From positions 11,495,320 through 11,559,319 of the forward strand of contig OY987230.1 in NCBI GenBank assembly GCA_963920705.1: a DNA stretch of 64,000 nt, given 5' to 3'. Below are positions 1 to 64,000 of this stretch, piece after piece. Below the pieces are notes generated by a model. The model worked only from the letters and a program-made list of their open reading frames with translations, was not told the DNA's origin and ran no database searches. The DNA comes from Odiellus spinosus (Eukaryota; Arthropoda; Arachnida; Opiliones; Phalangiidae). The position numbers and the translations under genes are program-made. The stretch's first letter is position 1, and each line of letters starts with the position of its first letter.

Positions 1-480
1 TGAGCTTCGTTCACACTATGAAATCGATTTGATTTTTGAACCGTTTTGCATTCGTCAAGTAGTTGGTATTGTAAAACTTCACTTTGTACCAACCTTGATA
101 AAAGGCAACGTTTTACACGAAACATGTTCTATTTAACTGCTCTTTTTGTTGGTTTCAAGGCTGGGAAAAGTATAGATAATCATGTACTTTGGTCCAATCT
201 TGAACAAAAACATTATTTTCCTCAGAAATAGGGTTATTTAACGGCTCTTTTTGTTGGTTCCAAGGTTATTTTATAATACCAACTATTAGCCGCGTTCACG
301 CTCAAGACTAAATTAAACCATATAGGTAATCATATACTTTGTCCAAATCGGGAAAAAAAAGAAACGTTTTCCGCAAAACAGCTTTTTGTTGGTTCCAAGA
401 TTAATTTTCAATACCAATACCAGCTATTATCCGCGTTCACACTAGAGACTATATGTGAAACCGTTTTTAACGGTCGTAAT
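1..480. repeat. Degenerate array of GTTCACAC-type repeats
   Basis: The block TTTTTGTTGGTT(C/T)CAAGG recurs near 144, 247 and 387, and CGTTCAC(A/G)CT recurs near 8, 291 and 434. The units are roughly 100-150 bp and diverged. They share the GTTCACACTA termini of the MITEs at 1797, 26048 and 36059, so this looks like clustered or tandem copies of that family, cut by the window edge. Confidence 0.6.
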
Positions 481-907
481 GGAAAGCTTTTGGGTCAAAT
501 ATAGGAAGAGAGACAGCCGAGACTTTGTCAAAAAATTGAATTATTTGAATCAAAGTGTAGTGATATCGTACCTATTGTAAAATATTGGTGCAGCAAGTAT
601 AGGATGTTTGATTTGAACATTAAAATGTTTTCAAAGTGCTTATAGTACGAACCAAGAGGTTAACCACACCTTCCAAATATTTACACCGTTAAGTAACTGA
701 TCAAAGCCTTTGGCAATGCGAAATACCTACTCAGTTACGTTATTACTTAAGTACAGTCAAAGCTACAGACATGTATACCGATTACGTGGGGAACGTAGCT
801 ATTCTAATAACATAACAGACCTCTCAAGAGCAATTTTTCGCCTAGTCGATAAAATTCTAAATTTAGTTTGAAAGTATTTGGCGGCACGCAGCCTAAATCT
901 ATGTTAT

Positions 908-909
<2 letters not shown>

Positions 910-939
<30 letters not shown>
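910..939. repeat. Poly(T) run of 30
   Basis: An uninterrupted T run. Nothing else is recognisable in 480-1330 apart from this tract. Confidence 0.95.
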
Positions 940-942
<3 letters not shown>

Positions 943-1342
943 TGTCTTTGTTTCATTCGAGCAAGCGGGAATGTTTCCAGATTGTACTTTGCGCGTTATT
1001 TTGTATCGGACGTCTCTCCTATTTTGCTTTATTCGCTTTTTGAAATGCTTTTGGATCTTTTATATTTTTGTTTTCTGGTAATATCAAGAAAAATGGAAGT
1101 AAACACACTGGGAATGCTTATGAGTCCATAGACCCCCGATAGGATGCTTGCTGAAATTGTGGGCTTGTACTTAAACTCTTAAAAACATCTTGAAACCAGG
1201 GTTACGTTCTGACAACTCAGCGGTGTCTGTCACCTCTTTTACTGAACGGTCGCCTGGCATATCTCCCCTCGTATTACTATTCCGCGCTGAGTCACCAAAT
1301 TAAAAGTGGGGATCATGTGGTCGAAAGTGTACCAACCAATAG

Positions 1343-1522
1343 TAGAGATCGGGGTTTGGACAAGAAAATTTCTGATTATTTTATCTTTATTCATAACTTA
1401 AAATTTTTCGAAAAAAGTCTATGATAAATCCAATGTAATCGCGAATAATTTTCCGATTATTTTTTTATGATTAACTGATTAACTGATAGTTGTGGATTAT
1501 TTTGTCCAAACCCCGATCTCTA
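1343..1522. mobile_element. hAT-like MITE with 8-bp target-site duplication
   Basis: A 180-bp element with inverted ends TAGAGATCGGGGTTTGGACA, identical over about 21 bp, flanked on both sides by the direct repeat ACCAATAG (1335-1342 and 1523-1530). An 8-bp duplication and TAGAG ends (YARNG consensus) are typical of hAT non-autonomous elements. It has no coding capacity. Confidence 0.85.
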
Positions 1523-1644
1523 ACCAATAGCATCGCTTGAATACGTTCCAAAAAAAGTCATGATTTAATAAAATCATGGAAAAATAATGCTTATTTTTCC
1601 CTGATAAAATCGAATCTTTATTACTCGCTTGTCTTCGTTTCTTA

Positions 1645-2115
1645 AGCCGCGTTCATACTAGGCCTTGGAATCGATTTAAACCGCTTCAAAACGTATCGCA
1701 AGAGTCGTGTGAACGGAAAACCGTCTAATCTCGAATCGATTTCTCGAAACTGCTTCGGGAACCAGTTTCATACCGATTCGGTTTCAGCAACCTATAAGCC
1801 GCGTTCACACTATAAACTTTAAAAGCGTTTTTAACCGTTTTGGAAAAGTTTAATTATAAAATTTGGGGTCACCTGTGTAGCCCTTTGATCAAGAAACAAA
1901 ATTAATATCTTAAAAAGTTCATCTGATGATTCGAAACGGTTTCAAAACGCTTCGAAAGTGTCAAGTGTGAACGTAGCTATAGATGAAGCCACAATAAATC
2001 GATTTAAAAAGATAATCCGTGAACACGTGACGCTTAAAACCATTCCTGGCGATTTGAATATTGGTTTGATTTTACCGTTTCGAATCGATTAAGAAATGAT
2101 AGTGTGACCGTAGCT
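1645..2115. mobile_element. MITE of the 300-bp GTTCATACTAGG family, split by a second MITE
   Basis: The two halves (1645-1796 and 1978-2115) match, in opposite orientation, a continuous copy at 26048-26353. Ends read AGCCGCGTTCATACTAGG and CTAGTGTGACCGTAGCT. The insert at 1797-1977 separates GTTTCAGCAACC from GATGAAGCC, which are nearly adjacent in the intact copy. Confidence 0.8.
1797..1977. mobile_element. Nested GTTCACAC-family MITE
   Basis: A 181-bp insert with imperfect inverted ends AGCCGCGTTCACACT and AAGTGTGAACGTAGC, flanked by TATA on both sides (1793-1796, 1978-1981). It is related to the element at 36059-36209. It lies inside another MITE, so it is the younger insertion. Confidence 0.8.
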
Positions 2116-2502
2116 TATGGGCTTCCCAGCCGGCGATTGGACTAATCCATCGCGTTTAAATCCATTTTCATTGAAGTTCCTAAATGATTCAAATAATTTA
2201 CGTAAGCCCCTTCCACATCGTCGAACCTGTTTGCGACAATCCCCGGCTCCATAAACACTCTTCAGTGTTTACTTCTATATTTTCTTGATAATGTTCAATA
2301 TCATCGTGTTTGAACAGAGATAAAAATTATCATCACGAGTTATTTAACGTTAACAGTTTCTGGAAAAAAACCAAAACATAATTCGTTTTTAAATACATTC
2401 CAATATCTTACGGTTTGTTATCGTTGTAATATATTTATCGCGGATTTATAGTAACAGATCCTTTAACTTCTCACGATGCCAGTAATAAAATCTGACTATT
2501 TT

Positions 2503-2937
2503 TTAAGCCTTTCTAGATATAACAGTTAACAAGTGATTTTTTTTTATCGATTCCTTATCGTTTGAATATTAGGCCTAACCCAACAGTAAAACAAATTACA
2601 AACGAATATTAAACTAAAAATAAATTTAAAACGTACTATCAAAATAGGCTTAGCTGGATTCATGGAGATCTCCTGGACTAGCGACCTATGACATTGATCA
2701 TGGAAGTCCTACATTTTCCATATAAGAGCCATCGATCAATGTCATTGATCGCTAGTCCTTATAAGGGGAGTTCGGTGATCTCCATGAATCCCGCTAAGAC
2801 TATTTTTGGGGTAAGGTTTAAATTTATTTCTAGTTTTAATATCTGTTTTTAAATTTTTTTACTGTTGTATTAGGCCTATTTAAACGATAAGGAATCGATA
2901 AAAAATCATTTGTTGTTAGTTTGCATTCTCCCTTTAA
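2503..2937. mobile_element. Multi-palindromic TTAA-bordered element
   Basis: Outer inverted arms share ATCGATTCCTTATCGTTT and TTAGGCCTA, and nested arms share TGGATTCATGGAGATC and GATCGCTAGTCC. The ends lie in TTAA (2503-2506, 2934-2937) next to AGGG/CCCT-like bases on the right side. The whole unit could fold into one imperfect hairpin. It is non-coding. Confidence 0.65.
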
Positions 2938-5402
2938 GCCTTTCAAACAATATAGTGGCAGCATTACTTTAATAATAAAGCATTAGATTGTGTAAGCTGT
3001 ATTTAAAAGCAAAACGTAGATAAATTATGTTGATGTAAAGTGGAAAAATTTAATCCGTTAAATTTAATATTGAATTTTAATTTGGGCCATCGAAAATTTA
3101 ATCAAAATCGATATTTTCGAACTCGAAACTTTTTCTCGTAAGTCACTCGGATTTCAAAGTTAATCAATTTTGCTGAAATTAAATCCGACGATTTCGATTT
3201 CATAATCATTCCTGAGCAACCATAACATTTTACTAATCGATTCTATCTTATTTTGGGATCGTGGACCCTTGTCGAAATTTATATTAAACTTTGATTGAAA
3301 TCGTATAGTAAATTTATTATATTAAATATTGACATAAGTCTGTGAATTATCAAAGCGGCGACTATTAAGCCCCAAATCTTTTCCAAATTAAATATTAACT
3401 ATATTTCTAAAGCTCCTCCAAATATAACGTTAGATTGCATATTTCACATATTAAAAAAAAAAAATAAAACTAATATTAAATTCCAAAAATAAACTCTCAA
3501 ACTTAGTAAAATAATTAATATTTCCCAGTTTAAATTCAAGAATTTCCTATATTTCCAAGTTATTAAAATTAAAATTAAAAATCCAATAAAAGTCTTTCAA
3601 TTTCAATATCATTTTTAACATGTTCTATAGCTTCTAGACTCAGCCCCGATGGGGTACTAAACTAAGTCGAGCTTGATAAAATTCGCGAGCGTTTCATTCA
3701 TCCTTTATTTTTTGATGTTGCCTTATCTCGTAATTCCGAACGAGTTGAGTATAATTTGAGGACGTAAAAGAAAGGGCAGATATATGTAGACGTATTTATA
3801 AGCTTTGCGCGCTTTTAAATTCGCTGGCAGGTTTATTAAACAAAATGTCCATGGCCTCAATATCTGTTCTCCGTTTTCTCTCTATCTCTCTTACAGCCTG
3901 CTCTGTCGCTATTATATTGACTTTTCGCTTTACGTAACTTGTCCCCGAACTGTGCTAGAGTTGAATAGACTCTAACCGTGTTTAGGCCAATCCCAAATTG
4001 ATATCGTAATACCTTGAGTTTACCGCGTAAAAATTCCCTCACAATCAGTTGATGTTTTCATCTAGTTGGAAGTTAATTTACTTTCTAGCTCAATAAGAAA
4101 CCGAATCATACTGATGGGCTACACTATATAGCTTTATACTTGATGAAACTACACACTGTTTATGGTTCAAGTGTAGTTTTGCAAACTATGGAAGGTTGTC
4201 GTGAATTTATAAACTTGAGGTTAACAACTTAGTATTAAATTATAAAAGTAAATTTGTTAATTGCTCTTTAACCTTGTCTAACGTTACAAACTAGTTTAAG
4301 TTTAGTTTTCTATATCCAACTAAACCATATATTATATCTTCCAAGTACAAAAATGTTGCCTTTTATGGTATTTTAATGGTTTTTGAGTCCATTACCCATT
4401 TTAAGAATTTTATTAATAACATTTACGTACGAGCTAATTTATCATTTTGATTAGCAAATGTTTTTTCTTCTTAATTAAGATACGTGAAAAGTAATTAATA
4501 CTGTTTTTTTTTTATTAAATTGTCTACTATTTCAATTAAGAGGGGAAGTAAAAGTTTATTTAAATTTCTCCCTTAACTTTAAATGAAATTTCCGAATGAA
4601 TGATTTCTTCCTTTTCACTTTCCCATTATGATTATTTTAGTGATACGTTAATTTCTCCAAATATAATATTATTCACTATTTGGCAATGTGGAAACGGCGA
4701 TTTAAATAATTTACGCAATTTGAAGCGAGGATAATTTCAATTAATTTCTGAGAAATTTATAATTTTACCTTCGATCCATTCGCTTAGCCTTTAGATCCTA
4801 TGTATATGTAATATTTCGTGAATTACGAAAACTCACCGCAAATTACAGTTTACCTTAAAACGTATGGTCAAATATTAAATAGTGAAAGACTATTTATTCA
4901 TATTAAAACTGCTGTTTTTAGAAATTTTTGTTCGTTTTTTGGAAATTATACTTTTCGGTGAGTTTCAATTGTTTTTAGACACATCTTTTCCCCTAGGAAG
5001 GAGGTGTATAGACTCTCATTTCGAGGCGTGCTGAATTTTGAACGCTATACTGATTATTATACAGTCAAATCCACCTTGAGTTGACAGATAGCTCAAAGCG
5101 AGGCGATTTCGTTAGGGTAGCTCGTGCATCGAAATCTTATGGGAACGTTTACTGTAACGTCATGAAGTTATATTGCCAAGTGGTTGATTACACCATGTAT
5201 ACAGATTTTCTTTTTGGGAGGGGGGTGAAGAAGTTACGGACGGACATTTGATTTTATTACGTTTTGATTTGAAAGGCTGTAATCAGTAATCGCGTAATCA
5301 GGTTACATAGTTTACGGAAGTGGTTAGCCCCAGTATTTTCCTACTTAATATTGTGTTAATTCTTGTTCTGACTATATATAAATATATATAAATATATATA
5401 TA
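2938..5402. other. AT-rich DNA, no gene seen
   Basis: I found no coding signal or strong repeat. A short AT microsatellite (TATATAAA repeats) lies at about 5375-5402. The 61-codon minus-strand frame at 3857-4042 has no splice sites or family resemblance. Confidence 0.5.
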
Positions 5403-5836
5403 AATCATGCTTCAAGTTTACAACGAAGCATATTATGATTGGTGTGGTTCTGAAAGTTTTGTCGTCAGAGCTTCACCCGAGGAGAGAGGAAAAAATCCAA
5501 AACTCTAAACGCTCGAGATACGGAATTTGAAATTGCCCTCTAGCGGTTGAGTTTGGAACTAAGTAGGCGGTGCTAATATTTTACCGAACTTTCTAGACGT
5601 TTACTGGGGTAAAAATGTATTGACGTAAAACCACTCTCCACCCTCTCTCTCTCTCGCGAAACGAAGGAGCGTGTCTCGCCCGACCGTCGCGATTTCGAGT
5701 CTGATTTACTCTACATTAAAGAATATACTAGGCATGGCCGCCTTTCTGTACAAATTTCGGAATAGTTAGGGTGAAACCATGGACTGAGAAAATCGGACTC
5801 CCTTCATCGTCGCCCGAAGTATGTCGTCTTATAAAC
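5403..5836 (+). repeat. Dispersed repeat, copy 1 (inverted copy at 30660-31068)
   Basis: About 430 bp matching the reverse complement of 30660-31068 with many substitutions and indels. Shared blocks include AATCATGCTTCAAGTTTACA, GGTTCTGAAAGTTTTGTC, CGCGAAACGAAGGAG and GACTGAGAAAATCGGACT. There are no clear inverted termini and no long frame. The class is unknown. Confidence 0.85.
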
Positions 5837-8536
5837 ATGAAGGATGATTTAACTTGGGGTACACGAACCATTTATTGAATTTTCAATTTACTCCCCTGGC
5901 CCATTTTGAGATTATGTATTTTCTATTTCCAGGGCTGCTTAATAACTTGTCGCTTCTCTTAACGTAGGCGCATTATTTTCCCTCCCTTAACTGTTTACAC
6001 TCGATCGTTCCCATCCCATATTTTTTGTCGAATACTTATGCCACGAAGTTCCGAGCCAGCAGCTGAATTCTATCTATTCCGAGTGCGATATTTTATTTTA
6101 GTTTCGTTTCTTTCTCCATCATTGAGTGGCGAGACGCAAAGGCGCGGGTTACCATAGCGACGTCATTATTAATCGAAAGGCAGCATCTTTCGCGATTCTT
6201 TTCAATTGCTCGAATTGTGCCTGGCATCTTTTATATACCATTCGCTGCAGTAGTTCGTTCATCTTATTTAAGGACATATATACGCAATGTTGCGGAAAAA
6301 TAGAAAAAGGTCGTAGAAAACCACTTACTCTCTGACTTTGTACGCTTTGTTTCCGATAAGCTTAAAGTAGTGTAATGAGAATTGAGCTTAGACTTTAGCA
6401 AGAAATCCAAGAAACACATTTCAATTTTATCGGATTTAAAGTAGACACGCAACGTGACTCGTTTCGAGCCTTGTCAAATTGATCTCGCTCCAAGCTCGAG
6501 AATTTAATTTTCAGGAATTGAAGAAATTCTCGAGGCTGTTTTTACATTCGCGTGACGTCGGTTTTACTTTTCATTTCATTGTGCTCCTAAAAGAATAAAA
6601 ATCTCCCCTGATTTGGGTAAAATTGGTCCCAATTGGAAAATGCCATTTATGCCAACAGAATTCGATCAAATAGACCTAATGAAAAAAACATAAATTTCAC
6701 AAAAGTTAACCGAAATTGAAAATGCTTTTGGTCCACTTCTGTTGAATTCAATTCATTATGTCTATTTGGCCGAATTCTGCTTTAATTTTCCGAATTCAAC
6801 CATTTTGCAAGATAAAAACCTTTTGGTAAGAAGCACATTAAATGAAAAACAAAACCGCGTATATAAAATTCCTGAAAATAAAATTCGCAAGGTTGGCGCG
6901 AGATCAATTTGGCAAGGCCCGGGTCGAGTCAGGTCTCATTTTTAAATGAATATATGCCTATATCCATTTATCAAACATGTATCAAAATGCCTTCGCTACT
7001 ATGGCAACTACACACGAGTATATCGATTTATATATCAATTTTAAATTAAATAAGGAATGTCCTATATTTATAGGCATCCCCTACTTTTTATCAGAGCGTG
7101 TCTTACTAGGCTACAATCTTGAAAGGTACCCAAAATCCCAATGAAAAAACCGTTTTTTCTGGGGTTATTTAGTTTTGGCAAAGACTCGCGGGTCGAAAGC
7201 TCCCTACTTATTTTATTTTTGATCTTTACCATTACGTCCACAAGTCTATTCCGTTAAAGTATTTTCTATTAGTAACAACGTGGATTAATTTAATAAGATT
7301 AATTGAATGGTATTTAGATTCCTTTAAAGGTGTTAGAAAATACTCCTTTAAGTGATGTATTCGAAAATTTACATCCAAAAATAAATAAAAAAAGAAACGT
7401 GTCTTTCGCTACATAGCGTAGTATTTTGGATATTTTTGCATTTCATTATCCAATGAAATTGCTAGGACCATCCCGGTTAGATTTACATTAAGTTTTTGTT
7501 TCGTGTTTGTTCAATATCATCCATATTCGTATCCCTTTATTTGTTCAAAATAATCAAAATCATTGAACTAGAAGTAATATTTATCAAGCTTCAAAACCGG
7601 TACGCCTTAGGCTTGTGATTTAATATTTGGATACTTTTTCTTCATTTTGCAATCTCTTTAAAAGTGCATGGTTTATTGGTTTTGCTAACCCATTTGTCAA
7701 TATGTTTTTATACGTTGCTGTGTGGGCCGTACTTTTCAAAATAAGTTCAAATCTCTTTCGCTTTTTAGAAGTTTTGATATCCATACGCTTATATATCTCT
7801 CTATGAAGTTATAGCAACTTAACAACCTAACTCTTTTCTTTAAAATTATCGCATGCTTTTGAGTTTCGGACAACTTAAAGTATCCGTTTAGGAGCGAGAA
7901 TCTCTCTTGAGGGAAAATAAAAGACCTTAGGTTGGACCACGCTTCCTCTTCTCCGTGACGGAAGAGGCTGCGTGGTTTGAAATTCGACTGAAGAGAGGCT
8001 GAGATCTCGAGAGAGGTCGCCTAGTAGACGTTTATCGATTGCTTTTCGAGGATGATGACGGGAGAAATTTTATTCGAGGTCGCGAAATGGAGAAAATGAC
8101 GTCATCTGATAGGGGAACTCTAGGTCAAAGCCGTAATGACCTCGCAACTAGGTTCAGGGGTCATGTACGTGAATTTAATTATTTGGAGAATAGAAATATT
8201 GAAGTGCAACTGGAAGCTATAATTAATTTAGCTCATCGTACAAAGACAAAATGCTATAAATATCTCCATTTTGACAATTCTATAATCAAGCTCTTTTATA
8301 AGTAACAGTCCCTGGCAATCTTGCTAAACCGCGTAAATTATATCTTTTAAGAAGCGAAAAGTGATAAGTTCATGGCTATAGTTCAACTTGGGGTCAATCT
8401 CTGACTATTATTATTATTATAGTTTTTGAGTACACTTTAATAAAGTGAGATAACCACAAATAGTTTTTTCCTTTCCCCTCTATAATGACATCATGGTTCG
8501 AAATTGAACATTCTCACTTAAATAAATGACGTGTTG
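5837..8536. other. AT-rich DNA, no gene seen; X-box/CRE-like sites
   Basis: There is no convincing exon. GTTACCATAGCGAC at 6148-6161 runs into GACGTCAT, and an X-box-like sequence on the minus strand lies near 6997. The GC-richer stretch at 7920-8200 keeps an open frame (8039-8305), but without recognisable family, start context or splice sites. Confidence 0.4.
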
Positions 8537-8543
8537 ATATGAC

Positions 8544-8843
8544 CAAGAAGGATCAGACAAGGAGAGGAAAAGTGGGGACGGCGCAGATCCTACTGCGTCG
8601 GCCTACACTCCCACTCTGGGAGAACGGGGGTAGAGATGTTTCGTGGTAAAATGTTGTCACGTGGGTAAAACGGATCCTTATCAGCTTCGTAGTAGCCGAC
8701 GACGCTAGTGACCACGTGACAACAGTTTACCTCGAGAATTTCCTATCCCCCCTTTCCACCCGAGTGGGAGGTTGGCTCTTCTCTCTCTAACTCAAGTTAC
8801 TCAACGCAGCCCCACTTTTCCTCTCCTTGTCTGATCCTTCTTG
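8544..8843. mobile_element. 300-bp foldback MITE with 7-bp target-site duplication
   Basis: The ends CAAGAAGGATCAGACAAGGA and its inverse pair for over 30 bp, and inner arms (CCCACTC..., GTTGTCACGTG) also pair, so the whole element can fold back. ATATGAC flanks both sides (8537-8543, 8844-8850); 8 bp is possible if one terminal base is reassigned. It is much more GC-rich than its surroundings and non-coding. The superfamily is uncertain (hAT-like by duplication size). Confidence 0.85.
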
Positions 8844-9098
8844 ATATGACTATTCCGAATAACTGCAAACAAGAACTTATTGAAGAAAGATTTAAACTCA
8901 TGTTCGTGAGATCTTTTGGCATGAAACTATGGCTCCAAAGTAGAATGAAACGACAGAGTGCTTTGTAGACTTTTTCGAGGTATGAGAAAAAGAAAATCAG
9001 ACAAATTATCAGACGAATTTTGACTATAGTACATAGGAAGTTCTTAGGTACTTCAATGAGTTCTTGAATGCAAATGAGTAAGATTAAACGTCTTTTAC

Positions 9099-9292
9099 CT
9101 TGGCATGCGGTTGGTTGTTGGCTCTGGTATCGGTCGTAACGGAATGGGATCGGCTCCGGAAGATTTCGTTTAAGACTTTGGCCATGGGGTTGCCGCCCCC
9201 GCTAGAACGATGACTGTCGGAGCCCGATCTCGGACGACCCAGAGAACTGGCTAAGAATTCGAGCGGCGAATGAGAACTGTGATTGGTGCTTC
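9099..9292 (-). CDS. PRKAG: Internal exon of a probable AMPK gamma-subunit gene, with RPRSGSDS and RSRSHSV boxes
   Basis: This 194-nt exon starts in phase 1 and ends in phase 0. Acceptor CTTCCATTTTTAG precedes GAAGCACC, and donor GTAAAAG follows GCATGCCAAG. The two leading bases complete the codon left by the exon at 16368. It encodes STNHSSHSPLEFLASSLG, then RPRSGSDSHRSS, then a short helix-like NPMAKVLNEIF and RSRSHSV. The order of box, xPMxKVxxxxF helix and RSRSHS box is what I recall from the AMPK gamma extension just before the CBS domains. The open frame runs 15 codons upstream of the acceptor, but those residues break the phase match and are treated as intronic. No CBS exon is visible at 1-9098, so the catalytically relevant nucleotide-binding part lies outside the window. 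Confidence 0.66.
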
Positions 9293-10026
9293 CTAAAAAT
9301 GGAAGAGCGTTTTGTAGTAGATCCTTCGGTAAAGGCATTTTTACGAACTATAATGCTCGAACTAAACTACACCTTTTCGCGCGAAGTTTTTTTTTTTTTT
9401 TTTTTTTATCAGTTTGGAGATATACCCTAAATCCCGTAGACGTGCAGCCATCTTTGAACCTCCGAAAGATAATCTTTATTCCCATAACAATAGCTGTTTT
9501 TGGGTTTAAAGGGAAAGTGAAAGGTATCTACGAAATATATAATCTTGCACGACCAATCCTCAACTCTTTAAAAGGAGCTTATTGGTCCTCAAAAGCGTAA
9601 ACTTCCTTAACAGTTCAATTGATGCATATTTTTCTAATATCTAAATCCCTCCCATCAGTTTCAAAAAGTTTATTTTCGCTTTACCCAGTGTTTATTCTCC
9701 CTTCAAAAGTTCAAAGGAAAAAATTGAATTTCCAAGTGTTTGTTTTATCTGCGAAGAATGATAAACTTGAATATTCATATCAAAATTTCAAAAGTATTTT
9801 CTGATATATATAAATACGTGTCAACAAGTGTGTCGACAATATTATGGGTCTTATTCTTTAGAGACAGATCTTTGACAGCAGTTTTTTTAAGAATTTAAAA
9901 TGGTGGGTGGTTATATGAAATTCTAAGCCACGAGAGTATTTTCCTAGTCTGCATGCTTGTTGCGCAATAACTTCTATTTGGCTAAGGTGGCTTTGTTTCC
10001 CAAAATATCCCACGTTCCTGGTATTA

Positions 10027-10050
10027 GGATAAACACGTTCGTGTTTATCC
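10027..10050. repeat. Perfect 11-bp-arm hairpin
   Basis: GGATAAACACG and its exact inverse are separated by TT. A stretch of (GTC)n follows at about 10126-10149. Confidence 0.9.
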
Positions 10051-10293
10051 CTTTATCTGAACTCGAATTTCATCAGAAACCGTAATGTCTTTTCCAATGG
10101 ACCCGCGGCGCTTGATAACTGAAAGCGTCGTCGTCGTCGTCGTCGTCGTTTCCCTCTTCCCACCGTCCACTGAATTCGAATTAATACAGACAAAGGTACT
10201 TTTGAAAAAATTTGATAAGACTTCGATCAGGTACAAGAGTATCTCTAGTTAAACACAGATTTCAATAATGAAATGTTGATTAAGTATACGAAG

Positions 10294-10695
10294 TAATAGA
10301 AAGTAAGGTACCTGAATGGGTTACAAAAGGGTGAAATCTTAAGCTTAGCCGAGCTTTACTAATTGCCTCAAAATGAATAAACAAAAATTTTATTTCTTAA
10401 ACAGTAGAATGATAAGGAATATCCATCGAATTCGAGTTAATAGAAAGTAAGGTGCCTGAATGGGTTACAAAAGGGTGAAATCATAAGCTTAGCCGAGCTT
10501 TATTAATTGCTTCAAAATGGTAAACAAAATTTTATTTCTTAAACAGTAGAATGATAATGAATATCCATCGAATTCGAGTTAATAGAGAGACAGATGCCTG
10601 TATGGGTGACGAAAAGGGTAAAACATATAACTAGCCGAGCGTTATTAATTGGCTTTAAATTGATAAACAAAAATTGATTTTATTAAACAGTTGAT
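10294..10695. repeat. Tandem array, three units of about 142 bp
   Basis: Units begin TAATAGAAAGTAAGG at 10294 and 10438 and TAATAGAGAGACAG at 10580. The first two units are very similar, and the third is diverged and incomplete. Each carries CTTAGCCGAGCTTTA or a variant and ends CATCGAATTCGAGT. Intronic and non-coding. Confidence 0.88.
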
Positions 10696-11150
10696 AAGTT
10701 TTTTTTAATGGCATTTTTTATCGTTAACGGAAAATTGCATATATTGGGTTCTTTTACTAGGGTAGCCCTCTTCAGCCGTCTAATTTTGACTATTATGTCA
10801 TATCATGAGTATCCCATTATATTCACCCTAATTCACCGTAATTAAAAAGTTGGAATGATTTTCTTATCATTTGATTTTTTAACTTTAATAATATATCTCT
10901 TCTCGGCCTATATAAACGAGATTTGCATATTCAGTACTCATAGATGCACTGTACCAATGCGTGGTTTACGTTAGCGTTTAAAATTGTGGCGAGCCCTCTC
11001 GTTTGTTTAGGCAATCGTTTCTCACCTATATTTCGGTGATAAGAGACTCATTTCTCACGATCTTTTGGGTAGAGTACTCGAATAAACCGAGGCGATTGAA
11101 TGTAAATCGCCTTACCTAGAAATGTGGCCAATATAATATAGTAAGTCACT

Positions 11151-11336
11151 GTAAAAACATTTCACAATGAGAGTTCTAGGGATTAAATATCACTCGAGTT
11201 GGACTTCATATCCTGCCAAGTGCTCGATTACACATGAAATTATGTAAAAACATTTCACAATGAGAGTTCTAGGGATTAAATATCACTCGAGTTGGACTTC
11301 ATATCCTGCCAAGTGCTCGATTACACATGAAATTTA
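11151..11336. repeat. Exact 93-bp tandem duplication
   Basis: Two adjacent copies start GTAAAAACATTTCACAATGA at 11151 and 11244 and are identical for about 91 bases. The lack of divergence points to a recent event or an assembly duplication. Confidence 0.92.
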
Positions 11337-11689
11337 TAGTTTAACGTTTTCAATCTCTACTTTATTTTTTAAAATACTTGAGTTTTGCGACTAGGATGTG
11401 CTTTAGATCCAATAGCTTCGTCATTACAACTACGTAATAACGTTGCTATTAAGTAGTTGACCAATTATTGAAGTCTGTATCTAAATCACGTCTAACTCAA
11501 TTATAATAAAAAATAAAGATTTAGAATTTTAAATAGGATATACGAAACGGAAATTGATGTCGGCGAGTTAAATAAACGGCCACATACTTCTGGTCTCCAG
11601 AATTATGTTCTCATGCTGCTTTAAAGAATTGTTTCGCTTTCCATGCTCATTTTTTGTCGATGCGATTCAATATTATAAATTTAATCTCT

Positions 11690-12145
11690 AGCTCGGTCTA
11701 GCCCGTCCCTCTTGTAATATTTTAGGTAAGGCTAGGTTAGTTAATCCCTCGACCTCCCCCGTCCATCTGGTAATCTTTAAGGTAAGGTTAGGTTAGTTAA
11801 TCCCTCTAATTAGCCAATCCTTCCAACTAGTTAATCCTTAGCTCGGGCTATTTGTAATATTTTAGGTAAGGCTAGGTTAGGTTAGTTAATTCCTCGAATT
11901 AGCCCATCGTTCCAACTAGTTAATCCCTCGGGTTACCCATTCCATCAAGTAATCTTTAAGGTTAAATTAGGTTAATTAAACCCTGGAAATAGCCCATCCC
12001 TCCAACTAGGTAATCCCTATAACTCGGGCTAACCCGTTCCTCTTGTAGTATTTTAGGTAAGATTAGTTTAGGTTAGTTAATCAATTGAACTAGCCCATCC
12101 CTGTTTTACAACTTAGGTAAGGTTAGGTTAGTTAATCTCTGCCTT
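11690..12145. repeat. Degenerate GGTTAGGTTAG-containing minisatellite
   Basis: At least six diverged units combine TTTTAGGTAAGG(C/T)TAGGTTAG, TTAATCCCTCG and TAGCCCATCC(C/T)TCCAACTAG. The GGTTAGGTTAG core resembles arthropod-type TTAGG telomere units, but only two or three occur in a row, so it is not a telomere. Confidence 0.75.
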
Positions 12146-12305
12146 TCGAGATTTGTACCAGGGTCTCAATTACGAATAGATTGAAGCCTCAATTAAACGC
12201 TTTAATTTTTATTCAGCATTAGTAAGAATTAAAGTTCAATAAACCTATAAAGCAAAATAGGGAAATGTGGAAAAGGTGTATATTTTTGGAGAAAAAAGGA
12301 CAGAA

Positions 12306-12812
12306 ATTATACAAAAAAGAGGTTGCTTCGCACCCTTAAAAAAACTCTTTATCTAACTCGAATCAAACCCGTGAAGGGACAGAAATTATTTGTTAGAGAA
12401 AGAGCAATTTCATATCTTTAAAATTATAGTTAGTAGATTTAGTCTACTACTTCAAAGATTTTATTACTATTATATATTTTCCAAAAAACGGATAAAGACG
12501 ACCTAGTTAACCATCCTCTCCCATTGATGTTTATTTTAAATTCTATCAGTATCACTAATAAAATTAGCTAAAGATGGAGTTCTTTTAATGTATATATATT
12601 TATCATTAGTCCTAGGTCGTCTTTATCCGTTTTTTGGAAAATATGTAATAGTAATAAAATCTTTGAAGTAGTAGACTAAATCTACTAACTATAATTTTAA
12701 AGATATGAAATTGCTCTTTCTCTAACAAATAATTTCTGTCCCTTCACGGGTTTGATTCGAGTTAGATAAAGAGTTTTTTTAAGGGTGCGAAGCAACCTCT
12801 TTTTTGTATAAT
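12306..12812. repeat. Inverted repeat with 200-bp arms and 106-bp spacer
   Basis: Arms 12306-12505 and 12612-12812 are inverse copies with roughly one visible mismatch and one indel. A shared block is GTCCCTTCACGGGTTTGATT. The spacer 12506-12611 is AT-rich and unique. It could be a foldback element or the source of a long hairpin RNA if transcribed. There is no clear target duplication. Confidence 0.92.
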
Positions 12813-14214
12813 ATTGCATGTTGTGCCAAAAATGTTGTATTGTTGTTTTTCTTTCTATTAGGTTACGCGCGTGCTTCCACGTATATTAACTGAAATTAAG
12901 AAAAATGTATGTCAATATATTTCCAATAGAAATAATAGGAGACGTTTCTTTTGTGTTCGTTTTTCCATCTTGGCCAATGCGAGTCGACTTTGGGACAAGT
13001 ATTATTGATTGCAAATGTATTTAGTAACTCTGCTTTAGTGAGATTTATGGATTCTGATATTGAATTGTTAAGTAACTTAAGTTCTTAAATTAGTTTAGTT
13101 TGCATATCTTCCCAATTAATAGTTGTCTTTTTGAACTATATTTTTATTTTATTTATTTTTTATTATTTTATAACGAATTACGGTACAAGTTGATTTTCTC
13201 TAGATTTTTCAGGATTTAATTAAGATACGAGATTTAATTAAATATACTTTTTAGTTTAAAATACTTAAATTAACGTTCGCTTTTGTTTTAGTAATAAATG
13301 CAGGATGGTTGGAGGGATTTTCGATTTAAATATTTTGCAATTGATTTTTTATCTATAGAGATTATTTTATAAATACTTAGGTCTTAAGCAACTTGTTGAA
13401 ATACTACAGAAAACATCTGACCAAAATACAGATGATAAAGCTAATCTTCTCGCTTAAGATTCTATCTAGGGTTTAGTAGCGCTTTGATCGTGATGGCCAG
13501 TCTTTGAATCTGAGTAATCCGAGTTACTATGGTTTCGCGAAAGGGTGAATTTCTTGGCTAGAATCCAAAAGGTCCTCCTTGATACATATCCACGCGATTC
13601 CCTATAGTTGTTTTTATAAAATTCACGCCTTCCCTGAGCTATTCCTTAAATTCCTCCCTTGCCTTCTTTGACGTCACGTTGCGTCATAATACGTGATTAG
13701 GAAAGGGCTCGTTGAACTCAACGATACGCAATCCCAATGGTATTTTTTGTTTACAAGTATAAAAGCCGTTCAATAGGTTACGAATATTATCGGAATTTTG
13801 CCTCTATATTTACATCCTTTATACGTTTCATGTTTCGTTTGTGTCATAATATTGGGAAGAATGGGTGTTGTGTTTCAGTCTCGATTTCCATAGCGAGGCT
13901 AAATATTTGGACTTGCTTTTTTTATGGAAGGAATATTATAGTTATTAAAAAGGCGCCAAAATAGGTATAGTTCCGAATTATTTGAGCCGATGATGCTATA
14001 TATGTTTTTAAAATATTGTTTTGACTCGTCGTAATTTAATTTCCCAAACAAACCTAATTGGTCCCCGCATTAGTCAATGCTGTGTATCATGTACATTAAT
14101 TATATAAGCTTGTTCTTAGAAAGGTTATCCTCTTCAGTTCATTGAATGATTTACAAGGGTACCTTTAAACCGCGTGGGAGGGTGTGGGTGAACCTTTAAT
14201 GCCACCTTACTAAG
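12813..14214. other. AT-rich intronic DNA, nothing recognised
   Basis: I see no coding signal, tandem array or clear inverted repeat here. Confidence 0.4.
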
Positions 14215-14470
14215 ATCTACTAGACAAAAACCGATTACTTCATATTAAAAAGTCAGTATATTAATTTTAAATAATGAAAGACAAGCCATTCGGGAAGAAA
14301 CTTATGTCACTCGATAGAAATCGTGTAATAGTCCGAAAATTACCCCTATCTTAAAATGGCCGTAACTTTTCTCTACAACCTTCTATGCAAAAACCGATTG
14401 CACTGTTAGAAATAACGCGTTAAATAAATTAATTCCAAATAGTAAAATTCACCCACGCCACTCTAAAAAG
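14215..14470. repeat. Dispersed unit related to the 63-kb tandem array
   Basis: It shares GATAGAAATCG, TTACCCCTATCTTAAAATGG and CCGTAAC(T) followed by CAAAAACCGAT with the units at 63031-63391. A preceding half-copy (ACAAAAACCGATTACTTC) suggests it too was once tandem. Confidence 0.7.
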
Positions 14471-15491
14471 AACCTTAAAGTGTTTGTGTTTTTGTGGTTT
14501 TACTTTTTATTTCAATGTGCTTCTTATCCAATTTATTTTGGTCAAAACATTTCTACAGAAATCGACCAAATAAAATTGAATCTGCCTCTAATTGGACTAC
14601 GTTTTTCCTCATATTTTGGGATGTTGTTTATAACTTCTCCAATATGTTGAATTAAATATGGCGAATTTTTTAAATCCGGAATCGTTTGAACCGTCCCAAT
14701 TTTAAAATTAACGGAATGAGCATATAGTATAAATATTTCTTTAAAATAACGTTCATAAGGTATAAGTTAAGATTGGATGAAAGCATGTTTAAGATTTTAC
14801 AAATGAGGCCAATTACTTCGAAAATCAGCCAAAAAAATAAAAATTCTTAAAATTATCAAAGATTGTGAAGGACTTTAAGCTCTTATATCATATCTGAAAT
14901 AAGAATAAGGTACATGCATTTCTCCGTCCTGTCTTGTTTATTAAATTAGTTTAAAATTGTTAAACTAATATTATTTAAAATATTTAGTATTTCGTTTTCA
15001 TTCGTTAGTTTTGTTGAGAAGCAACGATAAGTCATGACTTTACACAAACAGGTTACATAATTTAAATTTAAATATAGAAATCGTTTTCAAGATTTTATAA
15101 ACAAATTTTTGATTTTGTTAAAAAATATCTCGGATTTTATCTAGGATTCAAAATTTATCACACTACGTTAATTTAAAAATCTGTTCCGTTACATTAACGT
15201 CAGAAGGGACTACAATTAATTAATTAATTAATAATTAATTTAGTTAACGAAGATCTTTTTATCATCTTTGAAAATTCACGACTTTCATATTTTTTTGGCT
15301 TTTTTGGATGTATATAGAAAATGAACTCATTTTAAAGGGATGGTGAACAAGAAAATCAAATTCTTTTATAAGGTTCTGCTATTCAAAAAGACCTGTTTGC
15401 TTAATAAAACCATCAGAAAGTGTCTTTGAATTGTGAAAAAAAAAAAAGGGTGTATTTGACATTTAATTAAGTGATGCTACTCCTCTTTGGT

Positions 15492-15841
15492 TTAAAGGGA
15501 AACTTTAATTTTTAGACACGTTTTTGGTGTTTAAATTAATTTATGAAGTTTTGTAACATTTCTATAAAAATAATAATAAATTTAGGGCCAATCATATTAT
15601 TTCGGCTAACATAGGCCGGCGATTGACGTCTAAGGTCTACGCACGGCCTATTCTTTTAATGTTAGGACATTACAAGAGCTGTTGAAGGCTGTGCTTGACA
15701 AGAATTTACTTTTGCTTAAATTTTACCAAATTAATTGAAACACCAAAATTGTTTGAAAATTCTCGAATACGTTTTTTGGCATGGTGATGCCAAAAATAAA
15801 TTCAATAGATGTTCCATTTTTAGCTCCAAGTTTCCCTTTAA
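15492..15841. mobile_element. TTAA-bordered AGGGAAAC MITE
   Basis: Ends TTTAAAGGGAAACTT and AAGTTTCCCTTTAAA are perfect inverses inside TTAA (15492-15495, 15838-15841). The interior (TTTTTGGCATGGTGATGCCA) matches, inverted, the copy at 24654-24970. TTAA borders are typical of piggyBac-like cut-and-paste elements, but the AGGG end is not a standard piggyBac terminus. Confidence 0.82.
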
Positions 15842-16049
15842 AGGGATACTAGACTCTGGAAATAAGTTAAAACTTGCTGGTAAAAGTCTTCGTAGTAATT
15901 ATTAAAGTTACGAAATTAACCTAATAATTTTATGATTAATTTCAAAAAGATCCAATTGCTAATGAGAGTTCACTTTGAAATGACGCTTGAACCGAAACAG
16001 TCCAAATCGTCTAAAAATAACTTGTTATAGAAGTCTAGTATCCCTTTAA
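15838..16049. mobile_element. TTAA-bordered AGGGATACTAGAC MITE abutting the previous one
   Basis: Inverted ends TTTAAAGGGATACTAGACT / GTCTAGTATCCCTTTAA. It shares its left TTAA (15838-15841) with the right TTAA of the preceding element, giving CCCTTTAAAGGG at the junction. A second copy is at 40164-40371. Confidence 0.85.
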
Positions 16050-16367
16050 TAAAATCGCCGCGACACCTGCTATGGCAAGCAATTATTTAACTTTGTGGCG
16101 CTCTAAACATCGCGTTTGATTGTTTTCGCGAGCACAATGACGCTTGCCATCTGATTGATATTGATTTTAATTAACTGCCAAATTCCGAGAATTTTTCGAT
16201 TGCTCGCGCAATTCAAAGATACTTTGAGACGGTTTTACTGCGCAAATTCTTGATTTTCCTCCACACCCTCTTTCTGAAACTCTCAAAAACAGCTCTGTCC
16301 GAATCCATTTATACCTGAAACGAAATTTTTACATAAGACTCGTGTTTTGCCACACTTCTAAGCTTAC

Positions 16368-16688
16368 CGATACAACCGGGGCTGATGGGTGAATGATGAT
16401 TACTGGGCGGTGAAACGGGTGTCGACCTGGAGCCCGAAGCCAAAGGGGAAGAGATGCTTTGGTGCACTCCGCCGCTCGATTGGGAAGACGACATGAAAGA
16501 GTTTCGGAGGTGCATTATAAAGGTCGGTCGCTTGCCTTTACTGTCCGATTTAGATCGGGGTCGGAAGGCGTCGAGCAGTAGCGATTTCCGGGAAGGGCTA
16601 ACCCCGGTCAAGGCATCGTCCCCCGATTGGCGACGCATTCGCCCCGTTAAGGCGTCACGGAGGGGCAGAGTGTTCGAGCTTCCCCCGC
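16368..16688 (-). CDS. PRKAG: Internal exon of a probable AMPK gamma-subunit gene, with SRKSLLLDAFRPRSKSDS box
   Basis: This 321-nt, phase 1/1 exon has acceptor CTTCCTTATTTCAG before GCGGGGG and donor GTAAGC after ...GGTTGTATCG. It encodes about 107 residues. In order these are a repeated DALTG motif around MRRQSGDD, the box SRKSLLLDAFRPRSKSDS, a basic stretch KGKRPTFIMHLRNSF, and a Ser/Pro/His-rich tail ending SPISPGCI. From memory, a similar block (KS-LDA-RPRSKSD followed by a short I/M-rich helix) occurs in long invertebrate AMPK gamma subunits ahead of the CBS domains. The R-x-R-S-x-S pattern fits basophilic kinase and 14-3-3 sites. The intron to 17611 is 922 bp and the intron to 9292 is about 7.1 kb. 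The alternative is another disordered signalling scaffold. Confidence 0.68.
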
Positions 16689-17166
16689 CTGAAATAAGGA
16701 AGAGGTAATAATTTAATTGGCAAAATTTAACAAATTTTGTACGTTTAAAAAACTAACAAACGGAGAGTTGGTTGGAGATAGTCTGAAATTTACTTTTGTT
16801 TCCATTATTCAAAATACGGCATCAAATAGCTTCCAGCCTTCGTACACACTTCCAGGAATAAGTCGAAAAGTACGGAATTTAAATAATTTTTGAAAGTTGG
16901 GGATAAGGCTAAAAATTCTAGGAAATTCATTAAATTTTATGATCAGGGATATTTAGGGATCTGTAAATTTGTCCCAAAACGTTAGAGATATTTAGGTATT
17001 GTCCCAAACAACATAGTGTATCTGTATTTATTTCTACTTAAAATACAAGCAAGCACCAAGTCCACATAAAATTATTTTGCTCCTGAATGATTGCTTCTCT
17101 CTGCACACTGGTGCGCGAGTGTTGGAACACTTCTACAGGCGCCGGTATATTTTCCCTTGAAGGTGC

Positions 17167-17261
17167 AATTTACATAAACACCATATGATTCCATGATTTC
17201 TTAATTAACAGCTAATCAGCGGTTAAGAAATCATGGAATCATATGGTGTCTATGTAAATTT
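17167..17261. repeat. 38-bp-arm inverted repeat
   Basis: Arms at 17167-17204 and 17223-17261 share CACCATATGATTCCATGATT with one mismatch per arm, around an 18-bp loop. It lies in the 922-bp intron between two kinase-subunit exons and would form a stable hairpin in the pre-mRNA. Confidence 0.9.
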
Positions 17262-17610
17262 GTAACAGTAATTTAATTAATTATTGGTTTAACCGAAATT
17301 CTAAATTAAAACACTAAATTGGTTAATTGTAAGACACTTCTTGAAATTGTTACTCAAATATTCCGGGTCCGATTACTGTCGTTTAAATTTTAATTATATC
17401 TAATGAATTATTTAATGTTTATAGAAGATGACATACTAGTTGAACTATTTTATAATAAGAATAAAGCGTGTTTTCGGTAATTTACTCTCCTATAGCGGGT
17501 TAAGTGTCCTTAAAATTAGCTTAAACTGGAATTACAAATATTGTAAATCTCTTAAAACTCATCTCCATACCAGCTCTTTGCCTAGTTTTGGTGGTCGGAT
17601 TATTGTTTAC

Positions 17611-17881
17611 CTCCCGGTGGTGCTCCAGTGACCCTGTGCGTCCCGCCCGAGTGTGATCGAACTCGAAAGTTCCTTCCGCTTCCCCCGCCACTGAAACTTC
17701 CGATGCTGTTTGGGTTTTCTTCAAAAAGATCCAATCCATCCTCTCCAATTACCGGAGGGTCTCGCGCTAAGGGTGAAATGGGACTCTTGCCCCCGCCCGG
17801 CGTATTTCCTTTGGCCATCAACAATTGCGTCTGGTCAAAATCTTCCGCGACGATAGTTGGAAGGATTAACCCACTGGACTC
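17611..17881 (-). CDS. PRKAG: Internal exon of a probable AMPK gamma-subunit gene (N-terminal extension), most upstream exon seen
   Basis: This 271-nt exon starts in phase 0 and ends in phase 1. On the minus strand an acceptor reading TTAATAG precedes GAGTCC, and a donor GTAAAC follows ...CCGGGAG. It encodes about 90 residues beginning ESSGLILPTIVAEDF, then a glycine/serine/proline-rich stretch with an acidic patch (GEDGLDLFEENP) and the box RVRSHSGG. There is no conserved fold and it looks disordered. It contains one ATG (start of MAKGNTPGGG), but the frame is open through the acceptor, so it is read as an internal exon. Its single carried base joins in frame to the next exon at 16688. GC content is clearly higher than the flanking AT-rich intron. 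The family name is inferred from the whole three-exon string. Exon structure is more certain than identity. Confidence 0.62.
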
Positions 17882-18772
17882 CTATTAATCAAAGAAAAAA
17901 AATAGTAATTAAAACACAATCCCAAAGTTGATAAAAAAATGGGATACTGGGAATACAAAACACAATGAAAGCTTAAAAAGAAAATGGAAAACCTCTTTTA
18001 TTTTAATAATATAGAAAGGCAAATTATTTGCTGACTTGCATATTAATTGATATTCAAAGATAATTAAAACATTGCGCAACGTGATAACTTTCACTTTAAA
18101 CGTCACTAATTAATTTGGTTTAAATCTAATTATCTATTAATTTTATTAAAAACAATTAAAGTAAAGCTATAATGTTGAACCGGAAAATATGTTCTGTTCA
18201 AGAGAAAATAAATTGAATTAAGGACTAAGGCCATATTGGCATAAACGTAATGATATTATAATCAGTTAATTAATAAACTAAATTTAATTAGGATAAGAAA
18301 CTAAATTTAATTAGGATCGATAGGATTTTTCTTTTTATCTCTAATTCATGGTTCACGAAAATTGAGTTTAGTAGAGAAAGGCCTATCGGATTTGGATAAT
18401 TAATATTTTTTTCAACCAATTAGATGATTATGAAGGTCTCTTTTGGGAACACTGTTCGGCGATGTTTAAAAATAATTGTATTTAGATTTTCATTTTAATT
18501 TAGGTTAATTTATGTTTTCTATTATTCAAAACAGTAAACTAGTTTTTGTTTTTATTTATAATTAATATTTAAAACATTTTGAGTTTACTAAATATGATCT
18601 GTACTTTATTTTACAGGACGAAACGATAATCAAACGAGAGATTCAGTATGGATTATGTCAAGTGTGTCAAAGAGGAAGGAAGGTCTCTTATTCCATCTTG
18701 AAAGTTAAAAAAAAACGAAAAACTTGTGGATCTATAAAGGGTATCGCCATCTATCTACAAATCGAGTAAGTC

Positions 18773-18813
<41 letters not shown>

Positions 18814-20960
18814 TGAGGAGGGTGTCTTGCACAGAACAATGTCGTTGTCTGTCCATTTGCGAAAATAATTCGCAGGGAGGCTTCTATTCTCGTAATTCGC
18901 TCGTAGATATAAATCTGGGTTAGTTATATCCGTAATATCATTGATATTAGACCGCGGAATTTTTAAATTAATATGTTTAATTGGGGTCGACAATTGCGTT
19001 TTTTTTTTTTTTTTTTTTTTTTTTTCTCCACGTAATATAAAAAGTGAGTTCTGTGGAAAATCTACAATTTGGCAAAGATATCAAAAGACTTCCTGTTCTC
19101 TTCGTTTTCTCTATCTCCCTTTGGTTTGGGTTTTGTTTTATATAAAGAGATTGAAGAACAGACTGTGTGGCTATATTCGAAATTGCTAGAAAACAAAAAT
19201 AAACGAAAGGATGACAATTTTACATCTGAGACAATAAACAGTTTTAAGATTTTTAGATCCATTGACCCCGATTTACAAAAAACCGTAATTTTTAGGCTTA
19301 GATTTAAATTTATACTTATATGGGATAGAAAGAAGTTTGGATACGGTTAGTACCCCCCTTTTAATTTCGTCATTTGGAAAAACGACGTCATTTACGTCAT
19401 TTCCGTTTAAGAATGTGTTATAGTATAAAGTTCCCTTCATTGTATGGTAGGCTTACTCAAACATTATTGAACCACGTGGGCACGAAAAATTTGTGATCTA
19501 TTTCTAGTTATCGAGACAATTGTTGGTTAGTAAAATCACGGATATCTCTTTGAAGTAATTTTCCTAAAATATACCTCCATTTAGTGTTGACTTTATATTT
19601 CAAAATTACGGTAGTTATCATCAATATAAACAAAAGTTTTGCGTCTTTTACGAAATAGTAATCTAAGCCTCTAAGGCGGATCGATTGATACGGGAAAGGT
19701 AGAACGTAGTCCTTGTCAACTCATCATCGCGAAATAGGGTTGAAAAAAAATACAAATAAAAATATTTTATTTGCATGTACCGGTTTTTAAATTACTTCCG
19801 GGGTTTTGAAATTTGAGACTTGTCAGCCCTTTTTTCCTAATTAAATTCAAACCTTACGAAGAAAAAGAAATTCTTAAAAATCCGACATTTGAATTTATTC
19901 GCTTCAAATGGAATTATGGTTTGATTTGGGAAAATGTTATTAAGATATTAACGTTGCTTTCCCTTCCATTAAGATTCAAGTCGTAAATAAATTTGGAAGT
20001 TTTTATGGATATTACTTTTCTAAAGTTATTATCTTGGGTGTACTTTGAGCTTTAGTGTATTTCCAGATGAATTTTTGTTGGAATTTAACAGTTAGATTCC
20101 TATTCGAGAGATACGAAATAAAATATATATTAATTTAACTTTTTTTTACCGCCAAACTTATACATCAAGTTCCCACCCTGTAGTGGAATTAAAATAAATT
20201 TTGTTAACTTCTCTAGAACTAGAATATAAATTTAAAAAGTTTGCAGTTTAGGGTCTCAAAATAAATAATTTGAGTAATAACCAATTGATCTGAGATTATA
20301 TTCAAGTACTACTCCCCCTCTTTCATTTCTTAGCGAAGTTGTTGAGTAAAATGTATCTACTCATGCGCAGATACGCGATGTATCATTTCCTGTGGCATGT
20401 TCCAATATAGAAGGTTGCCTAGCTACCCTCCAAAATATTTTATTTCCAATTTAGGTTTCCACTCCAAATATAATTCTACTTCCGAAAATTGGATTTTTTT
20501 ATTTATTATTATTATTATATTTATTATTTTCTTTTATTATGATTTTCTTCGTCATTAAATGCAACCTAGACTGGAAAAGCGTGTACCAAACTTATTTGAG
20601 AAAGTTGGAAAAGGTCTCGTAACTTTTATTTACGAAAGCGTTCATCCCTTCTTGTAGCTAACCAAGGGGAAGGGTTGCCCTTAGTAACAAGGGAATTTTT
20701 CATTCTCTCGAATACCGAAATACATTCGGAAAGAATGATGCTAGGTACAGAAAGTCCAGGCTAAATTAAAATTTGAAGCGCGCTATATTATTCGCGTTAA
20801 ATATATGTTGTTGGCAAGAACTATTTTTTTATCCTATGATGTATTTAATATTTTGTATCCGTCGCAGCTTTATCTCAACAATACATACTTTTGAAATGAC
20901 TTACAGTGAGAATGAGGTATAGTTTATTTTGTGGCGTCGCAAGGAAACAATTTAAAAAAT
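17882..20960. other. AT-rich DNA with T-runs, no gene seen
   Basis: Probably the upstream intron of the minus-strand gene. It contains a duplicated ACTAAATTTAATTAGGAT (about 18280-18317), T37 at 18776-18812, T27 at 18999-19025, and a pair of ACGTCATTT sites at about 19385-19402. The 60-90-codon open frames around 18.7-19.4 kb span the T runs and show no family resemblance. Confidence 0.45.
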
Positions 20961-22570
20961 TTAATTAAAGGGAGAATGCATCCCGATAACAAGTTTTTTA
21001 AGGTTTAAATTGATCATTTGACTAGTAAAAAAATTACATAACAAAATTAAGCTACAATTCAATTTTTATCTTGCTCGGAAAGTAGGCTTAACAAGGATTT
21101 ATTTAGTTTGATATCTCATCTTAGGAACTGTAAAATACTGAAAAATACCATTTAAGCTACTCTGACGAGAATTTTGATGTGTTTTCAATGACACGTGGAT
21201 TTATTTAATTTATTTTTTTTTAAAAAAATGTACAGAGGTTCCAGCGGAGGATTAACAGCTCCTTTAAATAAAATCCTTTAATGTCTCTAATCATATGTAG
21301 GCTTAACATCGTGCGTTTTTAACGGTTAGCCGAAGATTCGTTGAAATAATAATATAAATAACCCCGGTTAAGCTTAATACTTTCTGACTAATTTCTTATA
21401 TTTTGTTACTAGTGCATTAGGGCTATTTAAATGATAACCAATAGACTAGATTAAAGATGAATTTAAAACGAAAGGCGGGGAAATATTTTGAATAGTTTAT
21501 TAACGATCTTTCCAAAAATTTTACTCGGATTCCATTTGGAACTGATGAAAAATCCGTTATTGCATCACTTTAAATGTCAACCTAGTTTCAAGCGATGGTC
21601 CGCGTGGGAGTTATAGTCATTAAATTATTTGACGAGTTTCTAGTCAATTTCGAGCCTCGTTTTCAACACATTAGAGTTATCCCACGAGTATTTACAATTT
21701 CTATTCTTCTAAATGTTCTTACTTAGTGGGCGATTCTCGAACGAAAAGCAGTTGAATTCAGTATAGCATCAAAATAAAGTGAATCGTTTTTCATTTTTCA
21801 ACCATTTCATTAAGATCATTCAATACAAAGGAAGCTTGGATCCCTGTCTATCTTTAAGAGATGAGAAAAGCATGATAAGAAAGATTTCCTTCTTTCGTTA
21901 CATTAGACCTGTTGTACTTTAACTTTGAAATGAACCATATAGTCTTGTCAGACGAGCTTTAAAAATAAAAAGGTCCCATCTGGTTCGCACGTTCAGATAT
22001 CCTTCATCGCGCTCAAAATTACATATACTTCTATGGAACAAAGACTTTCATTTATGCCTTGGGGGCCAAGAATTGAGTGTCTAGTCTACGATATTATTCC
22101 ATATAAGCCTCTATAGTAGACGCCAAGGCAACACACGATACTTTTGAATGTGGATTTTAAAAGCACGGTTTCCCGTCTTTATTACAGTAGCTCATCATGG
22201 GGAAAAATTACGTTATGGACATCAATTCTGTCCGGAATCCCTCTTACACCTTTGTTCGTTTAAAGGGACATTGAAATATTTGAAATTTAAAAACAGAAAT
22301 GTTCGAGGGGTTCGAGGTTGAAATCTTGATTTAGATGAAACTAAACAAAATCACTACCGATTTGTTAAAATTTAAATAATTATTAGTAATCTCTAATCGG
22401 GTTATTCATTTAAATTAAATTTTGGGACACAAATCGTAAATAATTAATATTATTATTAAATTAAAACGAAAAATTAATTTTCCTCGTTTCGTTATCTTTA
22501 ATATTAATTAGTTTCAATTAAAATGTATGAGCACGATACGTTGGAGAGGTATGTGTAAGTTCCAACCTTA
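20961..22570. other. AT-rich DNA with TTAA-family remnants
   Basis: TTAAAGGGAGAATGCA at about 20967 and TTAGGGCTATTTAAATGAT near 21418 resemble parts of the element at 2503-2937, so a decayed copy is likely. GTTTAAAGGGACATTGAAAT at about 22259 is another family end. No gene was seen. Confidence 0.4.
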
Positions 22571-22770
22571 GACAGGGTTGCCACCAAAATTTGGCAGTTT
22601 TCCTCTATTAATCCTCTTAATTCACAGCCCCTTTAAAGCGTTATTGCCTCAGCTTTATGCAAATAAGAGATCTGGCAACAAATTTAAGCCAACTTCGGCA
22701 CTTCGTTCCTTCCACCCACAATACCCCCACCAGTCTTCACCATACTGGAGGTGAAATAATAAAAATGGAC

Positions 22771-22783
22771 GTTGCTTAGCAAC
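22771..22783. promoter_or_regulatory. Perfect palindromic X-box (RFX-type) motif
   Basis: GTTGCTTAGCAAC is a perfect inverted repeat matching the RFX X-box half-site pattern. A POU-octamer-like ATGCAAAT lies about 115 bp to the left (near 22657). Function is inferred from the motif only. It sits within a 159-codon minus-strand open frame (22655-23134) that contains no ATG. Confidence 0.35.
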
Positions 22784-23134
22784 CACTAAGTAATTTTCCC
22801 ACCATGGTGAGCCTTCTGGTGAGGCATTTCTCTGGTGTTTTCGGCGCGACAGAATAGAGTTTAAGGTTTTGGTATTTTTGGTTGGATCAAAATCAATATT
22901 ATCATATATTCCAGCTGGGAAAATTCCTCCTGGCCATATAAAACATAGTTTGCCGACACGTCTGTTTAACTTTGAGTTATTAATGCTATCATATAGAAAA
23001 ATAAGAAAATGCAGTATGTTCGTATGATTAGGAAAATGAGCCTTTTTCGGTTCTGTACGCGTTAAACCAAATAAGTCAAACAAGGGATTAATATATGTAG
23101 ATATGTAGAGAGAAATTATTTTTGGACTCGTCAA

Positions 23135-24653
23135 CGTGAGAAAGTTTCAATTGCTTAAATTAACCTTTTTCGATAATTATTCACGCGAGAATATGATGAA
23201 ATTCCACCTAGTCTATATCAGTTTATAGCTTGGCTTTTGTAGCATGTTCAAGTATATGTGATTCTTTATGAAACTAAAGCATAGTTTTGTAAGGTAGCCT
23301 AACGTTTGTAGACGCTAACAACACAAACTGAATTATCTTTAAATTCAAAGACCTGTTTGAAATCTAGCGAAAGCTTTATAAGGCCGATAAATATTTAATG
23401 CTAAACCTCATTAAGAATAAAGTAGACTTTGCTGTACAACTTCTCCTAAAGGGAGGATGAAGAGGGCAATAAGATACTTTTTATTGATTCTGCTTCTAAA
23501 AGCAAGACATGTTTGCGTAGTAAAACATACAGGAAGTATCTCAGACTTGTATAAAAAAATCTGAAACCTTCTGACTTTGGTATTTTATTAATTTAAAGGG
23601 GGACCTCCAACTAATCAAAAGACGCCCCAACTTTATAAAATCCCCGAGACACTCGCTGCGCCACACTATTTGAATTGCGCCAAATCTCGTTCTTGATTAA
23701 TTTCACGCGCACAATCGTGCATACAACACGAATTTATTTTATGAAGCCAAAGGTGAGGAGTCTTTTGATTAGTCGAAAGTTCTTCTTTAATTGAATAAAA
23801 TAATCTGAAACTTTTCCAATTTTTTTTTCTTTCTTTCTTTTCACAATTCAAAGACATTTCCTGAATGTTTTAATTCTCTTCACTCTCCATTTTAATTGAA
23901 CAGGAATACAGTACGGATTATTCTTTCATACTTATCTTTAATCCCCGTAATCCCCTAAATTTTAAAGGGCTCTTACTTAATTGGAATTCCTCTATATTCG
24001 GTAATACCACACTCTATGAATTTGTATATTAAAATTTTAATAGGTATTTTGTGAAATAACGGGGGTTTTAAAAAGATTTTGAAATATGCTCGATAGTAAA
24101 AAAAGCTCTTATTATTGAAGTATTATATAAAAAAGGGCTACATTTTCTCAGCGATGCTTAATATTGTGTATTAATCCGCCATAGTTTTGAAGGTATTGTC
24201 AACTGATTTTTTTTAGTACATCCTTTTAAAAATTAAATTTTTAATATCGTCGTTAAGGCCTTATGGGCTTCTAAAAAAACATTAAAACCAAAAGGGAAAG
24301 TAAAACCTTAGCTTATAATGACACAAGTATATATATATTACGGCAAACAGTGCTAGAAAAAAAGCTTCGTATATAAGTTCTAACAAAACCACGTGCTCGG
24401 TCTGCCTATTCTTTATCCATAGCAGCCACGCACGAGGTTTTGTTAGTTCCTACTTTTGCCAGTTTGTCCTTAGAGGACGCTTATGAACGTCAGGTTTAAC
24501 CACTTCTGTCTCATTGATTTCAAGAAGCATTCTAGCTACTATATAGTATGAAGTCAGATCACGTGACTTCTTCCCCACTCTCGGATATTATTCAAATATG
24601 ATTGGTAAAATAATATATATATTTTTTTAATTAAAATATTTTTTATATAACAT
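23135..24653. other. AT-rich DNA, one small hairpin
   Basis: TAACAAAACCACGTGC (about 24387) pairs with GCACGAGGTTTTGTTA (about 24431), and a related CACGAGGTTTTGTTGG occurs near 57154. Otherwise nothing was recognised. Confidence 0.4.
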
Positions 24654-24970
24654 TTAAAGGAAAAATATGAGTTACAAAATTAAACTTTTATTTTTGGTAT
24701 CATCATGCCAAAAAATATTTTCGAGAAGTTTTTCACAATTATTGAACGCGTTTTTAGTGTTTAAACTAATTTCGAAAGTTTCCTTAAGTTTGAATATAAT
24801 TGATGTATATAATCGAACGAAATTCTGACGGCTTCGCTCTCGTCATCTGAGGGCGTTTTTAAAAAACTCAACCGCAATGAAATAATATGATTGGCTCGAA
24901 TTTACCTTACTCTGAAATTCAAACCTAATTTATGAAAATATGTTAAATTTTTAACTCGCATTTTCCCTTT
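24654..24970. mobile_element. Diverged TTAA-family MITE
   Basis: The left end is TTTAAAGGAAAAATATGAG and the right end ACTCGCATTTTCCCTTTG. The interior block TTGGTATCATCATGCCAAAA matches the MITE at 15492-15841 in reverse. AATAATATGATTGGC is also shared with copies near 15585 and 29735. The right TTAA has mutated. Confidence 0.7.
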
Positions 24971-26047
24971 GTAGTATGATCTCCTATAACATATCAGAAT
25001 CTTTCCTCTTAATCTACCCTGAAACACTAACCTGTCAATATAAGTTAGCCAGGGGGGGGGGGCAAGTGGTTCATACCTCTTCGATTAAATGTTATTCAAA
25101 TAACAACAAATACAAATTTTGAGGAAATCGTACTATTTTTAGGAACTTAACGAAACCATTAAATACTAACAATAATAACAGTAATTGCACAATTATACGT
25201 TAAACCATAAAATAAAGCTGCCCTCATTAATTAAACCTAAATTTATATTTCGAAAGGGTAACGGTTTTAAAGTTTATTTTAAAAAATAAATGAAATATTT
25301 GTTTCAAAAATTACGTAATAGTCGGGAAGCATTCTAGATCATCTATTTCGCGATGGTGCGTTTACCTTGGCTTACCTTTGATAGTTTCTTAACTTAGAAT
25401 CGCGAATAAATACGCTTGCAATACTATTGAGGAGTGATACTAGAGGTAAACACATAGTAAGAAAGTAGTTCTTATATCTTTCGCGATCCTTATCTAGTCT
25501 AATCCGGATCAAATACAGATTGCGGCATGTTACATGTAAAGGTCCCGTTGTTCCAATGGTATCAAATCTTTACACGCGCTGTTATTTCTGAGTGCAACGA
25601 GTTGGAAGAGAAGTATTCTCGAGCGAGGGGCTGTTTTAATCTTATATAACCCTTTTCTATTTGATGGCATCATCCCCTCTTTACGACGGTGGTCTAGAAA
25701 TATTCTGGCAAGGAAATCCGCTATTAGAGCTATTTCTCTACCGTATACCTTATTCTAAGTATATCGCGAATATCTTTTTTCCCCGAATCCGTTCGTGAAT
25801 AAGAAATGTTGAGACATTATTTTTTTTATTCAAAGAGGCTTTTCGTGTCAAATCTCGCGTAACGTCTCAAACTTAGACACGCTTCATTTAAAAATAACCG
25901 GAGAAAATACACCAGACCGCAACAGAATGGGAATTATACTGAAATGACATGTTTTACTACTTAAAAATTACGATACATTTTGAACAAAGATCCACATGAT
26001 TTAATGCACCCTTTTAGCACTACCTATGACGCCATATCGGCCGTTGT
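24971..26047. other. AT-rich DNA, G10 run
   Basis: A G10 homopolymer lies at about 25052-25061. No gene or clear repeat was seen. Confidence 0.4.
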
Positions 26048-26353
26048 GAAAACTAGCCAATAGCTACGGTCACACTAGCATTTCTTAATCCGTTTGAAAC
26101 GGTAAAATCAAACCGATATTCAAATCGCCAGGAATCGTTTTAAGCGTCACGTGTTCACGCATTATATTTATAAATCGATTTATTGTAGCTTCATCTATCG
26201 GTTGTTGAAACCGAATAAGTATGACACTGGTTCCCGAAGCAGTTTCGAGAAATCGAAACAAATCGATAAAAGACGGTTCCTGTTCACACGACTCCCGCGA
26301 AACGCTTTGAAACGGTTTAAATCGATTCCAAGGCCTAGTATGAACGCAGCTAT
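26048..26353. mobile_element. Intact 300-bp GTTCATACTAGG-family MITE
   Basis: Ends AGCTACGGTCACACTAG and GGCCTAGTATGAACGCAGC are imperfect inverses. It is the reference for the interrupted copy at 1645-2115 and for the partial copies at 27718 and 48947. The 72-codon frame inside it is incidental. Confidence 0.8.
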
Positions 26354-27717
26354 ACGTTTGGCTGGATGAGGTTATATATATATATTCTTTTCTTAGCCTC
26401 TATGTTCACCAACGCATGTAGGTACTAACGAACGCGGGCATGCGCACATTGTAATACTAAAGTCATGTATTAAAGAAGAACCAAAACGTTACAAAGGAAT
26501 TTTGGCAAGCTATTGTTAAAAATTTAGGTTGTGTTTGACCAAAATTCCTTTTAAAGTTATAGCAATAATTATGTGAGATCTATATCCACATTATTCATGA
26601 TTGTTGTTCTAGAACTTATAACTTAAATACTAGTGCAGAAATCCACTCAGTTAAGTAACATGCTTTCAAAGTGTGATATATACTAAAGACATTTATTTCT
26701 GAATATAATACTGCAAAGTTTGGATATAATCATAGTTATGTAGCTCGTACAGAATCTGGATAGTCTGGATAAGTTAGCAATTTCCAAAATGTCAGGAATA
26801 AGTCCGGGATTTAAAGTCAGGGATAATTCAATTATTTTTTGGATCAACCTTAACATGCTTCGCCAAGTATTATTATAGGGTTTTTAAGTTCTTCATATTT
26901 TGTTCTATACAAATAAAATAAAAATATACAAGAATGGCGAAATTTTGTCAGGGATTATCTAAAAAAGTCAACAATTTTTCCCTGGGAATTACTGTAATTC
27001 CAAGATGTGTCTGTAAAGGTATTCTAACCTTCCTATACTTCATGATGAAACTGACCATCAGTTCCAATAATCAGGGGGGGGGGGGCATTGTTTTATTCGT
27101 TATAAACGATCTTTATATTGACAAAATTGTTTAGCGAAACTCACCATATTTGAATGATTGATATTCCCCGTCTTGAAAACCGTTTCTTTACGGAACCCGA
27201 AAAAAACAAAAAAAAACACTACACTTCCAATCTTTTTTGTAAAAAAAAACAGTCCTTGAAACACCAAATTAGTTCTCTTTTGTGATATTATGAGAAGCGA
27301 AAGGAGGCTCCCGCGAGACCTTCCTTCTCCAAAAAGCACCAAACAACAAAATAAAGTGAGATCCAAAGAGCAGACTAGTTCTAAAACTCTCCTCTCTTGA
27401 TTCCTACAAGGCAAGGCCTCGTTCTTTTCTCTAATGGAAAGAGAGCCCTTGGAGCGGTGGAGCTCCTCGCCTAAATCTCCTGGGGAAACTGATGTATAGT
27501 CACTCTCTAGCACGTGCTGTCTGTAATTTTGGTCGGCGCGCGAGTATCTAATTTGAACGTGTAGTGTGTGGCGCTAGCAACGTCATGGGGTTTGTTTTAT
27601 TTTACTCTAGGGCCAATTTTCTTTGGACTAAAATCCAAACCCACACCATGAGACTTGTTTCTCGATACAGGGATATGTAAATCCAAAACTAAAATACACA
27701 CCGGTTCTACTTAACTT

Positions 27718-27981
27718 TGGCTACGATTTGAAACGGTAAAACCAAACCGATATGCAAATCGACAGGAATTGTTTTAAGCGTCACTTGTTCACGCATTATT
27801 TTTATAAATCGATTTATCGTAGCTTCATCTATCGGTCGTTGAAACTGAATATGTATGAAACTGGTTCCCGAAGCAGTTTCAAGAAGTCGAATCAAATCTA
27901 TTCGAGAAAAGACGGTTTCCCGTTCATACGACTACAGCGAAACGGTTTAAATCGATTCCAAGGTCTAGTATGAACGCCGCT
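27718..27981. mobile_element. Second copy of the 300-bp MITE, left end shortened
   Basis: It matches 26048-26353 in the same orientation (GATTTGAAACGGTAAAACCA through TCTAGTATGAACGCC) but lacks about 25 bp next to the left terminus. Confidence 0.78.
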
Positions 27982-28139
27982 CTTGTCTCCTGGGTTCCGG
28001 GAGTGGTTTCTCGTGCGGCAATAGTTATGTACTACCCAGCACGGTGCACCTCCTGAACAAACAAAACTATGGACTAAAATCCACGGTTGAATATGATATT
28101 CAAATTAACACTATATTCAACACGTCAAAGTGAATAAGC

Positions 28140-28290
28140 AGGTACCCCGAGATGAAAATCTTACATCATACTTCGGGGTGGGTTTCAACCATCGACCTTC
28201 TCGGTGGGCTTCAACCATCGACCTTCTGGGTTTCCGTTTCACACGTAATTGTGCATGATAACGGTAGAGAATAAGTGTTGGTTTATTCCA
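28140..28290 (-). repeat. tRNA-like SINE fragment with duplicated T-arm-like block
   Basis: GG(T/C)TTCAACCATCGACCTTCT occurs twice about 30 bp apart. Read on the minus strand (AGAAGGTCGATGGTTGAA) it resembles the variable loop and T arm of a tRNA. No acceptor stem or anticodon arm can be folded convincingly, so this is at best a SINE remnant. Confidence 0.3.
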
Positions 28291-29079
28291 ACTACACTAC
28301 TATATGCTCGTAGAATTAATGATAGGGGGTTTAACATACAGTTTAAATGGCGTTGAGGCAAGCTAAATGAATTAACTTAACTTGCCTCACCGTTATTAAC
28401 ACGTTTACAAAGTTTATTCTGATAGATTTTAGAATTGTATTCCTAGGCCTTGGTATAAGTAAATTTATTTATTGATAACATTGCAATTTAATTACAATAA
28501 AGAATAAGCTACAAAAAAATAAATTCTAATGGATTTTTGAATTTCACCCAAGAGTGGAATTATCTTTTGATATCTCTTGAGTCAGAATCAGACTGAAATT
28601 TCAGTACGTATACAAGCTAAGGCTTACTTCAATTTATAAGCTGCCTTTAGCTTAGTACTGGTTGAAAAGTCGATCTGCTTCAGTAACTTGTTTATCTTTA
28701 GTCGAAATCATTTTGAGATTTCAGCGCGTACAAACGCAGATTCAGTATTATTTCAATGTAAGCCTTACAGTTTTGTAGATAAAGCAAACCCCAACAAAAA
28801 GCGGATGATGACGAGAGCTCTCTTTTAATTAATGTCGTCTTGAGTCTGTCGTTGATTGGTGTTCTATCTAGGGATTGTTGCGCAATCAGGAACTAATTTA
28901 AAAACCACCCCTTTGTATTGTTTGTTCGTGTGTCAGTGATTAATACGAAGGGAATGTCAAAGAAGTACAGTTTCTCTAAGCAACAGCTCAACGTCTTTCT
29001 CTTTCGTTCCTATAATACCTCTTCTTGGCATTAACTAGCTTGTCGCGTACCGATATCACTATATATATTCCATACCCCC

Positions 29080-29111
<32 letters not shown>

Positions 29112-29698
29112 GCTCGGTTGGAAATGATTCCGTTGAGACGTCACTTCCTCGAAAAATATTTACACTCGCTGATGACACAATTTTCGTAAAAGAATAATTT
29201 GAGCTATATTTAAATTTAGAAATAATTAAACCCAAAAGGTAAGCGGACGAATTACTCATAACTTCTTAAGCCTAATTTATGGCGGTAGAGAATAAGATCT
29301 AGAATCCAGACAAGAACTCATTTAAGTTATATAATATAGTGTAACTATAATATATGGTTATCAATAAAGCTTTTGAACTCGGGAGCAACTTCTAGAGCTT
29401 TAGCAATGACTTCTTTTTCTATATGAGATTTATTATCGTATATTCAGTCGCCCTATAGATATCACTATTTTTCTCAATTGCTCTTCAAAACCAGTATATT
29501 TTTTGAAAATTGATTCAATTTGCGTCAGTGAAATTGTTCAAAAGTCTCATTCGTCATATTTTAGCATTAAATGTGAAGCTTATACATCAGAGGTGATGTA
29601 TTCTCAAATAGGAAATCATTTATAACGAAATTTGGATGGAACAGTTCCAAAAATGAAGCCTGACAATGGTTTTAACGTGTTAAGTCTATAGTTTAAGA
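28291..29698. other. AT-rich DNA with a C13/T24 tract
   Basis: A C run (29075-29087) passes directly into a T run (29088-29111). A small hairpin GAGGCAAG...CTTGCCTC lies at about 28355-28389. No gene was seen. Confidence 0.45.
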
Positions 29699-29915
29699 GT
29701 TAAAGGGAGAATAGGACTTAAAAATTGAAGCGTGAAATAATATGGTTGGCCTGAATTTACCCTAATCTGAAATTCAAACCTACAACCCAACATTAGCATT
29801 TAAAATAAGCACAAAAATGTCGCCCAAAGAATGTGGAAATATTATTTAATTCATAGTTTTGTGTGCAGATTCTGAATATAAATTCAAAAGCTTGTTGTTT
29901 CCCTTTATCATTAAT
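29699..29915. mobile_element. TTAA-family MITE remnant
   Basis: The left end is GTTAAAGGGAGAATAGGACT and the right end is TTGTTTCCCTTTATCA. The interior AATAATATGGTTGGCCTGAA matches the 24.65-kb copy. GTGCAGATTCTGAATATAAA recurs near 59600. Confidence 0.55.
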
Positions 29916-30659
29916 TAATATTTTTTTTCAATAGTGAATATGATATATTTTAACGATAGATAGATAGATGGAAAAGTACTCGTCGATTTTCATTCTCCCA
30001 TTAATTCATTGCTTCACGGTTTAACGTTTAATTCCCATTTCTTTAATGAAGACGTAGATGAATTACAGTTCTCAGACACTCAGTCAGTTTGGCGAGCGTT
30101 ATTGGGTTGGAGTTACGGTTGCGGTAGCTGTTTTAACTAGTCCTTGGAGGGGAAAAAACCAGAATGATAAACATTAGGATGGAAAAATACTAGAAGCCAC
30201 TTCTCTCTCATAGCCTTGAGGGGCAGGCTGTCAAACAAGAACGGTTAATTAGGAGAAACTCCGATATTTACCGAGGGGATATTAATTTCACCTTTCCCAC
30301 TTAACCTTCTAGCTTCCTTATAACCCTTTTACCGAAGAAAAATATTCTTTCTATAAGACAGTTTTCCTTCGGTTCAAGTTTCGCATTTTGTTTCTTTGAG
30401 CTATGGACTGCTCTGCCCGAGTTTTCTAGTTTCTAGGCTTGTGTATATTCAGTTTGGTAAATTGTACACGCAAAATTTGCAAACACGCAGCCTTTAATGT
30501 ACATTTCAGCACAGACATAAAACTATAAGGTCAGCTTTATCAGAAGGAGGTATTAGGAGAAGGGAGATCAGATACTAAGCTATCGAGTCGTTTATAGAAA
30601 CCATCGTAAAAACCAGGGTATTTACTATATCGATATAATCACAAGTAAATTATCATTTA

Positions 30660-31068
30660 AGTTTATAAGACGACATACTGCGGGGGACGATGAAGTGAGT
30701 CCGATTTTCTCAGTCCATGGTTTCAAGCAAAGTATTCTGTTCTTGTACAGAAAGGCGGCCAGGCCCAGTATATATTTTCTAGAGTAAATCAGACTCGAAA
30801 TCGCGACGGCCGGGCGAGACACTCTCCTTCGTTTCGCGAGAGAGAGGGGAGAGTTGTTTTACGTCGATACATTTTCATCCCCGTAAACGTCTAGACAGTT
30901 CAGTGCAATATTAGCACCGCATATTGCATTTAGTTCCAATCTCAACCGCTAGAGAGGGAAATTTTGAATTCCGTATCTCGACCGTTTTTTGTCTTCTCCT
31001 TGAAGACAAAACTTTCAGAACCACATACCAATCATAATATGCCTTGTTGTAAACTTGAAGCATGATTC
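30660..31068 (-). repeat. Dispersed repeat, copy 2
   Basis: The inverted counterpart of 5403-5836. Shared blocks include GTTTATAAGACGACATAC, AGTCCGATTTTCTCAGTCCA and AATCATAATATGCCTTGTTG (last block with minor differences). The short frame at 30625-30822 falls in it and is not coding. Confidence 0.85.
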
Positions 31069-32524
31069 ACCTGTGGTATAATAGATTGCCTTGGTCGTAG
31101 GTATTTTTTTCCGTTTTTTTTAAACGAGTGAATCATATGAGACTTTTTCAACTACATCATTATGATGTCGTGACGCGAGTTTGTATAACATTGTTACACA
31201 ACTAAAGCATTAATAGGGAGATAGATACAGTTTCTCCCTTCTCCTATTATATTCTTCTGGTTTTACTCTTTGAAAATAATACACGGAGAAAAGATGAAGC
31301 CTAACCTTTTACGCGCTGACATTTCAAACTGTTTCTGACTACCGGAATTATAGTTTATATGGTGAACTTTGCGAGATAGTAATATACTTTCTTAGACCTT
31401 TGTATGGGACTAAATTGTGTTACAGGCGTATTAAAATATCCTTCCGCGAAGGCATTACCAGTATCTAACTCCTAAGGGTGTAATAGGGTATATACGTTTT
31501 AATATAAAAAGGAATAAAAATGTGCATGGTGGGTAATAGGAGAACTGATATTACTATCCGAAGCCATAAGACAACATTTAATGCGGCTACCGCTACATGT
31601 AAGATTTCGTTCACTGAATTATAGGCAATATAGTTTATAAATTATACGAGTTAAAGACGTCTATAAGGGTTTCATTTAATTGCTTCTAATTCTGTGGACG
31701 AAATGAAGAAATGAACGGAAGAGATAAAGGGTTATCCCTTTAATTGCATATCAGGTTGATATTGGTCTATTATTTAATCAATTCTATCTCGAGTTGATAG
31801 CGAGCGTAAAGGTTTGTCTATATCTCAAATCAACAAAGCATAGAGATAACGGGGAGGCTAGCTTCGCGAATGCTGCCAACTCGAGATGGAATTAACTATA
31901 GACTTTGTTTTTAATGGACCCTTTTAAGAAAAAAAAACAACCGGAACGAGGTTTAATGAATCCTTGATCGTTATAGTGATAAATAGAGAATTTCCACAAC
32001 ATATGGAACTTGTTTTGACGCCAAAAAAGGAACATGAAACTAATGTATATACAAATTAATCATTAAAATATCCCTCCGCGTTTGCTTTGTTAGTTCGTCT
32101 AAGAAAGGTGTAATAGAGTATATAATCCTTGCTATACGTAGAAATATACAATTAAATACTAATTAATTTATATGAATACATATGGTTAGATTCAAAATTC
32201 GAACCGCGATAACAGGGCCAGCATTTTTAGTAGTTCCCAAATTAGTGTTTGTTCGCCGACCCCAGTATAATCCGGCCTTGCTTGAACGGAACCAATTCGT
32301 GAGCACATCGCCTGCTAAAGTGTTATTCAATAAATAATAGAGCTAAAAGTCTAGGACTAAAACCAGATTATCCTTTGCACCCGTTTTCTACCCTCGAATA
32401 ATCCAACAACCCGCAGTTCAGTTTCTCACGGGTAATGGGTCAGTAAAGATGTACTTCCCGAGAAGTTTAACCTGTTCACGGGAATCGGGGCGGCTACCCA
32501 CAATCGGGTAGTGTCATCCATACG

Positions 32525-32556
<32 letters not shown>

Positions 32557-32650
32557 ATTTATTAACAGAAGCCGATTAAATCATTAAACCTTCCTTTCAT
32601 CCGCTTTTGATTATAATGTATTTTTTCCGTATTTCTGGATACACCTTATA
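31069..32650. other. AT-rich DNA, poly(A) run
   Basis: A31 lies at 32525-32555. CTATCTCGAGTTGATAG (about 31786) and CCAACTCGAGATGGAATT (about 31878) form imperfect inverted ends of a possible element that has relatives near 42915. No gene was seen. Confidence 0.4.
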
Positions 32651-32800
32651 CCATTTTCAGACGAGGCGTAACTAGCCGTTTTAATCAAATTTAACAGAGG
32701 TTTAATCAGGATTAACCGAGGTTTATTGAACTGAGAAGGTTATTTAAAGATCAGTTAAATCTGATTAAACCACGGCTAATTAACCCTCGTCTGAAGAGGG
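32651..32800. mobile_element. 150-bp MITE with TA target duplication
   Basis: Inverted ends CCATTTTCAGACGAGG / CCTCGTCTGAAGAGGG continue inward through TAACTAGCCG and TTTAATCA. TA lies on both sides (32649-32650, 32801-32802), as in Tc1/mariner-type elements. Non-coding. Confidence 0.72.
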
Positions 32801-32802
32801 TA

Positions 32803-35800
32803 TTAGCAGACGGAGGTTCGGTCGCGAATAAAGCAAATCTTTCTATAGAAATATATACAGGCTCATTTTATAATAAGAATTGATTTAGGAGTAAGAGGAC
32901 TAACAATGCAAGTCCAAGGAGTCCGGATTTACCGCTATTCAAATGGGATTTTTCATCTATATAATCCCCATTTTAACCGAAGTATATCTTTGGCTAGACC
33001 CTTTTTTTATCCCCATCACTAACTGCAAAATTTTAATCTACTTAGTGAAGAAGAATACTAATTTATTTTAAGGTATATAATGAAAATTGCCTAAGGCTCG
33101 AAATCGGAGAGAAGTTAATCCTCTATGGATTTAGATGTCCAGAGATAACTAATGGGATTTTTTTAATTTGCGAGGGATGAGTATATATGCGACCAATTTC
33201 TATATAATCCTTTGAGAATATTTTATGTCATTGCCTCGCTTTCTCGCTTTCATTCTTTCTCTTGGGATAAAAATAAAAAGATGGGTGTTGACGTTCAAAC
33301 GGATAAGTTATAGGTATACTTATATATCTTTTTTGTTTTACCCGGGAATTTATTTCTCGAGCTAAAGAAAATAAAACACAAATCAAATACTAAACGTTGT
33401 TAGTCGAGCTTTCGGTAGTATATGTATAAGAGAGCAAACATTTCAAGACCCAAATATTGATGTGCCTCTGGATGTTCTTCACACTCTTTTTCCACAAAGA
33501 AGTTTCTAGGTCTCTGAAGAACGATTCTTGTTTAAAATTTCATTAACAGTCGTTTCGTCTTCCCTTTAATAAATAATCAGAATTCTTCAGAACTATTTTT
33601 ACGTCATACTTTATAATATGTTAAATATTGATTCTTTTCGTGCGTTTCGTCTCTCAATTTATTGCCGGTGTTTAATGGTAAACATTTCACAAAATATTCA
33701 ATATTTGATAATTCTCTATATTTCAACGTCTTATATGACCCAGTCTTGATAAATGACACGAAAATCTCATAAATGAACCAGTTGTGGTTTATCATATTCT
33801 GCGATAGATGGCGTGGCGTACGGGCATCGCGCATACCCTGCCAAAGGGAGGATGAAAAGGAAAAGTTTTCTTTTCCATTGAGTATAGACCCTAAATGTAA
33901 TTTTATCTTAGAATTTGAATCTATATATTTATAACGTTCAATTGCATTTCGGCATTTTCTCTCGGTAAAAAAAATTGAATTTCTACATTTAATTAGGAAA
34001 AATAATTATTTACTGAGATTTAACAGAAATACACTTATAATATCAAGAATAACAATTTAATTAATATGTTTGGTAATTTTTAAATAAGGTCTCCAAACCC
34101 GTTTATTTGGAATTAAAAAAAAAGTACCAGTTTATTTACTCGAAACTTGCATATTAAACTTTTAAAGGTTAAATAAAGAGCCAATATAAAGTTTTGTAAA
34201 CAACTTATAAATCCTTTTCAAACTCACTTGAAAACCAAGTTTATATTAAAACTTTAGGGACCGAGAAAATAGCTTACTAATAAATCAGCCATATCGTTTA
34301 TTCTGGCTTTTTCTTAAGATTAATTTTTTGCGTGGAAGGTTTACTGAAGTCAAAGGCAGAGAATATATTTTTACAATCAACATTCCAAAAGCGTTGCTCT
34401 TACCTTAGACTCAACTAAACACTTATCTTAAACCTTTATTAGAAATAAATACGGTTTCTGTTTATTGTTATATCAACCTTTATCCACATAAACACTCGCA
34501 ACCTTTATTATATTTCTATTCGCGAAAATGTAGTTAATAAAGCGAACTTACATTGGGGAGAGAAACGTGGGAAACCACATCCTTTTAAATCAATAGACGC
34601 AGTACTTTTATTATATAACGTCTAGTTCAGTGGATAAAAGCAGGTAAAATAAAACAAGTAATAAATTTTGAAAGAAGAAAATGTACCGTAGTTTTTAGAA
34701 TGTGTGTTACATTAATATAGCTATAGTCCTTTTCAAGATGAGTAGGTATAATAGAGGAAACATATACGTATGAATACACGATGGTAAATCTCACCATTAA
34801 AAGTAGCCCTTGCTATCTCCTTTTATTGCGCTTAATTTCAGAGTGATCTATAGTGTGACGTCATTCGTTATTTAGCTGATTAAAAACGAATTATGTCCTA
34901 GCGGTTATAGTTCAATTGGGGCCACCATTAATTCCTGACCAATGAGATTAAAGTCACGCTATTTGTCAATTAATTATGTCCAAAAGACGGTAGAGTCAAG
35001 GGTGGTGCCTTTAAACTATATTTCCTCTACACTACGCCAGTGAATTCTCGGACAAAAGATGCAGTTAGGGGTCTAACTAGTTTTGAACAGAGCACTCCAG
35101 ATTGAATGGACTGTGTCGAAAGCGCAAGAAGATAGTGGTTATATATGGAGCAGATGTTTCGCATAACATTGGTGGAGAAACCAAAATTCCGAAGTATAAA
35201 TGTGTTTTTTTTTGGTTTATTTTTATTATCCGTATGATCTAGTTTCTGTAAAAGAAAGCAACCACTATATATGTTCTTGATTGCTTTCCGCCCTTAAAGG
35301 GGTCACTGAACTCTTCAACTCTGTGACCCGGTGGAGTTAGGAAGTGTATACTGTCAATCGGAACTGTCGAAACTCTAAAGGGAAATTGAAACCTCGTCAA
35401 AAACGATTTCAAGCTTTTTATGATATCTGTCGATAGTAGAAAACTTTTTTTTATTGGAAACCAATAGAGACTTTATATTTTGCGAAATACAAGAAAAAAA
35501 AAAAAATCTTGACAGCAAAGAGTAAATATTTCTATAACTGCTTTGATACTCTTTTCGTCATATTTCGCGTCGAATTTCCCCAAAGATAAACACTTCTTCG
35601 AAAAATTTATAATATGAGATCAAGATGATTTTTGAAATTTTGTTTACTTTGGATCTCTAATAATTTAAAGTCAATATAAATTTTCAATTTACCAAAGAAC
35701 TTAATTTTAATTTTAAAAGGGGAGGATAATGTTAAATAGAGAATGAAGTAATGAAAAAGTGGCTCAATAAGACTAAAAGTTAATAACTTATATCAGAAAA

Positions 35801-36058
35801 GTATTTAACGCCCTGTGGCGTTAAGATCAAAGTGAACTGAAATTGTAAGCCATGGCTACCACACCTGTTACTCTTTAGTGATTTATACTCTTGATCGAGA
35901 TTTTGAGGCCAGACTTTAAGACTTCTTTGGCCAAGAATCAAGCGTTTGCGACAAAACCAAGGTGAATCTTAAATCAAGCTTTTCGTTTAATCCACCTTCT
36001 AATTCTTCAATTGACAGAGAAGGCGATATCTAAATCCATTTGTTATCAGCTTCTCTTG
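32803..36058. other. AT-rich DNA, no gene seen
   Basis: Only short AT-rich frames. None has splice sites or family resemblance. Confidence 0.4.
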
Positions 36059-36209
36059 AGCCGTGTTCACACTAGAGACTTTCGAACCGTTTTCAGTCGT
36101 TTTAGAAAGGTCAATTTTAAAAGTTTGAGGTCACTTACAAAGATCATATATCAAAATATATAAATATAATTTTGAAAACGGTTTCAAACTCTCTAGTGTG
36201 AACGTAGCT
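36059..36209. mobile_element. 151-bp GTTCACAC-family MITE
   Basis: Ends AGCCGTGTTCACACTAGAGA and TCTCTAGTGTGAACGTAGCT are inverse at 18 of 20 positions. The flanks suggest a 3-bp TTG duplication (counting the last T as flank). It is a close relative of 1797-1977. Confidence 0.85.
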
Positions 36210-39200
36210 TGTGAAAAGCGAAAGCAAAAGCTTGAAAACATTGACTGAAAACGGGTCTTAAGACAATCCCAACGTTATTTTAATTCGGATTGTATTATTT
36301 GTAGCCATCAGTAGCAGGAGTTTTAGTGCTCTTTGATCTTTCGATAAATTAGATACGAATGAGAAAACCTAGTTACTTTCCATTATCGGTGGGCACTGAT
36401 TGATTTTTCATCGATTCTATATATCCCCTTAACTCGCTCTAGAGCTTTCAACTATTTGCCTTACTAATAATTAATGGTTTGATCTAAATAGCTCACGGTA
36501 AAGATAAGGCTCTGGCAGGTAAATGACTGATATATTAACAGGCTTTCAAATTCTTAGAATTTCACAAGGATAAAGGGATGTCAAAGATAGAATTCAAAGG
36601 GAGTTTATACAGTTATAAATTATTAGTAAACTCCGAAACGTTGATAACCCAATTAAAGGAAGGGTGAAGATAAAAAAAATCGTTATTTTTTGTTAAATAT
36701 TATTTGGCAAGATATTGAAAGAATACTAGACTTAAGAGCTATAATTTATAATTACTCCGAAATTATTATTAGGTAAGAATTAAAGAAGAAACTCGTATTA
36801 GTTAAAACGATTTAATCTTATCTTAAAAATAAGTACATAGCTAAGCCTTTCAGCCGTAACGCCGGTCTTTTCAATAAGATTTGACCTCATTTTCTCACAC
36901 CCTATTTTGGGCGTAGGCACGAGCCAGGTCTTTGAATATAATACTACATTAAAGTTGCGCGACGTCATAATTACGTCAATTTAGGAAAATTGCGTGCGTA
37001 AGAATTCTAATATTTTCTAAAAAAAAAGTATCATTTCCGGTCTAATTAATACGGTTAATGAACGTTTACCAAGATGACCAAAGTTGATTTCTCGTTGGTC
37101 TGAAATTTATTCGAACCACAATTAGGCTTAGCGAGAAAAAAAACATTCAGTCTAGGGTATCCCTTTAAAGTTTTTACGACGTTTGACCCTTCCCTTTACA
37201 CGCGCCAAAAAGAAAAAAATAACTGATTAAGTAGAGCCGTTCGCTTTACGTATTTGAACGGTTTATTTCTCACGTAGTCTTTCATATATTAAATTCAAAA
37301 ATAGTGTAATTTGTATCGACTTTAGAGTACAACAAACCTTAGCAAATAATTATTCAATGACCTAGTCTAGAATAATTGATATTAATTATAACATGCTGGT
37401 TAACTCTATCAATTACGGGGAGGAGAAAAAACTTATTCCGACGTTCCGAAATATCAGAAACATCCCGCGATATTGCTTTCCCTCCTATATTTCCTAGCTA
37501 TATGACCCAGAAAAAAAAGCGCGCAAATTACGCGCCATTTCTTGTCGCACGTGTGGGTTCGCCCGCCTGGGTGTAACCGGCCATTCCACATTGGCGCCGA
37601 ATGGATTATTGCGCAAGATATATTTTCAAGGGATAGTTGACGCTTAATAACTTTGAAATTTAAGGATCCGGCCTTTCCTCTGTCAATTCTTTTAAAACAA
37701 TAAAACTATCCGTCTCTAAATGTAGGAATGATTTGTAAACACTTTGCACTACCAATAACTAATTTATGTAACCATATTAATTTCACTATAGCTGAGTTCG
37801 ATTTAAACCGTTTTCAAACGTTTATTTCTAATTCACGATAATTTTTATATGAAAACTTTCTGGATTAAATACTTTTCCGAGAAAGACCGCGCGAAAGCGA
37901 CTTTATCACGTGCCAGAACGCGCGAGAATCAACTGTAAGCGCTACAATACCCACGCGACCATATTGATGACGTAGTATATTGGGGATTTTTATTTTATAT
38001 AAATTTCGATAATGCCTATATTATAAAATAAGTAAAAATGTCACTCAATTTCTATTTGGAAACTTTAATTTAACGCAATATTATTTTGAAATTAATTATC
38101 AAAATTGTCGATCTCCTTGGTCGATTTAGAGCTAGTTTTGCTTATCTATTTTCTAATAATAATCGTGATTAGCGACTAAATGCGCCATAACGGGTGGCGA
38201 CATCAGTTTCTGTTTAAAACAAGTGGGCTATGCCCCATTAAAAGGTTATTACGTTCTTGACTTTAATGAAATATTTTTTGGTAACTTATTATCAGTTTAT
38301 TATTATGTTATGCCAGTTATGTGGTCTTTATTTTAGAACACTATTAATTTAATTATGCTATGCACTAGAACGTTGTTTTTCTCCGACAATATCCACCAAC
38401 GCGTGTATATATGAATGAAACAATACCTTGAATACGAAACAGTAGACAATAAGAATACTATAGCCACGTGGAACGGGAAAGTTTCCTTCAACGCGAATAA
38501 CCTTGTCCACAATAGCTTTTGATATTCAAATTACGCGATTGCTTTTATCCTTCGTTATTTTTATGAATAATGGTGGGAGAAACAGAGGATGTTCGTTGTC
38601 AATCGCGAGATAAACTCAGCGGTCTCGACCCCATTTTGTCCGCCATCGATTAATTTCGCTGAATATTATGACAACAAAGGCCCAAAGGGTTTAATTTTCC
38701 TCCGCGTACAGAAATATTAGGATTAATCGAGGAAAATTTATGATTCGCAAGATGTTTTTCTTTGCTAGAATTTTATTCACAATGAATGATAAATAATGCA
38801 TTACATTAGGGATGCGGATTATGTATATGCTATATCATGGGCTTAGAATTCTAAATCGATAATTCAACCTGGTAATTTACGCGGTAAGTTACTAGAATAA
38901 TGATAATTTACGGTTAATTGATCTTTTACAGTTAGAAAATTAGCAAAATGTCAATTTATAATTTTAAAGAGGGCAAAGCTAGACGTTTTAAATCGTCTAC
39001 AAGTCCACTTTTCAATAATTATTTTAGTGTTTTGATTAATCCTAGCCATCAGGGCCAATTAATGAATATTTAAATTATGGATTATCTTTTGATCAAAGTT
39101 TGGAGTATATTCCTCACTTCCTCTCAAATCTTTATTAATGATCGTTTGCTTTTTATACAATAAGCGAAGCCATGTTTAATTATATTGAAAATAAGCGTCC

Positions 39201-40163
39201 AAATCAGAGATTTGTGTGTGGTTTATATCACCTATCGCAACCATTTCATAAAGATGTAGTGGGAATTCAAGCATTGTGCGTGCTGCAAACTCAAACCTAT
39301 TCTGACCATGTCTAAATTAATCAAGCTCACTATTCTCCTCAAGAGAAAAAGAAGGAACGCAATTCTCTCGTGGCCCTAATTAGCATATATTTAATAAGAG
39401 AAACCAAGGATTCGAAGGAAAGGTCGAATTATATAATTTAGGAGAGTTGGGCCTTGTTCCACGATTCTTTGAATCTTTTAATGAAAAATATACAAAGAAA
39501 GAAACGTAAGTTTAAAATATAGGATTATATTAATGCGTGGCCGCATTACAATATCTATGGAAATAAGTTACGTGCTACAATCCACGATCAAAATGGCCGA
39601 CAAAGTCATGAGAATGAAAAATAAAAGAGGGAATGAGAAATACTGAGAAAACTGAGGGAGAATAGGAAGTAGGAGAACTATAGTTAGTGCTTTTCTTTCT
39701 ATTTTTACGCGCTTTTTCTCGGTTATTGCCCCTTGAATACTGGCTCAACTGCGTCCCACGAGCGCCTTGCGCCAACTTCCGGCATTCCCCGTCCTTCGTG
39801 CGCCGATCGATTCCCCAATTTTTTTTACAAAACTCGTCCTTCAGTCACGCGGAGTCCTTTTCGGGCTTATCTATATTTGGTCCTCTACGATCTTGCCACG
39901 ATTTAGGAAAATGTTAGCTCCAAAAACTAGGGCACTGTTTCCTAAAATGGGGGGAAATTGGGCTCGGCGTTCTGGCTTTAGGGGCAAATTTTATTTCTGG
40001 ACTATAAGTAGCTCAGCACTTTATGTGGTTGATAAATGAAGAAATGTGTCAGAGGTCATTGAAGAATTTAAACGGTAGAAAGGTTTTACACTTATGTGTA
40101 AATTAAGTGTGACTATAGTGTTGGGACCAATTTGAAAAACATACTTTTAGTCCTATGGTGTGT
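36210..40163. other. AT-rich DNA; GC-richer promoter-like patch near 39.7 kb
   Basis: No gene is supported. Around 39575-40030 the base composition rises and ACTTCCGG (ETS-like) and AAAATGGCCGAC occur. An ATG there gives only 17 codons with no donor before the stop. A second GC-richer patch lies at about 37515-37610. Confidence 0.35.
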
Positions 40164-40371
40164 TTAAAGGTATACTAAACTCAGGGAACTAGCTATTAAT
40201 GTCAGAGAGATAATAAAGGGAAGAGCGGATTTAGGCTTAGCGAGTGTAGTTCGGGATTTTTATCACTATAACTGTAAATTACCGCGAAACATTTGGTCAG
40301 TTTTGATACAGTTTTTGCTCATATTTTAACAGTTTGAAAATAACTTGTTATCCGAGTCTAGTATCTCTTAA
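40164..40371. mobile_element. Second copy of the AGGGATACTAGAC MITE
   Basis: Ends TTAAAGGTATACTAAACTC and GAGTCTAGTATCTCTTAA are diverged inverses inside TTAA. The interior AAAATAACTTGTTATC matches the copy at 15838-16049. Confidence 0.78.
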
Positions 40372-43170
40372 ACAATTCCTTCTCAGATTTCAGAATATAT
40401 TTAGGTTTATATAAAAATTCTACCATAAAGTTTATTGGTTAAAAGAGCCGAAAAGCTTTGAAACTAATTCGCAGGTAATTTGCATACTTTTATCATAAAA
40501 TAAGTTCTTTTTAAAAAGCAGCTAGGGTGAATGACCTGGTTAATATCTTAAAAGGTTATAGTGTCATCATTTTTCGGTATAATTTTATGAACTAATAAAC
40601 AACTCATGCTTAATTATAACTTAAAATAAGAAGTTTCAGCACTTACTCGAGAGTTAGACTTTAATCTTTTAATCTTATATGAGATGGAACTTAGGCACAA
40701 ATCCTTTTAAATGTCATTTTATGCATTTTTTTTAGAAGAGATGTTTGTCCGCGAACGTATACACGTAATCCGGACTAATCTGACAGTAAATAATTTAATT
40801 AAAACTAATTCCTTTAAAGGCATAAAATTTCTTAATTAAAACTATAATACATATCTGGTTTTAACGTTTCCATAGCCTCCTCTTTATTGAAATAATGATC
40901 TATTATCTGTAGATCCTCCCTGTCAGCCACGAGAATCAGTAACTGTGATTTAATTGTTCTAAAGCCGGCCGTTTTAGCTACATAGATTAGATTAAAATTC
41001 TAGTTGACCCTATTTTAGGCATTTTTATAACCAGTTTCGTCTGGTAATAAAAATATTTTTTAAATGAGATGATTTTTATTTTTATCTTAAATATATTTTT
41101 CGTTCTACGAAATCCTTAATTCCTTTGAAATTCGCTGTCTTTGAAATGCTAATTAACTGGATAACGTTAGGATACGTGAAGTATGTGGGGATTGCAATTA
41201 AAACTGATTAATTGGAAAGTTTATATTGAATCCACGTTCATAATTATCTAACTGTATGTATCTGTTCTAGATGAGTTTGCAAATCGACCTAAGATCTATT
41301 CAATGTTAAACCACCAAATTTTGGCTTAAATTTTAGGTTATCATATTTCAGTTTTAATTATTTATTAAGAAATATTTGCCTTACATTTAGTATATTTAGT
41401 TCAGATCGCAAAATATTTATAATATAATAAATTCAGGTTATTATTATACAGAGCATATATTTTCATTGTATAGCTGTTAAAATCATATTATATTACAAAC
41501 CAAAGATTATTCTATTTAATGGAACTAAACCTTTGGAAGTCAATGCCTTTTGTAAATCGCTAACCTCTCACGTATTTTTTTTCCGCGCTGATATATTAAA
41601 GTAGACTAGGTGTTTTTTGGCTTCCATCCAAGGTAGATTAATTCCCTCACGTAGTAAACGTCAGATTCTATCTGATTCTATACCTCGAATGACAATTTTC
41701 GGAAAAAATATCTAACAAAACAAGCTTATATATCGTAAAAAAACTCGATGGCCTCTTTCGTATCTTTCGAACGCTTTCCTAGTTACACAATGGATAATTA
41801 TTAACCATTAAACTTTGTTATTGCTTTCTTGAACCTTGCCTCTACTGGCCAAGATTTTAGTTACACCCATGTTGCTGTTAATTTCATCATATAGTTATTT
41901 TGTTTTCAAGCTATTAAGATTAAATGTTTATCATCGGAATTTATTGTTCTTACCTATAAGAGATCTTAGAGAAATTTGGGTTATCTCCATATTTATTTTT
42001 AAGATAAGACTTTTTTTTTTACTTTTCAGCCATTTTTATTTCGTGTCGCAAATAATTTTGAATACATCTATGGAATGTCTAACTATAATTTCATAGAGCT
42101 TTGAGAATATAAGTTAAAATCATATTCTACGAATTCAGAACTGTCAAAACTGTCAAACGTAGATTTACACGCAAACAAACGATTATTTACTTAGGTAATA
42201 TATGGAAATATTTAAATTAAAATTCTACGAAACTAAACGGGTCATGGAAATCTTTACAAGAATTAAATATTACCAAAAAAATTTAGAAACTCCCGCTGCT
42301 ACCTCGAAAGAATTTTGGAATTTATTTTCCAACATGTACCGGTTAAAAAAAAAATACTTTTACTTTTCGTGGGTGTATAGTTTATGAAATTCTGTTTCAT
42401 CTTGATTTGTCAGTAGGAGCGATACTTGAAATTCTTTATAACGATAGATAGAAAAATCACAGGGATAAAAGGTAACCTATCATTGTACGCGCTGTTAAAT
42501 TAAGGTGGAATTGATTATAAAGTCGGTAACAGTTTCAAATTTCAGCATGTATAGAAAAATATAACAAATCAATATAGAATTTAAAAACCAAATCAGAAGG
42601 TTCAAATGTACCCAAAATTTGTACACTTTGCAAATTCACACTGACTCTGATTATAGTGATGCCGACGATGTGAAAAGAAGGTGGAAAATTTCAGGTTATT
42701 CCAGTTCCTATATCGAAATGTTCAACTTGAATAAGTAACAGATATAATTTTCAGTAGAAACAAAGCTACATACTATTTTTATTCTTAGATGCTACGTGTT
42801 TCTTATATAAATAGAAGTGGGTTTTCTCGAACTTCTATACGTTTTGAAAACTTAATGTGATTGTTTTAGGGTTTGCTACACGATTTTTGACGTCAATGCC
42901 TATAGTATAGCCCATCTCGAGATAGCTGCACGCACTATATATGTAACTAGGGAGCATCGTTTTGTACATAGTGCCAACTCTAGTTTCAATTAACTATATA
43001 TTTGATAGCGAAAAATAATGAGGGAAATGTAATTATATAAGCCTATCTCCTAAGGCTCGAAAACAACATCGCACCGTCTGTAAGGGATTATATTTGTTAT
43101 TGACGGCCGTAAATTGAGTGCGAAACGTATTATCCAGTAGCTAAGTCGGAGGGAAAGTAAGATTACCATA
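40372..43170. other. AT-rich DNA, no gene seen
   Basis: Short frames at 41836-42096 and 42202-42387 are AT-rich, without splice sites or recognisable motifs. Confidence 0.4.
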
Positions 43171-43775
43171 ATAGTCCATGAGCCAGCAGCAGTGTTCGGT
43201 ACCAATAGGTGGTACCAGACGAAACTTTGGTGGTCGATATATGCTGCTAAGGGTTTACCGAAAAAGCATGATGGACGTCTCAAATCCGTAGCATTTAAAA
43301 ATGGCGGCCATTTAAAGATGGCCGCCGCGTTAAATAGAAAATGGTTTATATCTCCGGTTCTAATCATCGCATCGACATGTTCTATACATCTAAATTAAGC
43401 TTAGACTGAACTGTACATTTCGTGTTTAGTAACAATATGTCCTATCATTAACAAGGAGGGCGCTACGAGCGAATTTAAGTCGACCCACCCTTTTCTAAGG
43501 GATTATTTTTCGATATTACTTAAACTGTTACTGAAACCTAATGTCAGCAATTTTTTCCTTAAAACGAATGGATTATTTCCTTTAATTTAAGACCTTTTGG
43601 AATGAAATCGAACAAAATCAGCCTTCGTCATTAATTAAAATAAAACCTTTCTAGATACATATACTCAAGTTTTTGGATATTTAAAGGGGTTTTCGGTGGA
43701 AAGTTGTTAATATTATTATTGGGGGAATGGGTGGTTAAACCTCTAACCGCTCAGTTTACGGCATTGCTCTATACA

Positions 43776-44024
43776 TACATTCATGAAAAAGACAAATATA
43801 TTCATGAAAAAGACAAATATATTCATGAAAAAGACAAATATATTCATGAAAAAGACAAATATATTCATGAAAAAGACAAATATATTCATGAAAAAGACAA
43901 ATATATTCATGAAAAAGACAAATATATTCATGAAAAAGACAAATATATTCATGAAAAAGACAAATATATTCATGAAAAAGACAAATATATTCATGAAAAA
44001 GACAAATATATTCATGAAAAAGAC
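43776..44024. repeat. 21-bp minisatellite, 12 units, left arm
   Basis: The unit is TATTCATGAAAAAGACAAA plus two bases, 12 copies with virtually no variation. Each unit contains the palindrome TTCATGAA. Because 21 is a multiple of three and the unit lacks stops, several frames on both strands stay open (heptads such as YIHEKDK, MKKTNIF, NIFVFFM). These frames have no support as genes. Confidence 0.95.
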
Positions 44025-44106
44025 ACGTACACGTAGAAATATAGATTTTATTAACAAACACGTACAAAACTCCAGACTCAATAAATAAACAAAATTATTT
44101 TTTAAC

Positions 44107-44747
44107 GAGGGTTTAATCATCCTCTTCGCTCTCAATGTCATTTACATCTAGAAGATTTATATCGTCAGCACTTTCACACATATTTGTACAGCTCTGAAGC
44201 TTGCACGCGTCTGTACATTTTAGTCCATTTGAGTAGCACTGACATTTTTTCCTACGCATGACTTTGAACAGTTACAAGCAATGAATTCCAGAATGGCTTC
44301 TGGTGCAGGAGACCCTCTTATCCATTTAATAGACAAATGGCCATCGTTTTTAATTTCCCATCCATTGCCATCAGGGGAGGGTATATCTGGACACCTGGTT
44401 AGTGAACGTCTCCATATGCCGGCCTGATAGTTCGCTCTCAGAGCATGAAGATTTAGTGCATCTTCGCAAGGGGGCAATTGTCCAGACTCCACTGCTCCTT
44501 TTTTGGCCCGCCATAGCTGATATCGAAGAGCATTGACTTGAGTGACATTGGTGGTTGGGGCGTACAAATGGCAAGTGAAATGTTGTAAATCGTTGAACAA
44601 TTGGCATTCTAAATGAAATTTCTCGCCTAGGGAAGCAAACGCTGCTTGAAATTTCTTATCTGTTTTAAGTAGTTTTAGTCCTTTAATTTTCCCTTGCCCT
44701 GAAACCAAAACCAGAACTCGATTGGTGATGACGAAAATGGCTGTCAC
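44107..44747 (-). pseudogene. Transposon-linked protein fragment, left-arm copy, frameshifted
   Basis: It is the same protein as the right-arm copy from SGQGKIKG onward, with the tryptophan codon intact. A run of six instead of seven A/T near 44247 shifts the frame before the cysteine-rich end, which becomes NVSATQMD and stops at 44220. The correct frame would continue to about 44107. A 3-bp deletion plus substitution changes SPSPSEA to SPAPEA. Upstream of SGQGK the frame is read from spacer antisense and is not homologous. Confidence 0.72.
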
Positions 44748-45414
44748 TTTAGGACCAAATCTGTGTAAAGCATTGCTTGGGTTCCACGCTTACACAGGGT
44801 GTGACACAGTGAGCGCCTTTTCAGGGCAAGGGAAAATTAAAGGACTAAAACTACTTAAAACAGATAAGAAATTTCAAGCAGCGTTTGCTTCCCTAGGCGA
44901 GAAATTTCATTTAGAATGCCAATTGTTCAACGATTTACAACATTTCACTTGCCATTTGTACGCCCCAACCACCAATGTCACTCAAGTCAATGCTCTTCGA
45001 TATCAGCTATGACGGGCCAAAAAAGGAGCAGTGGAGTCTGGACAATTGCCCCCTTGCGAAGATGCACTAAATCTTCATGCTCTGAGAGCGAACTATCAGG
45101 CCGGCATATGGAGACGTTCACTAACCAGGTGTCCAGATATACCCTCCCCTGATGGCAATGGATGGGAAATTAAAAACGATGGCCATTTGTCTATTAAATG
45201 GATAAGAGGGTCTCCTTCACCATCAGAAGCCATTCTGGAATTCATTGCTTGTAACTGTTCAAAGTCATGCGTAGGAAAAAAATGTCAGTGCTACTCAAAT
45301 GGACTAAAATGTACAGACGCGTGCAAGCTTCAGAGCTGTACAAATATGTGTGAAATTGCTGACGATATAAATCTTCTAGATGTAAATGACATTGAGAGCG
45401 AAGAGGATGATTAA
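44722..45414 (+). pseudogene. Transposon-linked protein fragment, right-arm copy, one internal stop
   Basis: The frame reads LGPNLCKALLGFHAYTGCDT, then SGQGKIKGLKLLKTDKKF, continuing through a middle domain to a cysteine-rich end (CNCSKSC, KKCQCYSNGLKCTDAC, SCTNMC) and an acidic C-terminus. A TGA at 45010-45012 replaces the tryptophan codon present in the other arm. The 5' part is missing: the frame runs back into antisense left-arm sequence. The block GCDTVSAFSGQGKIKGLKLL resembles the helix-hairpin-helix of FEN1/XPG-like nucleases (G-DT...G-GK--ALKLL). The Cys-rich end resembles CXC-type zinc-binding modules. Such proteins are widespread, usually uncharacterised, in invertebrate genomes. 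Confidence 0.72.
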
Positions 45415-45502
45415 ACCCTCGTTAAAAAATAATTTTGTTTATTTATTGAGTCTGGAGTTTTGTACGTGTTTGTTAATAAAATCTATATTTCTACGTGTAC
45501 GT

Positions 45503-45751
45503 GTCTTTTTCATGAATATATTTGTCTTTTTCATGAATATATTTGTCTTTTTCATGAATATATTTGTCTTTTTCATGAATATATTTGTCTTTTTCATGAA
45601 TATATTTGTCTTTTTCATGAATATATTTGTCTTTTTCATGAATATATTTGTCTTTTTCATGAATATATTTGTCTTTTTCATGAATATATTTGTCTTTTTC
45701 ATGAATATATTTGTCTTTTTCATGAATATATTTGTCTTTTTCATGAATGTA
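45503..45751. repeat. 21-bp minisatellite, 12 units, right arm
   Basis: The inverse copy of 43776-44024 with the same unit number. Both ends pass into the same flanking sequence as in the left arm. Confidence 0.95.
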
Positions 45752-46466
45752 TGTATAGAGCAATGCCGTAAACTGAGCGGTTAGAGGTTTAACCACCCAT
45801 TCCCCCAATAATAATATTAACAACTTTCCACCGAAAACCCCTTTAAATATCCAAAAACTTGAGTATATGTATCTAGAAAGGTTTTATTTTAATTAATGAC
45901 GAAGGCTGATTTTGTTCGATTTCATTCCAAAAGGTCTTAAATTAAAGGAAATAATCCATTCGTTTTAAGGAAAAAAATTGCTGACATTAGGTTTCAGTAA
46001 CAGTTTAAGTAATATCGAAAAATAATCCCTTAGAAAAGGGTGGGTCGACTTAAATTCGCTCGTAGCGCCCTCCTTGTTAATGATAGGACATATTGTTACT
46101 AAACCGAAATGTACAGTTCAGTCTAAGCTTAATTTAGATGTATAGAACATGTCGATGCGATGATTAGAACCGGAGAAATAAACCATTTTCTATTTAACGC
46201 GGCGGCCATCTTTAAATGGCCGCCATTTTTAAATGCTACGGATTTGAGACGTCCATCATGCTTTTTCGGTAAACCCTTAGCAGCATATATCGACCACCAA
46301 AGTTTCGTCTGGTACCACCTATTGGTACCGATCAGCTAATTTTTTGCTGCTGGCTCATGGACTATAATAAGTGTGATACAATCTTGAAAAAGAGATACAA
46401 TTGGTTGAAAATCTTACGAGGAACGCGTACTTAATTGCTCGTGAATTTAGCTTCAACTACGTTTTG

Positions 46467-46720
46467 TTCACGATAAGATATCTTCCACGGCGCTTTGTTC
46501 ACGAGAAGATATCTTCAACTGTGTTCACGAGAAGATATCTTCAACTGTGTTCACGAGAAGATATCTTCAACTGTGTTCACGAGAAGATATCTTCAACTGT
46601 GTTCACGAGAAGATATCTTCAACTGTGTTCACGATAAGGTATCTTCGACGGGGTTTTGTTCACGAGAAGATATCTTCGACGGTGCTTTGTTCACGAGAAG
46701 ATATCTTCGACGGTGCTTGG
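46467..46720. repeat. 26-bp minisatellite with a 12-bp palindrome in each unit
   Basis: About nine units of GTTCACGAGAAGATATCTTC plus AACTGT (or CGACGGTGCTTT in the outer units). Each contains the perfect palindrome GAAGATATCTTC. It begins about 100 bp outside the right arm of the palindrome and has no counterpart outside the left arm. The 78-109-codon frames here are by-products. Confidence 0.92.
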
Positions 46721-47448
46721 ATCAGCTCCGCCAACTTGGGGAATTAACTCACACGTTCGGCTCTCCCTTTGAATCATTCATCCGTGCCCCAACTAGGCAT
46801 ATATATATACATTTACACAATTAAATAGAAAAGGCTCCCATTTAATGTTTCGAGGAATTGTATAGCTATAGCTTATGTGAAGTGACCTAATTCACGACGA
46901 GTCATGCACATACAAACTGTATAATATTACAAGTCTACTATTACCCCTGTAACTAACACCCCACAAAATAAAATAAAAAATGTTTCTAAAAACAAGAACG
47001 GAAAGCCAAGAGGCTCTATTAAAACGTTAGTAACCCTTTCCTCGAGTATATAGAAGAACGATTAAACTCAAAAACCGGAAAATATTCATGAATTATAATT
47101 TAAAACTTTTCTAGGAACTCACGTTATTATATAATTACCCCAATTTCGAGCAATTACGGTGTCAAAAGACGAAAAGTTTACAAAATTTACTTCGCCTGTA
47201 AAGTAAAGCAACCTGACTCGATTCGGGTCTTATCAAATTGATCTCGCGCCTAGCTCTTGAATTTAATTCTTTAGAAATTAAACATTCCCAACGCTGGTTT
47301 TACATTTGAGTGACGTAATTTTTACTTCTCATTTTATTGTGATCTCATAGGAAAAGAAAAGATATCGGATTCCAATTACAATTTTTAATATTGAAGTTTG
47401 TTTAAAACTCGTCAACCCAGAAGTTTAAAATGATTATCCTGCATGAAT
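46721..47448. other. AT-rich DNA, nothing recognised
   Basis: No coding or repeat signal was seen. Confidence 0.4.
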
Positions 47449-47656
47449 GAATTGAAGCCCCTAGGAACCTCTCCTTATAAATCTTAAAACTGCGTCTGCT
47501 TATTTTATTGCTCAAGCCTCAAAAGGGCCAACTTAGGTTAGCTTCTACGTAGATCTAAGTTGGCCGTGGTGAGACTTGGCCAATAAATAAGAACTCGTTT
47601 TACGAGGAAGCTTAGAGGCTAAAGCTATATCTCAAAGTTCATAGGGGCTTCAATTC
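47449..47656. mobile_element. 208-bp foldback element
   Basis: Outer ends GAATTGAAGCCCCTA and TAGGGGCTTCAATTC are perfect inverses. A central hairpin GGCCAACTTAG...CTAAGTTGGCC lies at about 47527-47564. No clear target duplication. Confidence 0.72.
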
Positions 47657-48946
47657 GTTTTTTATATTAAACATAAGTCTTCGTAAAAGAATGGTGACAG
47701 CCTCTCTTTTAGGGTTATATTTGAAGGATTTATTTTAAGTAAAAATTTAGGGCGTAAAAACGTTTTACTGACAAAAAACAAAAAAAAAAAAAAAAATGCT
47801 TCTATTTATCTCGAATAATTGGAATTTCCAAACCGAAGGTATTTGTAAGTTATCACGCGTTTACTTTGAAGTTTTTTACGTGAAATAAAATTATTTCCTT
47901 CTATTTACTTTAGCTGGTATATCGATTTACCCTTGATAAAAACCCTCTTTCGTAATTTATGATTTGAATTTAAAATTACTTTTGATTTTAATATCACGGA
48001 AATTTTTACGTTTAACAGTAAATTATCAACCGATTTATGGCGTTCTCTTTCTTCTTACAAATATTTTCGATTATTTATCGTATGATAAAAATATTTTTTA
48101 CAATATTTTCCCCCAAAAAGAATTTGTTAAACTCGTGTTCAGGGTTGTCTGAGTTTTTTTTTTTTTTTATTTTATTTATATCACATTTATTTTTATTTTT
48201 AATCAAGTGGTCTTTACTATCTTTTAATTCAACATAATTCGAGGCTAATTTCAGCGTTTCAAAAGTATTTTGATATTAATTAAAATATTGAAAATTAGTT
48301 TACGAAGATGAGATTTAAAAACATAAGAAAAATCTAGTTTTTATTTACACACAAAATAAGAGTTTCGAGAGCTTTTTGGTGAAATTACATTTAAGTTTGC
48401 CGGTTTATTTGTAATTTATTCAATATATTTCACTGCGTTTTAATTTGAAAAAAATATATATAATGTTAATTTTTAAATTAATTTTCAAATTAAAACCAAT
48501 CTCATTACAGTCGACGGTCTATGTTAGGATTTAATCAGTTAATTTTCATTAAAAAGAAATAAAGAAAAACAAAAAGTTTCAACAAATCTAAAATCCTTTC
48601 TTATATAAAAAGATTTGTTTCAGTCTAGATTTTCCATCGACCTGAAAAAAATAAATCCATTGTGCTTTGCAGAAAATGGACCGAATTTATTATCACCAAA
48701 AAAATTCGCAGAAGCTTAGTGTATATCAAAAAGTCCGATCGATTTTATTATATAAGCTTTGTAAGCTTTGTATATACCCAGTTTAGGCTTCGATAAAGGG
48801 GCCAACACAAGAAACATTTCGGATTTCATTTTACTTTGATTAATTTTGATCAAGTGAGACTGAGCCGGTTTTTTCATGAACCCCGAATGGAAACTGAGTA
48901 GCATTATCGGAAAGATCGTTAAGAAATGATTCAATATACATAGATA
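47657..48946. other. Very AT-rich DNA, no gene seen
   Basis: A-run (about 47777-47797), T-run (about 48155-48168) and AT-rich short frames only. Confidence 0.4.
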
Positions 48947-49192
48947 CTTTTACACTAGCAATACTTTATCGATTTGAAACGGTAATATCAAATCGATATT
49001 CAAATCGCCAGCAATCGTTTTAAGCGGAATTTGTTCACGGTTTACTGTAGCTTCATCTGTCGGTTGTTGACACCAAATCGGTATGAAATTGGTTCCCATA
49101 GTAGTCGATTCGAGAAAAGACGGTTTCCAATTCACGAAACGTTTTGAAACGGTTTAAATCGATTCCAAGACCTAGTATGAACGCAGCTATAG
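48947..49192. mobile_element. Third partial copy of the 300-bp MITE
   Basis: It runs from TTACACTAGCAATACTTTAT to GACCTAGTATGAACGCAGC, in the same orientation as 26048-26353 with internal deletions. A short echo (GATTCCAAGGCCTAGT) follows at about 49193. Confidence 0.75.
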
Positions 49193-49431
49193 ATTCCAAG
49201 GCCTAGTTCATATATCATAGAATCGCCATGCATTTTCGAAATTTGTAAAATCAAACTTCCCCCAATCAATCGAGCCTCATGTCCCTTTTTATACTATATA
49301 CATTTATATATAACTTAAAATTTCAATATAAGGTGAATCATATCCTTCGTCAAAACACTTTGGTACCATGTTTTTGACTATGAGATAAAGAGTCACTCTC
49401 TCATATATTCAACTAGCTGAAAGCCCGCCCT

Positions 49432-49452
49432 ACGGGCGGGTTTCATCCAGTT
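49432..49452. repeat. GC-rich hairpin, possible transposon terminus
   Basis: AGCCCGCCCTACGGGCGGGTT in an AT-rich setting, preceded by ACTAGCTGAA. It pairs GCCCGCCC with GGGCGGGT around a short loop. GC-rich hairpins after a CTAGCTGAA-like sequence mark the ends of some repeats, but I cannot name the family. Confidence 0.5.
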
Positions 49453-49507
49453 GCTTCGGGCCTAATGAAATTTTTAAGGGCGGTCCTCTTCCTTTCCACC
49501 TTTTTTT

Positions 49508-49960
49508 CGGCGGCCATCTTGCTTTTCATGCGGCCATCTTACTTTTCATCTTTTTTTTTCATGCGGCCATCTTCCTTTTCATCTTTTTTCATGCGGCCAT
49601 CTTACTTTTCATCTTTTTTCATGCGGCCATCTTACTTTTCATCCTTTTTAAGGCGGCCATCTTGCTTTTCATCTCATCTTTTTTTTCATGCGGCCATCTT
49701 ACTTTTCATCTTTTTTCATGCGGCCATCTTACTTTTCATCTTTTTTCATGCGGCCATCTTACTTTTCATCTTTTTTCATGCGGCCATCTTACTTTTCATC
49801 CTTTTTAAGGCGGCCATCTTGCTTTTCATCCTTTTTCATACATCCATCTTAATTTTCATCTTTTTTTTCAGGCGGCCATCTTGCTTTTCATCTTTTTTTC
49901 AGGCGTCCATCTAACTCTCATCTTTTTGCAGGCGGCCATCTTGACGTTCATCTTTTTCCG
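49508..49960. repeat. GCGGCCATCTT minisatellite, about 15 units
   Basis: Units of roughly 26-31 bp read CATGCGGCCATCTTACTTTT plus CATCTTTTTT, with variants GGCGGCCATCTTGC. It starts about 55 bp after the GC hairpin. The 149-codon open frame through it is a repeat artefact. The CGGCCAT core also occurs in the outer arms of the 43-46 kb palindrome. Confidence 0.92.
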
Positions 49961-50343
49961 TTAGTTTAAAAGGTTCCGTTTAAAATTTATTACCACTCCA
50001 TTTTTAAATGCTCCCTGTAATGCTAAGCGGGGTTTTAATATATAAGACTACTACTCCGCGTCTAACAATCCTCCGTGGGAAAAAAAAAAGACCCTACACT
50101 ATACAAATCATTATCAACCAATGGGAGGCCGGCGTTAAGGCGAGGCATCCCGCAACGGGATCCTCCTTAAACGACAGATTATCGTGTTAACGAACGGAAG
50201 CCTTTATCGAACTGGAATTTTTAACTTTAATTTTAATTTAAAAAGAGTAAAAAGCGGTACGAACCCCGATTAAATTTTATAATTTAAACTGAGCGGAGGC
50301 CTAACAGGAAGAAAATTAACGAAACACTGAAACGTTTGTAACG

Positions 50344-50804
50344 ATACCAAATCGAAGATTTAATTTTTCAATTAATTCTAATTTTAATTTAAAACGAACT
50401 ACGAACCCAGATTAAATTTTGTTCCGTAGACGGCGTGTTTCTCCAAGAGCAATAAAATTAGCGAACTCGTGGGGGGCCGGAACGGCTCGGAATAAATTCC
50501 CCCGCGAAAAAACCAACCAACGAACGAACGACGAACGAACGAACGAACGAACGTCGTGGTTTTTATATATAAAATACCAAATCGAAGATTTAATTTTTCA
50601 ATTAATTCTAATTTTAATTTAAAACGAACTACGAACCCAGATTAAATTTTGTTCCGTAGACGGCGTGTTTCTCCAAGAGCAATAAAATTAGCGAACTCGT
50701 GGGGGGCCGGAACGGCTCGGAATAAATTCCCCCGCGAAAAACCAACCAACGAACGAACGACGAACGAACGAACGAACGAACGAACGTCGTGGTTTTTATA
50801 TATA
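50344..50804. repeat. 230-bp tandem duplication with (CGAA)n
   Basis: Two near-identical copies begin ATACCAAATCGAAGATTTAA at 50344 and 50574 and end in CGAACGAACG...TCGTGGTTTTTATATAT. The CGAA tract differs slightly in length. A diverged partial third copy (TACGAACCCCGATTAAATTT) lies at about 50255. The 67-codon frame is not supported. Confidence 0.93.
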
Positions 50805-51509
50805 AGATTCTAAAGTTTACAAAATAACCAAACTGAGGTGAAATGATACATCATGTTAAATCTCACAGAGAAAAGTAGTTGCTATATGTCAATGTATGTA
50901 TGTATCCAATAACAGATCTCGTGGCTCAATAACTGAATTGAACAATTAACCTATTAGTCTTTTGTTAGTTACGTGCCCTTGACGATCGCGGAGTAGCAGC
51001 AGCTTTACGTCTTGGCAATATTAAATTATATTGTGAAAACAATATGGGTTGCAATGGTTCCTCGTAAAAAAAATAGGAAATTGTAAAAAGGGATTCATCT
51101 GGAGGCTATATACGAACGACTGGAATGTTTACTCCGTTTCTGATGTCCCGTTTGTTTAACGGGCCGGAGATTTCAAGTCGTTTGCGTTCTGCAATATTTT
51201 AAACGATTGTTTGCACTACCATAACACGCTATTATTCGTAACGGAACGACCAAATGAGAAACAATAAAATAAAAAATAAAAAAAGGTTTTGGGTTGTGTA
51301 AAGCGTTTATAGAGGAAAAATACTGCCCGGAAAAAGATGTAAAGATAATTAAGGGTAAAACTAATGTCAGCAGAACTGAAAAATAGCTAGGCTATAAACA
51401 ATTAACAGAATCACCCCCCGTATATTATTAAATTCCTGAGCGCGTATCGCGTTGTCATTCGCTCTTTTTTCTTATTTTGAACCTTTAATGCTTTATTATT
51501 GTTTTGCAG

Positions 51510-51694
51510 TTTTCATACACAACCCCGGATATATCAGGCAATTAAAGTCAGAATCAGATTTAATTTTCAGCACGAAGAAAGTAACTGTGGAAGGATACCG
51601 GTTTGGGTCAAATGTAGAGATTATTTGTTATAAAAAACTGGAATTATTTGGGGGTCAGCTGTTAAGATCCTTTGTCAAACAATGCAATCATTAG
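51510..51694 (+). CDS. Candidate terminal exon, weakly sushi/CCP-like
   Basis: A strong acceptor (pyrimidine-rich tract ending ATTGTTTTGCAG at 51509) precedes an open frame that enters with two bases and stops at TAG (51692-51694), giving about 60 residues. KVTVEGYRFGSNVEIICYKK followed by LELFGGQ recalls the Y-x-FG-x-V-x-x-x-C...L-x-GG part of a sushi (CCP) domain. The full four-cysteine pattern is absent, and no upstream partner exon was found. It could be a real last exon, a decayed exon or chance. Confidence 0.28.
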
Positions 51695-52290
51695 CTTCAA
51701 AAGTTAATTTAAACATTCTAAACGGTTTCAAAGAAGGTATCTTATATGTAAACGAGGCTTTGGTGAACTATTATTTACCATTTTATACGCTATTTATTAT
51801 CTGAGAGCTAACGCGCGTCCGTTCAACTCGTTTCCGATCGATTTCGCGTCTCGTTTTATGCATACATGTATATATTCTATTGTGCCTGGACATATTTATA
51901 TTTTCTGAATGGATGAATCATGAATGCTTTGATCGCATTCATGCCTGTTATTTTCTATTTATTATTTTCATTCGGAATATTTGCTGACGTATTTTTAACT
52001 ACACGAACCCACCCCTTAGCAGCTCTTTCAAGAGAAGCGCCGTATCAAATTTATTTAAGTATCCGCGGCTTTTCTGTTGATAACGTGGGTTAAACGAAAA
52101 AGCTTGATTTAAGCTTCAACTTTGATTTGACGCAAAAGCTCTATCTTTGGCCAAAAAATCTTATTTTAAAAACAACATTATTATTAAAACACTATTATTA
52201 TTGTCACCTACATTGTTTATAAACTCATGACTGCTTTACGTGGCAAGCATTGTTTAAACCACAATTTTTGTTTTTTTGTTGTAATTGCAG

Positions 52291-52425
52291 GTTGCTTTCA
52301 CGAGGACGCGAAGAGTGTCGACGTCTCGTCTGGTTGTCTGGGCCACCTTACATTTTTCGGGTTGCCAAGTAGACGTCTGGAGACCGAATGTCGGGCCTAA
52401 TCCGATCGTTAACCCTCGAAATTTT
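52291..52425 (+). other. Candidate plus-strand exon
   Basis: TTTTTTTGTTGTAATTGCAG ends at 52290 and is followed by an abrupt rise in GC content to about 52440. Frame 3 reads CFHEDAKSVDVSSGCLGHLT and stops after LETECRA. Frame 1 stays open longer, to about 52448. I cannot choose a frame or link it to 51510-51694. Confidence 0.22.
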
Positions 52426-52448
52426 CGATTTCTACTGACCGCGTTATA

Positions 52449-55400
52449 GTAACCATCACGCAACAGTGAAGACCAAACACAAAAAATGCGATATAATTAT
52501 TTAAGTGGCGTGGCCGAGTCTCGTGACCTTCAATCAACCTTTAACTTTAATTATACCCTGTTAATGATCGTAATGTAGAATACGTCACTACATAAACTCT
52601 ATAACAACCAACAGAACGCCGTAAAGTGCTTCATGGAATCCTCAAAATGTCAGTGGAATTGGAAATATAAACTTTCATTCGTTCAATTTTGTCACGTGAT
52701 ACCTGATATTCGCGCTAATGATGAAATGGACAATGAGTCATCATAAACAAAAGCGCTAGACAGAATTCTAAACGGAAAGTTCTCTCATGACTATGGTCAC
52801 GTGTTTTCTCGTCTTTTACAACAACTTGTTCAAGACCGAAACTACATTATGATGCAAAGGCCTATTTCCAACACTATAAAGCAACAAACAGAGTGAGTTT
52901 TATACAATTTTATATATTTTTAATCAAATTTAATGCCATTTTTGAGTTGTCTATAATATAGTGTTTAATTCAATTTATAACGCCAAACTTAAAAATATTT
53001 ATAAACGCGCGAGATCCAAAGATCACACGATTCCACAAAAATATAGCCAACTTGACTGAAAACACGCGTACGAGAATTCTAAAGGGGTGTTTTAAGTTTA
53101 TAGTACACTGATAAGATATTAAGGATTATATAAACGCTGATGACGAGTTAATTTCAGTATAATTTATCTTTTTTTTTATCATTATATAATTTATATCCTC
53201 GGGTGCAGTCTTGTATTTAAATCAGGACAAATATCTTCACCGTCTTCCTCGTATTTTGTTCAATTTCCTTCCCACTCTCGTGATTAATTAAATTGAGTGG
53301 AGGGGGAGGGATTTGTGATTGTGTAATATCATATGTTAACAGGTCTGCTAGAATCCAGCATCTACGTTAATGTCGTATTGTATCTATACATAAGGGACAT
53401 AGTTTATAAGATTGGGTTGGCAGGTTTTGGCGATATATAATTCATCGTGATTATCACATATTATCATAGTGATCACTCTTTGGAGGGCAGTTTTATGAAA
53501 ACGTCTCTGCATATATCAATGTTAAATCTCACCAACAAGATTTCACCGCTGACTAATTATAAGTCCCTAGCATGGAGGTTAACTTCCTAATTTGCTCATT
53601 TATGTTTTAACCAGTTTTAACTTTAAAAGGCCTAACTTTCACATGACTAACGCGTGTCTCAGTCTCCGAATAAAATGACCGAAAATAATTCCAATTGAGA
53701 GTAGGAAAATTGGCGGCGAAACTATATTTCGTTACTTGATTTTCTATAGGTTTCTGAGTGTTATTAACAATTCCCCTAATATCTGTATACTAATTACGTA
53801 ATATCGTAACTATAATTACATCTTTCTGGTAATGCTAAATATGTATTATCTTTAGTATATTCAAAGCAACATGGAGTAATCAACTCAATTCCCACTCAAT
53901 GATATTTACTCCTGATATTATGTATGACCTTTTGACCTTTTAGGATTACAAATCAATTTCGCTTCTCAATTATTTGTTGAAGAGGTGGGTTAAAACCTTG
54001 TTTTGTAAACATTGGCAATAATTATTGATTTAATACTTCAGGAGATTAAGTTTTAAGAGTAAATATTTAGTGTAAATCAAGATAATTTAGTATTTCATTT
54101 TAAAAGTTAAACACCGGTTTGATTAAAAACTAATCAGATTATAAGTAGGTTACTAAAAAAACTTATTTTCAAACCCTAGCTTCCGAGTTATGTTATCTTG
54201 TGACCTTTAACAAATACGGTCATGATTTATTGCCAAGTATATCAGAACCTAATGAAAACTAATTTGCCTTGAAATGAAAAGGGTCCTTGTTTGCTACCTT
54301 GAGTTTTGTTGTATTTTTTTCTCTCTCGCTCTCTTTCTTTCGTTCAACGCGATTATCATCCATTCAAACCCTTATTCCCTTGTGTCGCTAAACGTCAGGT
54401 AACGCCTCTCGTGGCCGCGGGATTAGAAACGCTGAACGCGTTGTCAATGATATAGAGAGGTTCCCCTTGATTTTCCCAAGGGCATTACTTTTCTTTTTTT
54501 GGAAGATGACCCCCATATGTAAACCGAAATTCAGAAACACCCTTCTGACTATAGCAGCGTACACTTTGAGAATACAGGATTTACAAACCTAGAGACTTCC
54601 GTCTATCGCGAAGAAAGCAAATACTATAGGGGTCAAAGGGAACCTAGCTTTATACATACTACAAACTCTAAGGTAAAAGTGATTACGATTATAGGTCTTC
54701 CCCTTGGCCGTACAATGAGCCCGAAATAACGATTTTTGGAGAATCCTGTCCTATCCTGTCTACAATCAGGATTAGTTTCAGTTTGCAGTACGTGCAAAGA
54801 CTAACTTCAGTTTATCTTTATCGAGATTTGCTTACTAACGAGTAAGAGTACTAGGCGAGTCAGCTTTTTACTCGCTGAATTCCGTTAAACACGCTCTACG
54901 TGGACATTTTTTGTTGTTTTGTTGGAAAACCGATCTGTATTAGGTTACGATATAGGAAAGTTAGAAAATTGTTACGTAGTTTTCTATTTTTAGAAAATAT
55001 ATTTGAAGCATTAAGAGCTAAAACGTACTATTTTGGGCTCTTGAAAACGCGTTTGAAAGGAACGTGAAATTTTAAATTCAAGATTACGGAGAATTTATTG
55101 GATTGTTTAAATTTCGTTTGTGTGAAATTTTAGTGGCTGATTCAACTGCCAAGATTGATTTAATGTCAGTTTAACCTGTTTTATTTAAAGGCCGTGATTT
55201 TTAAAATTTTAATGTTAGAAAAGGTTCACTTAAATTGCTTAGTCTTCGACCCTAAGCACTTAGCATCAATTATAATATTACGGGAATGTTAGGTTTGATC
55301 ACGTGGTACTCGGGAGATAATATTTTGAGTTTCCCAACTTGTTAATGATATGCTATAGCGATAAAGATAGGTGTATCTATCTATTTATTGTACATCGAGT

Positions 55401-56227
55401 TTTCTCTAACGGGGATTGCTTTTACCCCAATGTTACCAGTACCTTTATGAGTCTGTGAATACTAAACATGAAGCAACTTGGAACTGATCCTAATGGAACT
55501 TGACTCGCAAAGATAACTGAAATCATTGCCTATATGAAAGGCAAAGCTGAGAAAGAGAAATACCTAGGTGTTATTGCTCTAGCCAATATAGTCTCTAGTT
55601 GAAAACTGTATATTTGAATCTCAATTTATCAGTCTACAATTTACTTAATCAATCATACCTCTACGAATCTTTTTTGACTTTGAAGCTTTATACATATACA
55701 TATTTTTAAACGTATTTTGCAAACATGGTTCAAAAACAGCTGGCAATAATTATTTTTGTGATATTGAAGAACATTGCGTATTAATCCGCCCCAGCTTTCA
55801 CTATACATTTGCAAAACTGTACAATAATTAGCTAATTAAATTTTCTACTAGGTTAATTAAATTCAGTGATAAAAACATTTGGAATAAATTTGGATTTGTT
55901 CACGAAATCTATTTTTATTTGTTCCCGAAATTGTTTTATTTAATTCAATACTTAGGATAGATAGACCAGTTCTCAAAATATGACTAAACATGAGGCAGAA
56001 AGATGCACAATATTTAACCTCAAATGGTAATTATAGTTAATGTGAACTGATCTTGGACTGGTTTAAATTGTTTAATACATACTATACATACCTTACTACA
56101 GAAATATTATCTATAGTAATTATTATTACTTTTTTTACACGGTACTTAAACTTCTTATTTGTTTCAATGATAGTGTCACCAGTATAATTAAATTGGTTTA
56201 ATTTATTTTTCACAAGCACAAATATAA
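52449..56227. other. AT-rich DNA, no gene seen
   Basis: A CT-rich stretch lies at about 54318-54343. No exon, array or clear inverted repeat was supported. Confidence 0.4.
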
Positions 56228-56545
56228 ATTGATTGATGAAACAAATATTTGCATTGATCAAACAATTCGACAAATGCGTTAGCTTTGATCAAATATATTT
56301 GTGCATATTATGCATTGATCAAACAATAATTGCATTGATAATACAATTGGACAAATTCATTTGCTTTGATCAAATATATTTGTGCATATTATGCATTAAT
56401 CAAACAAATGCATTTTAATTGATCAAACAATATTATTACAATGATCAAACAATATTATTGCAATGATCAAACGAATATTTGTGCAATGATCAAACGAATA
56501 TTTGTGCAATGATCAAACGAATATTAGTGCAATGATCAAACCACC
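56228..56545. repeat. TGATCAAAC-rich degenerate tandem array
   Basis: At least ten copies of TGATCAAA (palindromic core TGATCA) occur. The left part has a roughly 110-bp unit with TTTGATCAAATATATTTGTG twice. The right part has 26-29-bp units reading CAATGATCAAACGAATATT. The short frames on both strands are by-products. Confidence 0.88.
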
Positions 56546-57982
56546 CAAATATATCAAAGAAATATCAAATAAATTTATATATATTTAACAAGCAAGCATG
56601 TACGCGTTGGACAAAAAATACCTATTTAAAATAACAATATAAAAATCCTACTTACTTTAAAGTTAAAGAAGAAACTAGATAGAATTTTGGCAATGCGGTA
56701 TTATCGAATGGCAACCAATTTAAATTGTTAGTCACGTTTTTAAAATTGGTGTAAGGGCGTTGGCATTCCCAAAATAAGCCCGGGTAGAAAAAGAAGCTGA
56801 GATAAAAATGTTTTCCGAGAAACCTAACCGGGTTTTAGCTTCTTCCCCCGAATAAAATGTATTTTCGGGAGTTCACCTTTTCCACAACAGATTTGAACGA
56901 ACGCAATCTTATTTATCCACAACGAAAAGACGCGGGGATGACACTCGCGACACGAGACAAACACGTTTATATTACAGTAACTTTCAGTCTATATTTAGAT
57001 CGCGTAGAGAGAAGAAGTAATCATTAAAGTAGGAACGAGATGAAAATCAGAAATTTTTCCTTTGTTTTGATTAGAAACACTACAGCCGAGGCTTAATACT
57101 AACACACTTTACAGGCAGGGCTCTAGACCGCGCGCACTCACGCTAGAAAACTCCACGAGGTTTTGTTGGTAGGGACGCCAGCGATTCCTTTTCCCAAAAT
57201 CCTGTATTTTCTTTTTTAAAGGGGCCCTTTTGGATTAGCCTCTAGTATCTGCCTCCCTTTCTCTCTCCAGTCGCTAGAGTTGTAGAGTAACTCTCTGGAT
57301 CGAATTCCTTCCATCGGTGAAGGCTCGTATAGGAGCAAATAGCTAGAAGCCCTATATAACAAGGGCGGGGAACTGGTTCTTTTACTAGCATACGTAGTAG
57401 GAATACTACTAGCCGATAACTCTAATGGTTACGGTTACCTAAACGGAATGCAAAATCGCCTTATATCACTCGTGTTCTAGTTTCGAGGTCATACCCACGT
57501 AGTTAATACGTTTACCGTAAATATGGAACAAAATATGTCGTTTATTCAATTAAAACTTTATATGGGTTCATTAATTTATTTAATTTACCAGTATGGGGTA
57601 AATAATTTAAATTAATAAATAAATCTAGTAGTATACTGCATTTGTGTGTTCTATATTTGATATCAGTTTTGACATCACGACTTATAAACGTCTCTGTTCA
57701 AGATTAGGCCTAGTTTTTCCTGTGAAATTTATCATTGCGTATTAAAAACTCTAAACATTCTTCATATTGCAAACTGCTCCTGAACTAAAGGATATATAGG
57801 CTAGCTTTCGTGGGTACTGGATGGTGAGACAAAAATGTATTCACGTGGCGTATATAGTAAATTTTAACATATTAAATATCCCTCTTTTGAAAATAAAGTC
57901 CTTCCATTTGTAGCTCTCATTTCCTAATTTTCAAAACAATTATTTTAATCTTTTCCGAATTTCTAGGTCTTGTAATTAAACG
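56546..57982. other. No gene seen
   Basis: Moderately GC-richer at 56.8-57.4 kb without a recognisable exon. CACGAGGTTTTGTTGG (about 57154) echoes the hairpin near 24.4 kb. Confidence 0.35.
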
Positions 57983-58315
57983 TTTCTATATTTTTTAGGC
58001 AATAAAAAATAAATTAAACCTGTCTAATGTTTTTTTCAAGGAATTTTCCAATTTTTAACATCAGTGTACAACTATATTTAAGTTATTCACAAATTCAAAG
58101 CTTTTAGGTTTATTTAAATAAATTTAAGCCAAGCGAATATTAATTTTAACATATAAATTTAATCTCAAAATAATAATTTTAAAATGAATATTCGCTTGGC
58201 TTAAAAAACATAAAAGCTTTATTAATTAATTAAATTGATTTTAAAAATTAGAAAATTCTTTGAAAAAACATTATACAGGTTTAATTTCTTTTTCATCGCC
58301 TAAAAAATATAGAAA
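57983..58315. mobile_element. 333-bp imperfect foldback element
   Basis: Outer arms TTCTATATTTTTTAGGC / GCCTAAAAAATATAGAA pair, and inner arms share AAACCTGT...AATGTTTTTTTCAA, AAGCTTTTA and TAAGCCAAGCGAATATT. Degenerate CATTGCCTAGAAAAT repeats follow to about 58460. Very AT-rich and non-coding. Confidence 0.82.
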
Positions 58316-60413
58316 AGTTTAACTTCAAGGCTTAGAAATGATGAATCATTAAAAAAGTTAAGAAAGATTAGTTTCATTGCCTAGACAATTAATCTCATTG
58401 AATAGAAAATTTAGAAAAGTGCAATATCATTGCCTAGAAAATATGATTGCATGGAATCTGCTCCATATAAAACATTTTTATTGAATATTGTCGCAGTTCT
58501 CCAAATAAACTTCATAATGTATCTATTGGCCTATGCTTCAATTTAACCCAGGGCTCTTAATATTAATAATTTTCTTGTTTGAGAGTTACTGCAATATTAC
58601 ACTCAAAAAAACATTATTACTGCCCCACACTTTCTGTCTGGAGAAGGTAATTATATATTCGTATCGTGCAAGGCTCATTTTTTGGCTTCTCCCCCCTTTA
58701 ATATATCTCATATTCTCAATTTTCATTTACTAGACGAAACGACTGGCTTGAAATTTCTTATATTTCATTAATACGATGACGTTTACTAATGGTATACTAT
58801 CGTAATGTTAAAGGGAAGATAAGAGATGAAAAATAAAAATACACTTCTATTTATTTTCTGAATCACCGTGATAAAAATATATCGAATTTTTAAGAATTAT
58901 TACGCAATTATTATATAGTGTTTAAATTATATTGTCAAATTGATAATGAAGACGAGTATCATGTTATTTTTAATTGATTATAGAAGCGTTAAAATATGCG
59001 AAAACTAAACAAATATTAATAGTAATTTTACAGTTATATTAAAACTAGATAATTACAAAGGACGGAAATTTTTCATAAAAATGAAATTTAAATTACTTTG
59101 TTTCTGTTCTTTACATAAATTAACTTTCATAGCGACCACAGTGTTTTCCTTCACTTTATTTCACTAAATTTATTTATCTTAAATGCTAGGTAAACATAGT
59201 AAAATATTAAAACCTATATCTATAACCAAAATCAAGTCTAAATAAATAAACGAAATTTAAAATCGCTCCTTTGCAATAAAAACTCGCGCTTCTATATTCT
59301 AATTCATGAACTACATTTTCACAATAAATTGGCTTCAGCTTTTCTCATTTTGCTAACGTAGCGTGTAAAGTTAAGCGTTAGCGTCGGACATACAGAGATT
59401 GTTACGTAATGATGTATATATTTTGATGATTAGAATGGAAATTGAAATAGGCTTAGCAGGATGAAATGACATCTTTTTAATTCGCATTTGTGAGTGTAAA
59501 TAACCTTTTTTTATGGATATTTTAAAGCCCCTAATCGAAAGAAATCATCTTCTCGTCTTCATCATTCCTTTAAGTTTGAAATAATAATTCATATAGAAGT
59601 GTGCAGATTCTGAAAATAAATTCAAAAGCCCTTTCGATTTTAGTTTGTGGTTTCCCTTTAACTTCTTACATCTTGCGCATACTGACTGAGAAGGGGGCGT
59701 GTCTCGTGTTTTGTATACTGTGCTTTTTTTTCTTTTTTTTTTTCTATTCCCCCTTCATCTTTCTAACCACAATCGAACTTAGTGTGGGATTACGCTGCGT
59801 TATATCATTTCTAGTTTTCAAGGACAGACCGGGAAAATATGAAACATAGTATAATGTCAGTACATGCAAGCCTTGGGTTTAATAAGAGATATAGGGAGCT
59901 TATACCTTTGCGCGTACTGTCAAAACATGGTGGACTAAAAACGATTAAGGGTTCGTTCATTTGGGTTCATAAAAAATGTGTTTCGAACGTTTGGTAAGCC
60001 TTTTTTGGTTGGAATATTTTGTGATAAAGTAAATGGCTCTTTAACATTAGGTTACATTACATAAATACATAATATTAACTAGGTAGCATAGGCCTATTTT
60101 TATTCGTGATAATTTGAAACCTATAGAATACAAATACATAATATATTTCGACTCGTCTCCAATTGACAGAGCACACAAAACTTTGCTAGCACTGCTACCC
60201 CTATGATATCTTTGAATATTAAAAAGAAGGGGAATCTATAGCTTTGCCCGTTTTGCCTATTCCAGGTGTAATTTTAATCCATGGATTAATAATTGAAGTT
60301 CTACAATATTTTTCCCTGTTGTTCGAAACAGCCGCCATTAAAGTGAGACGTAACTCATGCAGGCGCAGCTTTGCCTTCGACTGTAGTAGTTTTACCGGCT
60401 TTTAACCTCCACA

Positions 60414-60582
60414 TTTTGGCGGGAAAAAGTCTATATCGCTTCCAGGATGTGGCCATGAAATGAATTCTCTCTCGAATAGACAGATGACAAACGGCAGTGA
60501 AAAGCGCGGGAAACATGGATAAAAAGCGCTAGTTTTTCGCGCATGCTTATAAATAAGTTAAGCCTAACTGCGAAATCAGTTT
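60414..60582 (+). promoter_or_regulatory. Promoter-like cluster: E2F-type site, TATA box, initiator
   Basis: TTTTGGCGGGAAAA (60414-60427) matches the E2F consensus. TATAAATA (60548-60555) is followed by TCAGTTT with its A at 60578, 30 bp from the first T of the TATA box, which is the canonical TATA-Inr distance. GCCGCCATTA (about 60332) and GCGCGGGAAAC lie nearby. The region is GC-richer than its surroundings. Downstream, an ATG at about 60599 opens a short frame ending at AAAAG/GTTTGA, a possible but weak first donor. No gene is confirmed. Confidence 0.35.
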
Positions 60583-61496
60583 GTAAATTCACTTTTCGAT
60601 GAGGATAGTTGATTCACTGAGGCTTTGTAAAAGGTTTGATTTTTACTTCGTTCAAAGTAAAATAATATTTTTTAAAGATATGTGTTGCTTTGCTCCATAA
60701 TAATAGTAAACATAACCTTAATTTGAATCCTCACTTCAGCGTGATTTCGGACACTTAATCTAAAAACTGTATGTTAACGTATCTATCTCCTGATTCCCTT
60801 TTCACACATGCGCTGGAGTGTAATATCCTGGAGTGTAATATCCTGGAAACGAAAGCTTCTATTATTAATCCAACGCGTGTCTAGGTCTTACTTACACCAC
60901 TGCAATTCCACCCACAGTTTTTTATATCAGTAGTTCCCAATTTTAGACTCTTTCGTTAACAATAAGAGCACCTGGCTTCTCTTATAAGGAGTCTCGCGAA
61001 CTCTTACTCTTCGAAAAGGTCACGAGAGAAAATAGAGCTTTTAGATTAGTTTCGATTTTTTTTTTCTGAAATTATATTGTGAAGGGGTGAACTTCTGCTT
61101 CGACACAGTTGCACTGCAGGTAGAACACTTTTACGGGCGCTCATTATTAATTGAAGGCTACTCAGTGCTCCTTTAAGTAGGCTTTTCTCTAAGCAATTAT
61201 CAAAGTTATTTTGAGACAGTTTAAATTATTTAAAATTAAACTTATTATTATCACTAATTATAAATTATAACTATAATAACTTAATTAGAAATGTTTAATA
61301 ATTTATTTTAAATATGAGAGAGTACGTTTTCAATTCTCTATCCCGTCCTACTAATTAGAGGCGATTCATGTAATTTAAGGAGCATGAAATATGAAAAGTG
61401 TCTGATGACGGTATTATATGTTTCTTTTAAATAATGGCCAGAACCAGTATTGTATCACATAATGCAAAGAACCAATAACATATTCCATAAGTGCAA

Positions 61497-62005
61497 ATAA
61501 CCTATATATTTAATTGCAAGAATCAATAATGTATTTAATTGCAAGAATCAATAATGTATTTAATTGCAAGAATCACTACTATATTTAATTGCCAGAATGA
61601 ACAATATATTTAATTGCCAGAATCAATAATATATTTAATCGCAAGATTCAATAATACATTTAATTGCAACAATCAACAATATATTTAATTGCAAGAATCA
61701 TTAATATATTAAATTGCAAGAATCAACAATATATTTAATTGCAAGAATCAACTATATATTTAATTGCCAGAATCAATAATATATTTAATTGCAAGAATCA
61801 TTAATATATTAAATTGCAAGAATCAATAATATATTTAATTGCAAGAATCATTAATATATTAAATTGCAAGAATCAATAATATATTTAATTGCAAGAATCA
61901 CTACTATATTTAATTGCCAGAATCACTACTATATTTAATTGTCAGAATCAACAATATATTTAATTGCAAGAATCAATAATATATTTAATTTCAAGAATAT
62001 ATTCA
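61497..62005. repeat. 27-bp minisatellite (TATTTAATTGCAAGAATCA)
   Basis: About 18-20 units of TATATTTAATTGCAAGAATC plus AATAA, with recurrent variants (CCAG for CAAG, ACTACTA for ACAATA). Some variants recur as two-unit blocks, suggesting expansion by higher-order duplication. Confidence 0.93.
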
Positions 62006-62064
62006 ATTATGGCCAAAAAATATATCGTTTAATTACAAAGAACCAATAATATATTAAATTCTGG

Positions 62065-62170
62065 CAAAGAACCCATCATGTTTAGTAAATATATAGAATA
62101 ACCCATCATATATCGTAAATATGTAGCAAAGAACCCATCATATATCGTAAATATATAGCAAAGAACCGAT
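62065..62170. repeat. Second minisatellite, about 34-bp unit
   Basis: Three to four units of GAACCCATCATATATCGTAA plus ATATATAGCAAA directly follow the previous array. Confidence 0.85.
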
Positions 62171-62802
62171 CATATAGGAAATAGCCATATTATATAATTA
62201 CAAAGACTAAGTCGGCTCAAATCTAAACATTTGAAAGCTTAAGTCGTGTGATTAAACCAGTTAAATATTCTCACACGGTTTTATCAATGTTTTGATTTGA
62301 CTCGATCCTTTTTTCCTTTTAACCCCATTGAGCCTCGTGACTAAACCAATTGAATGCTTCTCATAGTTGGTTTATCAATGTTTAAATTTGACTCCTCTTA
62401 CCACTCCCCTCTTTCATTTAAATGAATAAAATGACTCAAAACGAGATAACTAACCACTCCGTCATTAAATGAAAACCTGATTCAGTTCCCGCTTCAAGGA
62501 ACAGTAAATTATTCCTTCAGGCCCTACCAGGTGAAGTTACGATCGAACGATCGCTTATGTTTTCTAATTCAGGAAACGAAACTAATTAAATATATATAGA
62601 ATTTCGTAATGGGGGATCAAATTTATTCCATTTGATTTTTTTATTTCTTTAAAATTTGCCAAAGGACCTAATAATATTCAGAAGATTTTAGAAATAAAAT
62701 AGAAAATAGTTATATTTCTTCACTCCAAAAAAAATCGCCAGGAACTTATTTAAATGCTGTGAAGTGAGAACGTTTGGTCTGGCCTTTTTTAATTTAATTT
62801 TA

Positions 62803-62874
<72 letters not shown>
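62803..62874. repeat. (ATT)n followed by T40
   Basis: About 11 ATT units run into an uninterrupted T run of about 40. Confidence 0.95.
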
Positions 62875-62875
<1 letters not shown>

Positions 62876-63030
62876 ATGGATTCATGGTTTATTGGAGATA
62901 AACACGCCCTCCCTGCCTATATATCTCTCTATAGATTGTAAGATGAAATTTTAAAGTTTCATTTTTGCTTTTGTAAATATGAGAATGAACTCCAGAAATC
63001 CGCCACGGAAAGAGTTTAGTATGTTTACTA

Positions 63031-63391
63031 GATTATTCCGCCTCTGATAGAAATCGAGTAAATATCCAAAAATGGCCCCCATCTTAAAACGACCGTAACT
63101 ATTCTCTACTATCACCTGGGCATAAACCGATACCACCATTAAAAAGAAGACATTCCATAGATTAATTTAAAATAATAAAATTGACACGAGCCACTCATTA
63201 AAGATTATTCCGCCACTGATAGAAATCGAGCAAATATCCAAAAATGACCCCTATCTTAAAATGACCGTAACCTTACCATTGGAATGAACACATTCCATAG
63301 ATAAATTAAAATACGTGTAGTAAAATTGATGTCGAGCCACTCGTTAAAGATTATTCCGCCACTGATAGAAATCCAGCCCAAATCCAGGGCG
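63031..63391. repeat. Tandem array, 146-172-bp units
   Basis: GATTATTCCGCC(A/T)CTGATAG starts units at 63031, 63203 and 63349. Each continues AAATCGAG(T/C)AAATATCC and CCATCTTAAAA or a variant. It is related to the single copy at 14215-14470. Confidence 0.88.
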
Positions 63392-64000
63392 ACCACATTT
63401 CCTATATTTTCATGTGGGAGTTTAAGGTATTATAATTAAGTTGAACTAAACTTCCTTTGAAAAGCGTATGAAACCTAGATTTTCCTATAATTTCAATAGT
63501 AATTCTATATTTCCCTATATTTAAGTTCCTATAAATCGATGATAAATTTCTTATTTTCCTAGATTTTTTGTGGTTTTTTGTGGTCACCCTGATAACAGGA
63601 GAAAAACATTATGAAGCTCTCAAAATATTTTGAACTTGCGATTTTATTAAGTGAAGGAATGAAAATAAATAAAGAAAAAAAAAATCGAAACATCGAAACC
63701 GAATCTGATCAAAACAAAGTTATAATTTTTGAGCTTCAGTCACGCGCGTACCATCTGCTATACCAAGAACTAATTTATTAAGTCCAAGAACGTAGGGAGA
63801 TAGAAATGGGCTGTAGTGCCGTGCTGTAAGGTTTTTGCCCTACCCGCGGAATATTTGCTTAAATTTCTTATCTCCTCCATTCTTATCCCCAGAGATAAAG
63901 TTCATAGCGACAGCTACTGAGTTATACAAATAATTTAAATTCTGAACGAACGAACGTTTACCACGAGACTGGGCGTCACAAGTCTCATCCTCCATCTGGG
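63392..64000. other. AT-rich DNA, no gene seen
   Basis: A 61-codon minus-strand frame at 63402-63587 is low-complexity. The last 100 bp are slightly GC-richer but too short to judge. Confidence 0.35.

Follow-up and report, generated by a model that had tools for sequence, protein, structure and literature searches.

A Foldback-Like DNA Transposon Family That Moves as a Palindrome with Unequal Tip Spacers in Odiellus spinosus

The 3.2-kb palindrome found in the window (i.e., the whole stretch of 64,000 nucleotides of Odiellus spinosus DNA that was analysed, from contig OY987230.1) is a member of a mobile, non-autonomous, foldback-like DNA transposon family, which moves as a palindrome. Its copies are dispersed through the genome and have the inner junction in common, along with 3-bp target duplications, and in some of them both arms carry the same sequence variants. 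The 15-nt tip is shared exactly with non-palindromic elements, and one of these at least, L063, has a long form of the gene that is truncated in the palindrome. Very probably, the whole is explained by a foldback-like cut-and-paste family, in which the inverted repeats would have grown inward by gap repair, the palindrome would be mobilised in trans and the arms would later have been subject to conversion.

Anatomy of the Palindrome

An inverted-repeat search and an alignment of the arms bear out the original prediction of a 3.2-kb palindrome, in which ~99% identical arms of 1.5 kb surround a 114-bp spacer: the arms measure ~1.53 and ~1.55 kb (1534 nt at 43171–44704 and 1547 nt at 44819–46365 by inverted match). 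The interval first given for it, 43171–46365, is correct in location, but its two end bases are part of the TAA target duplication, so that the element proper is 43172–46364. Three parts make up each arm: the outer block of the inverted repeat, a minisatellite with 21-bp units and a transposon gene's 3′ end. The features, in window positions, are as follows (basis in brackets).

43169–43171, no strand: left target site duplication, TAA (TAA flanks the element on both sides)
43171–44704, plus: left arm by inverted match, 43171 being the last base of the target duplication (arm alignment)
43172–43186, plus: terminal 15-mer TAGTCCATGAGCCAG of the A (short-spacer) end (exact-copy count in 443 Mb)
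43187–43196, plus: 10-nt spacer of the A end, preceding CGGTACCA at 43197–43204 (sequence; one short end in 8/8 palindromes)
43775–44025, plus: 21-bp minisatellite of the left arm, 12 units (tandem-repeat count)
44113–44704, minus: left-arm inverted copy of the 3′ coding end of the gene (ORF 44220–44789, minus strand; alignment to the right arm)
44705–44818, plus: single-copy spacer, the gene sequence immediately upstream of the arm (comparison of copies)
44705–45414, plus: C-terminal transposon-protein remnant, from the TGCDTVSAF...GK region to a Cys-rich, CXC-like end (ORF; relatives)
44819–46365, minus: right arm by inverted match, 46365 being the first base of the target duplication (arm alignment)
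45502–45752, minus: 21-bp minisatellite of the right arm, 12 units (tandem-repeat count)
46331–46349, minus: 19-nt spacer of the B end, preceding CGGTACCA, the complement of 46323–46330 (sequence; one long end in 8/8 palindromes)
46350–46364, minus: terminal 15-mer of the B (long-spacer) end (exact-copy count)
46365–46367, no strand: right target site duplication, TAA (comparison of flanks)

Ungapped inverted repeats extend over 700 nt (43551–44250/45277–45976; 100% as rounded), 404 nt (44301–44704/44819–45222; 100% as rounded) and 230 nt (43193–43422/46105–46334; 99%), matches long enough to require no chance model. When 43171–44704 is aligned with 44819–46365, the interior of the arms shows four substitutions and four indels (three of 1 nt, one of 3 nt), and the regions near the tips differ by two further substitutions and by 9 nt in length. 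The aligner placed two 21-nt gaps within the minisatellite of this copy, which offset each other. Spacer and right arm form one continuous reading frame, the C-terminal remnant, inside which the window copy has a stop codon at 45010–45012. The spacer had been taken for single-copy coding sequence: it does occur once within the element and continues the reading frame, but it is multi-copy in the genome.

The window holds further repeats. A 26-bp tandem array (TGTTCACGAGAAGATATCTTCAACTG) is located at 46465–46715, ~100 bp beyond the right end of the palindrome. A second near-perfect palindrome has 201-nt arms with one mismatch (12306–12506/12612–12812) and 105 nt between them, while a third inverted repeat has 100-nt arms at 82% (57959–58058/58240–58339), 181 nt apart. 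A dispersed repeat family occurs at 1979–2120, 26057–26267, 27724–27901 and 48940–49105, with members ~74–93% alike.

Palindromic Copies Across the Genome

We searched the assembly from which the window was taken (443 Mb in 286 contigs) with the left arm as the query; the counts are lower bounds. At least eight palindromes were identified: two on contig C1, one each on C7, C11, C14, C45 and C183, and the window copy on C6. All matches of at least 94% over more than 100 nt sit within these eight; the other matches listed are short or 68–75% alike. Since the C45 copy and one of the C1 copies have ~99% alike flanks, we counted them as one insertion (duplicated or allelic), which leaves seven independent sites.

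Exact 3-bp target duplications (TAA, ATG, TAA, TAA, AGA, AAT and AAA) surround all seven independent insertions. The central spacer, 114 nt in the window copy, is 117 nt in six of the seven other copies, and the centre is lost in C14. The inner junction is identical in all seven palindromes that have a centre, that is, also at five of the six other independent sites. Dispersed copies, a common centre and exact target duplications imply that the palindrome transposes as a unit; as in foldback-like (2-TIR) elements, long terminal inverted repeats account for most of its length, and it moves as a whole, leaving a target duplication. The C7 palindrome is split by a 3.8-kb insert in one arm (L037:3268–7050), whose inverted ends resemble CACTGTAAAAAA; with the long tandem arrays in its interior, it looks like another DNA transposon. 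In addition, a related single end (L038; C2:21991013) is 75% alike over 150 nt, and no partner end was recognised within 9.9 kb of it.

Exchange Between the Arms

The equal number of minisatellite units seen in the two arms holds for the window copy (12/12) but is not a property of the family: arm pairs are equal in three of the eight copies (12/12, 11/11 and 2/2) and unequal in the other five (2/10, 3/4, 26/8, 21/17 and 2/about 31). As in 2-TIR elements, tandem repeats inside the inverted repeats are thus variable, here from 2 to ~31 units of 21 bp per arm amongst the eight copies. L032 and L035, which have the same flanks (~99%), carry 2/10 and 3/4 units, respectively, and provide a gauge of how fast the array turns over.

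Substitutions were compared in seven copies (the duplicate, C1a, being excluded), using sites beyond alignment column 40 at which the minor allele occurs in at least two arms. At 10 of the 12 informative sites, the minor allele is found in both arms of one copy, while the other two connect arms of different copies. Of 5040 random re-pairings of the arms, 48 reach as much sharing as observed, a count that uses substitutions only and treats linked sites as separate; the permutation including gaps (8/5040) was discarded, its result being inflated by the large deletion in C14. None of the informative sites beyond the tips splits A arms from B arms.

Similar arms could also reflect nothing but the youth of the family, with no copying from arm to arm since the palindrome formed. 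Mean arm divergence is only a little lower within a copy (0.74%) than between copies (0.96–0.97%), 49 substitutions occur in one arm only, and the five unequal minisatellite pairs point the same way. However, seven substitutions are present in both arms of one copy alone (three in C14, four in C183), small deletions are common to both arms of C1b, and the spacer of C183 is inverted relative to the tips (the only such case amongst the seven copies with a spacer), all of which make youth as the sole cause unlikely. Arm-to-arm copying is supported, by sequence comparison, in these three copies: C14, C183 and C1b. The suggestion of ongoing conversion between the arms therefore stands for the family, whose arms do exchange sequence, while the window copy itself offers no separate proof of it.

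Non-Palindromic Elements Sharing the Tip

The exact 15-mer tip, TAGTCCATGAGCCAG, has 41 copies in the 443 Mb, against none for the reversed control. Thirty-eight of them constitute 19 convergent pairs, 2.0–7.9 kb apart, and three are single. The pairs delimit the eight palindromes and 11 non-palindromic elements of 2.5–7.9 kb, nine of which have exact 3-bp target duplications, absent in the other two. Three of the 11 (L063, L064 and L060) were read whole, and the remaining eight at least at their tips.

L063 (6474 bp) has its gene spread over several frames, the longest of 1100 codons. The 7246 bp of L064 include reverse-transcriptase-like frames, of 852 and 255 codons, that run antisense to the gene, from which we conclude that it carries a nested retroelement. 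L060 is ~2.5 kb long. The 3′ part of the gene in these three elements shows 47.6–50% amino acid identity to a composite query. A 520-nt section of the L063 inverted repeats shows 99.2% identity, while their outer 47–57 nt are 75% alike, with a 31-nt indel between the two sections. Those of L060 and L064 are only 88–89% identical, so homogenisation is not general.

There are two further related families. L062 represents a more distant family, with a 1464-codon frame and the tips TAGCCCAGTAAA. L061 (with L078) has a 1445-codon frame, ends in TAGACCGGGAGCTAG, is flanked by a TAA duplication and has inverted repeats of ~430–449 nt at 94%. The Pfam domain DUF6589 scores above the cut-off in L061 and below it in L062.

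Gene Remnant and Class Assignment

The palindrome retains only the C-terminal part of the gene. A Pfam search with the remnant yielded a single CXC match (PF03638, E 0.008), which lies below the cut-off, with only a CXC-like, Cys-rich end visible. The remnant alone gave no informative match in the PDB; a search of phage records turned up nothing related, and one of viral contigs nothing beyond one unconfirmed pattern match. Amongst the best candidates scored in this genome, the remnant occurs at 90% or more only within palindromes; the next best match is at 51% (53% by another alignment) and the following ones at 46% or less, some of them in open frames of more than 1400 codons. As no non-palindromic match amongst these candidates exceeds 53% protein identity, the direct parent is missing.

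This bears on the idea that the palindrome persists through a long-hairpin transcript, which would feed small-RNA silencing of the parent in the manner of Mu killer. The anatomy is alike: in the description of Mu killer, a section of a transposon gene is duplicated in inverse orientation, and one inverted-repeat region is present twice (PMC3440606). Moreover, the search of this assembly revealed no full-length parent. On the other hand, DNA similarity to the two relatives compared is just ~69–72% over 102–131 nt of the gene part, and the palindrome is a spreading family rather than a single locus. We consider such a silencing role quite unlikely.

The complete gene can be approached through the relatives. 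A profile of five of them matched EXO1 with a whole-sequence E-value of 4e-4, made up of two collinear stretches that are individually non-significant (i-Evalues ~4 and 0.9), and FEN1 at ~1, with unrelated proteins ranking between the two at 0.5–0.7. Pfam searches listed no XPG model, and the AlphaFold model of the nuclease region (pLDDT 42) is too poor to use. The profile matches would fit a gene that encodes an XPG-type nuclease (EXO1/FEN1-like). The nuclease of AcademX transposons is of the XPG type, and a Cys8 zinc finger is another of their features.

AcademX elements are described as encoding a nuclease and as having target duplications of 3 or 4 bp (PMC10045372); the present relatives have 3 bp and an EXO1/FEN1-like region. 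Duplications of 3 bp, found in 7/7 independent palindromes and 9/11 non-palindromic elements with the same tip, and the likely nuclease agree with AcademX as described, and the family would fit as Academ-like, likened by description only. It differs from AcademX in its palindromic derivative, which misses most of the gene.

Unequal Tip Spacers

The distance from the 15-mer to NNNTACCA, at the TACCA box, is unequal between the two ends of each element. One end with 10 nt and one with 19–20 nt occur in 19 of 19 paired elements, which represent only three families with a common ancestor; the three single tips are outside this count. The pairs are 10/19 in the eight palindromes and 10/20 in the 11 non-palindromic elements, so that each of the 19 has one short and one long end, about one helical turn apart. 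Across families, the short spacers match at two to three of 10 positions and the long ones at nine to 11 of 19–20, and hence spacer length is better kept than sequence, at least for the short spacer. The long tip lies on the 3′ side of the gene in L063 and in six of the seven palindromes with a spacer, and on the 5′ side in L064, L060 and L062.

In the L062 family, 17 versus 27 nt precede a common inner block in all five paired copies, and an extra single end has 26. The tips of the L061 family (one element) match without such a length difference, apart from a 15-nt indel ~109 nt in; the tip rule is, therefore, not universal.

At RAG/Transib ends, spacing is unequal between the two ends according to the 12/23 rule. 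It is conceivable, although we hold it tentatively and rather doubt it, that the movable unit needs tip spacers of ~10 and ~20 bp between 15-mer and TACCA box, in analogy to the 12/23 rule and P-element ends. The palindrome is a natural test of such a rule because its arms are alike except at this spacer, which is unequal in 8/8 copies. In the P element, as described, the spacing from the tip to the inner binding site is unequal between the ends (PMC7776569), and the present tips may be comparable; they differ from P-element and RAG ends in having 10 versus 19–20 nt and in belonging to an element of another kind. A literature search did not find a tip rule in such elements, but its coverage was partial and absence is not proven.

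Origin of the Palindrome

An inverted duplication within a reading frame, as originally predicted, must have created the ancestor of the family. The duplication did not, however, take place at the window locus. The alternatives are a local fold-back there by template switching and a fold-back artefact of sequencing or assembly. Near-identical arms, a short spacer and an inner junction within a reading frame would suit either. Yet family palindromes occur at six other independent sites, five of which share the junction; the arms end exactly at the common transposon tip; and 3-bp duplications link both flanks at each site. Missed adapters or misjoined alleles do not account for copies whose flanks differ from site to site while the target duplications match across each. 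Once the genome search had revealed the dispersed copies, both the local fold-back and the artefact were abandoned as explanations, and we regard them as very improbable. That two 5′-truncated copies of one element inserted head to head is scarcely credible, even though the 3′ end is present twice in inverse orientation, given a single 3-bp duplication around the whole palindrome, the same junction in the seven copies with a centre and a spacer that extends the reading frame of one arm; in this respect, the earlier dismissal of two independent insertions was right.

We favour instead an origin within a transposon. For Galileo elements, growth of the inverted repeats has been proposed to occur when one repeat is repaired from the other plus neighbouring sequence (PMC3573991). 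The ancestor of the present family would have been ~6 kb long and have carried a nuclease-type gene. Its broken 5′ side may have been repaired from the 3′ inverted repeat plus the 3′ end of the gene, in inverse orientation, by gap repair templated by the inverted repeat and end joining, as proposed for Galileo. The product would have kept 117 bp of the gene as spacer, as well as the original 5′ tip, which survives because one inverted repeat is repaired from the other together with its neighbour; the palindrome would thus retain one short-spacer and one long-spacer tip. In this way, the terminal inverted repeats would have extended inward until only the 114–117-bp spacer was left outside them. 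The pattern seen in L063 seems to reach its extreme in the palindrome, with the repeat grown inward across the minisatellite and the 3′ end of the gene. As the shared tips suggest, it may be mobilised in trans by the transposase of a related element. Gene conversion would later have homogenised the arms, an occasional crossover flipping the spacer.

Relation to Known Elements

In the description of Galileo 2-TIR elements (Drosophila; P superfamily, foldback-like), these share with the present family a non-autonomous structure of almost only long inverted repeats, tandem repeats within the latter in numbers unequal between the sides, and recruitment of internal sequence inward (PMC3573991). The repeats of one Galileo copy are reported there to be 98–100% identical, for which recombination and conversion were proposed (PMC3573991). 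The present family belongs to another superfamily, has recruited coding sequence and has a spacer of ~117 bp, 3-bp duplications and tips of fixed length difference. Foldback/Tetris elements, as described, are likewise non-autonomous, with long inverted repeats containing tandem repeats and few structurally complete copies (PMC4079207). Tetris has 8–10-bp duplications and, in the same description, no conserved ORFs (PMC4079207), whereas the present family has 3-bp duplications and still carries a coding remnant. Mu killer of maize resembles the present palindrome in that a transposon gene is partly duplicated in inverse orientation and one inverted-repeat region occurs twice (PMC3440606), but it is a silencing locus, whereas the palindromes form a mobile family. 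The foldback/2-TIR kind of element is, therefore, already known; the family itself, its coding-sequence arms and its tip asymmetry appear to be new as far as the literature search reached.

Long palindromes are expected to decay. The present transposon multiplies in palindromic form, and its copies allow conversion between arms, change in minisatellite number and inversion of the spacer to be compared directly. The unequal tips, kept amid equalised arms, would offer a cheap test for a 12/23-like synapsis rule outside the RAG/Transib and P lineages.
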